Assembly (NCBI RefSeq): GCF_004519295.1
Contig: NZ_SOZH01000008.1
Location: forward strand, 1-64,000
Length of the DNA: 64,000 nucleotides
Direction of reading: 5' to 3'
Origin: Cellulosimicrobium funkei
GTDB taxonomy: Bacteria; Actinomycetota; Actinomycetes; Actinomycetales; Cellulomonadaceae
Shown here: positions 1-64,000 of the stretch, one piece after another
Numbering within the stretch: position 1 is the stretch's first letter
Layout of the letters: every line of letters starts with the position of its first letter
Notes under the pieces: model-generated
The model's input: the letters and a program-made list of their open reading frames with translations, nothing else
Database searches by the model: none
What the model was told of the DNA's origin: nothing
Made by a program: the position numbers and the translations under genes

Positions 1-1091
1 ACGTCCCAGTCGTCGACCTTCTGGTACTCGTCCGCCGCCATCCACAACGTCCCCGCCGACAGGTCGTTGAGCACGATCACCTGCCGGTTCACCCGGTACT
101 CCAGGCGAGCCTGCGGGTCGATCCCCTCCAGGCGGGTGTCCAGGTCGCGGTCGGTGCCCTCGCAGTCGCGGACCACCTGGCCGGTCGAGGCCCACGCCCC
201 GTACGTGCACGACCCGAGCTGCACGGGCGCCGCCGGGCGGCCCTCAGCCGTGCGGCGGACCGCGTCGCCGCCGGCGAGCGGCTGCGTGACGAGACCGCGC
301 GACGTCGCGACCACCACGTCGTCGGACGCCGCCGAGGGCTGCTGCAACCGCGCCTCCGCGCCGTCCTCGAGCGCCACCGTGCGGCCGCCGGGCAGCACGA
401 GCCGCGACGCGGAGCGGTCCAGCACGACCGGCTCGTCGCCGACCGCCGTCACCTCGACCTCGGCGCCCGTCCCCACGGGCAGCGTGGTGGACGCGGGCTC
501 CCCCGAGACCGCGCCGCGCGCCGTCGTGCGGACCGTCCACAGCGTCCCGGTCGACGGGACCGCGACGAACACCGTGCCGTCCTGCGCGACGACGACGTCC
601 CCGTCACCCTCGACCTCGACCGTCGGGTCCAGCTCCTCGGCGTCGAACGAGGTGGCGCCGTCGAACGGCAGGACCCACAGCAGGCCCTCCTCGCCGTCGA
701 GGATCGCGGTCGTCGCGCCCCCGGAGGCGACCTGCGCCCCGGCCGGCATGCGCACCTGGCCGTCGAGCTTGAGGTGGGCGACGTCCACGGGCGAGGCGGT
801 CCCGGTCCCGGCGTCCTCGAGGAGCACGCGGCCCGCGTCCTGCTGCACGTCGAACGACGCGCTGCCCGCGTTGAGCGTGCCGTCCATCGCCTGGGACTCG
901 TAGTTGAACCGCCCCACCAGGCCGGCCGACGTCTTCGTCACCCACACGCCCGAGTCGTTGAGGTCCACGTCCGCCGTGGCCTCGCCCTCGGTGAACAGCG
1001 CGAGTCCCACCAGCGCCGTCGAGAACACCGACACGGTGCTCACGGACGCGACGGTACGGCGGTGCTCACGCAGGCGCGCCAGGAAACCCAC
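1..1091 (-). CDS. Ig-like/fibronectin-type extracellular protein, N-terminal part (cut by window edge)
   Basis: The reading frame stays open from a GTG at 1091 to the left edge, giving about 363 visible residues. GGAGG lies 4 nt before the GTG. The protein starts with a short basic segment, then one hydrophobic helix (about residues 12-35), typical of a signal anchor. The rest is acidic and beta-rich, with repeated short motifs such as LDGQV and VLDRS resembling a beta-propeller or Ig-like surface protein. From family knowledge it resembles the large Ig-like/FnIII proteins of actinobacteria that usually precede MoxR, DUF58, transglutaminase and Ser/Thr kinase genes; those would lie beyond the left edge. 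Function is unknown. Confidence 0.75.
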   Translation of the reverse strand, partial: MGFLARLREHRRTVASVSTVSVFSTALVGLALFTEGEATADVDLNDSGVWVTKTSAGLVGRFNYESQAMDGTLNAGSASFDVQQDAGRVLLEDAGTGTASPVDVAHLKLDGQVRMPAGAQVASGGATTAILDGEEGLLWVLPFDGATSFDAEELDPTVEVEGDGDVVVAQDGTVFVAVPSTGTLWTVRTTARGAVSGEPASTTLPVGTGAEVEVTAVGDEPVVLDRSASRLVLPGGRTVALEDGAEARLQQPSAASDDVVVATSRGLVTQPLAGGDAVRRTAEGRPAAPVQLGSCTYGAWASTGQVVRDCEGTDRDLDTRLEGIDPQARLEYRVNRQVIVLNDLSAGTLWMAADEYQKVDDWD

Positions 1092-1314
1092 AAGTCCTCC
1101 GAGGTGCCGGATCGGGAGGCGACCGGTCCCCTTCGCCGGCCCCCTCGATCTCGCACTTGCCAGGCGGCCCCACCGATCGCGCAACCGAGGATAACGGGAG
1201 GGCGAGTGAGATCCGACACCCGTCCCATGGGGAGAACTCCCCTCTCGGTCCGCGCGCCCCGGGCCCACCGGCGCGGACCGCCGTCGGGTGTGCCGCTACC
1301 GGCCGGGCCGGACG

Positions 1315-1342
1315 GGTGTCCCGGGCAACCAGCCCGGGCACC
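1315..1342 (-). terminator. Hairpin downstream of polyprenyl synthase
   Basis: GGTG and CCCGGGC (1315-1326, with one bulged T) pair with GCCCGGG and CACC (1332-1342) around a 5-nt loop. It starts 55 bp downstream of the polyprenyl synthase stop and marks the likely end of the menJ-nuo-synthase transcript. There is no T-tract, as is common at high GC. The rest of the 306-bp gap (1092-1397) holds nothing I can recognise. Confidence 0.6.
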
Positions 1343-1397
1343 GGGACGCCCTCGCGCCCACGACACCCGCGACCGGAAAGTTCACCCTCTCGGCGCG

Positions 1398-2471
1398 TCA
1401 GGCGGCGCGGTCCGCCAGGGCCTCCGCGAAGGACCGCAGCGCGTCGCTCACCGGCCCGGGGGGCAGCGTGTCGAGCTCGTCGACGGCGGAGCGAGCCCAC
1501 CGGACGGCGAGGGCGCGCGTCTCGGCGAGCACCTCGTGCCGGCGCAGCGCCGCGACGGCCGCCGCGAGCGCGGCGTCGTCGGTCAGGTCGGAGTCGAGCA
1601 GCTCGACGAGCGCCGCGTCGTCCTCCGTCGCGGTCCCCTGCGCGATGCGCGCGCGCAGCAGGAGGACCGGCATCGTGGGGACCTTCTCGCGCAGGTCGGT
1701 GCCCGGGGTCTTGCCCGACTCGTCGCCGGAGGACGCGAGGTCCAGGACGTCGTCGGCGAGCTGGAAGGCGACCCCCAGCCGCTCGCCGTAGGCCGCGACC
1801 GTCTCGACGACGTCGGCCGGGCAGCCGGCGAACATCGCGCCGAGCCGCGCGGACGTCGACAGGAGCGACGCCGTCTTGTCCGCGAGAACCTCCAGGTAGT
1901 GCTCGACGGGGTCGTCGCCCTCGCCCGGCCCCGTGGTCTCGTGGAGCTGGCCGAGGCAGAGCCGCTCGAACGTCCGCGCCTGGATGAGCACGGCCTCCGG
2001 GCCGAGCGCCGCCACGGTCGACGCGGCGCGCGCGAAGAGCAGGTCGCCGACCATGATCGCGACGGAGTTGCCCCACACCGCGTGCGCGGACGGCGCACCG
2101 CGCCGCACGGGCGCGGAGTCCATGACGTCGTCGTGGTAGAGCGACGCGAGGTGCGTGAGCTCGACGACGACGGCCGCCTCCGCGACCTCGGGCCGCGTCC
2201 CGTCCCCCAGCTCGGCCGCGAGCAGCGTGAGCAGGGGGCGCAGGCGCTTGCCCCCGGCGTTGACGAGGTGCCGCGACGCCGAGTCCGCGAGCGGGTCGGC
2301 GTGCGCGACGGCGGCCCGGAGCCGGGTCTCGACCTCCGCCAGGCGCTCGGTGAGGGCGGCCGCGAGCTCGGGGTCCGAGATCGGGATCGCGGTGGTCGTC
2401 ACGGGAGCGGTCCGCTCGCGCGGGCCGCGGGACCCGGCGGGCGCGGAGGGGACGGGAGGCACGGAGGTCAC
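1398..2471 (-). CDS. Long-chain all-trans polyprenyl diphosphate synthase (menaquinone side chain)
   Basis: This 357-residue protein has the full trans-isoprenyl synthase signature. GKRLRP is at residues 74-79, the first aspartate-rich motif DDVMD at 114-118 and the second DDVLD at 240-244. Such enzymes add isopentenyl units to an allylic diphosphate using Mg2+; here the product is most likely the menaquinone tail, because the gene is the last of the complex I operon and many men genes are nearby. The GTG start overlaps the nuoN stop (GTGA), so translation is probably coupled. A GTG at about residue 24 is an alternative start, since the first residues are low-complexity. It could also serve carotenoid or other terpene synthesis; chain length cannot be read from sequence alone. 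Confidence 0.9.
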   Translation of the reverse strand: MTSVPPVPSAPAGSRGPRERTAPVTTTAIPISDPELAAALTERLAEVETRLRAAVAHADPLADSASRHLVNAGGKRLRPLLTLLAAELGDGTRPEVAEAAVVVELTHLASLYHDDVMDSAPVRRGAPSAHAVWGNSVAIMVGDLLFARAASTVAALGPEAVLIQARTFERLCLGQLHETTGPGEGDDPVEHYLEVLADKTASLLSTSARLGAMFAGCPADVVETVAAYGERLGVAFQLADDVLDLASSGDESGKTPGTDLREKVPTMPVLLLRARIAQGTATEDDAALVELLDSDLTDDAALAAAVAALRRHEVLAETRALAVRWARSAVDELDTLPPGPVSDALRSFAEALADRAA

Positions 2472-4249
2472 GGGACGAACTTAACCGCCTCGGCCGCCAG
2501 ATCGAGAACCGGGGAGGGGAACACACCGAGGAGGAGCACCCCGATCGCGCACACGGCGATCGCCACGGTCGTCGGTCCGGTCGACCGCACGACGGTCACG
2601 CCGGTGCCCTCGGAGGCCTCCGCGCCGCCGTCCGCGCCGTCGCCCACGCCGCCGGACGGCGCCGTGAAGAACATCAGCACGATGAGGCGGACGTAGAAGA
2701 ACACCGCCACGGCCGAGGCGAGCACGCCGACCACCGCGAGCACCCACGTGGAGCCGCCGCCCTGCCCGTCGGGGCCGGCGATCGCCGCACCGAACGCGGT
2801 GAACTTCGCCACGAACCCGGCGGTCAGCGGGATGCCCGCCATGGAGAGCAGGAAGAGCGAGAAGACGCCGGCGAGCCACGGGCTGCGGCGTCCGAGACCC
2901 GCCCACTGGGCGAGGTGGGTGGCCTCGCCGAGCACGGCGACGGGCTCCCGGGACGGGCCGTCCGTGACGTTGTCCGCCGCGTCCGAGCCGTCGGCTCCCC
3001 CGGCGCCCGCCCCGACGGTCGCGGGCACCCGCTCGCGGACGGGGGCCGTCTCGCGGACGAGCGTGACGACCGCGAAGGCGCCGACCGTCGCGAGGCCGTA
3101 GACGAGGAGGTAGAACACCGTCGCCCGCAGCGAGAGCTGGGAGAACCCCAGGACGCCCACGAGGATGAACCCCGCGTGGGCGATCGACGAGTACGCGAGG
3201 AGCCGCTTGACGTCGGTCTGGACGGCACCGACGACGGTCCCGACGACCATGGTGAGCAGCGTGACGATCCACAGCGCGACGAACAGGTCCTCGCGCGTGG
3301 CCGGCGACGACTGCGCGAGGCCGAGGCTCACGACGTACAGCACGCGCAGGAGCGCGCCGAACGCCGCGGCCTTGGTGCACGCCGCCATGAAGCCGGTGAT
3401 CGGCGTCGGGGCCCCCTGGTAGACGTCGGGGGTCCACGAGTGGAACGGAGCGGCACCGATCTTGAACAGCAGCCCCGCGAGGATGAGCAGGGCACCGACG
3501 ACGACCAGCCCGGGCATGCTCGCGAGCGGGCCCTCGGGCGTCGCGAGCGACCGGTACACCTCGACGAGGTCCACCGAGCCGGCGAACCCGTAGACGAGGG
3601 CGACGCCGAACACGAACAGCGCGGACGCGAACGCGCCGAGCAGGAAGTACTTGAACGACGCCTCCTGCGACAGCAGGCGGCGACGCCGGGACATCGCGGA
3701 CAGCACGTACAGCGGGAGCGAGAGCACCTCGAGCGCGACGAACATCACGAGCAGGTTCCCGGTGGCGGGGAAGATCATCATGCCGCCGACGGCGAACAGC
3801 ACGAGCGGGTAGACCTCGGTCTGCTCGAGCCCCTTGCGCCGCGTGAGGTCCTCGTACGGCGAGCCGGGGACGGCGGCCGCGGACGGCGCGAACGCGTCCT
3901 GGCCGGTCGACGTCCGGTCGGCGATCACGAGGATCGCCAGGAACGCGAGCAGCACGACGATGCCCTGGATCGCGAGCCCGAAGGGGTCGATGACCATCGA
4001 CCCGCCGAGCACCCGCACGCCGTAGGCGGCGCCGTCGGCGCCCTGGACGGCGGGGTCGCGCCACAGCACGACGACGAGCGCGAGCGCCGCGGCGGTCGCG
4101 AGCAGGGCCAGGACGACCTGCACCGTGCGCCGGACGCGCGCCGGGACGAACGCCTCGACGAGCACGCCGACGACGCCGGCGCCGAGCACGACGAGGACCG
4201 GGGCGAGGTACAGCCAGTCGACCGTGGGGGCCACGAAGGAGTCGTTCAC
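2468..4249 (-). CDS. nuoN: NADH-quinone oxidoreductase subunit N
   Basis: A 593-residue, highly hydrophobic antiporter-like membrane subunit of complex I. Proton-channel helices are visible, including the LFKIGAAPFHSW segment (around residue 262), which carries the conserved lysine, and a second lysine helix near TDVKRLLAYSSIAHAG. The protein is longer than the usual roughly 480-500 residues because of a Gly/Asp-rich insert around residues 405-440 and a variable loop near the C-terminus. The GTG start overlaps the nuoM stop. The subunit helps couple quinone reduction to proton pumping. Confidence 0.97.
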   Translation of the reverse strand: MNDSFVAPTVDWLYLAPVLVVLGAGVVGVLVEAFVPARVRRTVQVVLALLATAAALALVVVLWRDPAVQGADGAAYGVRVLGGSMVIDPFGLAIQGIVVLLAFLAILVIADRTSTGQDAFAPSAAAVPGSPYEDLTRRKGLEQTEVYPLVLFAVGGMMIFPATGNLLVMFVALEVLSLPLYVLSAMSRRRRLLSQEASFKYFLLGAFASALFVFGVALVYGFAGSVDLVEVYRSLATPEGPLASMPGLVVVGALLILAGLLFKIGAAPFHSWTPDVYQGAPTPITGFMAACTKAAAFGALLRVLYVVSLGLAQSSPATREDLFVALWIVTLLTMVVGTVVGAVQTDVKRLLAYSSIAHAGFILVGVLGFSQLSLRATVFYLLVYGLATVGAFAVVTLVRETAPVRERVPATVGAGAGGADGSDAADNVTDGPSREPVAVLGEATHLAQWAGLGRRSPWLAGVFSLFLLSMAGIPLTAGFVAKFTAFGAAIAGPDGQGGGSTWVLAVVGVLASAVAVFFYVRLIVLMFFTAPSGGVGDGADGGAEASEGTGVTVVRSTGPTTVAIAVCAIGVLLLGVFPSPVLDLAAEAVKFVP

Positions 4250-5916
4250 GACTCGCTCCCTTCGTCGGAGCTACGAGTGACGGACGTGCCCTGGCTCGAG
4301 GAGGCGACCTGCTCGGTCCCCGCGGCGAGCGGGTCGGAGCGCGGCGGGTCCTCGACGCCCGCGACCGCGAGGTCGGAGAGCGTCACCTCGGCGGGCTCGC
4401 GCACGAGGTCGAGCGCGGGCGCCGGGTAGAACCCGAGGACGAGGAGGGCGACGAGCAGCGGCGCGACGACCCACTTCTCGCGCGCGCCCAGGTCGGGGAG
4501 CCGGTCGAGCCCCTCGCGCGTGGCGCCCGTGAAGATCCGCTGGTAGGTCAGCAGCACGTAGAGGGCGGCGAGCACGACGCCGAGCACCGCGACGAGCGCG
4601 GCCCACGGGCTGCGCGCGAACGTCCCGACGAGGACCATGATCTCGCTGACGAACGTCGACAGGCCGGGCAGCGACAGCGCGGACAGGCCCGCCACGAGGA
4701 ACGTGCCCGCGAGCACCGGGACGACCTTCTGCAGGCCGCCGTAGTCCGCGATGCGCTGCGAGCGCTCGGGGTGCCGCGCGACGAGGAAGCCCGCCAGGAG
4801 GAACAGCGCCCCGGTCGAGATCCCGTGGTTGACCATGTAGAGCGACGAGCCGGACACGCTGAGCGACGTGAACGCGAAGATGCCGAGCACGATGAACCCG
4901 AAGTGCGACACCGACGTGTAGGCGATGAGCCGCATGAGGTCGCTCTGCCCGATCGCCATGAGCGCGCCGTACAGGATCGACACGACGGCGAGCACGACGA
5001 CGACGGGCGCCGCCCACCTGCTCGCGTTCGGGAACAGCGGCAGGCACAGCGTGAGCATCCCGAACGTGCCCACCTTGTCCAGGACGCCGACGAGCAGCGT
5101 GGACGTGCCTGCGGGCGCGTGCTGCGCGGCGTCGGGCAGCCAGGTGTGCACGGGGAAGAGCGGCGCCTTGATGGCGAACGCGAGGAAGAAGCCGAGGAAC
5201 AGCAGCCGCTCGATCGTGACCGGCATCGGGTTCTCCGCGAAGTACCCGACGAGGTTCGTCGTGAGGAACGCGTCCTCGGGCCGCGCGCCCGTGGCCGGGT
5301 CGATCGGCACCTGGACGTAGAGCGCGATGACGGCCGCGAGCATGATGAGGCCGCCCGCGAGCGAGAACAGCAGGAACTTCACCGCGGCGTAGCGCCGCCG
5401 CGCCCCGACGCCGAACCCGCCGATCATGAAGTAGACCGGGATGAGCATGGCCTCGAACAGCACGTAGAAGAGGAACACGTCGCGCGCGACGAACACCGCG
5501 ACCATGAACGCCTCGAGCAGCAGCACGAGCGCGAGGTAGTGGCGCAGGCGGCGGACGTCGCCGTCCTGCTCCTTCCACGCGGCGAGCACGACGAGCGGGA
5601 CCAGCAGCACCGACAGCGCGACGAGCGCGAGCGCGACGCCGTCGGCGCCGACCGCGTAGCTCGCCCCGATCTGCGGGATCCAGCGGTACGTCTCGGCGAG
5701 CTGGTGGGTGCCGGCCGCGGACGTGTCGAACGCCGTGAACGCGCCGACGAGCAGGCCGAGCTCGACGAGCGCCGCGCCGAGCGCGATGCCGCGCACGGCA
5801 CGCAGCGCGCCCGCGCCGACGCCGCGTGTGCGGGCCGCGGCCGTGAACCACACCGCCGCGGCACCCACCAGGGGCCAGGCGATGAGCAGGGACAACCAGG
5901 GGACGGAGGTGGTCAT
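4246..5916 (-). CDS. nuoM: NADH-quinone oxidoreductase subunit M
   Basis: A 556-residue antiporter-like subunit with about 14 membrane helices. Diagnostic segments are the AFAIKAPLFPVHTWLPDAAQ stretch, with the channel lysine and histidine, and the SDLMRLIAYTSVSHFGF helix. A short polar C-terminal tail (about 35 residues) extends past the last helix. It starts with ATG 13 nt after the nuoL stop and overlaps nuoN at its end. It works in the membrane arm of complex I. Confidence 0.97.
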   Translation of the reverse strand: MTTSVPWLSLLIAWPLVGAAAVWFTAAARTRGVGAGALRAVRGIALGAALVELGLLVGAFTAFDTSAAGTHQLAETYRWIPQIGASYAVGADGVALALVALSVLLVPLVVLAAWKEQDGDVRRLRHYLALVLLLEAFMVAVFVARDVFLFYVLFEAMLIPVYFMIGGFGVGARRRYAAVKFLLFSLAGGLIMLAAVIALYVQVPIDPATGARPEDAFLTTNLVGYFAENPMPVTIERLLFLGFFLAFAIKAPLFPVHTWLPDAAQHAPAGTSTLLVGVLDKVGTFGMLTLCLPLFPNASRWAAPVVVVLAVVSILYGALMAIGQSDLMRLIAYTSVSHFGFIVLGIFAFTSLSVSGSSLYMVNHGISTGALFLLAGFLVARHPERSQRIADYGGLQKVVPVLAGTFLVAGLSALSLPGLSTFVSEIMVLVGTFARSPWAALVAVLGVVLAALYVLLTYQRIFTGATREGLDRLPDLGAREKWVVAPLLVALLVLGFYPAPALDLVREPAEVTLSDLAVAGVEDPPRSDPLAAGTEQVASSSQGTSVTRSSDEGSES

Positions 5917-5929
5917 GGGTGTCTCCCTC

Positions 5930-7960
5930 TCAGCTCGCGGAGCCGGTGGTCAGGGCGAGGACGACGGCGACGACGACGACGAGGCCGCCGAGCATCGTCG
6001 CGCCGTACGAGCGCACGTAGCCGTTCTGCCACCCGCGGAGCCACTCCCCTACCTTGCCGACGAGGCCCGCCAGGCCCATCCAGCCGCCGTCGACCATCTC
6101 CTTGTCGGCATAGACGAGCGAGCGCGTGAGGTACTGGCCGGGACGCATGAACACCGTCTCGTTGACGTCGTCCTGGTACAGGTCGCGGCGGGCCGCGCGC
6201 GTGAGCACGGAGCCGCGCGGGGCGCGGACCGGGACGCTCGACATCGCGTACTGGCGCCACGCGAGGGCCGCGCCCGCGAGGACGAGCAGGAGCGTCAGGG
6301 CGATGAGCGACCAGACGGGCAGCACGGGCTCGTGGTGCTCGGCGTGCCCCGTGACGGGCTCGAGCCACGTGACGAAGCGCGAGCCCGCGGCGAGGATGCC
6401 GCCCAGGGCCACCGACCCGACGGCGAGGACGATCATCGGCCACGTCATGAGGCGCGGGGACTCGTGCGGGTGCTGGACCGGACCGTCCTGCGGGCCGAGG
6501 CCGTCCACGGAGCCGCTGCCGTCGTTCCAGCGGCGGCGACCGGAGAACGTCATGAAGAACAGGCGCGACATGTAGAACGCGGTGATGCCCGCGCCGAGCA
6601 GCGCCACGCCGCCGAAGACCCACGCCCGCCACGGCTCGCCGTCGACGGGGACGAACGCGGCCTCGATGATCTTGTCCTTGCTCCAGAAGCCCGAGAACGG
6701 CGGGATCCCGAGGATCGCGAGCCAGCCCATCATGAAGGTGATCCACGTGACCTTCATGTACCGCGCGAGGCCGCCGAACCGGCGCATGTCGACCTGGTCG
6801 TCCATGCCGTGCATCACGGACCCCGCGCCGAGGAACATCCCGGCCTTGAAGAAGCCGTGCGTCACGAGGTGGAAGATCGCGAACGCGTAGCCGATCGGGC
6901 CGAGCCCGGCGGCGAGGATCATGTAGCCGATCTGCGACATGGTCGACGCGGCGAGCGCCTTCTTGATGTCGTCCTTCGCGCAGCCGACGATCGCCCCGAA
7001 GAGCAGCGTCACCGCACCGACGATCACCACGACGAGCTGCGCCGTCGGCGCGCCCTCGAAGATCGGCGCGGACCGTACGACGAGGTAGACGCCCGCCGTG
7101 ACCATGGTGGCCGCGTGGATGAGGGCGGAGACCGGCGTCGGGCCGGCCATCGCGTCCCCGAGCCACGCCTGGAGCGGGAACTGCGCCGACTTGCCGCAGG
7201 CCGCGAGCAGGAGCGCGAGGCCCGTCGCCGTGAGCAGCGCGGTCGAGGCCTCCGGCACGCGGGCGAACACCGTGCTGAAGTCGAGCGCGCCGAACGTCGC
7301 GAACATGAGCATCATCGCGACGATGAGGCCGATGTCGCCCACGCGGTTCATGACGAACGCCTTCTTCGCCGCGACCGCGTACGCCCGGTTGTGGTTCCAG
7401 AACCCGATGAGCAGGTACGACGCGAGGCCCACGCCCTCCCAGCCGACGAACAGCAGGAGGAACGAGTCGGCGAGGACGAGGACGAGCATCGCCGCGATGA
7501 ACAGGTTGAGGTACGCGAAGAACCGACGCCGGTCGCGGTCGTGCGCCATGTAGGCGACCGCGTACACGTGGATGAGCGTCCCGACGAACGTCACGAGGAG
7601 CACGAACGTCAGGGACAGCGGGTCGATCCGCAGCCCGACGGCGAGGTCGAGCCCGCCGGACACGATCCAGTCGAACAGCCGGTAGTCCACGACGCGCTCG
7701 TCGACCGGGAGGCCGAGCATCGACACGAAGAGGACCAGGCCCACGACGAACGCCGCGGCGGACATCAGCACGCCGAACCAGGCGCCCCAGCGGTCGCTGC
7801 GGCGGCCCGCGAGCAGCAGGACGGCCGCCCCGACGAGCGGGAGCAGCACGAGCAGCGGCGCGGCGAGGAACGCGCCCGGGACCGTCTCGGTCGCGGGCAC
7901 GACGTCGGTCGCGGTCAGCAGTCCGCCCGCCGACGGCAGGGCGGGAAGGAGCATCGTCAT
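5930..7960 (-). CDS. nuoL: NADH-quinone oxidoreductase subunit L
   Basis: A 676-residue antiporter-like subunit, the most distal pump of the membrane arm. Key motifs are [16 protein letters not shown], the [20 protein letters not shown] segment with catalytic lysine, and the [17 protein letters not shown] helix. The C-terminal portion after about residue 550 carries the long lateral helix region typical of NuoL. It starts 13 nt after nuoK, with ATG ACG ATG giving two close candidate starts. Confidence 0.97.
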
Positions 7961-7973
7961 CGGTGCCGGCCCC

Positions 7974-8273
7974 TCAGCTCTTGAGCAGGTTGACGTCGTC
8001 GACCGAGGCGGACCGACGGGTGCGGAAGATGGACACGATGATGGCGAGGCCGACGACGACCTCCGCCGCCGCGACCACCATGACGAAGAACGCGAGGACC
8101 TGGCCGGTCACGTCGCCGTGCATGCGGGCGAACGTGACGAACGCGAGGTTGGTCGCGTTGAGCATGAGCTCGATGCCCATGAACACGATGATCGCGTTGC
8201 GGCGCAGCAGGACCGTCGCGGCGCCGATCGCGAAGAGGATCGCGGCCAGCACGAGGTAGTGGGTGAGCTCCAT
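7974..8273 (-). CDS. nuoK: NADH-quinone oxidoreductase subunit K
   Basis: At 99 residues this is the normal NuoK length, with three membrane helices. The [14 protein letters not shown] segment carries the conserved glutamate of helix 2, and another acidic residue lies in the [10 protein letters not shown] helix. The ATG overlaps the nuoJ stop (ATGA at 8272-8275), indicating translational coupling. Confidence 0.97.
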
Positions 8274-9202
8274 CAGTCCTCTCCTCCCGGGGTCGCGCCG
8301 GGCACGCGGGACCGGCCCGGGTCGTCGGGGCCTCCGACGTCGCCGGCGGGCGGCTCGCCCTCGGGATGCTCGGCCGTCGCCGCCTGCACCACGCGCTCGT
8401 TCGCGTCCTGGGCCCGCAGCGCGGGCAGGGCGCGGTGCGGCTCGTGCTCGACGAGCACGTCGCGCTCGGCCTCGAGGATCGTGCCGGCCGAGCGCTCCTG
8501 GCCACGGATCCGCAGGATGCGGGACACCGACTCCTCGATGGGCCGCCCCTGCGGGTCGAGGGCCGGCGTGTCCATCGCGTTGTTCTGCGCGTAGACGCCG
8601 GGCGCGGCGAGCGGCGTGAGCCGGCCGCCCGAGGGCAGGGCCGCGACCTTCGCGTCCGCCTGCTCGCGCTGGCCGACCTTCGGGGTGAGCCGGCGCCGGT
8701 GCGTGAGCACGAGCGCCGAGACCGCGGCAGTGATGAGCAGGATGCCCACGACCTCCATCGCGAACACGTAGTCCGCGAAGAGCACGCGCGCGAGCGCCGT
8801 CGGGTTCGTCACCGCGTTCGCGGCCTCGAGGCCGACCGCGGGCGGGAAAGCCGCCTGCGAGACGACGCCGACCAGCACGGCCCCGAGCCCGAGCCCGAGG
8901 AGCACGCCGATCCAGCGCTGGCCGCGGATCGTCTCGACGAGCGAGTCCGACGCGTCGACGCCGACGAGCATGAGCACGAAGAGGAACAGCATCATCACGG
9001 CGCCCGTGTAGACGACCACCTGGACGACGCCGAGGAACGGCGCCTCCTGCGCGATGTAGAGGATCGCGAGGTCGACCATGACGAACATGACCGCGATGGC
9101 GGCGTGCACCGCCTTGCGCGCGAAGAGCAGCGAGAGCGCCGCGAGCACCATGAGGGGGGCGAGGACCCAGAAGAGGACCGCCTCGCCGCCGCCCCCGATC
9201 AC
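8273..9202 (-). CDS. nuoJ: NADH-quinone oxidoreductase subunit J with long C-terminal extension
   Basis: A 309-residue protein from a GTG at 9202 that overlaps the nuoI stop. The first roughly 175 residues are the five-helix NuoJ domain, including the [20 protein letters not shown] segment. A soluble, charged extension of about 130 residues follows; typical NuoJ proteins are 170-280 residues. An upstream in-frame start would add only Ala/Gly/Pro-rich sequence that lies over the end of nuoI, so the GTG is preferred. The tail faces the cytoplasm by inference and has no recognised function. Confidence 0.95.
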
Positions 9203-9930
9203 CGCGCGCCCTTCCGGGCCGACGGACGGGCGGACCGCCCGGACGGCTGCGTGACCCGCCGGACCTCCGGCTCGCGGCCCGCCGGCTCCGGCGGGAGCGT
9301 CGGGTCGTCCGGCCGGTGCTCGCGCACCCACTCCACCTGCTCGGCCACCGGTCCGCTCACCTCTCCGCGGTAGTACTCGGTGTCCGACGTCCCGGGCACC
9401 ATCGGGTGCGGCGCGGAGAGCATGCCCTCGCGCAGCGGCGCGAGGAGGTCCTGCTTCTCCCAGATCATGCCCTCACGCGTCGGGCCGGCGAGCTCGTACT
9501 CGTTGGTCATCGTCAGCGCGCGCGTCGGGCACGCCTCGATGCACAGCCCGCAGAAGATGCAGCGCAGGTAGTTGATCTGGTAGACGCGGCCGTACCGCTC
9601 GCCGGGCGACATGTGGCCGCCGTCGGGCAGGTCGGCGTTGTCCGCGCCCTCGACGTAGATCGCGTCCGCGGGGCACGCCCAGGCGCACAGCTCGCACCCG
9701 ATGCACTTCTCGAGCCCGTCGGGGTACCGGTTGAGCTGGTGCCGGCCGTGGTAGCGCGGCTTGGGCGGCACCTTCTGGCGCGGGTACTGCTCCGTCACGG
9801 TCGGCCGGAACATCGAGGAGAAGGTCACGCCGAACCCGGCGACGGGCGCGACGAGCTCGCGAAAGCCCTTCGCCTGCGGGCGGCGGACCTCGTACTCGCC
9901 CGGCCGGTCCGGCTTCTGGTCGTCAGCCAC
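9199..9930 (-). CDS. nuoI: NADH-quinone oxidoreductase subunit I (two 4Fe-4S ferredoxin)
   Basis: A 243-residue peripheral-arm subunit with two complete 4Fe-4S motifs, [12 protein letters not shown] and [12 protein letters not shown], which carry clusters N6a and N6b toward quinone. I chose the GTG at 9930 because AAGGAGG lies 6 nt upstream; this start overlaps the last codons of nuoH. A longer in-frame start exists but has no ribosome site. About 60 residues after the second cluster form a Pro/Arg-rich tail. Confidence 0.96.
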
Positions 9931-11335
9931 GGTCGACCTCCTTGTCGTGCGGTGTGTCGCGGGGAGCACCGGCACCCGGTGCGGACGTCCTGGCCGCGCC
10001 CGCGTCGTCGGGCACGAGGGCCCGACGACGCGGCGAGGGCGGGAGCGACTGGCCGGGCAGCGGCGGGACGGGGAAGCCGCCGGCGAACGCGTCGAACGGC
10101 TCGGGCGCGGCGCCCGCGGCGCGCGGAGCGGCGCCGGGTGGCGCCTTCTTCTCGGGCCAGAACCACGCCGCCGCGACGATCACGACCCCGAGCCCCACGG
10201 CGACGCCGACGACGACGCCCAGCTCGACGTCGAGGAACTGGCGGACCGCCTGGACCAGGGCCAGGAGGACCAGCCACGCCAGTGCGGCCGGGATGAGCCG
10301 CTTCCACCCGAAAGACATGAACTGGTCGTAGCGCAGGCGCAGCAGCGTGCCGCGCACCCACACGAAGAAGAACATGACGGCCCAGACCTTGACGAGGAAC
10401 CAGAGGATCGGCCACCAGCCCTCGTTGAACATCCCGTCGTTGATCGCCGAGAGCGGCCACGGCGCGCGCCACCCGCCGAGGAACAGCGTCGTCGCGACCG
10501 CGGAGACGTTGAGCATGTTGATGTACTCCGCGAGGAAGAACCACGCGAACTTCATCGACGAGTACTCGGTCATGTACCCCGACACGAGCTCGCCCTCGGC
10601 CTCGGGGAGGTCGAACGGCAGGCGGTTCGTCTCACCGACCATGGAGATCACGTAGATGACGAACGCCGGCAGGAGCGGGAGGAACCACCACAGCTGCGTC
10701 TGCGAGTCGACGATGCGCGAGGTCGACATCGACCCCGCCATGAGGAAGACGGAGACGAGCGAGAGGCCCATCGCGAGCTCGTAGCTGATGACCTGGGCCG
10801 TCGAGCGGACCGACCCGAGCAGCGGGTACGTCGAGCCGGACGACCAGCCGCCGAGCACGATCCCGTACACGCCGAGCGACGCGCACGCGAGGATGTAGAG
10901 CGTCGCGACCGGGAAGTCGGTGAGCTGGGCGGGCGTCACGTAGTCCGTGAAGGGGATCTGCACCTCGGGCCCGAACGGGATCACCGCGAACACGAGGAGC
11001 GCGCAGAACACGGAGATCATCGGCGCGAGCAGGTAGACGAACTTGTCGGCCGCCTTGACGGTGATGTCCTCCTTGAGCAGGAGCTTCATCGCGTCGGCGA
11101 GCGACTGCAGCAGGCCGAACGGGCCGTGCCAGTTCGGGCCGGGCCGCACCTGCATGCGGGCGACGACCTTGCGCTCGAACCAGATCGCGAAGAGCACGCT
11201 CGTCAGCAGGAAGACGAGGATGAGGACGGCCTTGACGAGGTACGTCCAGCCGTTGTCCTGCGAGAAGTTCGCCGTGATGCCGGGCACCGCCGGCGTCTCG
11301 GTGGCCAGCGCGTGGAGCGCGTGCAGGCCGCTCAT
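9923..11335 (-). CDS. nuoH: NADH-quinone oxidoreductase subunit H
   Basis: A 470-residue membrane subunit that docks the peripheral arm and forms part of the quinone chamber. Diagnostic stretches are [15 protein letters not shown] near the N-terminus, [14 protein letters not shown], and [18 protein letters not shown] with the acidic loop of the quinone site. A Pro/Ala-rich cytoplasmic tail of about 75 residues extends beyond the last helix. The ATG overlaps the nuoG stop (ATGA). Confidence 0.97.
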
Positions 11336-14016
11336 GCGCCCTCCCCTCCGTCGGTGGTCCCCGGCTCGAGCCGGACGAGGTCGCTCGGCACCGCGCCGAG
11401 CGTGGCGTGCACGGACGACCCCGGCGAGCGCAGCGGCAGCCACACCACGTGGTCGACCATGTCGGTCACCACCACGGGGAGCGTGACCGCGCCCCGGTCG
11501 GTGACGACGCGCACGAGCTCGCCGTCGAACACGTCGACCGCGGCGGCCGTGGCCGCCGACAGGCGGGCCACGGGGCGCTTGGCCGTGCCGGCGAGGTACC
11601 GCTCGCCGTCCTGGCCGCGCGCGTCGTCGAGCAGGAGGCGCCAGCTCGCGAGGACCGCGGTCCCCGGCGCGACGGCGGGCGGCTCGGTCGCGTCGACCGT
11701 GGGCGCCGCGGCGCGCGCGCCGTCCCACGCGCCGTCGCCCACGAGCTGCTCGAGCTCGGCGCGCACGGCCTCGAGCGTCGGCAGGCCGAGCGGGGTGCCG
11801 GCGGCGTCCGCGAGCGCGTCGAGCACGCGGTGGTCAGGCATCGCGGTCGAGGCGAGCGCGGCCGGGAACGGGCGCACGCGTCCCTCCCAGCTGACGAACG
11901 CCCCGGCCCGCTCCACGGGCGGGGCGACCGGGAGCACGACGTCGGCGTACTCCGTCACCGCCGAGCGCCGCACCTCGAGCGAGACGACGACGTCCGCCGC
12001 CTCGAGCGCGCGGCGCGCGTGCGCCGGGTCGGGCAGGTCGTCGAGCTCGAGCCCGCCCACGAGGACGCCCGCGAGCTGGCCGACCGAGAGCGCGTCGAGC
12101 ATCTCCCCCAGGTCGCGGCCCGGCGCCGTGGGCAGCCCCGCGGGGTGGTCCTCGGTGGTCGCCGCGTCCCACACGGTCGCGACGTCCACGCGGGCCGCGG
12201 CGTCGGCGACCGGGCGTCCGCCCGGCAGGAGGTTGGGCAGCGTGCCCGCCTCGACGCCGCCGCGCTCGCCCGCTCGGCGCGGGACCCAGGCGAGGCGTGC
12301 GCCCGTCGCGGCGACCGCGCGCAGCAGCGCGCTGTACCCGCCGGGCGTCGTGGCGAGCCGCTCGCCCACGAGGACGACCGCCCCCGGCTGGCGGAGCGCG
12401 TCGCTCGCGTCGGCGAGGACGTCGTCGGTGCCGCTCGCCTCGTCGAGCGTGCGGACCCGGTCGCCCGCGGCGATGCCGTCGAGCCACTCCGCCTCGGTGC
12501 CCGGGGCGGCGGGGAGCAGCGTGCCGTGCATGCGCTGCACGCCGCGCGACGCGAACGGCGCCACGGAGAACACGCGGACCCGGTGCCGCAGCGCGCCCTT
12601 GCGCAGGCGCAGGAACGCGACGCCCGCCTCCTCCTCGGCCTCGAGGCCGACGAGCAGGACCGCGGGGGCCTTCTCGAGGTCGGGGAAGGTCACGCCGAGA
12701 CCCGTGCCGGCCACGGCGTGCGCGAGGAAGTCCGCCTCCTCCGCGCTGTGCGCGCGGGCCCGGTGGTCGACGTCGTTCGTGCGCAGCCACGTGCGCGCGA
12801 GCTTGGCGTACGCGTACGCGTCCTCGACCGTGAGCCGCCCGCCCGGCAGGACGCCGACCCCGCCCGCGTCGCGGGCCCGGGTCAGGGCGTCGGCCGCGAC
12901 CTCGAGCGCCTCGGCCCACGAGGCCGGGCGCAGCTCGCCGCGCGTGACGGTCCCGTCGGGCGCGACCTCGCGGTCGCGCACGAGCGGGTGCGTGAGGCGG
13001 TCCGGCGCGGACTGCCACGTGAAGGCGAAGCGGTCCCGGTCGGTGATCCACTCCTCGTTGACCAGCGGGTCCTGGCCCGCGAGGCGGCGCAGCACGACGC
13101 CCCGGCGGTGGTCGACGCGGATCGCCGACCCGGACGAGTCGTGCTCGGCGACCGACGGCGTCGAGACCAGGTCGAACGGGCGCGACCGGAAGCGGTACGC
13201 CGCCCCCGTGAGCGCGCCGACCGGGCAGATCTGCACGGTGTTGCCGGAGAAGTACGACGCGAACGGGAGGCCCGACTCGTCCTCCAGGGCCAGGCCCACC
13301 GGGCGGTCGCCGGGCGCCTGGCCCGCGGGCGGCGCGAAGTCGAGCACGGCCTCGTCGAAGCGCCCGATCTGCTGCGCGGCGCCACGCTTCTGCAGGTCGA
13401 TGAACGCGTCGCCCGCGATCTCCTGGGAGAAGCGCGTGCACCGCTGGCACAGGACGCAGCGCTCGCGGTCGAGCAGGATCGTCGTCGAGACGGCGATCGG
13501 CTTGGGGAACGTGCGCTTGACGTCGACGAACCGGCTGGTCGCGCGCCCGTTGCTCATCGCCTGGTTCTGCAGGGGGCACTCGCCGCCCTTGTCGCACACC
13601 GGGCAGTCGAGCGGGTGGTTGATGAGCAGCAGCTCCATGATCCCGTGCTGCGCCTTGTCGGCGACCGGGCTCGTGCGCTGGGTCTTCACCACCATGCCCG
13701 GCGTCGCCTCGAGCGTGCACGACGCCTGCGGCTTCGGCATGGGCCGCACGTTGCCCTCGCGGTCGGGCGCCGCGACCTCGACGAGGCACTGGCGGCACGC
13801 CCCGGCGGGCTCGAGCAGCGGGTGGTCGCAGAACCGCGGGATCTGGATCCCGATCTGCTCGGCCGCGCGGATCACGAGCGTGCCCTTGGGCACCGACATC
13901 TCGATGTCGTCGATCGTGAACGTCACCTGGTCCGCGGGGGCCGGGGGCTTGGCCGCGCCGCCCGAGGGCGCGACGGCCGAGGAGCCGGTGCCCGGGGCGG
14001 GGGTCGTGGTCGTCAT
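11332..14016 (-). CDS. nuoG: NADH-quinone oxidoreductase subunit G
   Basis: An 894-residue iron-sulfur subunit. The N-terminal 2Fe-2S ferredoxin domain is marked by [15 protein letters not shown]. An HxxxC-type 4Fe-4S motif follows in [14 protein letters not shown], then [10 protein letters not shown] and the ICPVGALT segment. The C-terminal two thirds is a degenerate molybdopterin-oxidoreductase fold. The first 35 residues are a Thr/Pro/Ala-rich leader absent from many NuoG proteins. The ATG at 14016 overlaps the nuoF stop. It relays electrons from NuoF to NuoI. Confidence 0.97.
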
Positions 14017-15383
14017 CAGTGCACTCCTGCCGTCAGGACGCGGGCCGGGCGGGGCGTGTAGTCGAAGAGCGCCGAGGCCGCCGGGTCGAACGGGCAGCGG
14101 TGCTCCGTGATGTGCGCCTCGTACTCGTCGCGGAACAGCGCGATGCTGCTCGTGACGGGCGACGTGGCGCCGTCGCCGAGCGCGCAGAACGCGCGGCCCA
14201 GGATGTTGTCGCACGTGTCGAGGAGCAGGTCGAGGTCGGCCTCCGTGCCCTGGCCCGCCTCGATGCGCGCCAGCACCTGCTTCATCCAGTACGTGCCCTC
14301 GCGGCACGGCGTGCACTTGCCGCACGACTCGTGCGCGTAGAAGTCGGTCCACCGGCTCACGGCCCGCACGACGCACGTCGTCTCGTCGAAGAGCTGGAGC
14401 GCGCGCGTGCCGAGCATCGAGCCCGCCGCGGCGACCGACTCGTAGTCGAGCGGGGTGTCGAGGTGCGCGTCGGTGAACAGCGGCGTCGACGAGCCGCCCG
14501 GCGTCCAGAACTTCAGCGCCTTGCCCCCGCGCATCCCGCCCGCGAGGTCGAGCAGCTCGCGCAGCGTCGTGCCGAGCGGGGCCTCGTACTGCCCCGGCCG
14601 CGTCACGTGCCCGGAGAGCGAGAACAGGCCGACGCCGGCCGAGCGCTCCGTGCCCATCGAGGTGAACCAGTCCGCGCCGCGCGCGACGATCGACGGCACG
14701 CTCGCGATCGACTCGACGTTGTTGACGACCGTCGGGCGCGCGTACAGGCCCGCGACCGCGGGGAACGGCGGCTTGAGCCGCGGCTGCCCGCGGCGGCCCT
14801 CGAGCGAGTCGAGCAGCGCCGTCTCCTCGCCGCAGATGTACGCGCCGGCCCCGGCGTGGACGGTGACGTCGAGGTCGAAGCCCGACCCGAGCACGTCCTT
14901 GCCGAGGTAGCCCGCCTCGTACGCCTCCTCGACCGCGCGCAGCAGGCGGCGGTACACGTGCAGCACCTCGCCGCGCACGTAGATGAACGCGTGGTCGCAC
15001 CCGATCGCGTACGACGTGATCGCCACGCCCTCGACGAGCGCCTGCGGGCTCGCGAGCATGAGCGGGATGTCCTTGCACGTGCCCGGCTCGGACTCGTCCG
15101 CGTTGACGACGAGGTAGCGCGGGCCGCCGTCGGGCGCGGGCAGGAAGCCCCACTTCATGCCCGTGGGGAACCCCGCGCCGCCGCGGCCGCGCAGGCCCGA
15201 CGCCTTGACCGTCGCGACGACGTCGCCCGGGTCCTGCCCGAGCGCGGCGCGCAGGCCCGCGTAGCCGCCGCGGTCCAGGTAGGACGCGAGCGTCCAGGAC
15301 CGGTCCGCGTCCCACGTGTCCGACAGGACCGGGGTCAGCGGGTCCGGCGCCGGGCGGGTCTGGGTGCTCTGCTGCTCGCTCAT
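14016..15383 (-). CDS. nuoF: NADH-quinone oxidoreductase subunit F (NADH/FMN site)
   Basis: A 455-residue NADH dehydrogenase flavoprotein. [13 protein letters not shown] marks the FMN/NADH-binding glycine loop. [12 protein letters not shown] supplies three ligands of the N3 4Fe-4S cluster, and a later cysteine in [14 protein letters not shown] supplies the fourth. The ATG overlaps the nuoE stop. It is the electron entry point of complex I. Confidence 0.97.
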
Positions 15384-16264
15384 GCGTCCGCTCCCTTCGA
15401 CGGGTCGGGCTTCGTGCCGGGCGACTCGGCCTTGCCGCCGGGGTCGACGTCGGCGTCGGTCGTCGGCTTCCGCTCGGCGCTCGACTGCGCCTCGCCGGCG
15501 TCGGGCGCACCGCCGGCGGGAGCGCCGCCGTCGGGGGCCGCCTCGGCGTCCGTCTCGTCGGCCGGGGCGGTCCAGCCGTGCTCGCGCGCGAGCCGCAGGC
15601 CGGCGAGGGTGGGCTCGCCCGCGCCGACGCCCTCGTCGGCGCGGCCGTCGGGGAAGCCGGCGAGCACGCGGCTCATCTGCTTGAACGTGCACACGCTCGC
15701 CGCGCCGCGCGTCGGGGCGACGGGCTCGCCGGCGCGGAGCCGGTCCACGACGTCCGTCGCGCTGCCGGGGGTCTGGTTGTCGAAGAACTCCCAGTTGACC
15801 ATCATCACGGGCGCGTAGTCGCAGGCCGCGTTGCACTCCACGCGCTCGAGCGTGATCGCGCCGTCCTCGGTGGTCTCGTCGTGCCCGACGCCGAGGTGGT
15901 CCGACAGCTCGTCGAAGATCGCGTCGCCGCCCATGATCGCGCAGAGCGTGTTCGTGCAGACGCCCACGGTGTAGGTGCCGTTGGGGTGGCGCTTGTACTG
16001 CGTGTAGAACGTCGCGACGGCGGAGACCTCCGCCGCGGTGAGCCCGAGCTGCTCCGCGCAGAACAGGATGCCGTCGCGCGACACGTAGCCGTCCTCGGAC
16101 TGCACGAGGTGCAGCATCGGCAGCAGCGCGGAGCGGGACTCGGGGTAGCGCGCGACGATCTGCGCGGCGTCGGCGGCGAGCCGCGCCGTCGTCTCCGCGT
16201 CGTACCCGGGGCGGGAGCGCCCGGCGGGCGTCCCGTCCGTCGCAGGTCCGGCGTCGATGGTCAT
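15380..16264 (-). CDS. nuoE: NADH-quinone oxidoreductase subunit E with acidic C-terminal tail
   Basis: A 294-residue thioredoxin-like 2Fe-2S subunit. The cluster ligands are visible in [11 protein letters not shown] and [11 protein letters not shown]. The catalytic core ends near residue 225. About 65 further residues are rich in Ala, Asp, Glu, Gly and Pro and look disordered. The ATG overlaps the nuoD stop (ATGA). Confidence 0.96.
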
Positions 16265-17640
16265 CGGTCCACCCCTCCCAGCACGGGGTCCAGGGACGCG
16301 ACCGCGACCACGACGTCGGCCACCTGGCCGCCCTCGCACATCGCCGCCACGGCCTGGAGGTTGTTGAACGACGGGTCGCGGAAGTGCGCCCGGTAGGGGC
16401 GGGTGCCGCCGTCGGACACGAGGTGCACCCCGAGCTCGCCGCGCGGGTGCTCCACGGTCTGCCACGCCTGCCCCACGGGGACCCGGAAGCCCTCGGTGAC
16501 GAGCTTGAAGTGGTGGATCAGGGCCTCCATCGAGGAGCCCATGATCTCCTTGATGTGCTCGAGCGAGTTGCCCTGGCCGTCGCTCCCGATCGCGAGCTGC
16601 GCGGGCCACGCGATCTTGCGGTCGCCGACCATGACGGGCTGCCCCGCCGTCGCCTCGAGGCGGTCCAGGCACTGCGCGACGATGTGCAGCGACTGGTAGC
16701 ACTCCTCGAGCCGCAGCACGACGCGGTCGTAGCAGTCGGCGCCCGTCGCGGTCGGGACGTCGAAGTCGTACGTCTCGTAGCCGCAGTACGGGTCGGCCTT
16801 GCGCACGTCGTACGGGTGGCCCGTCGAGCGCAGCACCGGGCCGGTGACGCCGAGCGCCATGCAGCCCGCGAGGTTGAGGTGCCCGACCCCGACGAGGCGC
16901 CCCTTGAAGATGGGGTTGGCGAGCATGAGGTCGCCGAGCTGGCCGAGGTAGCGGCGCACGAGCGGGTCCGCCCGGCGCACCTGCTCGACGAGGTCCGGCG
17001 GCACGTCCTGCGCGACGCCGCCCGGGCGGACGTACGCGTGGTTCATGCGCAGCCCCGTGACCGCCTCGAAGATCCGCAGGATCTCCTCGCGCGCGGTGAA
17101 CGCGATGGTCATGACGGTCGTCGCGCCCATCTCGTTGCCGCCCGTGCCGAGGCACACGAGGTGGGACGCGATGCGGTTGAGCTCCATCATCAGCACGCGG
17201 ATGACGCTCGCCCGTTCGGGCACGTCGTCCGTGATGCCGAGGAGCTTCTCGACCGCGAGGCAGTACGCCGTCTCCTGGAACAGCGGCGCGAGGTAGTCCA
17301 TGCGGGTGCAGAACGTGACGCCCTGCGTCCACGTCCGGAACTCCATGTTCTTCTCGATGCCCGTGTGCAGGTAGCCGATGCCGCAGCGCGCCTCGGTGAC
17401 CGTCTCGCCGTCGATCTCGAGCATGAGGCGCAGCACGCCGTGCGTCGACGGGTGCTGCGGACCCATGTTGACGACGATGCGCTCCTCGCCGAGCGCGGCG
17501 GCCGCGACGGCGCTCTCCGCGATCTCGGCCCAGTCGCCGCCGGACGCCTCGAAGCTCGGGACGCCGGGGTCGAAGTCGCCGACGGGCGGACGGGTGGCGT
17601 GCGGGGCGCCGCCGGGGGCACCGGTGGTGTGCGTGCTCAC
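16261..17640 (-). CDS. nuoD: NADH-quinone oxidoreductase subunit D
   Basis: A 459-residue subunit related to the large subunit of NiFe hydrogenases but without metal ligands. The signature [15 protein letters not shown] near residue 58 contains the quinone-site histidine loop, and [19 protein letters not shown] is conserved further on. The first 45 residues are a variable leader. The GTG start overlaps the nuoC stop (GTGA). Confidence 0.97.
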
Positions 17641-18413
17641 GAGTACGACCTCCTCGTGTCGGGCGGGGGCACGGTCGCGCCCTTGTACTCGACGGGGATC
17701 CCGCCGAGCGGGTAGTCCTTGCGCTGCGGGTGGCCCGGCCAGTCGTCGGGCATCTCGATGCGCGCGAGCGACGGGTGGCCGTCGAAGACGATGCCGAAGA
17801 AGTCCCACGTCTCGCGCTCGTGCCAGTCGTTCGTCGGGTAGACGGACGTCGTGGTCGGCACGTGCGGGTCCGCGTCCGGCACCGACACCTCGAGCCGCAG
17901 CCGCCGGCCGTGGGTGATCGAGGTCAGGTGGTAGACGGCGTGCAGCTCGCGGCCGACGTCGTGCGGGAAGTGCACGCCGCTCACGCCCAGGCTCAGCTCG
18001 AAGCGCAGGTCCTGGTCGTCGCGCAGCGCCCGGCACACCTCGACGAGGTGGTCGCGGTGCACGTGCAGCGTCAGCTCGGCGTGCGCGCCGGGCGGGTCGA
18101 CGACGACGCGCTCGACCGCGGCGTCGAACGCGACGCCGGAGGCCTCGAGCACCTCGGCGAGGACATCCACGACCTCGTCGAACCAGCCGCCGTAGGGGCG
18201 CGCGCTCGCGCCCGGCATCGCGACGGGCTGCACCAGGCCGCCGTAGCCGGACGTGTCGCCCGAGCCGTGGACGCCGAACATGCCCTCGCGGACCTCGACG
18301 ACCTCGAGCGTGCGGGGCGCCCCGGCACCGGTCACGAGGTCGGCAGACCGGGGGCCGTTCACCTCCTCCGGCTGCGGCACCGGCGTGCCGGTGCCGCTCT
18401 TCTCGTCCGTCAC
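17637..18413 (-). CDS. nuoC: NADH-quinone oxidoreductase subunit C
   Basis: A 258-residue 30-kDa-type subunit. The family core near the C-terminus reads [19 protein letters not shown], followed by [21 protein letters not shown] roughly 70-residue variable leader precedes the core. The GTG start overlaps the nuoB stop. NuoC packs against NuoD in the connecting module. Confidence 0.96.
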
Positions 18414-18961
18414 CGCAGCAGCCCCTTCATCTGGAACGTGGGCGTCGCCTCGAGCGCCGCCGCCTCGGCGGCGCGCGCCGCCTCCTTGCGGTTCACGCCG
18501 AGCGGCTCGTGCTGGATCTGGTCGTGCAGCGCGAGGATCGCGTTGATGAGCATCTCCGGCCGCGGCGGGCAGCCGGGCAGGTAGATGTCGACCGGGACGA
18601 CGTGGTCGACGCCCTGCACGATCGCGTAGTTGTTGAACATGCCGCCGCTCGACGCGCACACGCCCATGGACAGGACCCACTTGGGCTCGCTCATCTGGTC
18701 GTAGACCTGTCGCACGACCGGCGCCATCTTCTGGCTCACGCGCCCGGCCACGATCATGAGGTCCGCCTGGCGCGGCGACGCGCGGAAGACCTCCATGCCG
18801 AAGCGCGACAGGTCGAACCGCGACGCGCCCGCCGCCATCATCTCGATGGCGCAGCACGCGAGGCCGAAGGTCACGGGCCACAGCGACGCCTTGCGCAGGT
18901 ACCCCGCGAGGTCCTCGATCGTGGTGAGCAAGAAGCCCGAGGGAGCTTCCTCGATCCCCAT
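18410..18961 (-). CDS. nuoB: NADH-quinone oxidoreductase subunit B (N2 cluster)
   Basis: A 183-residue subunit that binds the terminal 4Fe-4S cluster N2. All four ligands are seen: the adjacent Cys36-Cys37, Cys102 in MGVCASSGG, and Cys131 in LPGCPPRPE. The ATG lies 57 bp after the nuoA stop, one of the few non-overlapping junctions in this operon. Confidence 0.97.
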
Positions 18962-19018
18962 GGTGTCTCTCCTAGTTCTCTCGCCGGTGCCCGCCGGGGC
19001 CCCCGCTGGGTGCCACCG

Positions 19019-19381
19019 TCAGTCCCACTCGAGGCCGCCGCGGCGCCACTCGTAGACGAACGGGACGGTGATGAGCGCGAGGAACGCGAGCATCGCCACC
19101 AGCCCGAACGTCGCGAGCGTCGCGAAGTCGACGGCCCACGGGTAGAGGAAGACGACCTCGATGTCGAAGACGATGAACGTCATCGCGACGAGGTAGTACT
19201 TGATCGGGAAGCGCCCGCCGCCGACGGCGTGGGGCGTGGGCTCGATGCCGCACTCGTAGGCGTCGAGCTTGGCGCGGTTGTACCGCTTGGGGCCGATGAC
19301 CGCGCTCGCGGCGACGCCGCCGAGCGCCAGCACGGCGGCCACGCCCATGAGGACGAGCAGCGGGACGTACGGGTTGGTCAT
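19019..19381 (-). CDS. nuoA: NADH-quinone oxidoreductase subunit A
   Basis: A 120-residue, three-helix membrane subunit. The loop KLDAYECGIEP contains the conserved cysteine of the quinone gate, and KYYLVAMTFIVFDIEVVFLY is the conserved acidic second helix. GAGGAG sits 5 nt before the ATG. It is the first nuo gene, 121 bp downstream of menJ. Confidence 0.97.
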   Translation of the reverse strand: MTNPYVPLLVLMGVAAVLALGGVAASAVIGPKRYNRAKLDAYECGIEPTPHAVGGGRFPIKYYLVAMTFIVFDIEVVFLYPWAVDFATLATFGLVAMLAFLALITVPFVYEWRRGGLEWD

Positions 19382-19417
19382 CGTCGACTCCTCGAGTGGG
19401 GGCTCGGGACGGGTCTC

Positions 19418-19437
19418 CCCGGACGACGTCGTCCGGG
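19418..19437 (-). promoter_or_regulatory. Perfect palindrome between menJ and nuoA
   Basis: CCCGGACGAC followed by GTCGTCCGGG forms a 20-bp perfect inverted repeat in the menJ-nuoA gap. As RNA it would fold with an 8-bp stem and ACGU loop. It could be a partial terminator setting the menJ/nuo ratio, an RNA-processing site, or a protein-binding site; nothing in the sequence decides this. Confidence 0.4.
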
Positions 19438-19502
19438 TCCGCGGTCAGGTGGTGCGAGTGCCGGCGCTGCGCGGTGCGCGGGTGCCGGCCCACCTCGTGG
19501 GC

Positions 19503-20804
19503 TCATGACGATGGCACCACCCTGGTCAGCCCGGCGATGACGCGATCGACCCAGTCACCGCCGCGGGGCTCGTAGCAGTCCGACAGGAGCTTGAGCACGA
19601 ACCGCATGACGACCGGGCGCGGGAGCCCGTAGCGCGTGCAGATCCGCATGATCTCGGGGTGCTCGATGAGCTTCACGAAGTACCGGCCGAGCGTGTAGTA
19701 GCCGCCGAGCTCGCGCCGCATGAGGCGCGGGTACGTCTGCAGCGCGCGCTCGCGACCGCCGTCGGTGAGCCGCGCGCGCGACTGGGCGACGACGTCGGCC
19801 GCCGCCCGCCCGGCCTGCATCGCGTAGGCGATGCCCTCGCCGTTGAAGGGGCTGACCATGCCGCCCGAGTCCCCGACGAGCAGCACGCCGCGCGTGTACA
19901 GCGGCGTGCGGTTGAAGCCCATGGGCAGCGCCGCGCCGCGCACCGGGGCGAGCCGGTTCTCCTCCGTGAACTCCCACTCGGCGGGCGCGTTGCGCATCCA
20001 GGTGGCGAACAGGTCCTTGTAGTCGACGTTCGCCGCGGACTGCCGCGCGGGCGTCGAGCTCACCGAGCCGAGGCCGACGTTCGCCGTGCCGTCGCCGAGC
20101 GAGAAGATCCAGCCGTACCCCGGCAGGAGGTTCGACTCGCGGGGCTTGCCCTCCCACAGCTCGAGGTGGGACTCCATCCACGGGTCGTCGTGGCGGGGCG
20201 TGCGGAAGTAGGTCCGGACGGCGACGCCGATCGGGCGGTCCTCGCGCCGCGCGAGGCCGAGGGCGAGCGCGAAGCGGGACGAGACGCCGTCGGCCGCGAT
20301 GACGACGGGCGCCCGGTAGGTGACCTCGTCCCCGGCGCGCCGGCCCTTCTCGTCCACGGGGCGCGCCGTGACGCCGACGACGCGGCCCGTGCGCTCGTCG
20401 AGGACGGGGCCGGTGACGGCGGTGCGCTCGAGCAGCTTGGCGCCGGTGCGCTGCGCGTGCTCGGCGAGCGTGCGGTCGAACGAGTGGCGCGCGCGGGCCA
20501 TGCCGTAGCTGGGGTAGGACGCGAGGTCCGGCCACGCGAGCTCCCACGAGCGGCCGCTCGCGACGACGCGCAGCCCGCGGTTGCGGATCCAGCCGTCCTC
20601 GGCGCGCGTGGGGACGCCCATGCGCACGAGCTCGGCGACCGCGCGCGGCGTCAGGCCGTCGCCGCAGATCTTGTCGCGCGGGAACGCCGACTTCTCGAGG
20701 AGGAGGACGCTCAGGCCCGCGGCGGCGCAGTAGTGGGCGGCCGCGGAGCCGGCCGGGCCGGCGCCCACGACGATCACGTCGGCGTCGTCGAGCCTCGCGC
20801 CCAC
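19503..20804 (-). CDS. menJ: Geranylgeranyl reductase family FAD enzyme, MenJ-like menaquinone side-chain reductase
   Basis: A roughly 433-residue flavoprotein. The N-terminal FAD-binding Rossmann motif is VIVVGAGPAGSAAA, followed by FPRDKICGDGLTPRAV, the PxxKxCGDG-type signature of the geranylgeranyl reductase family. GDSGGMVSPFNGEGI is the second FAD motif. In Mycobacterium, MenJ saturates one isoprene unit of menaquinone and lies near a polyprenyl synthase and menG, the same gene company as here. The GTG at 20804 is preferred because AGGTGA lies just upstream; GTGs at 20813 and 20873 are alternatives. It heads the respiratory operon and follows the Rex-like operator. Confidence 0.88.
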   Translation of the reverse strand: MGARLDDADVIVVGAGPAGSAAAHYCAAAGLSVLLLEKSAFPRDKICGDGLTPRAVAELVRMGVPTRAEDGWIRNRGLRVVASGRSWELAWPDLASYPSYGMARARHSFDRTLAEHAQRTGAKLLERTAVTGPVLDERTGRVVGVTARPVDEKGRRAGDEVTYRAPVVIAADGVSSRFALALGLARREDRPIGVAVRTYFRTPRHDDPWMESHLELWEGKPRESNLLPGYGWIFSLGDGTANVGLGSVSSTPARQSAANVDYKDLFATWMRNAPAEWEFTEENRLAPVRGAALPMGFNRTPLYTRGVLLVGDSGGMVSPFNGEGIAYAMQAGRAAADVVAQSRARLTDGGRERALQTYPRLMRRELGGYYTLGRYFVKLIEHPEIMRICTRYGLPRPVVMRFVLKLLSDCYEPRGGDWVDRVIAGLTRVVPSS

Positions 20805-20889
20805 CGTGCTCACCTCGCCGTCCCGTCGTCTCGGTCCTCGTGCGGTGCTCCACCGTGACCCGGCTCGGGACACGATGCACCCACAGTCC

Positions 20890-20907
20890 TTGTGAAGTCG
20901 GTCACAA
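20890..20907 (-). promoter_or_regulatory. Rex-type operator upstream of the menJ-nuo operon
   Basis: TTGTGAAGTCGGTCACAA (plus-strand reading) matches the Rex consensus TTGTGAANNNNTTCACAA at every fixed position but one. It lies just downstream of the proposed -10 box, where a bound repressor would block transcription. Rex senses the NADH/NAD ratio and is encoded at 44791-45525. The core TGTGA-N6-TCACA also fits CRP/GlxR sites, so a cAMP-receptor-type regulator is an alternative. Confidence 0.7.
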
Positions 20908-20918
20908 TGGACACCGCC

Positions 20919-20948
20919 ACTCTAGTCACTCCGGACGGGAGATGTGTA
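20919..20948 (-). promoter_or_regulatory. Candidate promoter of the menJ-nuo operon
   Basis: Reading the minus strand, TACACA (20948-20943) and TAGAGT (20924-20919) are separated by 18 bp; each matches 4 of 6 bases of the sigma-70 -35 and -10 consensus. The start site would fall near 20912, so the Rex-like site would cover about +5 to +22. The rest of the gap to 21150 shows nothing else I can name. Confidence 0.45.
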
Positions 20949-21152
20949 GCAAGGCGACCCTTCCCTGGGAGATCCTGTGACGAAGGTCCTGGCACCCGGC
21001 GACGACCGGCCCTGGGGACGAGGACTCGCGGGCAAGGGGGCCGGCGCCGCGATGGCCTAGCCTCCCGCGCGTCAGCGCCCGCCCGGAGCACCGTCGCCCC
21101 AGGTCAGGGACGCGCACCCGCGCCGACGCAGCAGCACGCCGCCGGGGTCGAC

Positions 21153-21187
21153 GACGAGGCCCCGCGCAGCACGCGCGGGGCCTCGTC
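21153..21187 (-). terminator. 15-bp perfect hairpin after menG
   Basis: GACGAGGCCCCGCGC pairs perfectly with GCGCGGGGCCTCGTC around AGCAC, 12 bp after the menG stop. It separates menG from the menJ-nuo unit downstream, implying that menJ has its own promoter. Confidence 0.8.
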
Positions 21188-21198
21188 CTGGTGTGGCG

Positions 21199-21894
21199 TC
21201 AGGCCGGGCGCACGCCCCGGTGCAGCGCGACGATCCCGCCGGAGAGGTTGCGGTAGGCGACCTTCTCCCAGCCCGCGCGCAGCAGGAGACGACCCAGGCC
21301 CTGCTGGTCCGGCCACGCGGCGATCGACTCGGCGAGGTACTCGTACGACCCGCCCTCGCGCGTCACCGCCGAGGCGATGCGCGGCAGCGCCTGGACCAGG
21401 TACTCCTGGTACAGGACGCGGAACGGCGCCCACGTGGGGGTCGAGAACTCGCAGATCACCACGCGCCCGCCCGGCCGCACGACGCGCAGCATCTCGCGCA
21501 GCGCCCCCTCGGTGTCGACGACGTTGCGCAGCCCGAACGAGATGGTCACCGCGTCGAACGTGCCGTCCGCGAACGGGAGCCGCGTCGCGTCCCCGGCGAC
21601 GAACGGGAGGTCCGGGCGGCGCTCCTTGCCGACCTGGAGCATGCCGATGGAGAAGTCGCACGGGACGACGCGCACGCCGTCGTCGGCGAACGGCTCCGAG
21701 GACGTGCCCGTTCCGGCCGCCAGGTCCAGGACCTTCTCGCCCGGCAGCGCGCCGACCGCGCGGACCGTCGCCCGGCGCCACGCGCGGTCCTGCCCGAGCG
21801 ACAGGATGTCGTTGGTCAGGTCGTACCGGGAGGCGATCCCGTCGAACATCGACGCGACCTCGGAGGGCTTCTTGTCCAGGTTGGCACGGGGCAT
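21199..21894 (-). CDS. menG: Demethylmenaquinone methyltransferase
   Basis: A 231-residue SAM-dependent methyltransferase of the UbiE/MenG family. Visible features are [21 protein letters not shown] at the N-terminus, the SAM-binding [11 protein letters not shown] loop, and [10 protein letters not shown], the UbiE signature. It makes the last step to menaquinone, methylating the naphthoquinone ring after MenA. ATGs at 21894 and 21903 are both possible; the shorter form starts [10 protein letters not shown] as in relatives. It is transcribed divergently from menF, 63 bp away. Confidence 0.95.
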
Positions 21895-21957
21895 GGCGCC
21901 CATGCTTCCACGTCCCCGCGCCCGCGGTCGCACCGCCGCGGCTTACGCTGGGAGGCG

Positions 21958-23322
21958 ATGAGCGCAGAACCGTCGGCCACGGCCGCACAGCCCCACCCGC
22001 TGGTCGTGAGGACCACCCGGATCCCCGACCTGCCCGGCGGTCTCGACGCCCTCGTCGACCTCCTGCCGGACACGCGGCCCCTCGCGTGGGTGCGCCGCGG
22101 CGACGGGATCGTCGGCTGGGGCGAGGCGCTGCGGCTCGAGACGTGGGGCCCCGGCCGGTTCGCCGACGCCGAGGCCGCGTGGCACGAGACGCTCGCGCGC
22201 GCGGTCGTGCGCGACGAGGTGGGCCTGCCCGGCACGGGCCCCGTCGCGTTCGGCTCGTTCGCGTTCGACGACTCCGCGCCGGGCGACGACGCGCACGACC
22301 CGGTGCGGGCCGGCGGGGTCCTCGTCGTGCCGCGCGTCGTCGTCGGGCGACGTGACGGCCACGCGTGGCTCACGACGGTCGACACCGCCGGCTCGCTGTC
22401 CTCCTCCCCCACGGACGCCCTGCGCCGCACGCCGCGCGAGCCCGTGCGCGCGCCGGGCGAGGTGGCGTGGCACGACGGCGCGCTCGGCGCGGACGACTGG
22501 GCCGCCGTCGTCGCGGAGGGCGTCGAGCGCATCCGCTCGGGCGCGCTGGAGAAGGTGGTGCTCGCGCGCGACGTCGTCGCCCACACGAGCGAGCCCGTGG
22601 ACCCGCGCTGGCTGCTCGCGCGCCTCGCCTCCGCCTACGAGGCGTGCTGGACGTTCTCGGTCGACGGGCTCGTCGGCGCGACCCCCGAGCTGCTCGTCCG
22701 CAGCGAGAAGGGCCTCGTGACGTCCCGCGTGCTCGCCGGCACGATCCGGCGCGGCGGCCTGTCCGACGACGAGGCGCTCCTGCGGGCCGCACAGCTCGCC
22801 CGGTCGTCGAAGGACCTGGAGGAGCACGAGTACGCCGTCCGGTCCGTCGCGCAGGCGCTCGCCCCCTTCTGCTCGTCCATGAACGTCCCCGACTCCCCGT
22901 TCGTGCTGCACCTGCCGAACGTCATGCACCTCGCGTCCGACGTGACGGCCGTCCTCGCGCGCGGCGCGAGCGCGCCCGGGACGTCGGGCGGCGCCGCGGC
23001 CGGGCCGACGAGCCTGGCGCTCGCGGCGGCGCTGCACCCCTCCGCGGCGGTGTGCGGCACGCCGACGGTCGTCGCGCGCGACCTCATCCGCGAGATCGAG
23101 GGCATGGACCGCGGACGGTACGCCGGCCCGGTCGGGTGGCTGGGCGCCGACGGCGACGGCGAGTGGGGCATCGCGCTGCGCTCGGCCGAGCTGTCGGGCA
23201 CCGACCCGCGCTCCGTGCGGCTCTTCGCCGGGTGCGGGATCGTCGCGGCGTCCGACCCGGCGGCCGAGGTCGCCGAGTCCGAGGCGAAGCTCGAGCCGAT
23301 GCGCTACGCGCTCGGCGCCTGA
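21958..23322 (+). CDS. menF: Isochorismate synthase
   Basis: A 454-residue chorismate-utilising enzyme converting chorismate to isochorismate, the first committed step of menaquinone synthesis. The C-terminal half holds the family core: EKVVLARDVV, TPELLVRSEKG, the SRVLAGTIRRGG segment, and LHPSAAVCGTPT followed by an ExxDRGRYAGPVGW-type signature. The variable N-terminal half is typical. TACGCT (21944-21949) lies 8 nt before the ATG, consistent with a near-leaderless mRNA, although GGAGG overlaps the same stretch. It could in principle feed a siderophore instead, but menD, menC, menB and menE nearby argue for menaquinone. Confidence 0.92.
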   Translation: MSAEPSATAAQPHPLVVRTTRIPDLPGGLDALVDLLPDTRPLAWVRRGDGIVGWGEALRLETWGPGRFADAEAAWHETLARAVVRDEVGLPGTGPVAFGSFAFDDSAPGDDAHDPVRAGGVLVVPRVVVGRRDGHAWLTTVDTAGSLSSSPTDALRRTPREPVRAPGEVAWHDGALGADDWAAVVAEGVERIRSGALEKVVLARDVVAHTSEPVDPRWLLARLASAYEACWTFSVDGLVGATPELLVRSEKGLVTSRVLAGTIRRGGLSDDEALLRAAQLARSSKDLEEHEYAVRSVAQALAPFCSSMNVPDSPFVLHLPNVMHLASDVTAVLARGASAPGTSGGAAAGPTSLALAAALHPSAAVCGTPTVVARDLIREIEGMDRGRYAGPVGWLGADGDGEWGIALRSAELSGTDPRSVRLFAGCGIVAASDPAAEVAESEAKLEPMRYALGA

Positions 23323-23375
23323 CGCGCCGGTCCCGCACGGCCAGCCCCGCACGGCACACGCCCCCGGACGACGAC

Positions 23376-23409
23376 GAGCGGCCGGCACGGAGATCCGTGC
23401 CGGCCGCTC
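23376..23409. terminator. Bidirectional 15-bp hairpin between menF and htrA
   Basis: GAGCGGCCGGCACGG pairs perfectly with CCGTGCCGGCCGCTC around AGAT. It lies between the convergent menF and protease genes and can terminate both. Confidence 0.85.
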
Positions 23410-23500
23410 GGTGCGGTGGGCCGCCGGGGCGGGGACGTCCCCGACGGCCCACCGTCCCGCCACGGTCAGAGGAGGTGGCGGGACGGGGTGCGGGGCCGGG

Positions 23501-25153
23501 TCAGCCCTGGCCGCCGAAGAACCAGTCGAACGGGTTCGGGACGTTGCCCGGGTCGGTCGGGTCGCCCTGCTGACCCTGGTCGCCCTGCTGGCCGCCCTGG
23601 TCGCCCTGGTCGCCCTGGCCGGGGAGCTGCCCCTGGCCGTCCTGGCCCGGCGTCTGCCCCTGGCCGTCCTGCGACCCCTGGCCGGTGGTCTCGTCGTCCG
23701 CCGGGCGCGTCGCGAGGGTGACGTCGAGCTCGAGCGTCTTGCCGTCGCGGACGACGGTGAGCTTCGACTCGGCGCCCGCGGCCCGCTCGCGCACGAACGC
23801 CGTGAGCGACTCCGCCCCGCCGACCGGGTGGCCGTCGATGGCGACGATGACGTCGCCCGAGCGGATGCCCGCGTCGGCGGCCGGCGAGCCGTCGGTGACC
23901 TCCTGGACCTCGGCGCCGCGGCGCGTGACGCCGTCGGCCGTCGCGGTCGCGTCGGCGAGCGTCACGCCGAGGAACGCGTGCTCCGCGGTGCCGTTGTCGA
24001 CGAGCTGCTGGCCGATCGTCTTGGCGAGGTTCACCGGGATGGCGAACCCGAGGCCGATCGAGCCGGACTGGCCACCGCCGCTCGACAGCGTCGCGATCGA
24101 CGACGTGATGCCGATGACACGGCCCTGCGCGTCGAACAGCGGGCCGCCGGAGTTGCCCGGGTTGATCGCGGCGTCGATCTGGATCGCGTTGGTGACGACG
24201 GACGTGCCGCCGCCCTCGCCGGACGCGGACACCGGGCGGTCGACGGCCGACACGATGCCGGTCGTGGCCGTGTTCGCGAGGCCGAGCGGGTTGCCGACCG
24301 CGAGGACCGACTCGCCGACGGTCACGTCGTCGGAGTCGCCGAGCGTCGCGGGCTGGAGGTCGTCGGGGGCGTCGACGAGCTGCACGACGGCGAGGTCCGT
24401 CGCCGGGTCGAGCCCGACGATCTTCGCGTCGAACAGGCGGCCGTCGCTGAGCGTGACCTGGACGGTGTCGTTCTCGGCGCCGGACACGACGTGGTTGTTC
24501 GTCACCACGTGGCCCTTGTCGTCGATGATGACGCCGGAGCCCTCGGCCCCGCCCTGCGGGGTCTGGACCTGGATCGCCACGACCGACGGCGCGACGGCCT
24601 TGGTCACGGCCTCCCAGTCGGGGTTCTGCGACGACGAGTCGGCGACAGGCGCGGCCGACGTCTCGTGCTGCTGGCCGACGTCGGCGAGCGACGCGGAGTC
24701 CTGGTCGGCGCCGAACGCGCCGGTGAGGCCGGCGGTGCCGACGCTCGCGAGGAGCGCCGCGGCGGCCGCGGCGCTGACGACCGGCACCCAGGTGCGGCGG
24801 CGCTGCGGGGCGCCGCTCTCCCCGGCGGTGGCCGGGGCCGGCGGTGCGGGCGGCGGGCCGAAGCTGCCGGACGGCGTGTGCGCGCCGGGCGCGCCCTGCG
24901 CGGGTCGCGCGTACGGGTTCGCCGGCGGCGTGGCGGGCGTGTGCCCCGCGGGTGCGGTGGCGTGGCCCGTCGGGGCGGGCTGCGGCGTCGTGAGGTGCTG
25001 CACGGGGTGCGGCGGGAGCGGCTGCGTCGGGTGGCCGGTCGGGTGCGCCGACGGCTGGGCCGGTGCCTGCTCGCCCGCGGTCGCGGCCGGCAGCGGCTGC
25101 GTGGCGTCGGGCGTCGGGACGGGGGTGGGCTCGGTGCCCGGGGTGTTCGTCAT
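23501..25153 (-). CDS. Membrane-anchored HtrA/DegP-like serine protease with PDZ domain
   Basis: A 550-residue protein. Residues 1-115 are a Pro/Ala/Thr-rich cytoplasmic region and residues 120-148 one membrane helix. A trypsin-like domain follows with catalytic His221 (NNHVV), Asp253 (TDLAVV) and Ser335 (PGNSGGPLF), then a PDZ domain (about 385-480). The C-terminal 65 residues are a Gln/Gly/Asp-rich repeat of GDQG- and GQ-type units. Such proteases degrade or refold damaged exported proteins. AAGGAGG precedes the ATG. Upstream 11-bp direct repeats suggest control by a response regulator. Confidence 0.95.
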   Translation of the reverse strand: MTNTPGTEPTPVPTPDATQPLPAATAGEQAPAQPSAHPTGHPTQPLPPHPVQHLTTPQPAPTGHATAPAGHTPATPPANPYARPAQGAPGAHTPSGSFGPPPAPPAPATAGESGAPQRRRTWVPVVSAAAAAALLASVGTAGLTGAFGADQDSASLADVGQQHETSAAPVADSSSQNPDWEAVTKAVAPSVVAIQVQTPQGGAEGSGVIIDDKGHVVTNNHVVSGAENDTVQVTLSDGRLFDAKIVGLDPATDLAVVQLVDAPDDLQPATLGDSDDVTVGESVLAVGNPLGLANTATTGIVSAVDRPVSASGEGGGTSVVTNAIQIDAAINPGNSGGPLFDAQGRVIGITSSIATLSSGGGQSGSIGLGFAIPVNLAKTIGQQLVDNGTAEHAFLGVTLADATATADGVTRRGAEVQEVTDGSPAADAGIRSGDVIVAIDGHPVGGAESLTAFVRERAAGAESKLTVVRDGKTLELDVTLATRPADDETTGQGSQDGQGQTPGQDGQGQLPGQGDQGDQGGQQGDQGQQGDPTDPGNVPNPFDWFFGGQG

Positions 25154-25190
25154 GGTGGGCCTCCTTCTTCTGCCCACTACTTCACACCGC

Positions 25191-25212
25191 CGCGCTTGAA
25201 CGACGCTTGAAC
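25191..25212 (-). promoter_or_regulatory. Two 11-bp direct repeats upstream of the HtrA-like gene
   Basis: On the minus strand GTTCAAGCGTC is followed directly by GTTCAAGCGCG. Eleven-bp head-to-tail units with a GTTCA core are typical of OmpR/PhoP-family response regulator sites, such as the actinobacterial PHO box. The repeats sit 38-59 bp upstream of the htrA start codon. Confidence 0.5.
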
Positions 25213-25247
25213 GAACCTGGGAGTCCGCTGCGAGTTTTTCCGCGCCC

Positions 25248-27125
25248 CTAGCCGCCCGAGGACAGCCCCGCGCGCACCGCCGCCCGGACGTCGTCCGCCA
25301 GGACCAGGCCCTCGCGACGGCGGTCCGCGCGCCCGATACGCACCTCGAGGACCTGTACGCCGTGGCTCGGCGCCGCGAGCGCGTGCCGCAACGAGGGGAC
25401 GTCCTGGACGAGCTGGTGGTCCACCCCGTACCCCGCGCACAGCGGCGCGAGGTGCGCGCCGTGCGGCGTGGCGAACACGCGCTCGAACGTACGGCGCTCT
25501 CCCTCGGACGACTCGCCCAGCGCCCCGGGCTCGAGCCCCGCGAAGATCGCGCCGCCGTCGTCGTTCACGACGACGAGCTGGAGGTCCGCGTGCGGCTCGT
25601 CGGGTCCGCGCAGCAGCCCGCCGACGTCGTGGAGGAAGGTGAGGTCGCCGAGCAGCGCGCGGGTGCGCCGGTGGCCACGACCCGTCGCGAGGGCCGCGCC
25701 GAGCGCCGTCGACACGGTGCCGTCGATGCCCGCGAGGCCGCGGTTGGCGAGCACGCGCGGGCCGGGCCCGTCGAGGCCGAGCACGAGGCCCAGGTCGCGG
25801 ACCGGGCTCGACGATCCGACCACGAGCAGGTCGTCCGGGGCACCCGCCGCGGCGACCGCGCGCGCGACGCTCGGGCCGTCCGTCCGGGCCCCGTCGGTCG
25901 CCGCCTTGATGACGGCCGCCGCCGCGGCCGACGCCGTTCCCCAGCGCTCGGCCCAGCCCGTGGCGGGCGCGGGCTCGAGCCACCCCGCGGGCACCACGGG
26001 GAGCACCGTCGAGGCGTTGCGCGCGGCGTCGGGCCAGGGGCGCGAGCCCGGTGCCACGACGGTCACCGCGACGTCCCCGCGCCCGAGCAGCCGCTGCACC
26101 GGCCGCGAGAGCGTCGGCCGCCCCAGCACGACGACGTGCTCCACGTCGTCCACGAGCGCGTCGACCCCGAGCACGAGCGGGTGCCCGACGACGAGGTGCC
26201 GGCCGCCCGCCGCCCCGGACGACGGCTCGGCGAGCAGCGGCCAGCCGCGCGCCTCGGCGAGATCGCGCGCGACGGGGCCCGCGCCGTCGCCCGCGACGAC
26301 GACCGTCCGCTCGCCGGGGACCGGCATCTCGATGGGGCCGACGGGGGTTCCGAGCGGCTCCGTGACGTCGCCCGGCGCGACGCCTGTCGGCACGGCCGCG
26401 GGGGCGGCCGGCACGACGACGACCGAGCGGACACCGGGAAGGTCCGGGTCGGGCGCGGTGGGCCCACCGAGCGCGACGTCGGGAGGGGTGCCGGGCAGGC
26501 CGACGGGCACGAGCGGCTCGCGGTACGCGAGGTCGAGGTGCACCGGGCCGGGGTGCCCCGAGCGCGCGCCCACGGCCTCGGCGAGCGCGCGCGCCGTGAC
26601 GGCGAGGAGGTCACGGACCTCGCCCGGGCGTCCGTCGGGCGCCGGGACGTCCGCCGCGAACCGCGTCGCGGGGCCGAAGATCCCGGCCTGGTGGGTCGTC
26701 TGGTTCGCGCCCGTGCCGCGCAGCTCGTGCGGCCGGTCGGCGGTGAGGAGCACGAGCGGGACCCCCGTGTGGTGCGCCTCGAGGACCGCGGGGTGCAGGT
26801 TCGCGACGGCCGTCCCCGACGTCGTGACGACCGCGACGGGCCGGGGCAGCGCGACGCCGCCGCGCACGAGCGGCCCCGCCCCGCGCGAGAGCCCGACGGC
26901 GAGGAACCCGGCCGCGCGCTCGTCGACGCGCACGTGCAGCGTGAGGTGGCCGAGGTCGGCCGCCGCCGCGAGCGCGTACGCGAGCGGCGCGCTGCGCGAG
27001 CCGGGGGCGAGCACGACGTCCGCGACGCCCTCGAGCGCGAGGCGGTGCACGAGCGCGAACGCGCTGCGCACCGCGGGCGGCTGCGCGTCCAGGCCGTCGA
27101 GCAGCGGGTCGAGGGCGGCGCTCAT
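25248..27125 (-). CDS. menD: 2-succinyl-5-enolpyruvyl-6-hydroxy-3-cyclohexene-1-carboxylate synthase
   Basis: A 625-residue thiamine diphosphate enzyme joining isochorismate and 2-oxoglutarate. APGSRSAPLAYALA near residue 40 carries the isochorismate-site serine/arginine, and VDERAAGFLAVGLSRG holds the catalytic glutamate. LTADRPHELRGTGANQTTHQ is highly characteristic. The C-terminal GDLTFLHDVGGLL and NDDGGAIF segments bind thiamine diphosphate and Mg2+. The ATG overlaps the menC stop (ATGA), so menC and menD are co-translated. Confidence 0.96.
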   Translation of the reverse strand: MSAALDPLLDGLDAQPPAVRSAFALVHRLALEGVADVVLAPGSRSAPLAYALAAAADLGHLTLHVRVDERAAGFLAVGLSRGAGPLVRGGVALPRPVAVVTTSGTAVANLHPAVLEAHHTGVPLVLLTADRPHELRGTGANQTTHQAGIFGPATRFAADVPAPDGRPGEVRDLLAVTARALAEAVGARSGHPGPVHLDLAYREPLVPVGLPGTPPDVALGGPTAPDPDLPGVRSVVVVPAAPAAVPTGVAPGDVTEPLGTPVGPIEMPVPGERTVVVAGDGAGPVARDLAEARGWPLLAEPSSGAAGGRHLVVGHPLVLGVDALVDDVEHVVVLGRPTLSRPVQRLLGRGDVAVTVVAPGSRPWPDAARNASTVLPVVPAGWLEPAPATGWAERWGTASAAAAAVIKAATDGARTDGPSVARAVAAAGAPDDLLVVGSSSPVRDLGLVLGLDGPGPRVLANRGLAGIDGTVSTALGAALATGRGHRRTRALLGDLTFLHDVGGLLRGPDEPHADLQLVVVNDDGGAIFAGLEPGALGESSEGERRTFERVFATPHGAHLAPLCAGYGVDHQLVQDVPSLRHALAAPSHGVQVLEVRIGRADRRREGLVLADDVRAAVRAGLSSGG

Positions 27126-28120
27126 CGCGCACCCCCGGTGGCCACGAGGCCGGCGACGCGCTCGAGGCGCGCGCGCCACCGTCGGTCGGTCTCCGGGTCC
27201 GGCGCGGTCGCGGCGAGCGCCTCCGCGCTCGGTGCGGGACGCGTCACGAGCAGGGCCCCGTCGGCGGGCACGAGCGGCGCGGGCACGACGTCGGCGGCGA
27301 ACAGGTTCACGGTCGCGAGACCGCACGCGTACGGCAGCGCGGGGAGCGCGGCGGCGAGCGCGACGCCCGCGGCGATGCCGACCGACGACTCGAGCGCCGA
27401 CGACACGACGACGGGCAGCCGCACCTGCTCGGCGAGGTCGAGGCACGCGCGCACGCCGCCGAGCGGCTGCACCTTGAGCACCACGACGTCGGCCGCGTCC
27501 GCGCGCACGACGGCGAGCGGGTCCTCGGCGCGCCGGATCGACTCGTCGGCGGCGACGGGCACCGCGGTGTCGCCGCGCTGGCCGCGCCGCACGGCCGCGA
27601 GACCGGCCACGTCGGGGCACGGCTGCTCGACGTACTCGAGCCCGCCCGCCGCGCGGTCGAGGTGCGGGAGGCGGCGCAGCGCCTCCTCGGGGTCCCAGGC
27701 GCCGTTCGCGTCGACGCGCACCCGACCGCCCGGTCCGAGCACGTCGCGCACGGCCTCGAGGCGCGCGACCTCGGCGTCGAGGGGTTCGAGCGTGCCGTCG
27801 GGCCCACGCTGCGCGACCTTGACCTTGGCGGTGCGGCACCCGCCGGACGCGGCGACGAGCTCCCGGGCGCGGTCGGGCTCGACCGCCGGGACGGTCACGT
27901 TCACGGGGACCCGGTCGCGGACGGGGGCGGGCCAGCCGTCGTCGGCCGCCTCGTGCGCGGCGTGCAGCCAGGACGCGGACTCGGCGTCGTCGTAGTCCCA
28001 GAAGGGCGAGAACTCGCCCCAGCCGGCGTCTCCGCGCAGGAGGACGCCGTCGCGCGCGTCGAGCCCGCGGAACCGGGTGGTGAGTCGGGTGCGGTAGACG
28101 ACGGCGCGGGAGTCGGGCAC
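27122..28120 (-). CDS. menC: o-Succinylbenzoate synthase
   Basis: A 332-residue enolase-superfamily dehydratase making o-succinylbenzoate. The barrel motifs are visible: KVKVAQ with the catalytic lysine, RVDANGAWD, YVEQPCPD, AADESIR and LKVQPLGG with the second lysine. The GTG at 28120 is supported by TAGCCT exactly 6 nt upstream (28127-28132), which implies a leaderless mRNA covering menC and menD. Confidence 0.95.
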   Translation of the reverse strand: MPDSRAVVYRTRLTTRFRGLDARDGVLLRGDAGWGEFSPFWDYDDAESASWLHAAHEAADDGWPAPVRDRVPVNVTVPAVEPDRARELVAASGGCRTAKVKVAQRGPDGTLEPLDAEVARLEAVRDVLGPGGRVRVDANGAWDPEEALRRLPHLDRAAGGLEYVEQPCPDVAGLAAVRRGQRGDTAVPVAADESIRRAEDPLAVVRADAADVVVLKVQPLGGVRACLDLAEQVRLPVVVSSALESSVGIAAGVALAAALPALPYACGLATVNLFAADVVPAPLVPADGALLVTRPAPSAEALAATAPDPETDRRWRARLERVAGLVATGGAR

Positions 28121-28197
28121 CCGCCCAGGCTATGCCACGCGTCGTCGTCGGCCCGCGGCGCGGGCGCGGCCGCGGGCGCAGGCGCGGCGGTCGGCCC

Positions 28198-28917
28198 TCA
28201 CGCGTTGACGAGCACCACGACGACGAGCGCGACGATCACGGCGTTGAACGCGAACGCGACGACGGCGTGGGTCGTGACCATCCGGCGCGTGACGGAGTCG
28301 AGCACCGTGACGTCGGCGGTCGAGAAGGTCGTGCTCACGCCCGCCGCGAGGTACACGTAGTCGGCGTAGGCGCGCGGTCCCTCGCCGGGGAAAGCGAACC
28401 CGAGGCCGTCGCCGGCCGCGACGTCGCGGCGGGCGTAGTGCACGGTGTGGGACACGAGGACCGCGACCCACGACACGACGATGACCGCGACGCCGAGCAC
28501 GGTCAGCGCGGGGGCCGCGGCCCACGCGACGCCCTGGGCCAGGGCGAACCCGACGATCAGCGCCATGACCGCGAACTGGACGGACCACGCCGTCGACCCG
28601 CCGCCGAGGAGCAGCGTGCGGACGCGGCCGCGCCCGTCGGGGTGCGCGCGCAGCAGGGCCCGCTCGAGCTCGGGGCCGCGGCGCCCGGCGAACGCGACGC
28701 ACGTCAGCGTGCAGGAGAGCCCGGCGAGCACGACCCACACGAGGAGGCCCGCCGCCACGGGGACGGTCCGGTCGTCGAGGCCGAGCGGGCCCTCCGCGAG
28801 GAGCACGACGACCGGACCGGTCACGAGCGCGACGACGGTCGAGACGAGGGTCCGGGTGGTCTCGGGGACGAGGCGGTCGCGCAGGGCGGGTCGGGCGGTG
28901 GACGGGCGTCGGGTCAT
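28198..28917 (-). CDS. DUF1345 membrane protein
   Basis: A 239-residue protein with about five membrane helices (near residues 25-45, 52-75, 112-135, 137-160 and 215-238). The C-terminal stretch YADYVYLAAGVSTTFSTADV is the conserved DUF1345 signature. No biochemical function is established for the family. TAGCCT at 28926-28931 lies 8 nt before the ATG. It sits between menC and a TetR gene without evident pathway link. Confidence 0.85.
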   Translation of the reverse strand: MTRRPSTARPALRDRLVPETTRTLVSTVVALVTGPVVVLLAEGPLGLDDRTVPVAAGLLVWVVLAGLSCTLTCVAFAGRRGPELERALLRAHPDGRGRVRTLLLGGGSTAWSVQFAVMALIVGFALAQGVAWAAAPALTVLGVAVIVVSWVAVLVSHTVHYARRDVAAGDGLGFAFPGEGPRAYADYVYLAAGVSTTFSTADVTVLDSVTRRMVTTHAVVAFAFNAVIVALVVVVLVNA

Positions 28918-28949
28918 GGGCCGCGAGGCTACCCGGCGGCGGCGCGGAC

Positions 28950-29561
28950 TCAGCGCGGTCCGGGTGCCACGAGCTCGCCGACGAGGCGGACCGCGAGCGC
29001 GCGCGCGTCACGGCCCTCGCTCAGCGCGCTCACGGCGGCGCCGTCGACGACCGCGACGAGGAGCGACGCCGCGACGTGGCCGAGGCCTCGCACGGCGAGG
29101 AGCTGCGCGACGGCGTCGTCCAGCCCCTGCCGGCCCTTCCCGTAGGCCCGGGCGAGCGCCGGGTAGCGGCCCGCGCCGACGAGGTGCTCGTAGAAGCCCC
29201 GCAGCTCGCTCTCCCCGCCGGGCGGCAGGACGGCGTCGACGAGGACGCGCGCGTCCTCCCGGGCCCGGTCCCCGCCGCGCGCCGCGCGCTCCGCGGCGCC
29301 GTGCGCGTGCTCCGCCCACCCGGTGACGATGAGCTCGCCGGCCGCCCCCATGAGGTCGTCGAGGCCGGTGAAGTAGTAGGTGGTGGCGGCGAGCGGTACG
29401 TCGGCGCGCGTCGCGACGGCGCGGTGGGTCACCGCCGCGGGGCCGTCCTGCAGGATGAGGTCCGCGGCGGCGCGGACGATCGCGTCCCGGCGCGCGACAC
29501 CGCGCGCCTGGCGCCGCGGTCCGGGTCGTCGGTCGGCGGTCTCGGTCGGCGTCGTCCCCAC
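28950..29561 (-). CDS. TetR-family transcriptional regulator
   Basis: A roughly 203-residue regulator. The N-terminal helix-turn-helix spans about residues 20-65, with RRDAIVRAAADLILQDG and AVTHRAVATRADVPLAATTYYF as the recognition region. The C-terminal ligand-binding half is alpha-helical and Ala/Arg-rich. The GTG at 29561 is chosen because TACGGT lies exactly 6 nt upstream (29568-29573), the leaderless pattern seen repeatedly in this window. It may control the adjacent DUF1345 gene; the ligand is unknown. Confidence 0.88.
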   Translation of the reverse strand: MGTTPTETADRRPGPRRQARGVARRDAIVRAAADLILQDGPAAVTHRAVATRADVPLAATTYYFTGLDDLMGAAGELIVTGWAEHAHGAAERAARGGDRAREDARVLVDAVLPPGGESELRGFYEHLVGAGRYPALARAYGKGRQGLDDAVAQLLAVRGLGHVAASLLVAVVDGAAVSALSEGRDARALAVRLVGELVAPGPR

Positions 29562-29593
29562 CCGCACACCGTAGGGCACCGGCCGCGCGCTCG

Positions 29594-31075
29594 TCAGGCC
29601 GGCGGGCGTCCCGCGCCCGCCGCCCGCAGCGCGTCGACGACGCGCGCGACGTCGGGCTCGCGCACGCGCGCCGTGCCGACGACCACGCCGTGCTCGGTCG
29701 GCTCGGCGCGCTCGACGCCCGTCCCGCTCAGGGGCTCGACGGGGACGTCGGCCGCGCGCAGCCCGTCGACCGCCACGTCCTCGGCCGCCGGGCCGGGGAG
29801 CGGGACGACGAGGTGGAGACCGGCCGCGACGCCCCCGACCGTGACGCCGGGCAGGGCCTCGCCGAGCGCGGCGAGCAGCGCGCGACGCCGCCGCTGGTAG
29901 ACGACCCGGGCCCGGCGCAGGTGCCGCTGGTACGCGCCGGAGCCGAGGAGCGCCGCGAGCGCCGCCTGCTCGGGGACGGACGTGCCGAGGTCGGCGTGGC
30001 GCTTGGCCTCGACGAGCGGCCCGACGACGCGCGGCGGCGCGACGACCCAGCCGAGCCGCAGCGCGGGCGACAGGAGCTTGGAGACGGAGCCGAGCAGCAC
30101 GACCCGCTCGGGGTCCAGGGGCTGCACCGACGCGACGGGCCGACGGTCGTAGCGCAGCTCGGCGTCGTAGTCGTCCTCGAGCACGAGGCGGTCCCCCGCG
30201 GCGGCCCACGCGAGCAGCGCACGACGGCGGGCCGGCGCGAGCACGACGCCGAGCGGGAACTGGTGCGCGGGCGTCACGAGCGCGGCGCGCGCGTCCTCGG
30301 GGAGCAGGTCGGTCCGGAGCCCGTCGGCGTCGACGGGCACGCCCGCGGGCCGGGTCCCCGCGTCGCGCAGGAGCTCGAGCGCGCCCCGCGACGACGGGTC
30401 CTCGACGGCGACCGTGACGGGCTCTGTCCCTGCCCCTGCCCCTGGCCCTGACCCCGGCGCGGGCGCCACCCGGCCCGCGGCGAGCAGCCGCGCGAGCAGC
30501 GCGAGCGCCTGGGCGACGCCGCTCACCACGACGACGTCGTGCGCGGTCACGTGCGCGCCACGGCTGCGGCGCAGGTGCTCCGCGAGCGCCTCGCGCAGCG
30601 CGGGCAGCCCCTGGGGGTCCGGGTAGCCGAGGTCGGCGTCCGCGAGCCCGCGGACGCCGTCGCGGACCGCGCGCGCCCAGGCCGCCCGGGGGAACAGCGC
30701 CGGGTCCGGGGTCCCGACGCTCACGGGCCGGGGGCCCGCCGTGCCGTACCCGGTGCTCCCGGCCCCCGGGCCCCGCGCGGGCGGTGCCCCTCGGAGGGAC
30801 GGCGCCGCGGGAAGCGCCGCGACGACCACGCCCGACCGCGGCCGGGACACGAGCAGCCCCTCGCCCACGAGCACGTCGACCGCCGTCGTCACCGTGCCGC
30901 GCGAGAGCCCGAGCGCGACGGCGGCGTCCCGGCCCGACGGCAGGACCGTTCCCGCCGCGACCCGCCCCTCGACGACGGCCGCGCGCAGGCCGTCCTGCAA
31001 CCAGCGGCCGACGTCGCGCGCGGGGCGCGGGCCGAGCACGAGCAGCAGGGCCTCGGGCGCGAGCCGGGTCGTCAT
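29594..31075 (-). CDS. MocR-family (GntR plus aminotransferase-like) regulator
   Basis: A 493-residue two-domain protein. Residues 10-80 form a GntR winged helix (VLPSGRDAAVALGLSRGTVTTA). The remainder is a fold-type I aminotransferase domain with the PLP-lysine motif SVSKLLSPALRLGW and EDDYDAELRYD. MocR proteins sense PLP with an amino acid-type ligand. It is transcribed divergently from an EamA exporter, the usual arrangement for a regulator and its target. Confidence 0.93.
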   Translation of the reverse strand: MTTRLAPEALLLVLGPRPARDVGRWLQDGLRAAVVEGRVAAGTVLPSGRDAAVALGLSRGTVTTAVDVLVGEGLLVSRPRSGVVVAALPAAPSLRGAPPARGPGAGSTGYGTAGPRPVSVGTPDPALFPRAAWARAVRDGVRGLADADLGYPDPQGLPALREALAEHLRRSRGAHVTAHDVVVVSGVAQALALLARLLAAGRVAPAPGSGPGAGAGTEPVTVAVEDPSSRGALELLRDAGTRPAGVPVDADGLRTDLLPEDARAALVTPAHQFPLGVVLAPARRRALLAWAAAGDRLVLEDDYDAELRYDRRPVASVQPLDPERVVLLGSVSKLLSPALRLGWVVAPPRVVGPLVEAKRHADLGTSVPEQAALAALLGSGAYQRHLRRARVVYQRRRRALLAALGEALPGVTVGGVAAGLHLVVPLPGPAAEDVAVDGLRAADVPVEPLSGTGVERAEPTEHGVVVGTARVREPDVARVVDALRAAGAGRPPA

Positions 31076-31135
31076 CTGGCCCAGTGAACCAGGCACGACC
31101 TGGCCCTGCACCCTGGTCCACGATGCTCCTACCGT
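31076..31135. promoter_or_regulatory. MocR/EamA divergent control region with CCAGG/CCTGG repeats
   Basis: The 66-bp gap holds CTGGCCCAG (31076-31084), an inverted pair CCAGG-N5-CCTGG (31089-31103), and CCTGG again (31112-31116). Repeated half-sites of this kind are typical of MocR operators. TACCGT (31130-31135) is 6 nt before the EamA ATG and is the likely -10 box of a leaderless transcript. Confidence 0.55.
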
Positions 31136-31141
31136 CGAGGC

Positions 31142-32071
31142 ATGACACCCGCACCCGAGCGTCCCGGCAGCCTGCGGACCGGCGACCTGCGCTGCGCCGC
31201 GGGCATGGCGATCGTCGGCTCGTCGTTCGTCGCGTCCGCGGCCCTCGCCGGGTTCCCGGTGCTGGGCGGCCAGGCCGCGCGCTACGCCGTCGCCGCGCTC
31301 GTCCTGCTCGCCGTCCTCGCCGTGCGCCGGGTCCCCTGGGTGCTCCCCTCGCCCCGCGCGCTCGGGCGCCTGACCGCGCTCGCTGCCACGGGGCTCGTCG
31401 GCTTCAGCGTCCTCGTCGTCGAGAGCGCGGGCCGCGCCGACCCGTCGCTCGTCGGGGCCGTCGTGGGCGCCTCGCCCGTCGTCCTCGCGGCCGCGGGCGC
31501 GCTGCGGGCCCGACGGCTCGCAGTCCGCACCCTCGCGGCCGCCGTCGTGGTGACCGCCGGGGTCGTGGTCGTCGAGGGCGGCGGCGCGGGCGACCCCGTC
31601 GGCGTCGCGCTCGCGCTCGGCGCGCTCGCGTGCGAGGTGTGCTTCTCGCTCCTCGCCGTCCCCCTCCTGCCGACGCTCGGCGCGCTGCGCGTCTCCGCCT
31701 ACGCGTGCGTCCTCGCCGTGCCGCAGCTCGCCGTGCTCGGGCTCGTGCGGCAGCAGGTGTCGGGGAGCCCGTTCCTCGCGGTGCCCGACGGCGCCGAGCT
31801 CGCCGCGCTCGCGTACCTCGCCGTCGTCGTCACGGCCGTCGCGTTCCTCCTCTGGTACTCCGGGCTCGCGACGATCGGGCCCGCGCGCGCCGGGCTGTTC
31901 GCGGGCCTGCTGCCCGTGGCAGCGCTCGTCGCGTCGGTCGTGCTCGGGTTCGAGGAGCCGACCGCGCGGTCGGTCGTCGGGACGCTCGTCGTGGGAGCGG
32001 GGCTCGTGCTCGGCCTCGCCCCGGCGCGCGCACGCCGCCCGCTCGCCCACCGGCTACCGTGGCGGGCGTGA
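31142..32071 (+). CDS. EamA-family (DMT) transporter
   Basis: A 309-residue protein with about ten membrane helices in two homologous EamA halves (roughly residues 15-140 and 155-295). VLGFEEPTARSVVGTLVVGAGLVL at the end is typical of the second half. Relatives export amino acids or other metabolites. Its stop overlaps the menB start, and a MocR regulator is divergent, so the substrate is probably linked to the MocR ligand. Confidence 0.9.
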   Translation: MTPAPERPGSLRTGDLRCAAGMAIVGSSFVASAALAGFPVLGGQAARYAVAALVLLAVLAVRRVPWVLPSPRALGRLTALAATGLVGFSVLVVESAGRADPSLVGAVVGASPVVLAAAGALRARRLAVRTLAAAVVVTAGVVVVEGGGAGDPVGVALALGALACEVCFSLLAVPLLPTLGALRVSAYACVLAVPQLAVLGLVRQQVSGSPFLAVPDGAELAALAYLAVVVTAVAFLLWYSGLATIGPARAGLFAGLLPVAALVASVVLGFEEPTARSVVGTLVVGAGLVLGLAPARARRPLAHRLPWRA

Positions 32072-33102
32072 GCAGCACCGACCCCACCCCCGCCGTGCCC
32101 GACGACGCGAGCCGCGCCCCCGCCGGCCGGGAGCACGCGCTCCCCCGCCAGGTCTCCGAGACGTTCGACCCCCGCGCCTGGCGCGAGGTCGACGGCTTCG
32201 AGGCGCTCACCGACCTCACCTACCACCGCGGCGTCGAGCGCGACGCCGACGGCGCCGTCGTGCGGGACCTGCCCGTGGTCCGCGTCGCGTTCGACCGGCC
32301 CGAGGTGCGCAACGCGTTCCGGCCCCACACCGTGGACGAGCTGTACCGCGTCCTCGACCACGCGCGCATGACGTCCGACGTCGGGACCGTGCTCCTCACG
32401 GGCAACGGGCCCTCGCCCAAGGACGGCGGGTGGGCGTTCTGCTCGGGCGGCGACCAGCGCATCCGCGGGCGCTCCGGCTACCAGTACACGACCGCGCCCG
32501 ACGGCGGCGGGGACGTGCACACGCGCGACGCCGTCGACCCGGGCCGCGCGGGGCGCCTGCACATCCTCGAGGTGCAGCGCCTCATCCGGACGATGCCGAA
32601 GGTCGTGGTCGCGGTCGTCAACGGCTGGGCCGCGGGCGGCGGGCACTCGCTGCACGTCGTCGCGGACCTGTCGATCGCGAGCCGCGAGCACGCGCGGTTC
32701 AAGCAGACCGACGCGAACGTCGGGTCGTTCGACGGGGGCTACGGCTCGGCGTACCTCGCGCGGCAGGTGGGCCAGAAGCGCGCGCGGGAGATCTTCTTCC
32801 TCGCGCGGGAGTACTCCGCGCAGGACGCGTTCGAGTGGGGCGCGGTCAACGAGGTCGCGGACCACGCGGACCTGGAGGCGCTCGCGATCGAGTACGCGCG
32901 CGTGATCGCGACGAAGTCGCCGCAGGCGATCCGGATGCTGAAGTTCGCGTTCAACCTCGCGGACGACGGACTCATGGGGCAGCAGGTCTTCGCGGGCGAG
33001 GCGACGCGGCTTGCGTACATGACGGACGAGGCCGTCGAGGGGCGCGACGCGTTCCTCGAGCGGCGCGACCCGGACTGGGGACGCTTCGGCTACGCGTTCT
33101 GA
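32068..33102 (+). CDS. menB: 1,4-Dihydroxy-2-naphthoyl-CoA synthase
   Basis: A 344-residue crotonase-family enzyme that cyclises o-succinylbenzoyl-CoA. Signature segments are RPEVRNAFRPHTVDELY, FCSGGDQRIRG in the oxyanion region, VNGWAAGGGHSLHVVADL, and FKQTDANVGSFDGGYGSAYLAR. The GTG at 32068 overlaps the EamA stop; TACCGT 7 nt upstream (32055-32060) suggests that menB also has its own leaderless transcript. The first 60 residues are a variable leader. Confidence 0.95.
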   Translation: MSSTDPTPAVPDDASRAPAGREHALPRQVSETFDPRAWREVDGFEALTDLTYHRGVERDADGAVVRDLPVVRVAFDRPEVRNAFRPHTVDELYRVLDHARMTSDVGTVLLTGNGPSPKDGGWAFCSGGDQRIRGRSGYQYTTAPDGGGDVHTRDAVDPGRAGRLHILEVQRLIRTMPKVVVAVVNGWAAGGGHSLHVVADLSIASREHARFKQTDANVGSFDGGYGSAYLARQVGQKRAREIFFLAREYSAQDAFEWGAVNEVADHADLEALAIEYARVIATKSPQAIRMLKFAFNLADDGLMGQQVFAGEATRLAYMTDEAVEGRDAFLERRDPDWGRFGYAF

Positions 33103-33112
33103 CGGCCGCGGC

Positions 33113-33370
33113 TCAGGAGCCGCCGACGAGGCTCGTCAGCATCTCGAGGAGGCCGCGGCCGACGAACGCCGCCGCGACGGCGAGGCCGAACAGGAGCCCG
33201 ACCGAGACGACGACCGGGACGGCCGATCGGGCGGCGCCCGGCTCGTCGTCGCGCGACGTGCGCGGCGCGTACGACGGCGGCAGCGAGGTGGGGGCCGGGC
33301 GCTGCGGGGTGCCCTCCGACGGGGTGCGGGGCTGGGACGGGTGGACGGGGTGCGGGACGACGGTTGCCAT
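33113..33370 (-). CDS. Small single-helix membrane protein, function unknown
   Basis: An 85-residue protein. The first 50 residues are Pro/Ser/Thr-rich and polar; residues 50-78 form one membrane helix (VPVVVSVGLLFGLAVAAAFVG). It is convergent with menB, with only 10 bp between the stops, so no separate terminator fits there. I do not recognise a family. Confidence 0.6.
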   Translation of the reverse strand: MATVVPHPVHPSQPRTPSEGTPQRPAPTSLPPSYAPRTSRDDEPGAARSAVPVVVSVGLLFGLAVAAAFVGRGLLEMLTSLVGGS

Positions 33371-33501
33371 GACTCCACGGTGCCGCCCGGGACCCCTGCC
33401 GCGCGTCGGCCCCGCGGCTCGACCTGCGCGGCGGACGGTCCCCCTCGGGGCGGAGCGGACGTACGCCGTGGGGAGGACGCCGTCCGCCCGACGGCGGAGG
33501 G

Positions 33502-34572
33502 TCAGCCCACCGTCCAGCTCCCGGACCCCGTGGGCACGAGCTCGATCCACGACGTGCCCGGCTCGAGCTCGACGGGTGCCCCGTCGGCGCCGCTGAGCAC
33601 GAGCGGGGCCTCGACGCCCTCCTTGGACCACGTCACCGCGACCTGCTTGCCACCGCTCGCGACGACGCCCTTGCCCGTCCCGACGAGCTGCGTCTCGGGG
33701 ACCGCCACCCCCGCCGGGTCCTTGAACCGCGTGTCCACCATCGTCGCGGCGAGCAGCACGACGTTCGTCGCCGACAGCCGCACCTCGTCCGCGGAGGCGG
33801 CCGGGCGGTCGCCCTCGCTGCGCACGTAGCGGCCCTCGCCGCCGTCCCACTCCCACACCGCGCGGCTCGCGTGCGTGAGACGCACGTCGAGCCGGGTCGC
33901 CGCGTCGCCCGCGACCGTCGCGGTCGCCGTCCCGGGCTCGCGGGCGAACACGAGCTGCGCGGGCGGCGGGGACGTGCGGTCGCCGTCGGCCTGGGCCCAG
34001 AACGCCTCCGGGCTGCCGTACACGTTGTGCGGGGCGCGCCGCGCGCGCGTGGTCGTGAAGCCGTCGTCGCCCTCGTCCATGACGACCGACTGGACGCCCG
34101 CGGCACCCAAGGCGTCGATGAACGGCTGCTGCCCGCCGGTGTACGCGAGGACGCCGTGCAGCGGCGCGACGATCGCCGGGTCCATGGGCCGCACCGAGCG
34201 GACGGGGCCCACGCTCTCGGGCACCTGCGAGTGGTAGACGGCGACGAAGCGCGTGATGCCGCCCTCGACGACCTCCTCCCACACGACGTCGGCCTGCTCG
34301 AGCCCCGTCTGCGGGCGCGCCTGGGGCGCGTTCTCGATCTTCACCGCGAGCGCCGGCCGGTCCGCGACCTCGTCGGCCGCGACGCCCGTGAGCGGCCACA
34401 CGAGGGGGACGTCCGGCGTCGGGGGCACCTCCTTGGTGCCCGACACGTCGGGCTCGACCGTCGTGGTGCTCGGCGCCGTCGGCTCGCCCGCGCACCCGGC
34501 GAGCGCGACCACCGCCGCCACCACGACCGCGGCGAGCGCGCTCCCCCGGACTCCTCGTCCCGTCCTCGTCAC
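33502..34572 (-). CDS. DUF3048 lipoprotein (YerB-like)
   Basis: A 356-residue protein from the GTG at 34572. An N-terminal signal peptide ends in the lipobox LAGC (about residues 24-27), so it should be a lipid-anchored surface protein. DUF3048 features follow: PALAVKIENAPQARPQTGLEQADVV, VAVYHSQVPESVGPVRSVRPMD and DEGDDGFTTTRARRAPHNVY. The family function is not established. It is divergent from menE. Confidence 0.87.
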   Translation of the reverse strand: MTRTGRGVRGSALAAVVVAAVVALAGCAGEPTAPSTTTVEPDVSGTKEVPPTPDVPLVWPLTGVAADEVADRPALAVKIENAPQARPQTGLEQADVVWEEVVEGGITRFVAVYHSQVPESVGPVRSVRPMDPAIVAPLHGVLAYTGGQQPFIDALGAAGVQSVVMDEGDDGFTTTRARRAPHNVYGSPEAFWAQADGDRTSPPPAQLVFAREPGTATATVAGDAATRLDVRLTHASRAVWEWDGGEGRYVRSEGDRPAASADEVRLSATNVVLLAATMVDTRFKDPAGVAVPETQLVGTGKGVVASGGKQVAVTWSKEGVEAPLVLSGADGAPVELEPGTSWIELVPTGSGSWTVG

Positions 34573-34655
34573 CCTCGACCTCCCGACGGCCCGGGGCCCC
34601 TGCCCGTGCCGGCACCACGACGGACCTGTGTCCTCGGCCACGGTACGACCCGACC

Positions 34656-34661
34656 TAGGCT
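34656..34661 (+). promoter_or_regulatory. -10 box of leaderless menE
   Basis: TAGGCT is followed by exactly 6 nt and then the GTG of menE, so the transcription start and start codon coincide. No Shine-Dalgarno sequence is present. Confidence 0.6.
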
Positions 34662-34667
34662 GATCCG

Positions 34668-35963
34668 GTGAACCGCGCCGTCGTCCCCGCCGATCTGGAC
34701 GCCCTCGTCGCGGCGGTCGGGGCCGCGCTCGACGGCGACGGCCCGCCCGTCGCGCCCGTCCCGCTGCTCCCCCGCCCCCAGGGGTCCGGGCCGACCTCGG
34801 GCGACGTGCCCGCGGGCACCGCGCTCGTGCTGCGCACGTCGGGCTCGACGGGCGCGCCCCGGGAGGTGCTGCTCGGCGCCGACGCCCTGCGCGCGTCGGG
34901 CGCCGCGACGCACGAGCGGCTGGGCGGCCCGGGGCACTGGCTCCTCACGCTGCCCCCGACGCACGTCGCGGGGGTGCAGGTCGTCGCGCGGGCCCACGCC
35001 GCGGGGCGGGGCCTCACGGTCGCGCCCGTGGGCGAGCCCTTCACCCCCGGCGGGTTCGCGGCGCTCGTCGCGCGCGCCCCGCGCGGCGAGCGGCGGTACG
35101 TCTCGCTCGTCCCGACCCAGCTCCACCGCCTCGTCGAGGCGGCCGACGCCGGGTCCGCCGACGGCACCGCGGGCCTCGACGCGCTCCGCTCGCTCGACGC
35201 CGTGCTCCTCGGCGGTGCCGCGACGCCGCCCGCGCTGCTGCGCCGCGCGCGGTCCGCGGGAGCGCGCGTCGTCACCACGTACGGCATGACGGAGACGTGC
35301 GGCGGCTGCGTGTACGACGGCGTCCCCCTCCCGGGCGCGCGCGTCCGGCTGGTCCCGGCGGGCGACGCCGAGGGCGAGGGGGCGGGCGTCGTCGAGCTCT
35401 CCGGCCCGTTCCTCGCGCACGGCTACCTCGGGGAGCCCGACGCGACCGCGGCCGCGTTCCGCACGGACGACGACGGCACGCGCTGGTTCCGCACGAGCGA
35501 CCTCGGGCGGCTCGACGGCCGCGCGGACGCGCTGGTGCTCGTCGTCCTCGGCCGCGCGGACGACGTGATCGTCTCGGGCGGCGTGAACGTCGCCCCGGCG
35601 GCTGTCGAGGCCGTGGTCGGCGAGGTCGCGGGCGTCGGGGAGGCGTGCGTCGTCGGGGTGCCGCACCCCGAGTGGGGCCAGGAGGTCGTCGCGGTCGTCA
35701 CGCTGGCGGGCGCGCAGCGCGACGACGGTGCCGCGTCGGGCACGGCGGGCACGGCGGGCACGGCGGGCGCCGGGGGCGTGACGAGCGCCCCGCCCGAGCT
35801 CGTCGCCGCCGTGCGGGGCCGCGTCGCGGATAGGCTGGAGCGGGCGGCCGCACCCCGCCGCGTGCTCGTCGTCCCGGACCTCCCCCGGCGCGGGCCCGGC
35901 AAGGTGGACCGCGCCGCGGTGGCCCGGATCGCCGTCGGGCACGGGCGCACCCCGCCCGGCTGA
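34668..35963 (+). CDS. menE: o-Succinylbenzoate-CoA ligase
   Basis: A 431-residue adenylate-forming enzyme activating o-succinylbenzoate to its CoA ester. LRTSGSTGAPREVLL is the ATP-binding P-loop motif, TTYGMTETCGGCVYDG the adenylate-site A5 motif, and DLGRLDG with the VIVSGGVNVAPAAVE segment the C-terminal lid. The lid contains an SGTAGTAGTAGAGG stretch encoded by a 9-bp tandem repeat. The lysine motif GPGKVDR is near the end. It is shorter than many acyl-CoA ligases but usual for actinobacterial MenE. Confidence 0.93.
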   Translation: MNRAVVPADLDALVAAVGAALDGDGPPVAPVPLLPRPQGSGPTSGDVPAGTALVLRTSGSTGAPREVLLGADALRASGAATHERLGGPGHWLLTLPPTHVAGVQVVARAHAAGRGLTVAPVGEPFTPGGFAALVARAPRGERRYVSLVPTQLHRLVEAADAGSADGTAGLDALRSLDAVLLGGAATPPALLRRARSAGARVVTTYGMTETCGGCVYDGVPLPGARVRLVPAGDAEGEGAGVVELSGPFLAHGYLGEPDATAAAFRTDDDGTRWFRTSDLGRLDGRADALVLVVLGRADDVIVSGGVNVAPAAVEAVVGEVAGVGEACVVGVPHPEWGQEVVAVVTLAGAQRDDGAASGTAGTAGTAGAGGVTSAPPELVAAVRGRVADRLERAAAPRRVLVVPDLPRRGPGKVDRAAVARIAVGHGRTPPG

Positions 35964-35989
35964 GCAGGCCGGACCACCCCGGGCACGAC

Positions 35990-36036
35990 CGAGCCGCACG
36001 ACCCGAGACGCACGACCGAGACGCACGACCGAGACG
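35990..36036 (+). repeat. 13-bp tandem repeats upstream of menA
   Basis: CGAGACGCACGAC occurs twice in tandem (36004-36016, 36017-36029), preceded by the variant CGAGCCGCACGAC (35990-36002) and followed by the partial CGAGACG. The repeat fills the 80-bp menE-menA gap just ahead of the GGAG ribosome site. It is probably slippage-derived, with no evident function. Confidence 0.7.
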
Positions 36037-36043
36037 GAGCACC

Positions 36044-36913
36044 ATGGCCAGCACCACCCAGTGGGTCGCGGGCGCACGCCCGCGCACCCTCCCTGCCGCC
36101 GCGACGCCCGTCATCGTGGGCTCCGGCGCCGCGGCCCAGGTGGACGGGTTCGCGTTCTGGCCCGCGCTGCTCGCCCTCGGGGTCGCGCTCGCGCTCCAGG
36201 TCGGCGTGAACTACGCCAACGACTACTCGGACGGCGTGCGCGGCACCGACCTCGACCGCGTCGGCCCGCTGCGGCTCACCGCGTCCGGGCTCGCGCGGCC
36301 CGCGCAGGTGCGCGCCGCGGCGTTCGCCGCGTTCGGCGTCGCGGGCGTCCTGGGGCTCGTCCTCTGCGCGGTCACGGGCCACTGGTGGCTCCTGGCGGTC
36401 GGCGCCGTCGCGATCCTCGCCGCCTGGTACTACACCGGCGGGCGCAACCCCTACGGCTACCGCGGCCTCGGCGAGGTCGGGGTGTTCGTGTTCTTCGGCC
36501 TCGTCGCGACGCTCGGCACCACGTACACGCAGGCCGGGGTCGTCACGTGGCCGTCCGCGGTCGGCGCGGTCGCCGTCGGGCTGCTCGCGTGCGCGATCCT
36601 CATGGTCAACAACATCCGCGACATCCCGACCGACGTCGTCGCGGGCAAGCGCACGCTCGCGGTGCGGCTCGGCGACTTCCGGGCGCGTCGCGCCTACGTC
36701 GCGATGATCTGGGTGCCGCTCCTGCTGGCGGTGGTGTGCGCGTTCGCGTCGCCGTGGGCGCTCGGCACGCTCGTGCTCCTGCTGCCCGCCGCGCTCCTCA
36801 CCGTCCCGGTGGTCGCGGGTGCGCGCGGTCCGCTGCTCGTCCCGGTGCTCGCGGGCACCGGCCTGTTCGAGCTCGGCTACGGCGTCCTGCTGGGGGTCGG
36901 GCTGGCGCTCTGA
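36044..36913 (+). CDS. menA: 1,4-Dihydroxy-2-naphthoate polyprenyltransferase
   Basis: A 289-residue UbiA-superfamily membrane enzyme with about eight to nine helices. Both aspartate-rich motifs are present: NYANDYSDGVRGTD (about residues 57-70) and NNIRDIPTDVVAGKRTLAVR. It attaches the polyprenyl chain to DHNA, giving demethylmenaquinone for MenG. GGAG lies 4 nt before the ATG. It follows menE by 80 bp and may be co-transcribed. Confidence 0.95.
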   Translation: MASTTQWVAGARPRTLPAAATPVIVGSGAAAQVDGFAFWPALLALGVALALQVGVNYANDYSDGVRGTDLDRVGPLRLTASGLARPAQVRAAAFAAFGVAGVLGLVLCAVTGHWWLLAVGAVAILAAWYYTGGRNPYGYRGLGEVGVFVFFGLVATLGTTYTQAGVVTWPSAVGAVAVGLLACAILMVNNIRDIPTDVVAGKRTLAVRLGDFRARRAYVAMIWVPLLLAVVCAFASPWALGTLVLLLPAALLTVPVVAGARGPLLVPVLAGTGLFELGYGVLLGVGLAL

Positions 36914-37004
36914 GCGCGGGCCCGCTCGGGGTCGGCGGGCTCTGCCCCGGCGGGGTCTGCGCGGGGGCGGGCCCGGCCGGGCCGGCTCCGGCGCCCCCGG
37001 TCGG

Positions 37005-37373
37005 TCAGCGCGCCGGGGAGGCGCCCGGGCGGCCGGTCGCGTCGGCCTCGGGGCTGGACGTCCTGTCCACCGCGGCGGGGCCCGCGGACCCGGCGGCAGC
37101 AGCGGCGCCGTCGACGGCCGCGTCCTCGGCCGCCGCGTCGTCCTCGATCTCCCGGGAGAACCGCTCGCCCGTGCGGGCGCGGTGCTCGGCCCGGGCGGCG
37201 AGGTAGCGCGAGGCCGCCTCGCGGGGCTTGCTCAGCGTCAGGTACGACAGCATGAGCGCGACGGCGGCCGCGACGAGCACGAGCAGCCAGCCGCGCAGGC
37301 CGGCGAACCAGAGGGCGCCGAGCGCCACCGCGAAGAGGAGCAGACGCAGGACGGAGTAGACGACGACAGGCAC
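37005..37373 (-). CDS. DUF4229 small membrane protein
   Basis: A 122-residue protein from the GTG at 37373. Two membrane helices lie near residues 3-22 and 26-46, followed by the basic YLTLSKPREAASRYLAARAE stretch typical of actinobacterial DUF4229 proteins and an acidic Ala-rich tail. TACCCT is exactly 6 nt upstream (37385-37380 on the minus strand), so the transcript is probably leaderless. Function is unknown. Confidence 0.85.
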   Translation of the reverse strand: MPVVVYSVLRLLLFAVALGALWFAGLRGWLLVLVAAAVALMLSYLTLSKPREAASRYLAARAEHRARTGERFSREIEDDAAAEDAAVDGAAAAAGSAGPAAVDRTSSPEADATGRPGASPAR

Positions 37374-37379
37374 GACTCC

Positions 37380-37398
37380 AGGGTACGGCCCGTAGGCT
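37380..37398. promoter_or_regulatory. Overlapping divergent -10 boxes
   Basis: TACCCT on the minus strand (37385-37380) serves the DUF4229 gene and TAGGCT on the plus strand (37393-37398) the PLDc_N gene. Each is followed by exactly 6 nt and a start codon. The two boxes are 7 bp apart, so the two promoters must compete for polymerase. Confidence 0.6.
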
Positions 37399-37404
37399 GG
37401 AGCC

Positions 37405-37869
37405 ATGCTCCGCGTCCTGCTCCCGCTGCTCGCCGTCGGTCTCGCCATCTACGCGCTCGTCGACCTCGCCTCGAGCGACGAGGAGGAGCGCGGCGGCATC
37501 CCCAAGGGGCTGTGGGTCGTGCTCATCATCCTCCTGCCGCTCCTCGGCCCCATCGCGTGGATCCTCGTCAAGCGCTCGGCGTCGCGGTCCGGCGCGCGCT
37601 CCCGCCCCGCCGGCCGCCCCGGTCCCGGCTCGGCCGCCGGGGGCGCGCGGCGTCGTCGCAACGCGCCCGTCGCGCCCGACGACGACCCGGAATTCCTCTG
37701 GCGGCTGGAGCAGCAGCAGCGCCGCCAGGCACGCGACGACTCCCCGGCGCCCGCCGACGACGCTCCGGCCACGGACGCGACGCCCGGGGACGAGCGCACC
37801 GACGACGGCGACGCGCGCCGCCCCGGCGCGAGCAACCCCTCGGAGGACGGCGACGACGCGACGCGCTGA
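37405..37869 (+). CDS. PLDc_N-type membrane protein
   Basis: A 154-residue protein. The N-terminus carries two membrane helices (about residues 2-21 and 37-57) with the VDLASSDEEERGGIPKGLWV loop, which matches the phospholipase D N-terminal-like (PLDc_N) membrane domain. No catalytic PLD domain follows, only a polar Arg/Asp-rich tail containing FLWRLEQQQRRQ. Function is unknown. Confidence 0.85.
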   Translation: MLRVLLPLLAVGLAIYALVDLASSDEEERGGIPKGLWVVLIILLPLLGPIAWILVKRSASRSGARSRPAGRPGPGSAAGGARRRRNAPVAPDDDPEFLWRLEQQQRRQARDDSPAPADDAPATDATPGDERTDDGDARRPGASNPSEDGDDATR

Positions 37870-37904
37870 GGCGTCTGGCGCGACCTGAGGGCTCCCGCCA
37901 CGAC

Positions 37905-37980
37905 GAGGCTCGCACCACCGGGTCCGCGACACCACGCGCCTCGCACCACCCCGCCCGCAGCAGCACGAAGGCTCGCGCCA
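37905..37980. repeat. Degenerate CTCGCACCACC repeats
   Basis: CTCGCACCACC occurs near 37909 and 37941, with a CTCGCGCCACC variant near 37972, between the PLDc_N gene and its terminator. The spacing is uneven (about 31-32 bp). I see no reading frame or known element. Confidence 0.45.
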
Positions 37981-38000
37981 CCCCGCCCTCGGCATGACAC

Positions 38001-38037
38001 AAGGGGGCCGCCGTCCGGATCGGACGGCGGCCCCCTT
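38001..38037. terminator. 17-bp perfect hairpin between PLDc_N gene and ccsB
   Basis: AAGGGGGCCGCCGTCCG pairs perfectly with CGGACGGCGGCCCCCTT around GAT. It separates two convergent genes and has A/T-ended arms on both strands, so it can act bidirectionally. Confidence 0.88.
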
Positions 38038-38074
38038 CGTCGTGCGGCGCCGTGGTGTGCTGCACGGCGGCCGG

Positions 38075-39109
38075 TCAGTCGCCCGGGTTGAGGCCCGAGT
38101 ACGAGTGCTTGCCGTTGAACAGCAGGTTGACGCCGGTGAAGTTGAAGAGCACGCACGCGTAGCCGACGATCACGAAGTACGCCGCACGACGTCCGGACCA
38201 CCCGCGGGTCGTGCGCGCGTGCAGGTAGGCCGCGTAGACGATCCAGACGACGAAGCTCCAGACCTCCTTGGGGTCCCAGCCCCAGTAGCGTCCCCACGCG
38301 TGCTCGGCCCAGATCGCCCCGCCGATGATCGTGAACGTCCACAGCACGAACGCGACCGCGTTGAGCCGGAAGCTCAGCGCCTCGAGCTGGAGCGCGCCCG
38401 GCGTGGAGTCGAGCCAGCGCCACCCGCGGGCCCCGAGGAACGCGTTGCCCGAGTCGCGCGAGTCACGCAGCAGCTGGAGCACCGAGGTGACGAACGCGAC
38501 GGTGAAGATGCCCGTCGCGATGATCGCGACCCCGACGTGGATGACGAGCCAGTAGGACTGGAGCGCCGGCTGCACGCCCGTCGCGACGACGAAGAACGCG
38601 TTCTGGGCGAGCACGAGGAACAGGACCGACAGCCCCGTGACGAACGAGCCCAGGAAGCGCACGTCGCGCTTGAGGGAGACGGCGAGGAACGCCGCGAGCG
38701 CGACGAACGTGCCCACGAGCGTGAACTCGTACATGTTGGCCCAGGGGGTGCGCCCGGCCGCGATGCCGCGCGTGACGATCGCGACGAGCAGCAGCGCGGT
38801 ACCGAGCCACGTCAGCGAGACGCCGATGTTCGCGGCCTTGCGCGACGGCGACGCGGCGTCCGCCGGGTCCGCCTCGACGGCGCCCGTCGTGCCGGGCCCG
38901 TACGGGGAGGCCGACGAGGCGCCCGCGGCGGCGAGCACCTCGGCGCGGTCCGCGGTGCGCTCGCGCGCGTCGTCGGCCCGGGCGTCGGCCCGTTCGAGGT
39001 CCGCGCGGCCCGCGAGGCGCGCGAGGTCGATCGCGAACGCGACGAGCGCGACGGTCAGCGCGGTCGCTGCGGCCCAGACGAGGTCCTGGCTCAGCTCGGC
39101 GAGGGTCAT
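38075..39109 (-). CDS. ccsB: c-type cytochrome biogenesis protein CcsB
   Basis: A 344-residue System II haem-handling protein with about eight membrane helices. The conserved tryptophan-rich haem-binding loop WGWDPKEVWSFVVW lies near residue 275, with conserved histidines in the HVGVAI helix and the EHAWG segment. Together with ResB it passes haem across the membrane to apocytochromes. The ATG overlaps the resB stop (ATGA). Confidence 0.95.
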   Translation of the reverse strand: MTLAELSQDLVWAAATALTVALVAFAIDLARLAGRADLERADARADDARERTADRAEVLAAAGASSASPYGPGTTGAVEADPADAASPSRKAANIGVSLTWLGTALLLVAIVTRGIAAGRTPWANMYEFTLVGTFVALAAFLAVSLKRDVRFLGSFVTGLSVLFLVLAQNAFFVVATGVQPALQSYWLVIHVGVAIIATGIFTVAFVTSVLQLLRDSRDSGNAFLGARGWRWLDSTPGALQLEALSFRLNAVAFVLWTFTIIGGAIWAEHAWGRYWGWDPKEVWSFVVWIVYAAYLHARTTRGWSGRRAAYFVIVGYACVLFNFTGVNLLFNGKHSYSGLNPGD

Positions 39110-41046
39110 CGGTCAGCCTTTCGTGCGCGGTCGCGCGAGGTCGGGTCCTGTGCGGGACGCCCGGTGGGGCGGGTGCCGTCCGCCGGGGCACGCCCCGGCG
39201 ACGAGGTGAGGTCGCCCTCGTCCGATGGTGCCACGCCCGGGAGCGCGGCGAGAAGCGAGTCGACCTCGCCCTGCAGCCCGGCGTCGTCGCCCCGGGCGAG
39301 CCCCGCGACGGCGACGACGGTCCGCTCGCGCGGTGCGTCGTCGTCGCCCGTGCCGGGCACCTCCTCGCGCCACGCCCGAACCCAGACGCGGCGGCGGGGC
39401 GTGAAGAGCGAGACGGCGAGGCCCAGCAAGGCGCCGAGCGAGAAGACGAGCACCCAGGTCAGCGACGGGTCGTGCCGCAGGTCGAGGGCCACGTAGCGCG
39501 GCAGGGAGTCGAACGTGATGGTGCCGAGCCCGTCGGGGAGGTCGACGGTCTCGCCGGGCGCGACGAGGATCTTCACGCGCTCACCGTCCTCGTCGACCGA
39601 CGGCGTGAGGTCGTCGGTGTCGAGGCGGTAGACGTTCTGGGGCAGGCCCTCGTCGAGGCCCAGGTCGCCCCGGTACACCTCGAGCACGAGGAGCGGGTTG
39701 ATGGGCTGCGGGTAGATCGAGGCTGCCGTCTCGCCGTCCTCGCTGATCTCGGCCGTCGGCAGGAAGTACCCGACGAGCCCGATCTGGTCGAGGCCGTCCG
39801 ACACGTCGGGCACCTTGATGACGCCGCGCGACGTGTACATCGTGTCCTCCGGGAGGAACGGCACGCGGCCCGAGAACGCGGTCTCGCCGTCGGCGTCGCG
39901 CACCGTGACCTCGGGCGCGAACCCGTTGCCCTGGAGGTAGATCTTCGCGCCGCCCGCGGTGAGCGGGTGGTTGACCTTGATGGTCTCCTCGTGGCGGGCG
40001 CCGTCGGGGTCGCGCACCGTGACGAACGCCGTGAAGTCGCGCGACTGGGCGAACGCGGCGGCGTCGGCCGCGAACTCCGACTCGAACGCGTCGAGCGTCA
40101 TGGAGAACGGGACGAGCGACGACGGGCGGAACCAGGCCCCGTTCTCGAACGTGTCGTAGTCGACGACCGCGTTCGCGAACCCGCGGCCCTCGGTGACGAT
40201 CGCCTGGCCGCGGTAGTGCAGGAGCTGGCCGGTCGCGACCGCGACGAGCAGCCCGACGAGCGACAGGTGGAACAGCAGGTTCCCGCTCTCGCGCAGGTAC
40301 CCGCGCTCCGCGGAGACCGTCCGCGCGGCGGGCCGCGCGGCGGCGCGTCCGCGGGCGGGCGTCGCGTCCTCGGCGCCGGTGTCGACGCGGAAGGTCGGGA
40401 GCCAGGCCAGGCGTCCGCGCAGGTGCGTGCTCGCCGCCTCGACGACCTCGTCGGGCGTCGCGTCCGTGACGGCCCGGCCCTGCGCGGGGAACCGGTCGAA
40501 GCGGCGGGGCGTGCGGGGCGGTCGGGAGCGGAGCGCCTGCAGGTGCGCCTTGGTGCGCGGCAGGATGCACCCGACGAGCGAGACGAACAGCAGGATGTAG
40601 ATCGCCGAGAACCACACCGACGCGTAGACGTCGAAGAAGCCGAGCCGGTCGAGCCACTCCCCCGTCGTGGGGTTCTCCTGGAGGTAGCGCAGCACCGCCG
40701 CCGGGTCCTGCGGGCGCTGCGGCAGGACCGACCCGGGCACCGCGGCGACCGCGAGCAGCATGAGGAGCATGAGCGCGACGCGCATGCTCGTGAGCTGGCG
40801 CCACGTCCAGCGCAGCGCACCGCGCCACCCGAGCGACGGGAGCGCCGGGCCGCCGTCGCCCCCCGCGCCGCCCTTCCCGCCCGACGGCGTCCGCTCCCCC
40901 GGGCCGTCGCCCGCGGTGAACGCGTCGTCGATGCCCTCGGGGCGGTAGCCCGTCCGCACAGTCGTGCCGGCCTTCTCGGCCTTCTCGACCTGCTCGACCT
41001 GCTCGGCCTGCTCGCTGTTCCCGGGCTCCCCGGTCCGCCGGCTCAT
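39106..41046 (-). CDS. resB: Cytochrome c biogenesis protein ResB
   Basis: A 646-residue membrane protein. Residues 1-70 are a charged, disordered leader; four membrane helices lie near 85-105, 145-165, 235-260 and 530-550. A large extracytoplasmic domain separates helices 3 and 4, containing LKVNHPLTAGGAKIYLQGNG-like sequence. The partner CcsB is encoded immediately downstream. The ATG nearly abuts the ccdA stop. Confidence 0.95.
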   Translation of the reverse strand: MSRRTGEPGNSEQAEQVEQVEKAEKAGTTVRTGYRPEGIDDAFTAGDGPGERTPSGGKGGAGGDGGPALPSLGWRGALRWTWRQLTSMRVALMLLMLLAVAAVPGSVLPQRPQDPAAVLRYLQENPTTGEWLDRLGFFDVYASVWFSAIYILLFVSLVGCILPRTKAHLQALRSRPPRTPRRFDRFPAQGRAVTDATPDEVVEAASTHLRGRLAWLPTFRVDTGAEDATPARGRAAARPAARTVSAERGYLRESGNLLFHLSLVGLLVAVATGQLLHYRGQAIVTEGRGFANAVVDYDTFENGAWFRPSSLVPFSMTLDAFESEFAADAAAFAQSRDFTAFVTVRDPDGARHEETIKVNHPLTAGGAKIYLQGNGFAPEVTVRDADGETAFSGRVPFLPEDTMYTSRGVIKVPDVSDGLDQIGLVGYFLPTAEISEDGETAASIYPQPINPLLVLEVYRGDLGLDEGLPQNVYRLDTDDLTPSVDEDGERVKILVAPGETVDLPDGLGTITFDSLPRYVALDLRHDPSLTWVLVFSLGALLGLAVSLFTPRRRVWVRAWREEVPGTGDDDAPRERTVVAVAGLARGDDAGLQGEVDSLLAALPGVAPSDEGDLTSSPGRAPADGTRPTGRPAQDPTSRDRARKADR

Positions 41047-41047
41047 C

Positions 41048-41896
41048 TCACACCACCGTCACGTATCCGCCGATCCAGCCCTGCAGCGACGTCGTCCACG
41101 TCGTCCACAGGCCCGTGACCAGCGCCAGACCGATGAGCACCAGCAGCCCGCCGCCGATCCGCATGATCGCGAGACGGTGCCGGCGCAGGAACCCGAGCAT
41201 GCGCTGCGAGCTCTGCAGCCCCAGCGCGATGAGGAGGAAGGGCACGCCCAGCCCGAGGCAGTACGCGACGCCGAGGATCGCGCCGCGCCCCGCCGACGCC
41301 TCGCTGAGCGACAGCGCCTGGACGGCGACGAGCGTCGGGCCGAGGCACGGGGTCCACCCGAGCCCGAACACGATGCCGAGCAGCGGCGCCCCCCACAGCC
41401 CGGCCTGCGGGCTCACGTGCAGGCGCCGCTCGCGCTGGAGGAAGGGCAGCGCGCCGAGGAACGCGAAGCCCATGAGGATGACGACCACGCCGAGCACGCG
41501 CGTGATGACGTCCTCCCAGCGGACCAGGTGCACGCCGATCGCGCCCGCGGCGAACATGAGCGCCACGAACACGAGCGTGAACCCGGCGACGAACAGCCCG
41601 ACGCCCGCGAGCACGCGGCCCCGGCTCGGTGCCGCGACCCGGGTGGCCGTCGTCGTGCCCCCGGACGCCTTGCCCCCGTCGCCGGTGGTGGCGGCGGCCA
41701 TGCCCGAGACGTAGCCGACGTACCCCGGCACCAGCGGCAGCACGCACGGGGACGCGAACGAGACGAGGCCCGCGATGACCGCGACGGGCACCGCGAGCAG
41801 CATCGAGCCGCTCCACACGGTCGTCGCGAAGGTGTCGCCGATGCTCGACGCGGCGCCCGCGGGGACCGCGGCGGCGAGGGGCGTGAGGACGGGCAC
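41048..41896 (-). CDS. ccdA: CcdA/DsbD-like thiol-electron carrier
   Basis: A 282-residue protein with about six membrane helices. The paired redox cysteines are in FASPCVLPLVPGY and LGWTPCLGPTL. It carries reducing equivalents from cytoplasmic thioredoxin to the TlpA-like partner, keeping apocytochrome cysteines reduced. The GTG at 41896 lies 2 nt after the tlpA-like stop. Confidence 0.94.
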   Translation of the reverse strand: MPVLTPLAAAVPAGAASSIGDTFATTVWSGSMLLAVPVAVIAGLVSFASPCVLPLVPGYVGYVSGMAAATTGDGGKASGGTTTATRVAAPSRGRVLAGVGLFVAGFTLVFVALMFAAGAIGVHLVRWEDVITRVLGVVVILMGFAFLGALPFLQRERRLHVSPQAGLWGAPLLGIVFGLGWTPCLGPTLVAVQALSLSEASAGRGAILGVAYCLGLGVPFLLIALGLQSSQRMLGFLRRHRLAIMRIGGGLLVLIGLALVTGLWTTWTTSLQGWIGGYVTVV

Positions 41897-41898
41897 GG

Positions 41899-42558
41899 TC
41901 AGCTCTCGGCGAGGACGTCGTCGACCAGGGCGGTGAGCGTCGAGCCCTCGACGAGCCCGATGACGCGCGCCGCGACGCGGCCCTCGCGGTCGAGCACGAC
42001 GGTGGACGGCACGGCCTGGAGCGGGACGGTGCCCGAGAGCGCCGCGACGACCTCGCCGGACCGGTCGTCGATCGACGGGTAGGGGACGTCGAACCGGCGC
42101 TGGAACGCCTGGGCGGCGCCCGCCTCGTCGGTCGTGTTGATCCCGAGCACCTGCACGCCGTCGTCGGCGCGGTCGTTGGCGAGCGCCACGAGGTCGGGCG
42201 CCTCGGCCCGGCACGGCGCGCACGCCGCGTACCAGGTGTTGAGCACGACGACGTCCCCGAGCCACGCGCTCGTGTCGACCTGCTCGCCCTCGTAGTCCGT
42301 GCCCGTGAGCGCGACGACGTCGCCGCGCTCGTCGGCGTCCCACGTGCGGACCGACCCGTCGCCCGAGACGAAGCCCTGCCCCACGACGTCGGTCGAGGCG
42401 CCGGAGTCCTGGGCGCACGCCGCGAGACCGAGGGTCGCGGCGAGCACGACGGCGCCCGTCAGCGCACGGCGCACGGGTCGCCGACGCGACGGCAGGGCAG
42501 CGGCCCGCGCCTCGACGGAGAGGGGGCGCGCGGCACGCGCGCGCGAGTCGGCGGTCAC
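41899..42558 (-). CDS. TlpA/ResA-like thiol-disulfide oxidoreductase lipoprotein
   Basis: A 219-residue protein with a lipobox ending LAAC (Cys48) and a thioredoxin-like domain after about residue 75. The active site is CAPC in WYAACAPCRAEAP. It reduces apocytochrome c CxxCH cysteines outside the membrane. The first roughly 30 residues before the hydrophobic stretch are long for a signal peptide, so a later start is possible. It begins the tlpA-ccdA-resB-ccsB run. Confidence 0.93.
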   Translation of the reverse strand: MTADSRARAARPLSVEARAAALPSRRRPVRRALTGAVVLAATLGLAACAQDSGASTDVVGQGFVSGDGSVRTWDADERGDVVALTGTDYEGEQVDTSAWLGDVVVLNTWYAACAPCRAEAPDLVALANDRADDGVQVLGINTTDEAGAAQAFQRRFDVPYPSIDDRSGEVVAALSGTVPLQAVPSTVVLDREGRVAARVIGLVEGSTLTALVDDVLAES

Positions 42559-42625
42559 GACGGCATCACGGGACGCACCCTGCCCGCGCTTCCTGAACGG
42601 GACCTGAGAGACGTGACCTCCGCCA

Positions 42626-42649
42626 CGCCCGAACCGTGCAGTTCGGGCG
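42626..42649 (-). terminator. Hairpin after histidine phosphatase gene
   Basis: CGCCCGAAC pairs perfectly with GTTCGGGCG around CGTGCA, 36 bp after the phosphatase stop and before the TlpA-like gene. It could reduce read-through into the cytochrome operon. Confidence 0.55.
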
Positions 42650-42685
42650 CGACGGCCGTGGCGACAGCGCTGGACATGACCGACG

Positions 42686-43357
42686 TCACGCCCCGGAGAC
42701 GGTCGCCGCGCCCGGGAGGAGGTCCGCGACCGGCTCGGTGTAGTGCAGGCCGACCAGGCGGTCGTCCTCGAAGTGCAGCGACGTGAGCGACGCGAGCGAG
42801 CACTCGCGCTTGCGCGGGTCGTGCCAGAGCCGGCGGTTCTCGAAGCTCAGGCGCGTGAGCCACACGGGGAGCTGGTGGCTGACGAGCAGCGCCTCGTGCC
42901 CGGCCGCCTTGTCCCGCGCGTCGGCGACGGCGGCCCGCATGCGCGCGACCTGCTCCACGTACGGCTCGCCCCACGACGGGCGGAACGGGTTCCACAGGTA
43001 GGGCCAGTGCTGCGGGTGCCGCAGCGAGCCGTCCCCGACGCCGAAGGTCTTGCCCTCGAAGTGGTTCGCGGCCTCGATGAGCCGCTCGTCCGTGCCCAGC
43101 TCGAGGCCGAACGCCTCGGCGGCGGGCGTCGCGGTCTCCTGCGCGCGCTGCAGCGGCGAGGCCACGACGACCGTGAGGTCGGCGCGGGGGCGCGACGTGC
43201 CGTCGGGCCCGGGCTCGCCCGCGAGGTGCGCGGCGACGCGGCGGGCCATCTCGTGGCCGCGCTCGGAGAGGTGGTAGCCGGGGATCCGGCCGTAGAGGAC
43301 GCCGTCGGGGTTGTGGACCTCGCCGTGGCGCAGGAGGTGGACGATGGTGGAGACCAT
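42686..43357 (-). CDS. Histidine phosphatase (phosphoglycerate mutase-like)
   Basis: A 223-residue protein. VHLLRHGEVHNPDG at the N-terminus is the RHG active-site motif with the phospho-accepting histidine. LTVVVASPLQRAQETA supplies a conserved arginine and ALLVSHQLPV the second catalytic histidine. Substrate is unknown. It commonly precedes the TlpA-CcdA-ResB-CcsB genes in actinobacteria. I use the ATG at 43357; an upstream in-frame start adds only low-complexity sequence. Confidence 0.92.
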   Translation of the reverse strand: MVSTIVHLLRHGEVHNPDGVLYGRIPGYHLSERGHEMARRVAAHLAGEPGPDGTSRPRADLTVVVASPLQRAQETATPAAEAFGLELGTDERLIEAANHFEGKTFGVGDGSLRHPQHWPYLWNPFRPSWGEPYVEQVARMRAAVADARDKAAGHEALLVSHQLPVWLTRLSFENRRLWHDPRKRECSLASLTSLHFEDDRLVGLHYTEPVADLLPGAATVSGA

Positions 43358-43428
43358 GCCCACCAGTGTCCCGCACTCGGGGCGAGCGCACGCCACCGCG
43401 GGCCGGCGCGACGGGCCGGGACGGGTGG

Positions 43429-43956
43429 TCAGGCGTCGCGGTCGGCCTTGCACGCCTCCGCGACGGCCGCCATCGCCTCGCCCAGCGCCCGGAACTGCTC
43501 CGGCGTGAGTACGTCGACCAGGTACCGGCGCACGGCCGCGACGTGGGCGGGCGCCGACGCGACGAGCACGCGGTAGCCCTCGCTCGTCATCGCGCAGTTC
43601 ACGCCGCGGCGGTCGCCCGAGCTCGCGGAGCGCCGGACCAGGCCGCGCGCCTCCATGCGCGCGACGGTGTGCGTCACGCGGCTGCGCGAGCGGGCGAGCC
43701 CGTCCGCGAGCGCCGACATGCGCAGCGTGTGGTCGGGGCTCTCGGAGAGGCGCACGAGCAGCTCGTACTCGTTGAGCGACACCTCGGACCGTTCCTCGTG
43801 GTCACGGCCGAGCGCCTCGATGAAGCGCACGGTCCCGTCGAGGTACGCGCGCCACAGGCGCTGCTGCTCCGCGTCGAGCCAGCGCGGCTCGGCGGCGGGG
43901 GCGGCGGGGGTGCGGACGGTGCTCGCCGTCGGGGTGTCGACGTCGTTGCGGGTCAT
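43429..43956 (-). CDS. MarR-family transcriptional regulator
   Basis: A 175-residue winged-helix regulator. The DNA-binding region spans about residues 60-125, with LRMSALADGLARSRSRVTHTVARMEARGLVRR as helix-turn-helix and wing. The protein begins with a 30-residue Thr/Ala/Pro-rich leader. It is divergent from a YceI gene across a 162-bp region with two palindromes, a standard repressor-target layout. Confidence 0.92.
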   Translation of the reverse strand: MTRNDVDTPTASTVRTPAAPAAEPRWLDAEQQRLWRAYLDGTVRFIEALGRDHEERSEVSLNEYELLVRLSESPDHTLRMSALADGLARSRSRVTHTVARMEARGLVRRSASSGDRRGVNCAMTSEGYRVLVASAPAHVAAVRRYLVDVLTPEQFRALGEAMAAVAEACKADRDA

Positions 43957-43998
43957 GGGTCCTCGGCGGTGCGGGAGGGGCTGGGGGCGTGGGGGGTC

Positions 43999-44011
43999 GG
44001 AACATTGTTCC
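43999..44011. promoter_or_regulatory. Second palindrome near the MarR gene
   Basis: GGAAC-ATT-GTTCC is an inverted repeat 43 bp upstream of the MarR start codon. It differs from the GTTGAAC site near YceI but shares a GAAC core; it may be the autoregulatory site. Confidence 0.4.
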
Positions 44012-44048
44012 ACCCCACGGGAATAGACGGACCGAGGGGTGCTGTTGA

Positions 44049-44077
44049 TACGCTCGTTCCGAAGTTGAACGTTCAAC
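44049..44077 (+). promoter_or_regulatory. YceI promoter with perfect 14-bp operator
   Basis: TACGCT (44049-44054) is a likely -10 box. GTTGAAC followed by GTTCAAC (44064-44077) is a perfect 14-bp palindrome beginning near the expected start site. The site suits a MarR dimer, presumably the divergent regulator. Confidence 0.65.
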
Positions 44078-44118
44078 CACTTGGTCCGCCAGGACCCCGA
44101 CCACCCGCAGGAGCACCC

Positions 44119-44670
44119 ATGGCCTCGTCGCTGCCCGCCGGCCTCACCGCCGGCACCTACGCCCTCGACGCGTCGCACTCGCAGGCGTCGTTCACCGTCC
44201 GCCACGCCGGGATCTCGAAGGTCCGCGGCACCCTCGCGATCACCGACGGCACGATCACCGTCGGCGACGACCTCGAGTCGACGTCCGTGACCGCCCAGCT
44301 CGACGCCGCGTCCGTGAGCACGGGCGACGAGAACCGCGACAACCACCTGCGCAGCGCCGACTTCTGGGACGCGGAGAACAAGCCGACGTGGACGTTCACG
44401 TCGACGCGCATCACGGGCGACGGCGACGACTACGTCGTGGCCGGCGACCTGACGATCAACGGCGTCACCAAGCCGGTCGAGCTCGAGACGGAGTTCGCGG
44501 GCACCGCGACCGACCCGTTCGGCAACCCGCGCGCCGGCTTCGAGGCGACCACCGAGATCTCGCGCAAGGAGTTCGGCCTCACCTGGAACGCCGCGCTCGA
44601 GACGGGCGGCGTGCTCGTCGGCGACAAGATCAAGATCGCGCTCGACGTCTCGGCCATCAAGCAGGCCTGA
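44119..44670 (+). CDS. YceI-family lipocalin-like protein
   Basis: A 183-residue beta-barrel protein. YALDASHSQASFTVRHAGISKVRG at the start, LRSADFWDAENKPTWTF in the middle and KEFGLTWNAALETGGVLVGD at the end are characteristic YceI segments. There is no signal peptide, so it is probably cytoplasmic. Relatives bind polyisoprenoid or amphiphilic molecules. AGGAG lies 6 nt before the ATG. Confidence 0.93.
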   Translation: MASSLPAGLTAGTYALDASHSQASFTVRHAGISKVRGTLAITDGTITVGDDLESTSVTAQLDAASVSTGDENRDNHLRSADFWDAENKPTWTFTSTRITGDGDDYVVAGDLTINGVTKPVELETEFAGTATDPFGNPRAGFEATTEISRKEFGLTWNAALETGGVLVGDKIKIALDVSAIKQA

Positions 44671-44729
44671 CCGTCGTCCCGGGCACGTCCCGGGCGAGAC
44701 CGGCGCCCTCCGGCAGGGGTGCCGCCCCG

Positions 44730-44759
44730 AGGGGCCGCGTGCACCGGCACGCGGCCCTT
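44730..44759. terminator. Hairpin between yceI and rex
   Basis: GGGCCGCGTGC pairs perfectly with GCACGCGGCCC around ACCG, extended by two weaker pairs and followed by TTC on the plus strand. It lies between convergent genes. Confidence 0.75.
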
Positions 44760-44790
44760 CGTCGTCCCCGGGCCCGGGCGCCGGGGCCGC

Positions 44791-45525
44791 TCAGCGCTCC
44801 TGCGACGCCGCGAGGGCGCGGGCCTGCGAGTGGAACGCGAGGATCTGCAGCTCGCTGCCCACGTCGACGCCGCGCACGTCGACGTCCGCCGGGACCTGGA
44901 GCGCGCGCGGCGCGAAGTTGAGGATCTCGCGCACCCCCGCCGCGACCACGCGGTCCGCGACCGCCTGGGCGTGCGCCGCAGGGGTCGCGAGGACGACGAT
45001 CGACACCTTCTCGCGCTCCACGACCTCCTCGAGCGCGTCGACGTGCTCGACGACGAGGCCCGCGGCCCGCGTCCCGACGACGTCCGGCGACGCGTCGAGG
45101 AGCGCCGCCACGTGGAAGCCGCGCTGCTCGTAGCCCGAGTAGTTCGCGAGCGCGTGCCCCAGGTTGCCGATCCCGACGATCGCGATGCGGTGCTCGTCGA
45201 CGAGGCCCAGGGCCTCGGTGATGTACTGCGCCAGCGAGTCGACGTCGTAGCCCACGCCGCGCGTGCCGAACGACCCGAGGAACGACAGGTCCTTGCGCAG
45301 CTGCGCCGGGCCCACGCCGGACAGCTCCGCGAGCTCGACCGACGACGTCGTCCCGACGCCCCGCGCCACGAGGTCCCGCAGCGCGCGCAGGTAGGACGGG
45401 AGCCGCGCCACCGTCGCGCTCGGGATCCCCGGCGCCGTCACCTCACCGACTACCTGCTCAGCCACCGTCACTCCGTCGTCCAGGGACCGTCCTCGTCGAC
45501 GGTCACGCTCCACGGGAGGAATCAT
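44791..45525 (-). CDS. rex: Redox-sensing transcriptional repressor Rex
   Basis: A 244-residue protein. An N-terminal winged helix contains LAELSGVGPAQLRKDLSFLGSFGTRGVGY, nearly diagnostic of Rex. The NAD(H)-binding Rossmann domain follows, with IVGIGNLGHALANY. Rex releases its operator when NADH rises. The ATG at 45525 overlaps the glutaredoxin stop (ATGA); a GTG at 45471 would give a more typical shorter protein of about 226 residues. A near-consensus operator lies upstream of menJ-nuo at 20890. Confidence 0.95.
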   Translation of the reverse strand: MIPPVERDRRRGRSLDDGVTVAEQVVGEVTAPGIPSATVARLPSYLRALRDLVARGVGTTSSVELAELSGVGPAQLRKDLSFLGSFGTRGVGYDVDSLAQYITEALGLVDEHRIAIVGIGNLGHALANYSGYEQRGFHVAALLDASPDVVGTRAAGLVVEHVDALEEVVEREKVSIVVLATPAAHAQAVADRVVAAGVREILNFAPRALQVPADVDVRGVDVGSELQILAFHSQARALAASQER

Positions 45526-45812
45526 CCCAGGTCCGCGCGCGGCGCCGAAATCCGGGCCACCGCACGCGCCAGCCGGCGCGCGTCCACGCGCCAGAACCCC
45601 TGCTGCACCCCGCCGACCGTGACGACCGGCACGTACTCGCCGTACTGCTCGCGCAGCGCCGGGTCGGTGCCCGGCGCGTCCAGGTCGACCTCCGCCCACG
45701 CGACGCCCGCCTCGGCGCACACGTCCTCGACGACCGTCCGCGCGTCGTCGCACAGGTGACAGCCCGCGCGACCGAACAGCAGGACGGGGGCGGGGGCGTC
45801 GGAGGTGCTCAC
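45522..45812 (-). CDS. Glutaredoxin-like thiol protein
   Basis: A 96-residue single thioredoxin-fold protein with the redox motif CHLC in LFGRAGCHLCDDARTVVEDV. VPVVTVGG near residue 72 is the cis-proline loop. TACCCT lies 7 nt before the GTG, suggesting a leaderless transcript. Its stop overlaps the rex start, so a thiol protein and the NADH sensor are made from one message. Confidence 0.9.
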   Translation of the reverse strand: MSTSDAPAPVLLFGRAGCHLCDDARTVVEDVCAEAGVAWAEVDLDAPGTDPALREQYGEYVPVVTVGGVQQGFWRVDARRLARAVARISAPRADLG

Positions 45813-45861
45813 GCCTCCCAGGGTACGAGGCCCCGGCGGCCCGACCGCCTAGAGTGGAGGC

Positions 45862-46734
45862 ATGGCGACGTCTCCCGGCCCGGGCCCCGACCCGACCTCC
45901 CGGCCGACGCTCCCCGAGGAGGCGCCCGCGCGCGCCCCCGGGCCGCCGCACCGCACCGCCGCGTTCTTCGACGTCGACAACACGATCATCCGCGGCGCCT
46001 CGTCGTTCCACCTCGCGCGCGCCCTGTACCAGCGCGAGTTCTTCTCGACGCTCGACATCGTGCGCTTCGCCGTGCACCAGGCCCGTTACCTCGTGTTCGG
46101 CGAGAACAAGCAGCAGATCGACCGCATCCGGTCGCGCGCGCTCGCGCTCATCGCCGGGCGCTCCGTCGCCGAGGTCACCGCGATCGGCGAGGAGGTCTAC
46201 GACACCGTCCTGTCGCTGCGCATCTACCCCGGCACGCGCCGCCTCCTCGACGAGCACCTCGCGGCCGGCCACCAGGTGTGGCTCGTCTCCGCGACCCCCG
46301 TCGAGATCGGCGAGCTCATCGCGCGCCGGCTCGGGACGACGGGCGCGCTCGGCACCGTCGCCGAGCACGAGGACGGCTTCTACACGGGACGGCTGGTCGG
46401 CGACATGATGCACGGCCGCGCCAAGGCCGCCGGGGTGCGAGCGCTCGCCGAGCGCGAGGACATCGACCTCGAGGCGTCGTACGCGTACGGCGACTCGCTC
46501 AACGACGTCACGATGATGGAGGCCGTGGGGCACCCGTGCCCCATCAACCCCGACGCCCGCCTGCGCCGCCACGCGCAGGACGTCGGCTGGCCCATCCGCG
46601 AGTTCCGCGGGCGGCGGCGCCGCGTCGCCCGCAGCAGCGTCCGCACCGCGAGCTGGGCCGGCGCCGCCTGGGCCGCCGCGCTCGTCCTGCGCTCGGTGCG
46701 CCGCGCCGTCGACCGGCGCATCGCCCGCCTCTGA
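45862..46734 (+). CDS. HAD-IB family hydrolase (SerB-like)
   Basis: A 290-residue protein. FFDVDNTII is the HAD nucleophile motif (both aspartates), WLVSATPVEIGELI supplies motif II, and YAYGDSLNDVTMM motif IV. The family dephosphorylates small phosphate esters, and some members act on lysophospholipids. A C-terminal hydrophobic segment near residues 262-275 may associate with membrane. TAGAGT lies exactly 6 nt before the ATG (45850-45855), indicating a leaderless mRNA. Confidence 0.92.
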   Translation: MATSPGPGPDPTSRPTLPEEAPARAPGPPHRTAAFFDVDNTIIRGASSFHLARALYQREFFSTLDIVRFAVHQARYLVFGENKQQIDRIRSRALALIAGRSVAEVTAIGEEVYDTVLSLRIYPGTRRLLDEHLAAGHQVWLVSATPVEIGELIARRLGTTGALGTVAEHEDGFYTGRLVGDMMHGRAKAAGVRALAEREDIDLEASYAYGDSLNDVTMMEAVGHPCPINPDARLRRHAQDVGWPIREFRGRRRRVARSSVRTASWAGAAWAAALVLRSVRRAVDRRIARL

Positions 46735-46760
46735 CCCCGCCCGGGCCACGCCCGGAGACG

Positions 46761-46798
46761 CGTCGAGCCCGGTCCCTCGGGAGGGGCCGGGCTCGACG
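46761..46798. terminator. 17-bp hairpin between HAD gene and bS22 gene
   Basis: Positions 46761-46777 pair with 46782-46798 around CGGG, with one G-T wobble. It lies between convergent genes and can serve both. Confidence 0.85.
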
Positions 46799-46828
46799 AC
46801 GGGTCGGCGCGTCAGGACGCGCGCGACG

Positions 46829-46927
46829 TCACTTCTTGTTGCGACGCTGGTGACGCGTCTTGCGAAGCAGCTTGCGGTGCTTCTTCTTGGCCATGCGCTT
46901 GCGGCGCTTCTTGATGACGGAGCCCAT
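46829..46927 (-). CDS. bS22-type small ribosomal protein (AURKAIP1/COX24 domain)
   Basis: A 32-residue, extremely basic peptide beginning MGSVIKKRRKRMAKKKH and ending RRNKK. This is the actinobacterial AURKAIP1/COX24-domain peptide identified in mycobacterial ribosomes as bS22, a small-subunit protein near the decoding region. It is easily missed because of its size. ATG start; it lies alone between the HAD hydrolase and AcuC genes. The 185-bp gap on its upstream side (46928-47112) shows no other feature. Confidence 0.93.
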   Translation of the reverse strand: MGSVIKKRRKRMAKKKHRKLLRKTRHQRRNKK

Positions 46928-47112
46928 ACGGTCCTCGCAATGCTCGAGCGGCGTGTCGGTCGGCGACCGGTCGACCGGCCGCGGGTGGTCCACGGTTGAT
47001 CGGGGCCCCGGCGACCACGAGGGCGCCGCAAGCCGACCAACACGAGAGAAATCCGCCCCCTAGCCTACCCGCTCGCGCCCGTGCCCCGGTACGCGACCGG
47101 TCGCGGAGCGTC

Positions 47113-48339
47113 TCAGTCGAAGTGCGCGTCGAGGCCCAGCAGCGGGAAGACGGCCCGGCGCGTGGCCGCGACGGCGCGGTCGACGTCGTCGTCCGGGTCG
47201 TACCCGCTGCTCCACCGCCGGACCTCGACCTCGGGCCCGAACGCGAGCGGCGCGTCGAACCCGGCGACCTCCGCGACGCGCTCGCGCCACGCCGCGGGCA
47301 GGGGCACGCCCGCGGTGACGGGCCGGTGCACGACCTCCCCCACGACGGCCGACCACACGAGCGGCACGACGCGCGCGATCGCGTACCCGCCCCCGCCGAG
47401 CGCGAGCCACCGCCCGTCGGTCAGCTCGTGCGAGAGCCCGTGCATCCAGGTCGTGGCCGTGCGCTGCGCGTCGACGGACACGTCGAGGTCGGACAACGGG
47501 TCCTCGCCGTGCGCGTCGCACCCGTGCTGGGTGACGAGCACCTCGGGACGGAACGCGCGCAGCACGGGCGGCACGACGGCGTCGACCGCGCGCAGCCAGC
47601 GGGCGCCGTCGGTGCGGCGCGGGAGCGCGACGTTGACCGCCGTCCCCTCGGCGCCGGGGCCCCCGAGGTCGGTCGGGTGGCCCGTCCCCGGGAAGAGCGT
47701 CGCGCCGCTCTGGTGGACGGAGACGGTGAGGACGCGCGGGTCGTCCCAGAACGCCTCCTCGACGCCGTCGCCGTGGTGGGCGTCGAGGTCGACGTACGCG
47801 ACGCGCTCGACGCCGTCGTCGAGCAGGCGCCGGATCGCGACGGCCGCGTCGTTGTAGACGCAGAAGCCCGACGCCGCGCCCGCCTTCGCGTGGTGCATGC
47901 CGCCCGCGACGTTCACCGCGTGCCGGGTGCGGCCCGCCGCGATCTCGCCCGCCGCCTCGTACGAGCCCGCGACGATCCGCGCGGCGGCCTCGTGCATCCC
48001 ACGGAAGACCGGGTCGTCCTCGGTGCCGAGGCCTCGGGCCGGGTCGGGCGTGCCGTGCTCGGACGCCGCGCGCACCGCCGCGACGTACGCGGGCTCGTGC
48101 ACGAGCTCGAGCACGTCGTCGGGCGCGGGCTCGGGCCGCACGACCCGCAGGTCCGCGTCGTCGTCGAGCAGGCCGAGGGCGCGCACGAGCCCCATCGTCA
48201 GGTCGAGCCGGGCCGGCGCCATCGGGTGGCCGGGACCGAAGTCGTAGCCGAGGAGCTCAGGGCTCCACACGACGCAGGCTCCGGGCGCCGCAGCCGCCCC
48301 GGTCGGGGCGGGCGACGACGTCGGGTCGGTCGTGGGCAT
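47113..48339 (-). CDS. acuC: AcuC-like histone deacetylase family protein
   Basis: A 408-residue zinc deacetylase. GGMHHAKAGAASGFCVYND carries the catalytic histidine pair, and VAYVDLDAHHGDGVEEAF the Asp/His zinc ligands. The third zinc aspartate is in QHGCDAHGEDPLSDL, and LALGGGGYAI is the glycine loop. In Bacillus AcuC deacetylates acetyl-CoA synthetase; that target is inference here. TACCGT lies 5 nt before the ATG. Confidence 0.93.
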   Translation of the reverse strand: MPTTDPTSSPAPTGAAAAPGACVVWSPELLGYDFGPGHPMAPARLDLTMGLVRALGLLDDDADLRVVRPEPAPDDVLELVHEPAYVAAVRAASEHGTPDPARGLGTEDDPVFRGMHEAAARIVAGSYEAAGEIAAGRTRHAVNVAGGMHHAKAGAASGFCVYNDAAVAIRRLLDDGVERVAYVDLDAHHGDGVEEAFWDDPRVLTVSVHQSGATLFPGTGHPTDLGGPGAEGTAVNVALPRRTDGARWLRAVDAVVPPVLRAFRPEVLVTQHGCDAHGEDPLSDLDVSVDAQRTATTWMHGLSHELTDGRWLALGGGGYAIARVVPLVWSAVVGEVVHRPVTAGVPLPAAWRERVAEVAGFDAPLAFGPEVEVRRWSSGYDPDDDVDRAVAATRRAVFPLLGLDAHFD

Positions 48340-48549
48340 GGCTCACGGTAACGCCCGACGGCGCGCCCCCGCCCCACCGACCGCGCGCCGGACCGCGCGA
48401 AGCCGCCGGTCCGGGCCTCCGCCGGGTCTCCGCGAGCCCCCGGTGCGGCGTCCGGGCCCGCGAGCGGGCATGATGTCCCGGCGCCGGAGCGGCGACATGA
48501 CGGGCCACCGGGCCCGTGGCAGAGTGGCGCGAGTGGTGAGGGAGGCTCC

Positions 48550-49926
48550 ATGCCGACGAGCATGACCGGGCGCCTGTTCAGGGGGCGGGAGATCGTCGAC
48601 CGCCTCGCCCGGCAGTCCCCCGCCCGCCTCGCCGTCACCGTGTTCGCCGCCGTCATCGCCGTCTTCACCGCGCTGCTCATGGCGCCCTGGGCGACGGCGA
48701 GCGGCCGGTCCGCGCCGTTCGTCGACGCGTTCTTCACCGCCACGTCCGCCGTGTGCGTCACCGGTCTCGTCGTGGTCCCCACGGGGACCTACTGGTCGGG
48801 GTACGGGCAGGTCGTCATCCTGCTGGGCATCAAGATCGGCGGCCTCGGCGTCATGACGCTCGCGTCGATCCTCGGCATGGCCGTGTCCCGGCGCATCGGC
48901 CTCACGCAGAAGCTCCTCACCGCGTCGGAGACGAAGACGACGCGGCTCGGCGAGGTCGGCTCGCTCGTGCGGGTCGTCATCATCACCTCGACGTCGCTCG
49001 AGCTCCTCATCGCGCTGCTCCTGCTGCCGCGGTTCGTCGTGCTGGAGGAGACGTTCGGCGAGGCCGCGTGGCACGGCATCTTCTACGGCATCTCCGCCTT
49101 CAACAACGCGGGGTTCATCCCGACGGAGCACGGCCTCGCCCCGTACGTCGGCGACTGGATGCTGTGCCTGCCGATCATCCTCGGCGTGTTCATCGGGTCG
49201 CTCGGCTTCCCCGTCATCCTCAACGTCATGCGCAACCGCCGCCGCGCCTCCAAGTGGAGCCTGCACACCAAGCTCACCCTCACGACGAGCGCAGCGCTCG
49301 TCGTCGTGGGCACGGTGCTCTTCGCGGCCGTCGAGTGGGGGAACCAGCGGACCCTCGGCCCCCTCGACCTCGGCGAGAAGCTGCTCGCGTCGCTCTTCGC
49401 GGGCGTCATGCCGCGCTCCGGCGGCTTCTCGACCGTGGACACCGGCGGCATGCACGAGGCGAGCTGGCTCATCACCGACGCGCTGATGTTCGTCGGCGGC
49501 GGCTCCGCGTCGACCGCGGGCGGCATCAAGGTCACGACGCTCGCCGTCATGCTCATCGCCATCGTGTCCGAGGCGCGCGGCGACCGGGACATGGAGGCGT
49601 TCGGGCGGCGCATCCCGCGCGACACCCTCCGGCTCGCGGTCGCGGTGTCGTTCGTCGGCGCGACGGCGGTGCTCCTGTCGAGCCTGCTCCTGCTGGAGAT
49701 CACCGGCGAGACGCTCGACGTCATCCTCTTCGAGACCATCTCCGCGTTCGCGACCGTGGGCCTGTCGACCGGCATCACGCCCGACCTGCCCGACGCCGGG
49801 AAGTACGTCCTCATCGCGCTCATGTTCGTCGGGCGCACGGGCACCATGACGTTCGCCGCCGCGCTCGCGCTGCGCGACCGCCGCCGCATCGTGCGCTACC
49901 CCGAGGAGCGCCCCATCATCGGGTGA
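48550..49926 (+). CDS. TrkH/KtrB-family potassium channel subunit
   Basis: A 458-residue K+ transporter with four pore repeats, visible as TATSAVCVTGLVVV, YGISAFNNAGFIP, AGVMPRSGGFSTVD and ISAFATVGLSTG, each supplying selectivity-filter residues. Length and simplicity favour the KtrB type. GGGAGG lies 5 nt before the ATG. The cytoplasmic RCK partner follows 103 bp downstream. Confidence 0.94.
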   Translation: MPTSMTGRLFRGREIVDRLARQSPARLAVTVFAAVIAVFTALLMAPWATASGRSAPFVDAFFTATSAVCVTGLVVVPTGTYWSGYGQVVILLGIKIGGLGVMTLASILGMAVSRRIGLTQKLLTASETKTTRLGEVGSLVRVVIITSTSLELLIALLLLPRFVVLEETFGEAAWHGIFYGISAFNNAGFIPTEHGLAPYVGDWMLCLPIILGVFIGSLGFPVILNVMRNRRRASKWSLHTKLTLTTSAALVVVGTVLFAAVEWGNQRTLGPLDLGEKLLASLFAGVMPRSGGFSTVDTGGMHEASWLITDALMFVGGGSASTAGGIKVTTLAVMLIAIVSEARGDRDMEAFGRRIPRDTLRLAVAVSFVGATAVLLSSLLLLEITGETLDVILFETISAFATVGLSTGITPDLPDAGKYVLIALMFVGRTGTMTFAAALALRDRRRIVRYPEERPIIG

Positions 49927-50029
49927 GCAGCCCCGCCCGGCGGCGCGACCGCCGTCGGGCCGGACGCGACCGCCGCACGAGACCTGACCGACACCCCACC
50001 GCACCAGCGGACCGACGAAAGGCCCCACC

Positions 50030-50803
50030 GTGACCGACCCGTTCACCCGCGCCGCCGACGGGAAGGACGGCGCGTCCGCGGACCCCGTCGCCCAGCGCAT
50101 CGTCGAGCGCGGCCGCGCGGAGCGCGCGCGCCGGGACGAGGCGAAGGCCCCGCGCAAGGACGCGGGCGTCCTCGTCATCGGCCTCGGCCGCTTCGGGACG
50201 GCGATCGCCGCGACCCTGGACCGCCTCGGCCAGGACGTGCTCGCCGTCGAGCGCGACCCCGACCTCGTCGCCCAGTGGAGCGGGCAGCTCCCGCTCGTCG
50301 AGGCCGACGCCTCCAACCCGGTCGCGCTCGAACAGCTCGGCGCGCGCGACTTCCCCGTCGCGGTCGTGGGGGTGGGCACGTCGCTCGAGGCGAGCGTGCT
50401 CATCACCGGCAACCTCGTCGACATGGGCACGCCCCAGATCTGGGCCAAGGCGATCTCGGCGGAGCACGGGCGCATCCTCCAGCGCATCGGCGCGCACCAC
50501 GTCGTGTTCCCCGAGGCCGACGCCGGCTCGCGCGTCGCGCACCTCGTCTCCGGGAAGCTGCTCGACTACATCGAGGTCGAGGACGGGTTCACGATCGTCA
50601 AGATGCGGCCGCCCCGCGAGGTGCAGGGGTTCACGCTCGCGCAGTCGAAGGTGCGCGAGCGGTACGGCGTCACCGTGATCGGCGTGAAGTCGCCCGGCGA
50701 GGAGTTCCTCTACGCGACCCCCGAGACCCGGATCAGCGCGAACGACCTGCTCATCGTGTCGGGTCACGCCGACCTCCTGGAGCGGTTCGCCGCTCGGCCC
50801 TGA
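50030..50803 (+). CDS. TrkA/KtrA-family RCK regulatory subunit
   Basis: A 257-residue protein with a single RCK_N and RCK_C pair, as in KtrA. VLVIGLGRFGTAIAATL is the nucleotide-binding Rossmann loop and VEADASNPVALEQLG follows as in the family. RCK_C covers about residues 175-255. A 45-residue charged leader precedes the Rossmann fold. It gates the adjacent channel in response to ATP/ADP or c-di-AMP in relatives. Confidence 0.93.
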   Translation: MTDPFTRAADGKDGASADPVAQRIVERGRAERARRDEAKAPRKDAGVLVIGLGRFGTAIAATLDRLGQDVLAVERDPDLVAQWSGQLPLVEADASNPVALEQLGARDFPVAVVGVGTSLEASVLITGNLVDMGTPQIWAKAISAEHGRILQRIGAHHVVFPEADAGSRVAHLVSGKLLDYIEVEDGFTIVKMRPPREVQGFTLAQSKVRERYGVTVIGVKSPGEEFLYATPETRISANDLLIVSGHADLLERFAARP

Positions 50804-50854
50804 GGGTCGGGTCGTATCGGGTCGCGTCGGGTTCACAGCCCGCGGGTCAGGTCC

Positions 50855-50965
50855 GCGGTGGGGTCGGACCGTGCGCTCGGACTGGCGCACCGTCGCCCTG
50901 GTCTTCCGGGCGAATGTCTGAGGAGTGCGCCTTGACGTCCTTCGCGCACGGTCCGACCCCACCGC
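50855..50965. repeat. 22-bp inverted repeat overlapping the tandem repeat
   Basis: Positions 50855-50876 are the exact reverse complement of 50944-50965 and of the matching part of the second tandem copy. The arms could form a 22-bp stem with either copy, giving alternative structures downstream of the TrkA/KtrA gene. Confidence 0.7.
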
Positions 50966-51069
50966 TCGTCCTGGCCGTCGCCCTGGTCCTCCGGGCGGAG
51001 GTCGAAGGAGTGCGCCTTGACGTCCTTCGCGCACGGTCCGACCCCACCGCTCGTCCTGGCCGTCGCCCT
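50891..51069. repeat. 85-bp tandem repeat, two copies plus fragment
   Basis: Copy 1 is 50891-50975, copy 2 is 50976-51060, and 9 bp of a third copy follow. The copies differ at five positions, all in the first 35 bp; the remaining 50 bp are identical. The period is not a multiple of three, so a continuous protein repeat is unlikely. Confidence 0.85.
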
Positions 51070-51120
51070 CCGTCCCGTGGTCCGGGTCCGGGTCCGGTGG
51101 TCGCGCGCAGTCGGTCTGGC

Positions 51121-51188
51121 GCTGTCGTGCCACGCGGGGCCCGACGTTCCCGCCACGGGAGCCCAGAGCTGTCGTGCCGCGTGGGGCC
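51121..51188. repeat. Imperfect 21-bp direct repeat
   Basis: Positions 51121-51141 and 51168-51188 match at 19 of 21 bases (core GCTGTCGTGCC). It lies in the 434-bp region between the TrkA/KtrA and ArsR-like genes, which has no convincing gene. Confidence 0.6.
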
Positions 51189-51237
51189 GCACCGTACGGT
51201 CCTCCCGCGCGGTCTCACCGACCTCGGCCGGTCGGGG

Positions 51238-51840
51238 TCAGGAGGGTGGGCGGTGCAGGACGAAGAGGCCTCGGTGCAGGGGGCGGTCGTGGCGGTCGGC
51301 GTCGGTCGCGACGTACTCGTCGAGGACGGCGAGGATGCGGCGGTCGAGCTCGGCGACGTCGTCGTCGGAGAGGTGCAGGTAGAACGCCGCGGACGTGGTG
51401 ACGGCGTCCGGACCGGCGGCGAGGGCGTCGTCGAGCGCCGCGGCGACGGGGCCGAACCGCGCGCCAGGCGCGGCGTCGCGCAGCGGGTCGTCGAGCCACC
51501 ACGTGGCACCCGTGGCGCGGTAGGGCCGCTCGAGCGCCCCGCCCGCCCCCGTGCGGACCTCCGCAGGCTCGAGCAGCCCGGCGCGCACGAGGAGCCGGAC
51601 GTGGTGCAGCGCCGTGCCCGGCGGGACGCCGAGGTGGTCGGCGAGCTCCTTGTTCGTCATCTCGCGCGTGCCGCACTGCCGCACGATGCGCTGGCGCAGC
51701 GGGTGCGCGAGCGCCTTCGCCTCGAGGGCGGTGGGCGGACGACGGCCCGAGACGTCGGGGGCGCGCGGCCCGGGGGCGGGCCCGGCGCCGGGGTCCGGGA
51801 TCGACTGCGGAGTCGGCTCCAGGGTGGGCTCGGGGGTCAT
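51238..51840 (-). CDS. ArsR-like helix-turn-helix regulator
   Basis: A 200-residue regulator with a Pro-rich 38-residue leader. ALAHPLRQRIVRQCG, then MTNKELADHLGVPPGTALHHVRLLVRAGLLEP, is an ArsR-type winged helix (about residues 43-100). No metal-binding cysteine cluster is seen, so a non-metal ligand is likely. TACGAT lies exactly 6 nt before the ATG at 51840. It is divergent from an MFS transporter. Confidence 0.9.
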   Translation of the reverse strand: MTPEPTLEPTPQSIPDPGAGPAPGPRAPDVSGRRPPTALEAKALAHPLRQRIVRQCGTREMTNKELADHLGVPPGTALHHVRLLVRAGLLEPAEVRTGAGGALERPYRATGATWWLDDPLRDAAPGARFGPVAAALDDALAAGPDAVTTSAAFYLHLSDDDVAELDRRILAVLDEYVATDADRHDRPLHRGLFVLHRPPS

Positions 51841-51860
51841 GGGCTCATCGTACGGACCTC

Positions 51861-51880
51861 CGATCGAGAGTGCTCGATCG
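51861..51880. promoter_or_regulatory. Operator between ArsR-like and MFS genes
   Basis: CGATCGAG-AGTG-CTCGATCG is a perfect 8-bp inverted repeat, and a further TCTCGATCA half-site lies at 51890-51898. The position between divergent regulator and transporter genes makes it the likely regulator binding site. Confidence 0.7.
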
Positions 51881-51917
51881 ATTGGGGTTTCTCGATCACT
51901 GTGCCATGCTGGACGAC

Positions 51918-53243
51918 ATGGCCTCTCGCCCCGGGCGCCGCCACCCCGCCGCCGCACCGCTCGGTGCGCCGTTCCGGCGCCTGTGGGCCGCGTCCACCGT
52001 GTCGAACCTCGCCGACGGGGTGCTCAAGGTCGCGCTCCCGCTCGTCGCGGTCCGGTACACCGAGTCGCCGGCGCTGGTCGCGGGGCTGACGTTCGCCCTC
52101 ACGCTCCCGTGGCTGCTCTTCGCGCTGCCCGCGGGCGCGCTCGCCGACCGCCTGGACCGGCGGCTCGCGATGGTCGGCGCCAACGTGGCGCGCGCGGTCC
52201 TCGTGGTCGCGCTCGCGGCCGTCGCTCTCGTGCCCGACGCCGGGGGCATCGCCGTGCTCTACGTCGTCGCCTTCGCCGTCGGCGTCACGGAGACGCTGTA
52301 CGACACCTCGGCGCAGTCGATCCTCCCGCAGGTCGTGCCGCGCACCGCGCTCCCCCGCGCCAACGGGCGCCTCTACGCGGCGGAGCTCACCGCGAACCAG
52401 TTCGTGGGGCCGCCCCTGGGCGGGCTGCTCGTGGCCGCGGGCGCCGCCGTCGCGTTCGGCGTCCCCGGAGCGCTCTGGGCGCTCGCCGTGGTGCTGCTGC
52501 TCGGGCTCCCGGGCACGTACCGGACGGTGCGCGCGACCCGCACGACGCTGCGCGCGGACGTCGCCGAGGGCCTGCGGTTCCTGTGGCACGACCGCATCCT
52601 GCGCACGCTCGCGATGATGGTCGGCGGCATCAATTTCGCGAGCAACGCCGCGTTCGCGGTCTTCGTGCTCTACGCCGTCGGCCCCGACTCGCCCCTCGGC
52701 CTGTCCGAGCCGGCGTACGGCGTGCTCCTCACCGCGACGGCGGTCGGGGCGTTCGCGGGGTCGTTCGTCGCCGAACGCGTCGTCGGGACGATCGGGCGTG
52801 CGCGCTCCCTCGCGCTGACGATCCTCGGCACGGTCGCCCTCGTCGGCGTCCCCGCGGTGACGACGAGCGCATGGGTGATCGGCGCCGTCTTCGCGGTCGG
52901 CGGTGCCGGGATCGCCGTGTGGAACGTCGTGACGCTGTCGCTGCGCCAGCGCATCACGCCCGACGCCCTGCTGGGCCGGCTCAACGCGTGCTACCGGCTC
53001 CTCGCCTGGGGGACGCTGCCCCTCGGCGCCGCCGTGGGCGGCCTGCTCGGCGAGCTCTTCGGCCTGCGCACGGTGTTCGTGGTCATGGCGGTGGTGTCCG
53101 GCGCGACGCTCCTGGGGATGCTCGTCGTCGACGACCGGGCGATGGACGCCGCGGAGGCTGCCGCGGACGCACGCGACGCCGACGCGCGTGCGGCCGAGGC
53201 CGCGCGGGCTGGCGCCGAGGCGGAGCCGCAGCCGGAGAGCTGA
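51918..53243 (+). CDS. Major facilitator superfamily transporter
   Basis: A roughly 441-residue protein with 12 predicted membrane helices. FRRLWAASTVSNLADGVLKVALPL is the first helix, and the loop LADRLDRRLAMV matches the MFS motif between helices 2 and 3. The C-terminal 35 residues are Ala/Glu/Asp-rich. It resembles drug or macrolide-type exporters; substrate unknown. ATGs at 51906 and 51918 are both possible. Confidence 0.92.
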   Translation: MASRPGRRHPAAAPLGAPFRRLWAASTVSNLADGVLKVALPLVAVRYTESPALVAGLTFALTLPWLLFALPAGALADRLDRRLAMVGANVARAVLVVALAAVALVPDAGGIAVLYVVAFAVGVTETLYDTSAQSILPQVVPRTALPRANGRLYAAELTANQFVGPPLGGLLVAAGAAVAFGVPGALWALAVVLLLGLPGTYRTVRATRTTLRADVAEGLRFLWHDRILRTLAMMVGGINFASNAAFAVFVLYAVGPDSPLGLSEPAYGVLLTATAVGAFAGSFVAERVVGTIGRARSLALTILGTVALVGVPAVTTSAWVIGAVFAVGGAGIAVWNVVTLSLRQRITPDALLGRLNACYRLLAWGTLPLGAAVGGLLGELFGLRTVFVVMAVVSGATLLGMLVVDDRAMDAAEAAADARDADARAAEAARAGAEAEPQPES

Positions 53244-53301
53244 CCCTGCGGGCGCGCCGGAGGGGCGCGCCGACGAGGTGCGCCCGGAGAGGTGCGCAGG
53301 C

Positions 53302-53997
53302 TCAGGCCGCGCCGTCCCTGCCTGCCCGACGGCGCAGCGCCGCCCCGGCCAGGACCGCCGCCCCGGCCAGCGCCGCGGCGAGGCCCAGGCCCGCGCCCGT
53401 CGTCGCCAGGCCCGGGCGCGAGGAGCCCGGCCCGCCGCCCGCCGCCGCACCACCCGACCCGCCCGCTCTCCCGGGCCCCGCGGACGGCGTCGTCCCGGGC
53501 TCGTGCGGCTCGCCGGGGGCGGCGAGCACGAGGAAAGGCTCGGACACCACGTCGGCGCCGCCCGCCGTCGGCACGAGGCGCACGTGGTGCTCGCCCGGCG
53601 TCGTGCCGGCGGGGATCGTCGCGACGAAGAGGAACGCCCCGGCGGCGTCCGTCGTGACGGTGCCCAGGAGCACGGGATCGCTCTCGAGCCAGACCTCGTG
53701 GACGGAGTGCGGCGCGAGGCCGGTCCCGCGCAGCTCGAGCCTGCCGCCGACGACGAACGGCCCGGAGCCGACGACCGCCACGCGCGGCGCCGTCGGCGCC
53801 GCGCGCTCGGTGATCTCGACGCTGACGCGCACGCCGTCGGCGGGGTCCGTGACCGAGATCGCGACCGGGGTGGCGGCCGGGGCGGCGGCCGCTGCAGGGA
53901 TGGTGGTCGGCGTCGTGGCGCCGGCCGTGCCCGCGGGCACGACGAGCGAGCCGGCGAGCACGAGGGCGGCGAGCAGCCTGCGGGTGGTCGTCGTCAC
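53302..53997 (-). CDS. Secreted protein with LAxTG-type sortase signal
   Basis: A 231-residue protein. An N-terminal signal peptide (about residues 1-27, ending AGATT) is followed by an Ig-like beta domain, a Gly/Pro-rich spacer, then LATTG, a hydrophobic helix and the basic tail RRRAGRDGAA. This is a cell-wall sorting signal; LAxTG is the motif of class E sortases of high-GC Gram-positives. The GTG start has GAGG 8 nt upstream. Ligand or function unknown. Confidence 0.82.
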   Translation of the reverse strand: MTTTTRRLLAALVLAGSLVVPAGTAGATTPTTIPAAAAAPAATPVAISVTDPADGVRVSVEITERAAPTAPRVAVVGSGPFVVGGRLELRGTGLAPHSVHEVWLESDPVLLGTVTTDAAGAFLFVATIPAGTTPGEHHVRLVPTAGGADVVSEPFLVLAAPGEPHEPGTTPSAGPGRAGGSGGAAAGGGPGSSRPGLATTGAGLGLAAALAGAAVLAGAALRRRAGRDGAA

Positions 53998-54054
53998 GCG
54001 GGGAACCTCTTCGTCCGGCCCGGGGCGGGCACCGCTGGGTCGCCCCCGAACCCG

Positions 54055-54122
54055 ACTGGACGGGCGTCCAGTTCACGGACATCCTGCCATCCTGGACGCT
54101 CGAACTGAACACCCGTCCAGTT
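54055..54122. promoter_or_regulatory. Two dyad operators with ACTGGACG / CGTCCAGT arms
   Basis: Site A, ACTGGACG-GG-CGTCCAGT (54055-54072), is a perfect inverted repeat. Site B (54103-54122) ends in CCGTCCAGTT, with a degenerate left arm AACTGAACAC. The centres are 49 bp apart. Dyads of this size suit a TetR-type dimer. They lie upstream of the LAxTG protein gene; no regulator is adjacent. Confidence 0.65.
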
Positions 54123-54162
54123 TGTTCACCCACGCGACGCGCCCTCGTCGACAGGCGGGCAC

Positions 54163-54204
54163 GGCTCGGCCCCCGCCGCTCCGCGGAGCGACGGGGGCCG
54201 AGCC
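54163..54204. terminator. Long hairpin downstream of GH43 gene
   Basis: GGCTCGGCCCCCG pairs perfectly with CGGGGGCCGAGCC; the loop is itself a near-perfect stem containing CGCTCCGCGGAGCG. It backs up the closer terminator at 54246. Confidence 0.7.
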
Positions 54205-54245
54205 CGGACCCGGGCCGTGCCGGCACACCACCCGGGGGTCCGGCA

Positions 54246-54273
54246 CCCCGGCCCGGCCGAAGCCGGACCGGGG
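54246..54273 (-). terminator. UUCG-tetraloop terminator of GH43 gene
   Basis: On the minus strand CCCCGGTCCGGC and GCCGGGCCGGGG pair (one G-U) around TTCG, beginning 5 nt after the stop codon of the 858-residue protein. UUCG tetraloops are especially stable. Confidence 0.8.
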
Positions 54274-54278
54274 GACGG

Positions 54279-56855
54279 TCAGGCGCAGTCGAGCGCGTCG
54301 ACCGCCGCCTCGCGCGTGGCCGTCACCTCCCGGCCGTCGAGGGTCGCCACGCCGGTCACCGCGACCGTGCCCGCCGGGACCGCCGTCGTGCGGGCGGCGA
54401 ACGACTGGTACGCGTTCTTCCCCGGCGCGACGTCGGCGACCGTCTTCTCCCCGTACGGCGTCGTGAGCGTCAGCGTGACGGGGACGTCCTCCCCGTTCGT
54501 CGCGCGGACCGCGACGTACGCCTTGCCCGCGAGGCAGCGCGGCGCGACCTCGACCGCGAGGTCGAGCTCGGGCGCCGGCGGCTGCTCGCCGTACGCCGCG
54601 AGGAGCGCGGCGTGCTCGGCGGCCGTGATCGGCAGCACGGTGCCGTGGCGCGGGCTGCTCGGCAGGTGCGCGTCGACCGACGTCCACACGCCCGAGTCGA
54701 GGTCGGTGGACTCGAGCGGCAGGTAGCCCTGGCCGCCGTGGTAGCTCGGCTGGTCGACGAAGAGGTACCACTTCTCCTCGGTGTTCGACCTGAAGACGGT
54801 CGGCCCCTCGCCCGCGGTGAGCATGCCGCCCCACGGGTTGGGCTGGCCGTAGCCGATCTTCTCGGCGACGAGGTCCCACTCGGTCGAGCGCAGGTCCGTC
54901 GACTTCTCGAGGCGCGGGATCATGTACGCCTCGTCCTTGGTGAACCGGTAGTACGTGCCGTCGTGCTCGACGATCGACGAGTCGATCATCCCCAGCCCGT
55001 TGCCGCGCTTCTCGTCGATCCACACCTGCGGCTCGGAGAACGTCACGAAGTCGCGCGTCGTGGCGTACATCATGCGCTGGTAGGAGTCGGCGATGCGGCG
55101 GCCGTCGGTCGACGTCGTCGGGTAGAGCGCCGAGGCCCAGTAGACGATGTACTCGCCGCGCTGCGCGTCCCAGAACGCCTCGGGCGCCCACGTGTTGCCC
55201 GCGTACGCGCTCGACACCGTGACCATGCGCTGGTCGGACCAGTGCACGAGGTCGGTCGACTCCCAGATCATCAGCGCGCGCGACCCGCGTTCCTGCGCGT
55301 TGCCGAAGTCGTTGCCGCCGTAGATGCGCAGGTCGGTCGCGAGGAGGAAGAACCGGTCGCCCTCGGGCGAGCGGATGATGAACGGGTCGCGCAGGCCCTT
55401 CTCGCCGAGCGTCGACGTGAGCACGGGCTCGCCGTCGTTGAGCTCGACCCAGTCGAGCGGGTCGTTCCCGTTGCTCGCGCTGAAGTAGACCGACTCGCCG
55501 TCCGCGGTGCTCTCGCCCTCGAAGTACGGGAAGAAGTAGCCCTCGTAGTCGGCCGCGGCGGGCAGCGGGCGGACCGTCGCGTCGTAGGTGTGCGTCGCGG
55601 TCGCACCGTCCTTCGTCGCCGTGACGGTGAGCCGCACGACGGCGGCCGGCTCGCCGTGGGCGGGCCGCGTCACCTCGCCCGTGGCCGAGACGGCCGAGGG
55701 GTCGGAGCTCTCCCACGTGAGGGCGGAGCCGTTGGCCCCCTCCGCGGGCAGCGTGAGGTTGCCGCGCACGTCGTCGAGGTGCGGCACGACGACGTGGCTC
55801 GCGTCCCACGCCACGGCCTCGGCGGGCGCGAGGTGGGCCAGGACCGTGACGTCGATCTGCGCGGTGCGCGCGACCGCGCCGCGCGTGACGAGGGCCGTGA
55901 GGGTCACGGTCGCGTCGTCCTCGCCCGCGGCGGGCCGGGTGACCTTCCCCGTGGCGCTGACGACGCCCGCGTCCGACGACGTCCACGTGACGATCGAGCC
56001 CTGCGCCCCCGTGGTGGGCAGCACGAGGTCCGCGGTGACGGCGCTCGTGTCGCCGAGGTCGAGCGCGGCGAGGTCGGCGTCCGCGGCGGCCGTGGAGGTC
56101 CGGGCCGCGAGCTCGGCCGCCTCGGCCGGGCTCAGCGCACGGTCGTAGAGGCGGAAGTCGCGCACCTGGCCCTTGAGGTAGCGGTCGCCGGAGTAGAGCG
56201 AGCGGCCGACGTAGTTCGCGGTCGTCTGCCCGCCGCCGATCTGGCCCGGGTCGGTCGTGACGTTCGTGGCCTGCTTGACCTGCACGCCGTCCTCGTAGAG
56301 CGTCGCCGTCGTGCCGGAGAGCGTGTACGTGAGGGTCTTCCAGACGCCGCGCTGGAGGTTCGCGCCCTTGGTGACGGTCTGCTCGGTGGTCCAGCTCCCG
56401 GTCGCGATCGACGTGCGGTACGCGTTGCCGGTCGTGAACAGGTAACCGTTGCCGTTCGACCCGCTCGTGTTGCCGAGCCCGTAGACGAAGTACGGCGTGC
56501 CCTGGTCCTGGCTCACGAGCACGTCGAGGCTCACGGTGGCGTCCGTGAGGCCCGCGAGCAGGTGGTCGGGCAGGTCGACATAGTCGTCGGTCCCGTCGAG
56601 CGTCGTGCCGTCGGCCGTCGCCGTGCCGCCCACCACCGTGGCCGGGCCGAACGTCGAGCCCTCGGCGCGGTTCGCCGTCGTGCCGCCGGTCGTGCTCGCG
56701 GCGTCGAGCGGGTACCACGCGACGAGACCGTCGTCGGTGGGGCCGCCGACGTCGGCCGCGGCCGGCGCCGCGACGGCGGCGGCGAGCGTGGAGACGGCGA
56801 GCGCCCCCACCAGCCCGGCGGCGAGCGCCGAGCGTGCTCGGTGTATGGAAATCAT
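54279..56855 (-). CDS. Secreted GH43-family arabinanase-like protein with LamG and Ig modules (858 aa)
   Basis: Domain order: signal peptide (about 1-34), LamG/concanavalin-like domain (40-245), two atrophied bacterial Ig domains (255-340 and 350-430), a GH43 five-bladed propeller (440-745), and a C-terminal domain (763-857) with Cys774 and Cys857. The GH43 acids appear as Asp490 (RDPFII), Asp625 (MIDSSIV) and Glu683 (EGPTVF). Such enzymes release arabinose or xylose from plant polysaccharides outside the cell; exact substrate unknown. AGAGGA precedes the ATG by 5 nt. The LamG domain is nearly identical to one in the neighbouring 1645-residue protein. Confidence 0.9.
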   Translation of the reverse strand: MISIHRARSALAAGLVGALAVSTLAAAVAAPAAADVGGPTDDGLVAWYPLDAASTTGGTTANRAEGSTFGPATVVGGTATADGTTLDGTDDYVDLPDHLLAGLTDATVSLDVLVSQDQGTPYFVYGLGNTSGSNGNGYLFTTGNAYRTSIATGSWTTEQTVTKGANLQRGVWKTLTYTLSGTTATLYEDGVQVKQATNVTTDPGQIGGGQTTANYVGRSLYSGDRYLKGQVRDFRLYDRALSPAEAAELAARTSTAAADADLAALDLGDTSAVTADLVLPTTGAQGSIVTWTSSDAGVVSATGKVTRPAAGEDDATVTLTALVTRGAVARTAQIDVTVLAHLAPAEAVAWDASHVVVPHLDDVRGNLTLPAEGANGSALTWESSDPSAVSATGEVTRPAHGEPAAVVRLTVTATKDGATATHTYDATVRPLPAAADYEGYFFPYFEGESTADGESVYFSASNGNDPLDWVELNDGEPVLTSTLGEKGLRDPFIIRSPEGDRFFLLATDLRIYGGNDFGNAQERGSRALMIWESTDLVHWSDQRMVTVSSAYAGNTWAPEAFWDAQRGEYIVYWASALYPTTSTDGRRIADSYQRMMYATTRDFVTFSEPQVWIDEKRGNGLGMIDSSIVEHDGTYYRFTKDEAYMIPRLEKSTDLRSTEWDLVAEKIGYGQPNPWGGMLTAGEGPTVFRSNTEEKWYLFVDQPSYHGGQGYLPLESTDLDSGVWTSVDAHLPSSPRHGTVLPITAAEHAALLAAYGEQPPAPELDLAVEVAPRCLAGKAYVAVRATNGEDVPVTLTLTTPYGEKTVADVAPGKNAYQSFAARTTAVPAGTVAVTGVATLDGREVTATREAAVDALDCA

Positions 56856-56889
56856 GTCGTCCTCTCCTCGTCGAGATGCAGGTGTGTCG

Positions 56890-56969
56890 CGAGGTAGAGC
56901 CCCGGTCCCGCGAGGTAGAGGCGTGGTCGTGACCACGCCTCTACCTCGGCTCACCGGGGCTCTACCTCG
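56890..56969 (-). terminator. Nested double hairpin between two GH43 genes
   Basis: An outer perfect 16-bp stem (56890-56905 with 56954-56969) encloses a perfect 18-bp stem (56911-56928 with 56931-56948, loop GT). Both left arms begin CGAGGTAGAG. It starts 8 nt after the stop of the 1645-residue protein and ends 35 nt before the next start codon, so it can act as terminator or as a leader structure for the 858-residue protein. Confidence 0.85.
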
Positions 56970-56977
56970 GGGGGGCG

Positions 56978-59900
56978 TCAGCCGCAGGGGTGGGCGTCGT
57001 AGGCGATGTCGTAGGGCGTGGTGACCGGGGTGCTGTCGAGCACGGCCGTGCCGGTGACCGTCAGGGTGCCCGCCTGGACCGACGTCGCCCTCGTCGCGAA
57101 CGACTGGTAGGCGTTCGCGCCCGGGGCGACGCCCGCGAACGTCCTCGTGCCGTACGGGGTCGTGAGGGTGACGTCGGCGGGCACGACGCCCGCGTTCGTC
57201 GCCCGCACCGCGACGTAGACCTTGCCCGCGAGGCACCGCGGGGTGGCCTCGACGGTCAGCTCGACCCGGGGCGCGGGGGCGACGTCGACCGGGTCCACGC
57301 TCTCGAGCGTCGGCACGACCTTCTGGATGAGGCCGTCCTCGCCGAACGTGAGGCGGTCGATCGTCGTCTCGCGGTGGGTCCCGTCGCCGCCGGGGATGGC
57401 GAACCGGTGGTACGCGATGTACCAGTCGTCCGTGCCCTCGACGTTGAGGATCGAGCTGTGCCCGGTCCCGAGGATGCCCTGCGAGGCGTCCTTCTCGAGG
57501 ATCACGCCGCGGTACGTCCACGGGCCGTCGATGCTGTCCGACGTCGCGTAGCCGACGCGGTAGCTCTCCGAGCCCGTGTCGTCGATCGAGTACGTGAGGT
57601 GGTAGACGCCGTCGCGGTAGTTGAGGAACAGGCCCTCGCGGAAGTCGGTCAGGCCGGGGATGCGCCGCAGCGTGTCCTGCTTGATCGACGTCATGTCGTC
57701 GTCCAGCTCCGCCATGACCGGGCCGTTCGACGGCCCGCCGTTGCCCCACAGCAGCCAGTACTTCCCGGTCTCCGGGTCGCGGAACGCGGCCGGGTCGATG
57801 GCCTGGCCGGACGTGACCACCTCGCCGTTGGTGATCATCGCCGTCGGCTGCGCGGTGAACGGTCCCTCGGGGCTGTCGGCCACCGCGACGCCGATCGTCT
57901 TGCGGTCGTACGTCGGGTTGTGGCCGGAGAAGTAGAACCAGTACCTCCCGTCCCGCTCGATGATCGTCGGCGCCCACGCGTTGCCGGTCGCCCACGGGAC
58001 GTTCCCGTTCGCGCCGTCGAGCGTGAGGAACGGCTGCTCCGAGCGCTCCCACGTCACGAGGTCGGTGGACTTCCAGACGTAGAAGTCCTTGCCGCCCCAG
58101 CCCGGCGTGCCGTCGGTCGTGGCGTAGAGGTAGAACGTGTCGCCGAACTGCGCGATGTTCGGGTCGGCGTACGTCCCGGGGAGTACCGGGCTGCCCATCT
58201 GCTTGGCCTGGACCGTCCACGTGCGCGACGACCCGTCCGGCCCGGTCACGGTGTACTCCACGGGCTGCGTGAGGTCCTGCACCGAGCCGTTCCCGGGCGT
58301 GACGGTCGCGCGCGGCGAGACCGTGAGGACCGGCGCGAGCGCGGAGACGTCCGTGCCCGGCACGACGGCGAGCGTCACGGTCGAGCTCGCCCGGTCGACG
58401 ATCGCGGGGACCTTGAGCGCGTCGAGCTCGGCGCCCGTGACGGCCGTGTGGTCCGCCCCGACCTGGTAGACCTCGTCGGCCGTGAGCGCACGGTCGTAGA
58501 CCCGGAAGTCGCGCACCGAGCCCTTGAGGTAGCGGTCGCCCGAGTACAGGGAGCGGCCGATGTAGTTGGCGAGCGTCGAGCCGTTCCCGATGTCCTTCGG
58601 GTCGATGGTGACGCCGGTCTGGCGGCCCACCTCGACGCCGTCCTCGTAGAGCACGGCCGTCGTGCCGGACAGGGTGTACGTGAGGTGCTTCCACACCCCG
58701 CGCTGGAGGTTCGCGTTCTTCGTGACGGTCTGCTCGGTGGTCCAGTTCCCCGTCGCGATCGACGTGCGGTACGCGTTGCCCGTGGTGAACAGGTACCCGT
58801 CGCCCGCCGTGCCGCTCGTGTTGCCGAGGCCGTAGACGAAGTACGGCGTCGCCTGGTCCGTCGCGACCTTGACGTCGAGCGCGACCGTGACGTCGGTGAG
58901 CCCGGCGAGCAGGTGGTCGGGCAGGTCGACGTAGTCGTCCGTCCCGTCGAGCCGGACGCCCTCCCCGGTGCCGGAGAAGGCCGCGCCGTTGGTCAGCGTC
59001 GCCGGGCCGAACGACGACCCGGGCGCGGTGTTCGCCGCCGCCGTGCCGCTCGTCTCGTCGAACGCGTACCGCACCACGAGGCCCGGCACGTCGGCCGTCA
59101 CCTCGACCGCCACGTACGCGGTGCGCGACCCGTCGGCGGTCGTCGCCGTGACGAGCGCGTGGCCCTCGCCGACACCCGTCACGACGCCGTCGGCCGAGAC
59201 CGCGGCGACGTCCGCGTCGTCCGACGCCCACGTGATCGCGCGCGCCGTCGCGTTCGCGGGCGTGACGGTCGCGGTGAGCTGCCGCGTGCCGCCGACGCCC
59301 ACCTCGAGCGACTCGGGGGTGACGCTGAGGCCCTCGACGGGGACGACGTCGTCGGTCACGGTGACGACCGCGCGGGCGCGGACGCTCACCCCGCCGCCGA
59401 GCGTGCCCAGCACCTCGAACGAGCCCGCCTGCGCGTACGACGCCGGGTCGACCGCGTCCCACGTGACATCCGCCGAGCCCGTGGAGCCGTCGGCGAAGCG
59501 CGCCGTGACGCTCGCGGGCAGCACCGGCGCGGAGCCGGTCTGGACGGTCACGGCGACGTCCTCGACGGACTCGACGAACGCGTCGGGCTGGTACGTGCGC
59601 AGCAGGCGGTCGTACTCGGCCTGCGTCACGGGGAGCACCGTGCCGTGGCGCGGTCGCGACGGCATCTCGTAGTCGGTGGACATGGTCCACTCGGCCGCGT
59701 CGAGCGAGGTCGACTCGAACGGCACGTAGCCGCGGCCGCCGAACTCGTCGATGAAGAGGTACCACTTCTCCTCGGTGTTCGACTTGAAGATCGTCGGGCC
59801 CTCGCCCTGGTTGATCCCGCCGCCGAGCGAGTTCGCCTTGCCGATGCAGTCGGTGATGAAGTCGTAGTCCGTCGAGCGCAGCTCGGCCGCCTTCTCCGCG

Positions 59901-61915
59901 AGGATGAACTTGGAGCACGGCGTGGACGACGTGTTGTTCCGCTCGTCCTTGGTGAACCGGTAGTACTGGCCGTCGTGCTGCGTCACGGTCGAGTCGATGA
60001 CCGAGTAGCCCGGGTCGACCCACACCTGCGCCTCGCTGAACGTCACGAAGTCGCGCGTCGTGGCGTACATCATCCGGTTGTAGGTGTTGCCGGTGTGGTC
60101 CGGGTCGTCCTCCGCGTAGAGCTTCGAGGCCCAGAACACGACGTACGCGCCGATCGTCTCGTCGTAGTACGCCTCCGGCGCCCACGTGTTGCCCGCGGTG
60201 TCGGGCGAGACCTGCACGAGGCGCTGGTCGGTCCAGTTCACGAGGTCCGTGGACTCCCACACCATGATCGACTTCGAGCCGGTGCGCTGGGACGCGTCCC
60301 AGTTCCCGTTGCCGTAGATCTTGAGGTCGGTGGCGATCTGGTAGAACTTGTCGCCCTCGGGCGAGCGGATGACGAACGGGTCCCGCAGGCCCTTCTCCCC
60401 CAGCTCCGACGTGAGGACGGGCTGGTTGTCGTTGAGGTTCTGGTACTTCAGCGGGTCGTTGCCCTGGCTGAGCCCGAAGTAGACCTGCTCGCCCGTGGCG
60501 GTGCCCTCGCCCACGAAGTAGGAGAACAGGTAGCCCGCGAGGTCCTCCTGCTCGGGCAGCGGCGGCACGTGCGCCGCGAGCTCGCGCGTGGCGGTGGCCG
60601 CGCCGACCGTCACCGTCGCGGTGAGGGCCACGGTCTCGGCGTCCTCGCCGTGCGCCGGGCGCGTCACCTCGCCCGTCGGGGTGATCGTGCCCGACGACGA
60701 CTCCCACGTCACGCTCGCGCCGTGCAGCCCCGTGGTGGGCAGCGTGAGGTTGCCGCGCACGTCGTCGAGGTTCGTCACCTCGAGCGCGGCGGCCGCGGCG
60801 TCGGCCTTCGCCTGGTGGCCGTCGCCCGGCAGGACCGTGACGTCGAACGTGCGGGTCGCGGTCGCGCCGCGCAACGTCACCGTGGCGGTGAGCGTCGCGG
60901 TCGCCGGCTCGTCGCCCGCGGGGCGCGTCACCGCGCCGCTCGCCGAGACGACGCCCGCGTCGGAGCTCGACCACGCGACGGCGGAGCCACCGACGCCCTT
61001 CGCGGGGAGCACGAGGTCCGTGCCGACGGCGCTCGTGTCGCCCAGGTCGAGCGCGGCGGCGTCGGCCGTGACGGCGTCCTGCGCGGCGTCCGACGCGAGG
61101 TCGGCGACCTCCTGCGCGGTGAGCGCGCGGTCGTAGAGCCGGAAGTCCTTCATGCGCCCCTTGAAGAGGTTGTCGGCGGCGTAGGCCGACTTCCCGAGCG
61201 CGTTCGCGGTCGTGGTGCCGCCGCCGATCGCGCCGGGCGTGATCGTCACCGCGGTGTTCTGCCCGACCTGGGTGCCGTCCTCGTACAGCCGCGCCGTGCC
61301 GCCCGCGAGCGTGTAGGTGACGGTCTTCCACACGCCCCGCTGGAGGGCGCCCGCGGGGGTCTTGGCCGTGTTCTGCTCGCGGCCCCACGCGAGGTCGGAG
61401 ATCGTCGCGCGGTAGTTCGCGTTGCCCGTCGAGAACAGGTAGCCGTTCCCGGACTGCGGGGTGCCGACCGCCGGGTTGCCGAGGGTGTAGAAGAAGTAGT
61501 TGCCGCTCAGCGACGTGTCGACCCACACGTCCGCGCTCACCGTCACGGCGTCGTAGCCGGCCAGGAGGTCGTCGGGCAGGTCCACGTGGTTCGCGCCGCC
61601 GAACGTGAGGCCCTGTCCCGCGCGCCACCCGCCGCCCGTGCCGACGAGCGCGGCGTCGAGGCCGTGGCCCGACGCGTCGTGCGCGACGGTGCCCTCGGTC
61701 TCGTCGAGCGGGAGCCAGAGCCGCAGACCGTCCGTGGTCGGCTCGGCCGCGACGGGGACCGGTGCGGGCGCCGCGGGCATAGGGCCGGCGGCCGCCGCGC
61801 CCACGGGCGCGAGCGGGGCGACGAGCGCGAGGCCGAGCAGCGCCGCGAGCGAGCGGCGTCGGCGTCGGGCGCGGGGCTCCGCGGGCGTCGGGGGTGGTTC
61901 GTGGCGTGAGGTCAT
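56978..61915 (-). CDS. Giant secreted protein with two GH43 catalytic modules (1645 aa)
   Basis: Domain order: signal peptide with RRRRR (about 1-43), LamG-1 (60-275), two atrophied Ig domains (285-361, 365-450), GH43-1 (455-770; Asp512, Asp641, Glu705), Ig-like Big_4-type domain (785-855), BIG2 domain (858-940), LamG-2 (945-1158), a beta linker domain (1160-1240), GH43-2 (1243-1545; Asp1251, Asp1374, Glu1427), and the shared C-terminal domain (1550-1645; Cys1561, Cys1644). GH43-1 resembles the module of the 858-residue protein; GH43-2 belongs to a different subfamily (YADPNI, AIDPAAF, FREGLF). GAGGAG lies 6 nt before the ATG at 61915. It likely attacks arabinan or arabinoxylan with two specificities. 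Confidence 0.92.
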   Translation of the reverse strand: MTSRHEPPPTPAEPRARRRRRSLAALLGLALVAPLAPVGAAAAGPMPAAPAPVPVAAEPTTDGLRLWLPLDETEGTVAHDASGHGLDAALVGTGGGWRAGQGLTFGGANHVDLPDDLLAGYDAVTVSADVWVDTSLSGNYFFYTLGNPAVGTPQSGNGYLFSTGNANYRATISDLAWGREQNTAKTPAGALQRGVWKTVTYTLAGGTARLYEDGTQVGQNTAVTITPGAIGGGTTTANALGKSAYAADNLFKGRMKDFRLYDRALTAQEVADLASDAAQDAVTADAAALDLGDTSAVGTDLVLPAKGVGGSAVAWSSSDAGVVSASGAVTRPAGDEPATATLTATVTLRGATATRTFDVTVLPGDGHQAKADAAAAALEVTNLDDVRGNLTLPTTGLHGASVTWESSSGTITPTGEVTRPAHGEDAETVALTATVTVGAATATRELAAHVPPLPEQEDLAGYLFSYFVGEGTATGEQVYFGLSQGNDPLKYQNLNDNQPVLTSELGEKGLRDPFVIRSPEGDKFYQIATDLKIYGNGNWDASQRTGSKSIMVWESTDLVNWTDQRLVQVSPDTAGNTWAPEAYYDETIGAYVVFWASKLYAEDDPDHTGNTYNRMMYATTRDFVTFSEAQVWVDPGYSVIDSTVTQHDGQYYRFTKDERNNTSSTPCSKFILAEKAAELRSTDYDFITDCIGKANSLGGGINQGEGPTIFKSNTEEKWYLFIDEFGGRGYVPFESTSLDAAEWTMSTDYEMPSRPRHGTVLPVTQAEYDRLLRTYQPDAFVESVEDVAVTVQTGSAPVLPASVTARFADGSTGSADVTWDAVDPASYAQAGSFEVLGTLGGGVSVRARAVVTVTDDVVPVEGLSVTPESLEVGVGGTRQLTATVTPANATARAITWASDDADVAAVSADGVVTGVGEGHALVTATTADGSRTAYVAVEVTADVPGLVVRYAFDETSGTAAANTAPGSSFGPATLTNGAAFSGTGEGVRLDGTDDYVDLPDHLLAGLTDVTVALDVKVATDQATPYFVYGLGNTSGTAGDGYLFTTGNAYRTSIATGNWTTEQTVTKNANLQRGVWKHLTYTLSGTTAVLYEDGVEVGRQTGVTIDPKDIGNGSTLANYIGRSLYSGDRYLKGSVRDFRVYDRALTADEVYQVGADHTAVTGAELDALKVPAIVDRASSTVTLAVVPGTDVSALAPVLTVSPRATVTPGNGSVQDLTQPVEYTVTGPDGSSRTWTVQAKQMGSPVLPGTYADPNIAQFGDTFYLYATTDGTPGWGGKDFYVWKSTDLVTWERSEQPFLTLDGANGNVPWATGNAWAPTIIERDGRYWFYFSGHNPTYDRKTIGVAVADSPEGPFTAQPTAMITNGEVVTSGQAIDPAAFRDPETGKYWLLWGNGGPSNGPVMAELDDDMTSIKQDTLRRIPGLTDFREGLFLNYRDGVYHLTYSIDDTGSESYRVGYATSDSIDGPWTYRGVILEKDASQGILGTGHSSILNVEGTDDWYIAYHRFAIPGGDGTHRETTIDRLTFGEDGLIQKVVPTLESVDPVDVAPAPRVELTVEATPRCLAGKVYVAVRATNAGVVPADVTLTTPYGTRTFAGVAPGANAYQSFATRATSVQAGTLTVTGTAVLDSTPVTTPYDIAYDAHPCG

Positions 61916-61978
61916 CGGTGACTCCTCGTCGTCGTGCCCGGCGTCGGCGCCGGTCGCGGGTCCGCCGTCGGACGCGCG

Positions 61979-62006
61979 TGTGAACGCTAACATGTGAACG
62001 CAAACA
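61979..62006 (-). promoter_or_regulatory. Tandem LacI-like operator sites
   Basis: TGTGAACGCTAACA (61979-61992) is followed directly by TGTGAACGCAAACA (61993-62006). Each resembles the palindromic LacI-family operator TGTTAGCGCTAACA used by sugar-responsive actinobacterial repressors. They lie 64-91 bp upstream of the giant GH43 gene. A weaker dyad CGACA-ACGA-TGTCG lies near 62027-62040. Confidence 0.6.
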
Positions 62007-62074
62007 TGCCTAGGGACCCCGGGACCGACAACGATGTCGAAAAGCGCGTGAGGGCTCCCGGGCGCCCCCGGACG

Positions 62075-62119
62075 CCGACGGCGGCCCGCACCACCGGGTG
62101 GGGTGCGGGCCGTCGTCGG
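62075..62119 (-). terminator. Hairpin after the right-edge GH43 gene
   Basis: Two 18-nt arms (62075-62092 and 62102-62119) pair at 17 of 18 positions around a 9-nt loop, 20 bp after the stop codon. It isolates this gene from the next GH43 gene. Confidence 0.75.
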
Positions 62120-62139
62120 GCAGTGCTGGTCGTCCGGTG

Positions 62140-64000
62140 TCAGCCGCAGGACAGGTCGCCGTAGGCGGCCTCGTGCGCCGTCTCGACCGTGGCGCCGTCG
62201 AGCACCGCGGTGCCCGTGGCGGTCGCGACCCCGGCCGCGAGCGACGCGGACCGTGTGGCGAACGACTGGTACGCGTTCGCCCCCGGTGCCACGTCACGCA
62301 CGACCCGCGTGCCGAACGGGGTGACGAGCTCGACGTCGGCCGCGACGTCGGCGAGGTTGGTCGCGCGCACCGCCACGTAGGCCTTGCCCGCGAGGCAGCG
62401 TGCGGAGGCGGTCACGTCGAGCTCGACGGCCGGGCCCGCGGCGTCGGCCGCGAACTCCCACGTGTCCACCTCGACGAGGTCGACGCCCGCGGGGCCGGCG
62501 AACGTGAAGTACACGTCGTGGACGCCGCTCACGCCCTCCAGTGCAGCGGTCACGTCCGCCCACTCGCCCACGAGGGTGTCGAGGTCGAGCGTGCCGACGA
62601 CGGCACCCTCGCGGTCGTCGAGGCGCACCTCGACGGTGGCGCCCTCGACGAGCGGCTTGACGCGCGCCGTGACGCTCGCGGCACCGTCGCCGAAGTCGAC
62701 CGACGACAGCGCCGACCAGTCGCCGGCGTCGACGTCGCGGACGACGAGGTTCGGCGCCTGGTCGCCGAACTGTGCCGAGCCGCCGTCGACCTTCGCGGTG
62801 GTGAGGCCCTGCTGCCACGCGAACGTCTCCGCCTCGAGCACCTGGAACGGGTCGAGGTCCTTGACCTGGTCCACGCCCGCGTAGTCGCCGACGACCTGCT
62901 GGACCGTGCCGTCCGCGTTGAACGTCAGCTCCTGGATGTGCGGGCTGCGGTAGCCCTGCGTGGTGCTGCCGTTGATGCGCTTGTTGAGCGTGGGCGCGTG
63001 GTACGTGAAGTAGTACCTGCCGTCCAGCTCGAACACCGACTGGTGGTTGTTGCCGCCCGTGCCCGCGCCGAAGAACTGCGACTGGTTCGGGAACATCACG
63101 CCGGCGTACGTCTCCTTGGGGAACGACATCGGGTCGTCGGAGATCATGTAGCCGATCTGCCCGCCGCCCGGGTACCCCGGGAGCGTGGCCTGGTTGCCGC
63201 CGAAGTCGTTGCCGCCGAAGTGCGACGAGTACGACAGGTAGTACTTCCCGTCGCGCTCGAAGACCTGCGCCGCCTCGAACGCCACGGGCGCGTCCACGAC
63301 GGCCGCCGTGCCCTGCGTGGAGACCATGTCGTCGCCGAGCTCGATGACGCGGATGTTCTTCGGGTTGTTGAACCGCTCCGCCGCGGGCATCGACGTCGAC
63401 GCCGGGCCGCCGCCGAAGTAGAGGTACGCCCCGTCGTCGGTGACGAGCGGCGCCGGGTCGAACTTCCAGGCCACGGCCTCGGCGCCCGGGGTGCGCCCGT
63501 CGATGAGCGTGCTGTCGCGCTCGCTCGTCCACGGCCCGAGCGGCGAGGCGCCCGTGATGACGTTCGACGACCCGCCGCCGTTGGCGTAGTAGAGGAAGTA
63601 CTTGTCGACGCCGTCGACCGTCTTCTTCGCCATGCCCGGCGCCCACGAGTTGTTGGTGAAGGGCGCGACGCCCTGCGGCCCCGCGACCTGGATCTCGCCG
63701 TGGTCCGTCCAGTTCACGAGGTCCTCGGACGAGATGAGCGTGATCTGGTTGATGCTGCCGTAGTTGATCTGCGGCGAGACGCCCGTCACCGGGTCGGGCG
63801 CGTAGCCCTGGGTGTCGTTCGTCATGTACATGTACACGCGCCCGTCCTCGACGAACCCGAACCCGTCGGCCCCGAACTTGTGGGAGATGAGCGGGTTGTG
63901 CTCGCCGGGCAGCTTGCCGAGCACCTCGATCGTCTTCGAGGGTGGTCCGGGCGGGGCCGCGCCGACGACGGAGACGTCGTCGAGCACGAAGTCCATGAGG
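62140..64000 (-). CDS. Secreted GH43-family arabinoxylan-active enzyme, C-terminal part (cut by window edge)
   Basis: About 620 residues are visible and the frame continues past the right edge. The first residues (DFVLDDVSVVG) are the end of a CBM4_9-type carbohydrate-binding module. A GH43 domain follows (about 20-385), starting NPLISHKFGADGF and typical of arabinoxylan arabinofuranohydrolases, then a CBM6 module (about 387-520; VLEAETFAW at its start), then the same two-cysteine C-terminal domain as its neighbours. Start codon, signal peptide and N-terminal modules lie outside the window. Confidence 0.9.
   Translation of the reverse strand, partial: LMDFVLDDVSVVGAAPPGPPSKTIEVLGKLPGEHNPLISHKFGADGFGFVEDGRVYMYMTNDTQGYAPDPVTGVSPQINYGSINQITLISSEDLVNWTDHGEIQVAGPQGVAPFTNNSWAPGMAKKTVDGVDKYFLYYANGGGSSNVITGASPLGPWTSERDSTLIDGRTPGAEAVAWKFDPAPLVTDDGAYLYFGGGPASTSMPAAERFNNPKNIRVIELGDDMVSTQGTAAVVDAPVAFEAAQVFERDGKYYLSYSSHFGGNDFGGNQATLPGYPGGGQIGYMISDDPMSFPKETYAGVMFPNQSQFFGAGTGGNNHQSVFELDGRYYFTYHAPTLNKRINGSTTQGYRSPHIQELTFNADGTVQQVVGDYAGVDQVKDLDPFQVLEAETFAWQQGLTTAKVDGGSAQFGDQAPNLVVRDVDAGDWSALSSVDFGDGAASVTARVKPLVEGATVEVRLDDREGAVVGTLDLDTLVGEWADVTAALEGVSGVHDVYFTFAGPAGVDLVEVDTWEFAADAAGPAVELDVTASARCLAGKAYVAVRATNLADVAADVELVTPFGTRVVRDVAPGANAYQSFATRSASLAAGVATATGTAVLDGATVETAHEAAYGDLSCG

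Follow-up and report, generated by a model that had tools for sequence, protein, structure and literature searches.

In the window (the whole stretch of DNA analysed here, 64,000 nucleotides), the gene under study, P0001, lies on the minus strand between a further GH43 gene upstream and a shorter paralogue, P0002, downstream (Table 1). Its frame gives a 1645-residue translation with no internal stop, and the GC content of third codon positions is 0.95-1.00 in all eight 200-codon windows that cover residues 1-1600, the linker included. Thus, the proposal of the initial annotation that a single protein of this length is encoded holds. The longest form of the frame opens at an ATG at 61993; since this codon sits within an operator-like repeat and a GAGGAG lies just ahead of the ATG at 61915, the latter was preferred as the start.

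Table 1. Features of the P0001 locus (positions in the window; aa, amino acids).
Feature	Position	Strand	Basis or remark
Paralogue P0002: LamG, two aBig_2, GH43_22-like module, common C-terminal domain	54279..56855	-	Profile matches
Bimodular GH43 gene P0001, 1645 aa	56978..61915	-	Translation; GAGGAG precedes ATG 61915
C-terminal Ig-like domain with no Pfam or NCBIfam family, residues 1546-1645	56981..57280	-	Genome matches, structure model
GH43 module b, GH43_34, residues 1241-1540 (D1251, D1374, E1427)	57296..58195	-	PF04616, 3qz4
DUF5018-like linker, residues 1159-1237	58205..58441	-	PF16410, 33.6 bits, under cut-off 38.2
LamG domain 2, residues 945-1155	58451..59083	-	Pfam PF13385
Big_2 domain, residues 860-937	59105..59338	-	Pfam PF02368
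Big_4 domain, residues 784-841	59393..59566	-	Pfam PF07532
GH43 module a, GH43_22-like, residues 455-775 (D512, D641, E705)	59591..60553	-	NF052546, PF04616
Two atrophied bacterial Ig domains, aBig_2, residues 276-451	60563..61090	-	Pfam PF20578, two stretches
LamG domain 1, residues 63-272	61100..61729	-	Pfam PF13385, two stretches in protein
Likely signal peptide, residues ~1-43, RRRRRSLAALLGLALVAPLAPVGAAAAG	61787..61915	-	Tat-like by eye
Two head-to-tail LacI-type operator-like sites, ATGTTAGCGTTCACA and ATGTTTGCGTTCACA	61979..62007	-	Sequence motif
Strong hairpin between upstream GH43 gene and P0001	62068..62125	-	Candidate terminator with no T run
Upstream gene, 3' part: GH43, CBM6, common C-terminal domain	62140..63999	-	Whole gene CBM4_9-GH43-CBM6, 804 aa, reaching beyond the window

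Pfam recognises in P0001 two Glyco_hydro_43, two Laminin_G_3, two aBig_2, one Big_4 and one Big_2 domain. The two GH43 modules are distinct, as had been proposed, with a best BLASTP stretch between them of 35% identity over 68 residues, and the Ig-type domains said to part the two halves are the Big_4 and Big_2 domains located between the modules. The view that each module is preceded by its own LamG domain stands as far as the two LamG domains are concerned, but two aBig_2 domains intervene before module a and the DUF5018-like stretch before module b. Inverting GH43 enzymes rely on two Asp residues, one as base and one as pKa modulator, and on a Glu as acid, and both predicted triads can be read in the translation, in agreement with the initial annotation; all six acids are in place and each triad is invariant across the aligned relatives (41 modules a and 29 modules b). 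These observations bear on the possibility that one module alone is catalytically important while the other persists as a relic that serves in binding or as a scaffold. The GH43 sequence of module a is divergent, scoring 42 bits against a Pfam (PF04616) cut-off of 32.2, with no close solved relative, but the invariance of its triad and the reported activity of both modules of the characterised relative BlArafE (PMC8939339) make such a relic quite improbable, and a dead module found no support in the aligned triads.

Module b is a much stronger match to PF04616 (215.8 bits). Among 59 matched PDB sequences its best solved relative was 3qz4 (230 bits; next, 123), which the structure listing names BT_3675 and which aligns with it along the full module, the three acids lining up. 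The closest CHARACTERISED protein is BlArafE (BLLJ_1850) of Bifidobacterium longum JCM 1217. We recovered a sequence for it from one of the Bifidobacteriaceae-like genomes searched, as an ORF of 1664 residues (L186:2914-7908:-) with Asp at position 571 (in VIDTTM), Asp at position 1197 (in GQAIDPSIF) and a hydrophobic tail at residues 1637-1659, and it was identified as BlArafE because these features agree with the description in PMC8939339. When it is aligned with P0001, its Asp571 falls on Asp641 and its Asp1197 on Asp1374; its identity to P0001 is 36-37% in module a and 48% in module b, and the best solved relative of its own module b is again BT_3675 (228 bits). Since BT_3675, listed among the characterised GH43_34 proteins (PMC8939339), and BlArafE are the closest characterised members, module b is assigned by sequence to GH43_34. 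Module a was taken as GH43_22-like from its identity to the GH43_22 module of BlArafE and from a match to NCBIfam NF052546 (BAD_1527 alpha-arabinofuranosidase) that spans positions 3-336 of 341 and, with 211.6 bits, stays under the cut-off of 500. BAD_1527 is a GH43_22 enzyme of the AXH-m type and, according to PMC11264647, no GH43_22 structure had been solved as of 2024. In a comparison with 2026 PDB sequences, module a gave no clear match, its best being at chance level (E 0.12), and the BlArafE GH43_22 module gave none. As regards the five-bladed beta-propeller of GH43, a structure model of module a built from the 41 aligned modules (pLDDT 93) has propeller enzymes of GH159, GH43 and GH62 as its nearest folds in Foldseek (E 5e-11), at a TM score of only ~0.5. 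Given the identity of 36% and the NF052546 score below cut-off, the linkage preference of module a may differ from that of its BlArafE counterpart.

P0001 belongs to a cluster encoded on one strand, which comprises, upstream first, genes for a LacI-family regulator, an FGGY kinase, a class II aldolase, an L-arabinose isomerase (789 bits, cut-off 622), a sugar-binding protein, an ABC ATPase, two permeases, GH51, GH127, a GH43 protein with GH43_C2, the CBM4_9-GH43-CBM6 protein, P0001, and the LamG-aBig-aBig-GH43 paralogue P0002; there are thus three GH43 genes besides P0001, and in P0002 the three motifs with the catalytic acids are present. From this arabinose gene content, the substrate of P0001 is very likely an arabinose-rich glycan. 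The importer is predicted to be of a furanose type: its binding protein is nearest to the YtfQ model (353.8 bits, cut-off 510), and its ATPase scores 617.4 bits against YtfR (cut-off 850), both models describing a galactofuranose importer, and 431 against AraG (cut-off 689). These below-cut-off importer matches, together with the inclusion of beta-D-galactofuranosidases in GH43_34 (PMC8939339), are what could speak for two modules acting on different sugars, with module a releasing alpha-L-arabinofuranose and module b beta-D-galactofuranose in a mixed-furanoside debranching. However, the cluster holds the L-arabinose isomerase, FGGY kinase, class II aldolase, GH51 and GH127 genes, and both BT_3675 and module b of BlArafE are arabinofuranosidases (PMC8939339); we therefore consider a galactofuranose-releasing module b unlikely.

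The control region ahead of P0001 contains the motif ATGTTNGCGNTMACA twice. As an exact pattern, this motif was counted four times across 4.38 Mb of genome, each time on the window's contig and within 24 kb, and its reversed control not once; the remaining two sites are at C18 81526-81540, preceding the binding-protein gene, and at 85742-85756, in the 5'-terminal part of the called kinase frame, ahead of its first Pfam match. A LacI gene lies at C18:86721-86855, and related motifs precede GH51. Among 18 fused-gene loci, ten (some of them close relatives) carry TGTKWGCGYTMACA in the orientation of the gene, at -81 to +157 relative to the most upstream start of the frame, and eight carry none in that interval; on both strands of 171,627 bases it matched 19 times, a palindromic site being counted twice, and not once in any of 20 first-order Markov resamplings. 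We infer that the LacI-type regulator probably controls P0001 through the two upstream sites; in bifidobacteria, LacI-family regulators are proposed to control genes for arabinose and arabino-oligosaccharides (PMC5928203). The hairpin that precedes P0001 has a predicted RNA fold of -42 kcal/mol (z -4.4), equalled in stability by one of 200 shuffles; it was missed by the terminator scan, whose single site is on the opposite strand (against a mean of 1.8 in shuffled sequence), and the standard promoter scan returned no sites.

The two-module form is widespread and present in many actinobacteria. Across 221 genomes of the family, module a was matched in at least 101 (E<=1e-30) and module b in 54 (E<=1e-50), and at least 42 genomes encode the pair in a single open frame; within the genus the same-frame pair was present in 15 of 17 genomes, one of the others being free of any match and one having module b split over two frames. 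A species-wide scan found 587 stretches that encode a relative, and 58 of the best 80 carry both modules in one ORF, in every case with a before b; the ranking of these loci went by their similarity to the complete two-module protein, hence 58/80 is not a frequency. One-ORF pairs among these best 80 come, among other genera, from Streptomyces, Nonomuraea, Micromonospora, Kribbella, Nocardioides, Microbacterium, Herbiconiux and Oerskovia, and two Hymenobacter plasmids (Bacteroidota) encode compact proteins (713 and 715 residues), with the modules filling most of the chain. GH43_22 followed by GH43_34 is moreover described as the commonest multi-GH43 combination, with 82 CAZy proteins (PMC8939339). 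The same architecture, which the initial annotation suggested looking for, thus occurs elsewhere, and an unusual character of the protein is not supported: the GH43_22-GH43_34 fusion is already known, and P0001 belongs to those two-module arabinofuranosidases. That two enzymes were fused is right insofar as joining or splitting did occur, since the modules are encoded in adjoining separate frames in at least four of the 221 family genomes (G207, G035, G025 and G036, three of them read directly), but the event could have run in either direction. Such separate adjoining genes are also what a misjoin of two genes by a sequencing or assembly error would call to mind, but given the recurrence of the single frame among relatives, the coding signature unbroken through the linker and the presence of the linker domains in the window-type relatives compared, we regard this as hardly credible and reject it. 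A viral carrier of the gene was likewise rejected, since none of 56 pattern matches among viral contigs, in one scan, encodes a relative. Two module-a-type domains were also observed in one open frame (G182:C1, G010:C6, G178:C1) or in adjacent ORFs (L060). A contig labelled Sphaerisporangium cinnabarinum ATCC 31213 (L082) holds a copy whose modules are 97-99% identical and which groups with Cellulosimicrobium; the label of this contig may be wrong.

Module trees were built from 61 of 81 two-module proteins (the 20 omitted being duplicate loci or further Streptomyces copies), in which we distinguish window-type proteins (group A), Promicromonospora-, Nocardioides- and Microbacteriaceae-type proteins (B), Streptomyces/Nonomuraea long forms (S) and Microbacterium/Rathayibacter proteins (M). 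The two modules gave conflicting histories: A joins S in the module a tree (SH-aLRT 86) and B plus M in the module b tree (33 rows, 99). Constraining A with B in the former carries a penalty of 251.6 log units (AU p 2e-52), and constraining A with S in the latter one of 239.6 (AU p 2e-68), p values that are not blind, since the groups were named after identities and trees had been seen. A more careful analysis of 34 rows, from which long branches had been removed, gave similar results, with penalties of 226.1 (p 1e-87) and 184.3 (p 1e-54), the support for A with S in module a being moderate (90/87); in the best module b tree A alone is not one clade, although an A clade is not rejected (p 0.40). 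Mean identities for the pairs A-B, A-S and A-M are 55.2%, 69.3% and 36.8% in module a and 75.7%, 55.2% and 75.3% in module b. The linker goes with the N-terminal half: Big_4 lies between the modules in all three A and all three S proteins compared and is absent from five B proteins, one M protein and BlArafE, while Big_2 occurs at this place only in A and Nonomuraea among the proteins compared; LamG 2 and the DUF5018-like part are ambiguous. In a quick tree with 28 selected single-module relatives added and five divergent rows removed, single and fused forms are interspersed, the starred branches forcing at least five changes, and the nearest neighbours of A are single-module proteins, a few of them nested within A; S is not its exclusive sister.

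Because the trees conflict both ways (AU p<1e-50), we propose that partners were exchanged between modules. The pattern indicates that one module b lineage has partners from three or more lineages of module a, i.e., that GH43_34 would have been re-paired with different GH43_22 modules, and either half, N- or C-terminal, may have been the one exchanged. A single fusion inherited as a unit is rejected by the module trees, although hidden paralogy could mimic part of the conflict. On a smaller scale, LamG domain 2 of P0001 and the LamG domain of P0002 are 72% identical over 212 residues, pointing to exchange within the cluster. Our literature search for GH43 domain shuffling gave no title on point, though such work may already be in print. 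The conflict offers a natural experiment on which GH43_22/GH43_34 pairings work.

The C-terminal domain of P0001 recurs throughout its own genome, with 38 matches at E<=0.001, the P0001 copy counted; besides this copy, the window holds those at 54282-54575 and 62143-62433, and 35 lie at further places in the genome. The P0001 copy has no Pfam or NCBIfam match, and 30 copies together gave weak Pfam matches to DUF4232 in nine (best E 0.0096) and DUF3869 in three (best E 0.0019), with a best E of 0.0096 against NCBIfam. All 30 copies fetched form the extreme C-terminal end of their proteins, 90-100 residues from the stop; one of the last three residues is a Cys in 28 of them, and a Cys at position 16 is near-invariant. 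A structure model shows seven strands (pLDDT 97.8), with no close fold in the PDB (best E 2e-3) and no clear match among PDB sequences (best E 0.15). All six cluster glycosidases end in this domain, the copy in the GH43 protein with GH43_C2 being devoid of the last Cys. Among ten other carriers, the partners include GH92, a pullulanase C-terminal domain, a metallophosphatase, an M28 peptidase, an alpha/beta hydrolase, a xylose-isomerase-like barrel, a 3-keto-disaccharide-hydrolase-type domain, GH43_C2 and lectin-like domains. Since these partner activities are unrelated, a general role in retention or sorting, though a guess, fits better than substrate-specific binding. In an order-wide sample with up to 12 candidates scored per genome, the domain was found in at least 52 of 396 genomes (E<=1e-6). 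Plasmids of Clavibacter phaseoli (L042 6079-8343) and Cellulosimicrobium protaetiae (L043 4884-7583) encode single-module relatives near sugar ABC importers, and these end in kin of the domain (34% and 60%, respectively). No title on point turned up for the domain in the literature search, and it may still have been published before. What is out of the ordinary at this locus is the evidence for partner exchange together with the common C-terminal domain, a testable candidate for a general surface-retention part in actinobacteria. Tentatively, and with a good deal of doubt, one may imagine that P0001 arose by repeated partner exchange and that the cluster glycosidases are held at the surface or the substrate by a domain common to some 38 proteins.

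Collectively, we favour the interpretation that P0001 encodes a secreted protein of the BlArafE kind, with two alpha-L-arabinofuranosidases on one chain and a predicted sequential removal of branches, to which we assign a probability of about 0.78. The predicted role of either module is to remove branches as an alpha-L-arabinofuranosidase. The LamG domains and Ig-like spacers could hold and position the modules on the glycan. Module a would take one arabinofuranose off the branch point (alpha-1,3-linked in BlArafE), after which module b would take the remaining one (alpha-1,4 in BlArafE), each presumably working with its Asp base, Asp pKa modulator and Glu acid. The freed L-arabinose would be imported by the cluster-encoded ABC importer and would feed the cluster-encoded AraA/AraB/AraD-type enzymes. 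In BlArafE, D571A abolishes the alpha-1,3 arabinofuranosidase step and D1197A the alpha-1,4 step, and the GH43_34 module is active only after trimming (PMC8939339). As the nearest characterised two-module protein, BlArafE acts on the side chains of gum arabic arabinogalactan-protein, and the arabinan or arabinoxylan suggested in the initial annotation is one option only. Placing P0001 beside a characterised relative makes a concrete assay possible.

The comparison with known systems begins with BlArafE, which resembles P0001 in its signal peptide, its LamG and Ig-like domains, the order GH43_22 then GH43_34, and both triads (PMC8939339), as well as in a LamG domain between the modules and in length (1664 versus 1645 residues). 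P0001 carries both modules in one ORF with the GH43_22-like module first, as in the BlArafE kind, the subfamily of module a being assigned from a score under cut-off. Pfam finds in BlArafE two Laminin_G_3 domains (the better one at 791-942, between the modules; the other unlocated), aBig_2, two GH43, Big_3 and FIVAR. The proteins differ between the modules, where P0001 has Big_4 and Big_2, and at the C-terminus, where BlArafE has Big_3, FIVAR and a hydrophobic helix and P0001 instead the Ig-like domain of ~100 residues with no hydrophobic tail. The C-terminal membrane anchor of BlArafE is absent from P0001; we take it as a feature of the B. longum protein and not of the GH43_22-GH43_34 kind. 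BT_3675 of Bacteroides thetaiotaomicron, a GH43_34 enzyme acting on alpha-1,3-Araf of gum arabic AGP (PMC8939339), aligns with the whole of module b but is a single-module protein. BAD_1527 (BaAbf43C), a GH43_22 enzyme of B. adolescentis (PMC11264647), likewise has a single module; module a matches the model named after it, NF052546, and spaces its triad by 129 and 64 residues, compared with 136 and 65 in BAD_1527. The B. longum enzymes AxuA and AxuB, of GH43_16 and GH43_10 (PMC11318964), are not close to P0001. Abf43A-Abf43B-Abf43C of R. josui (GH43_22_26_34), compared here by its description in PMC8939339 alone, shares with P0001 the presence of multiple GH43 modules on one chain with GH43_34 last, but comprises three modules.
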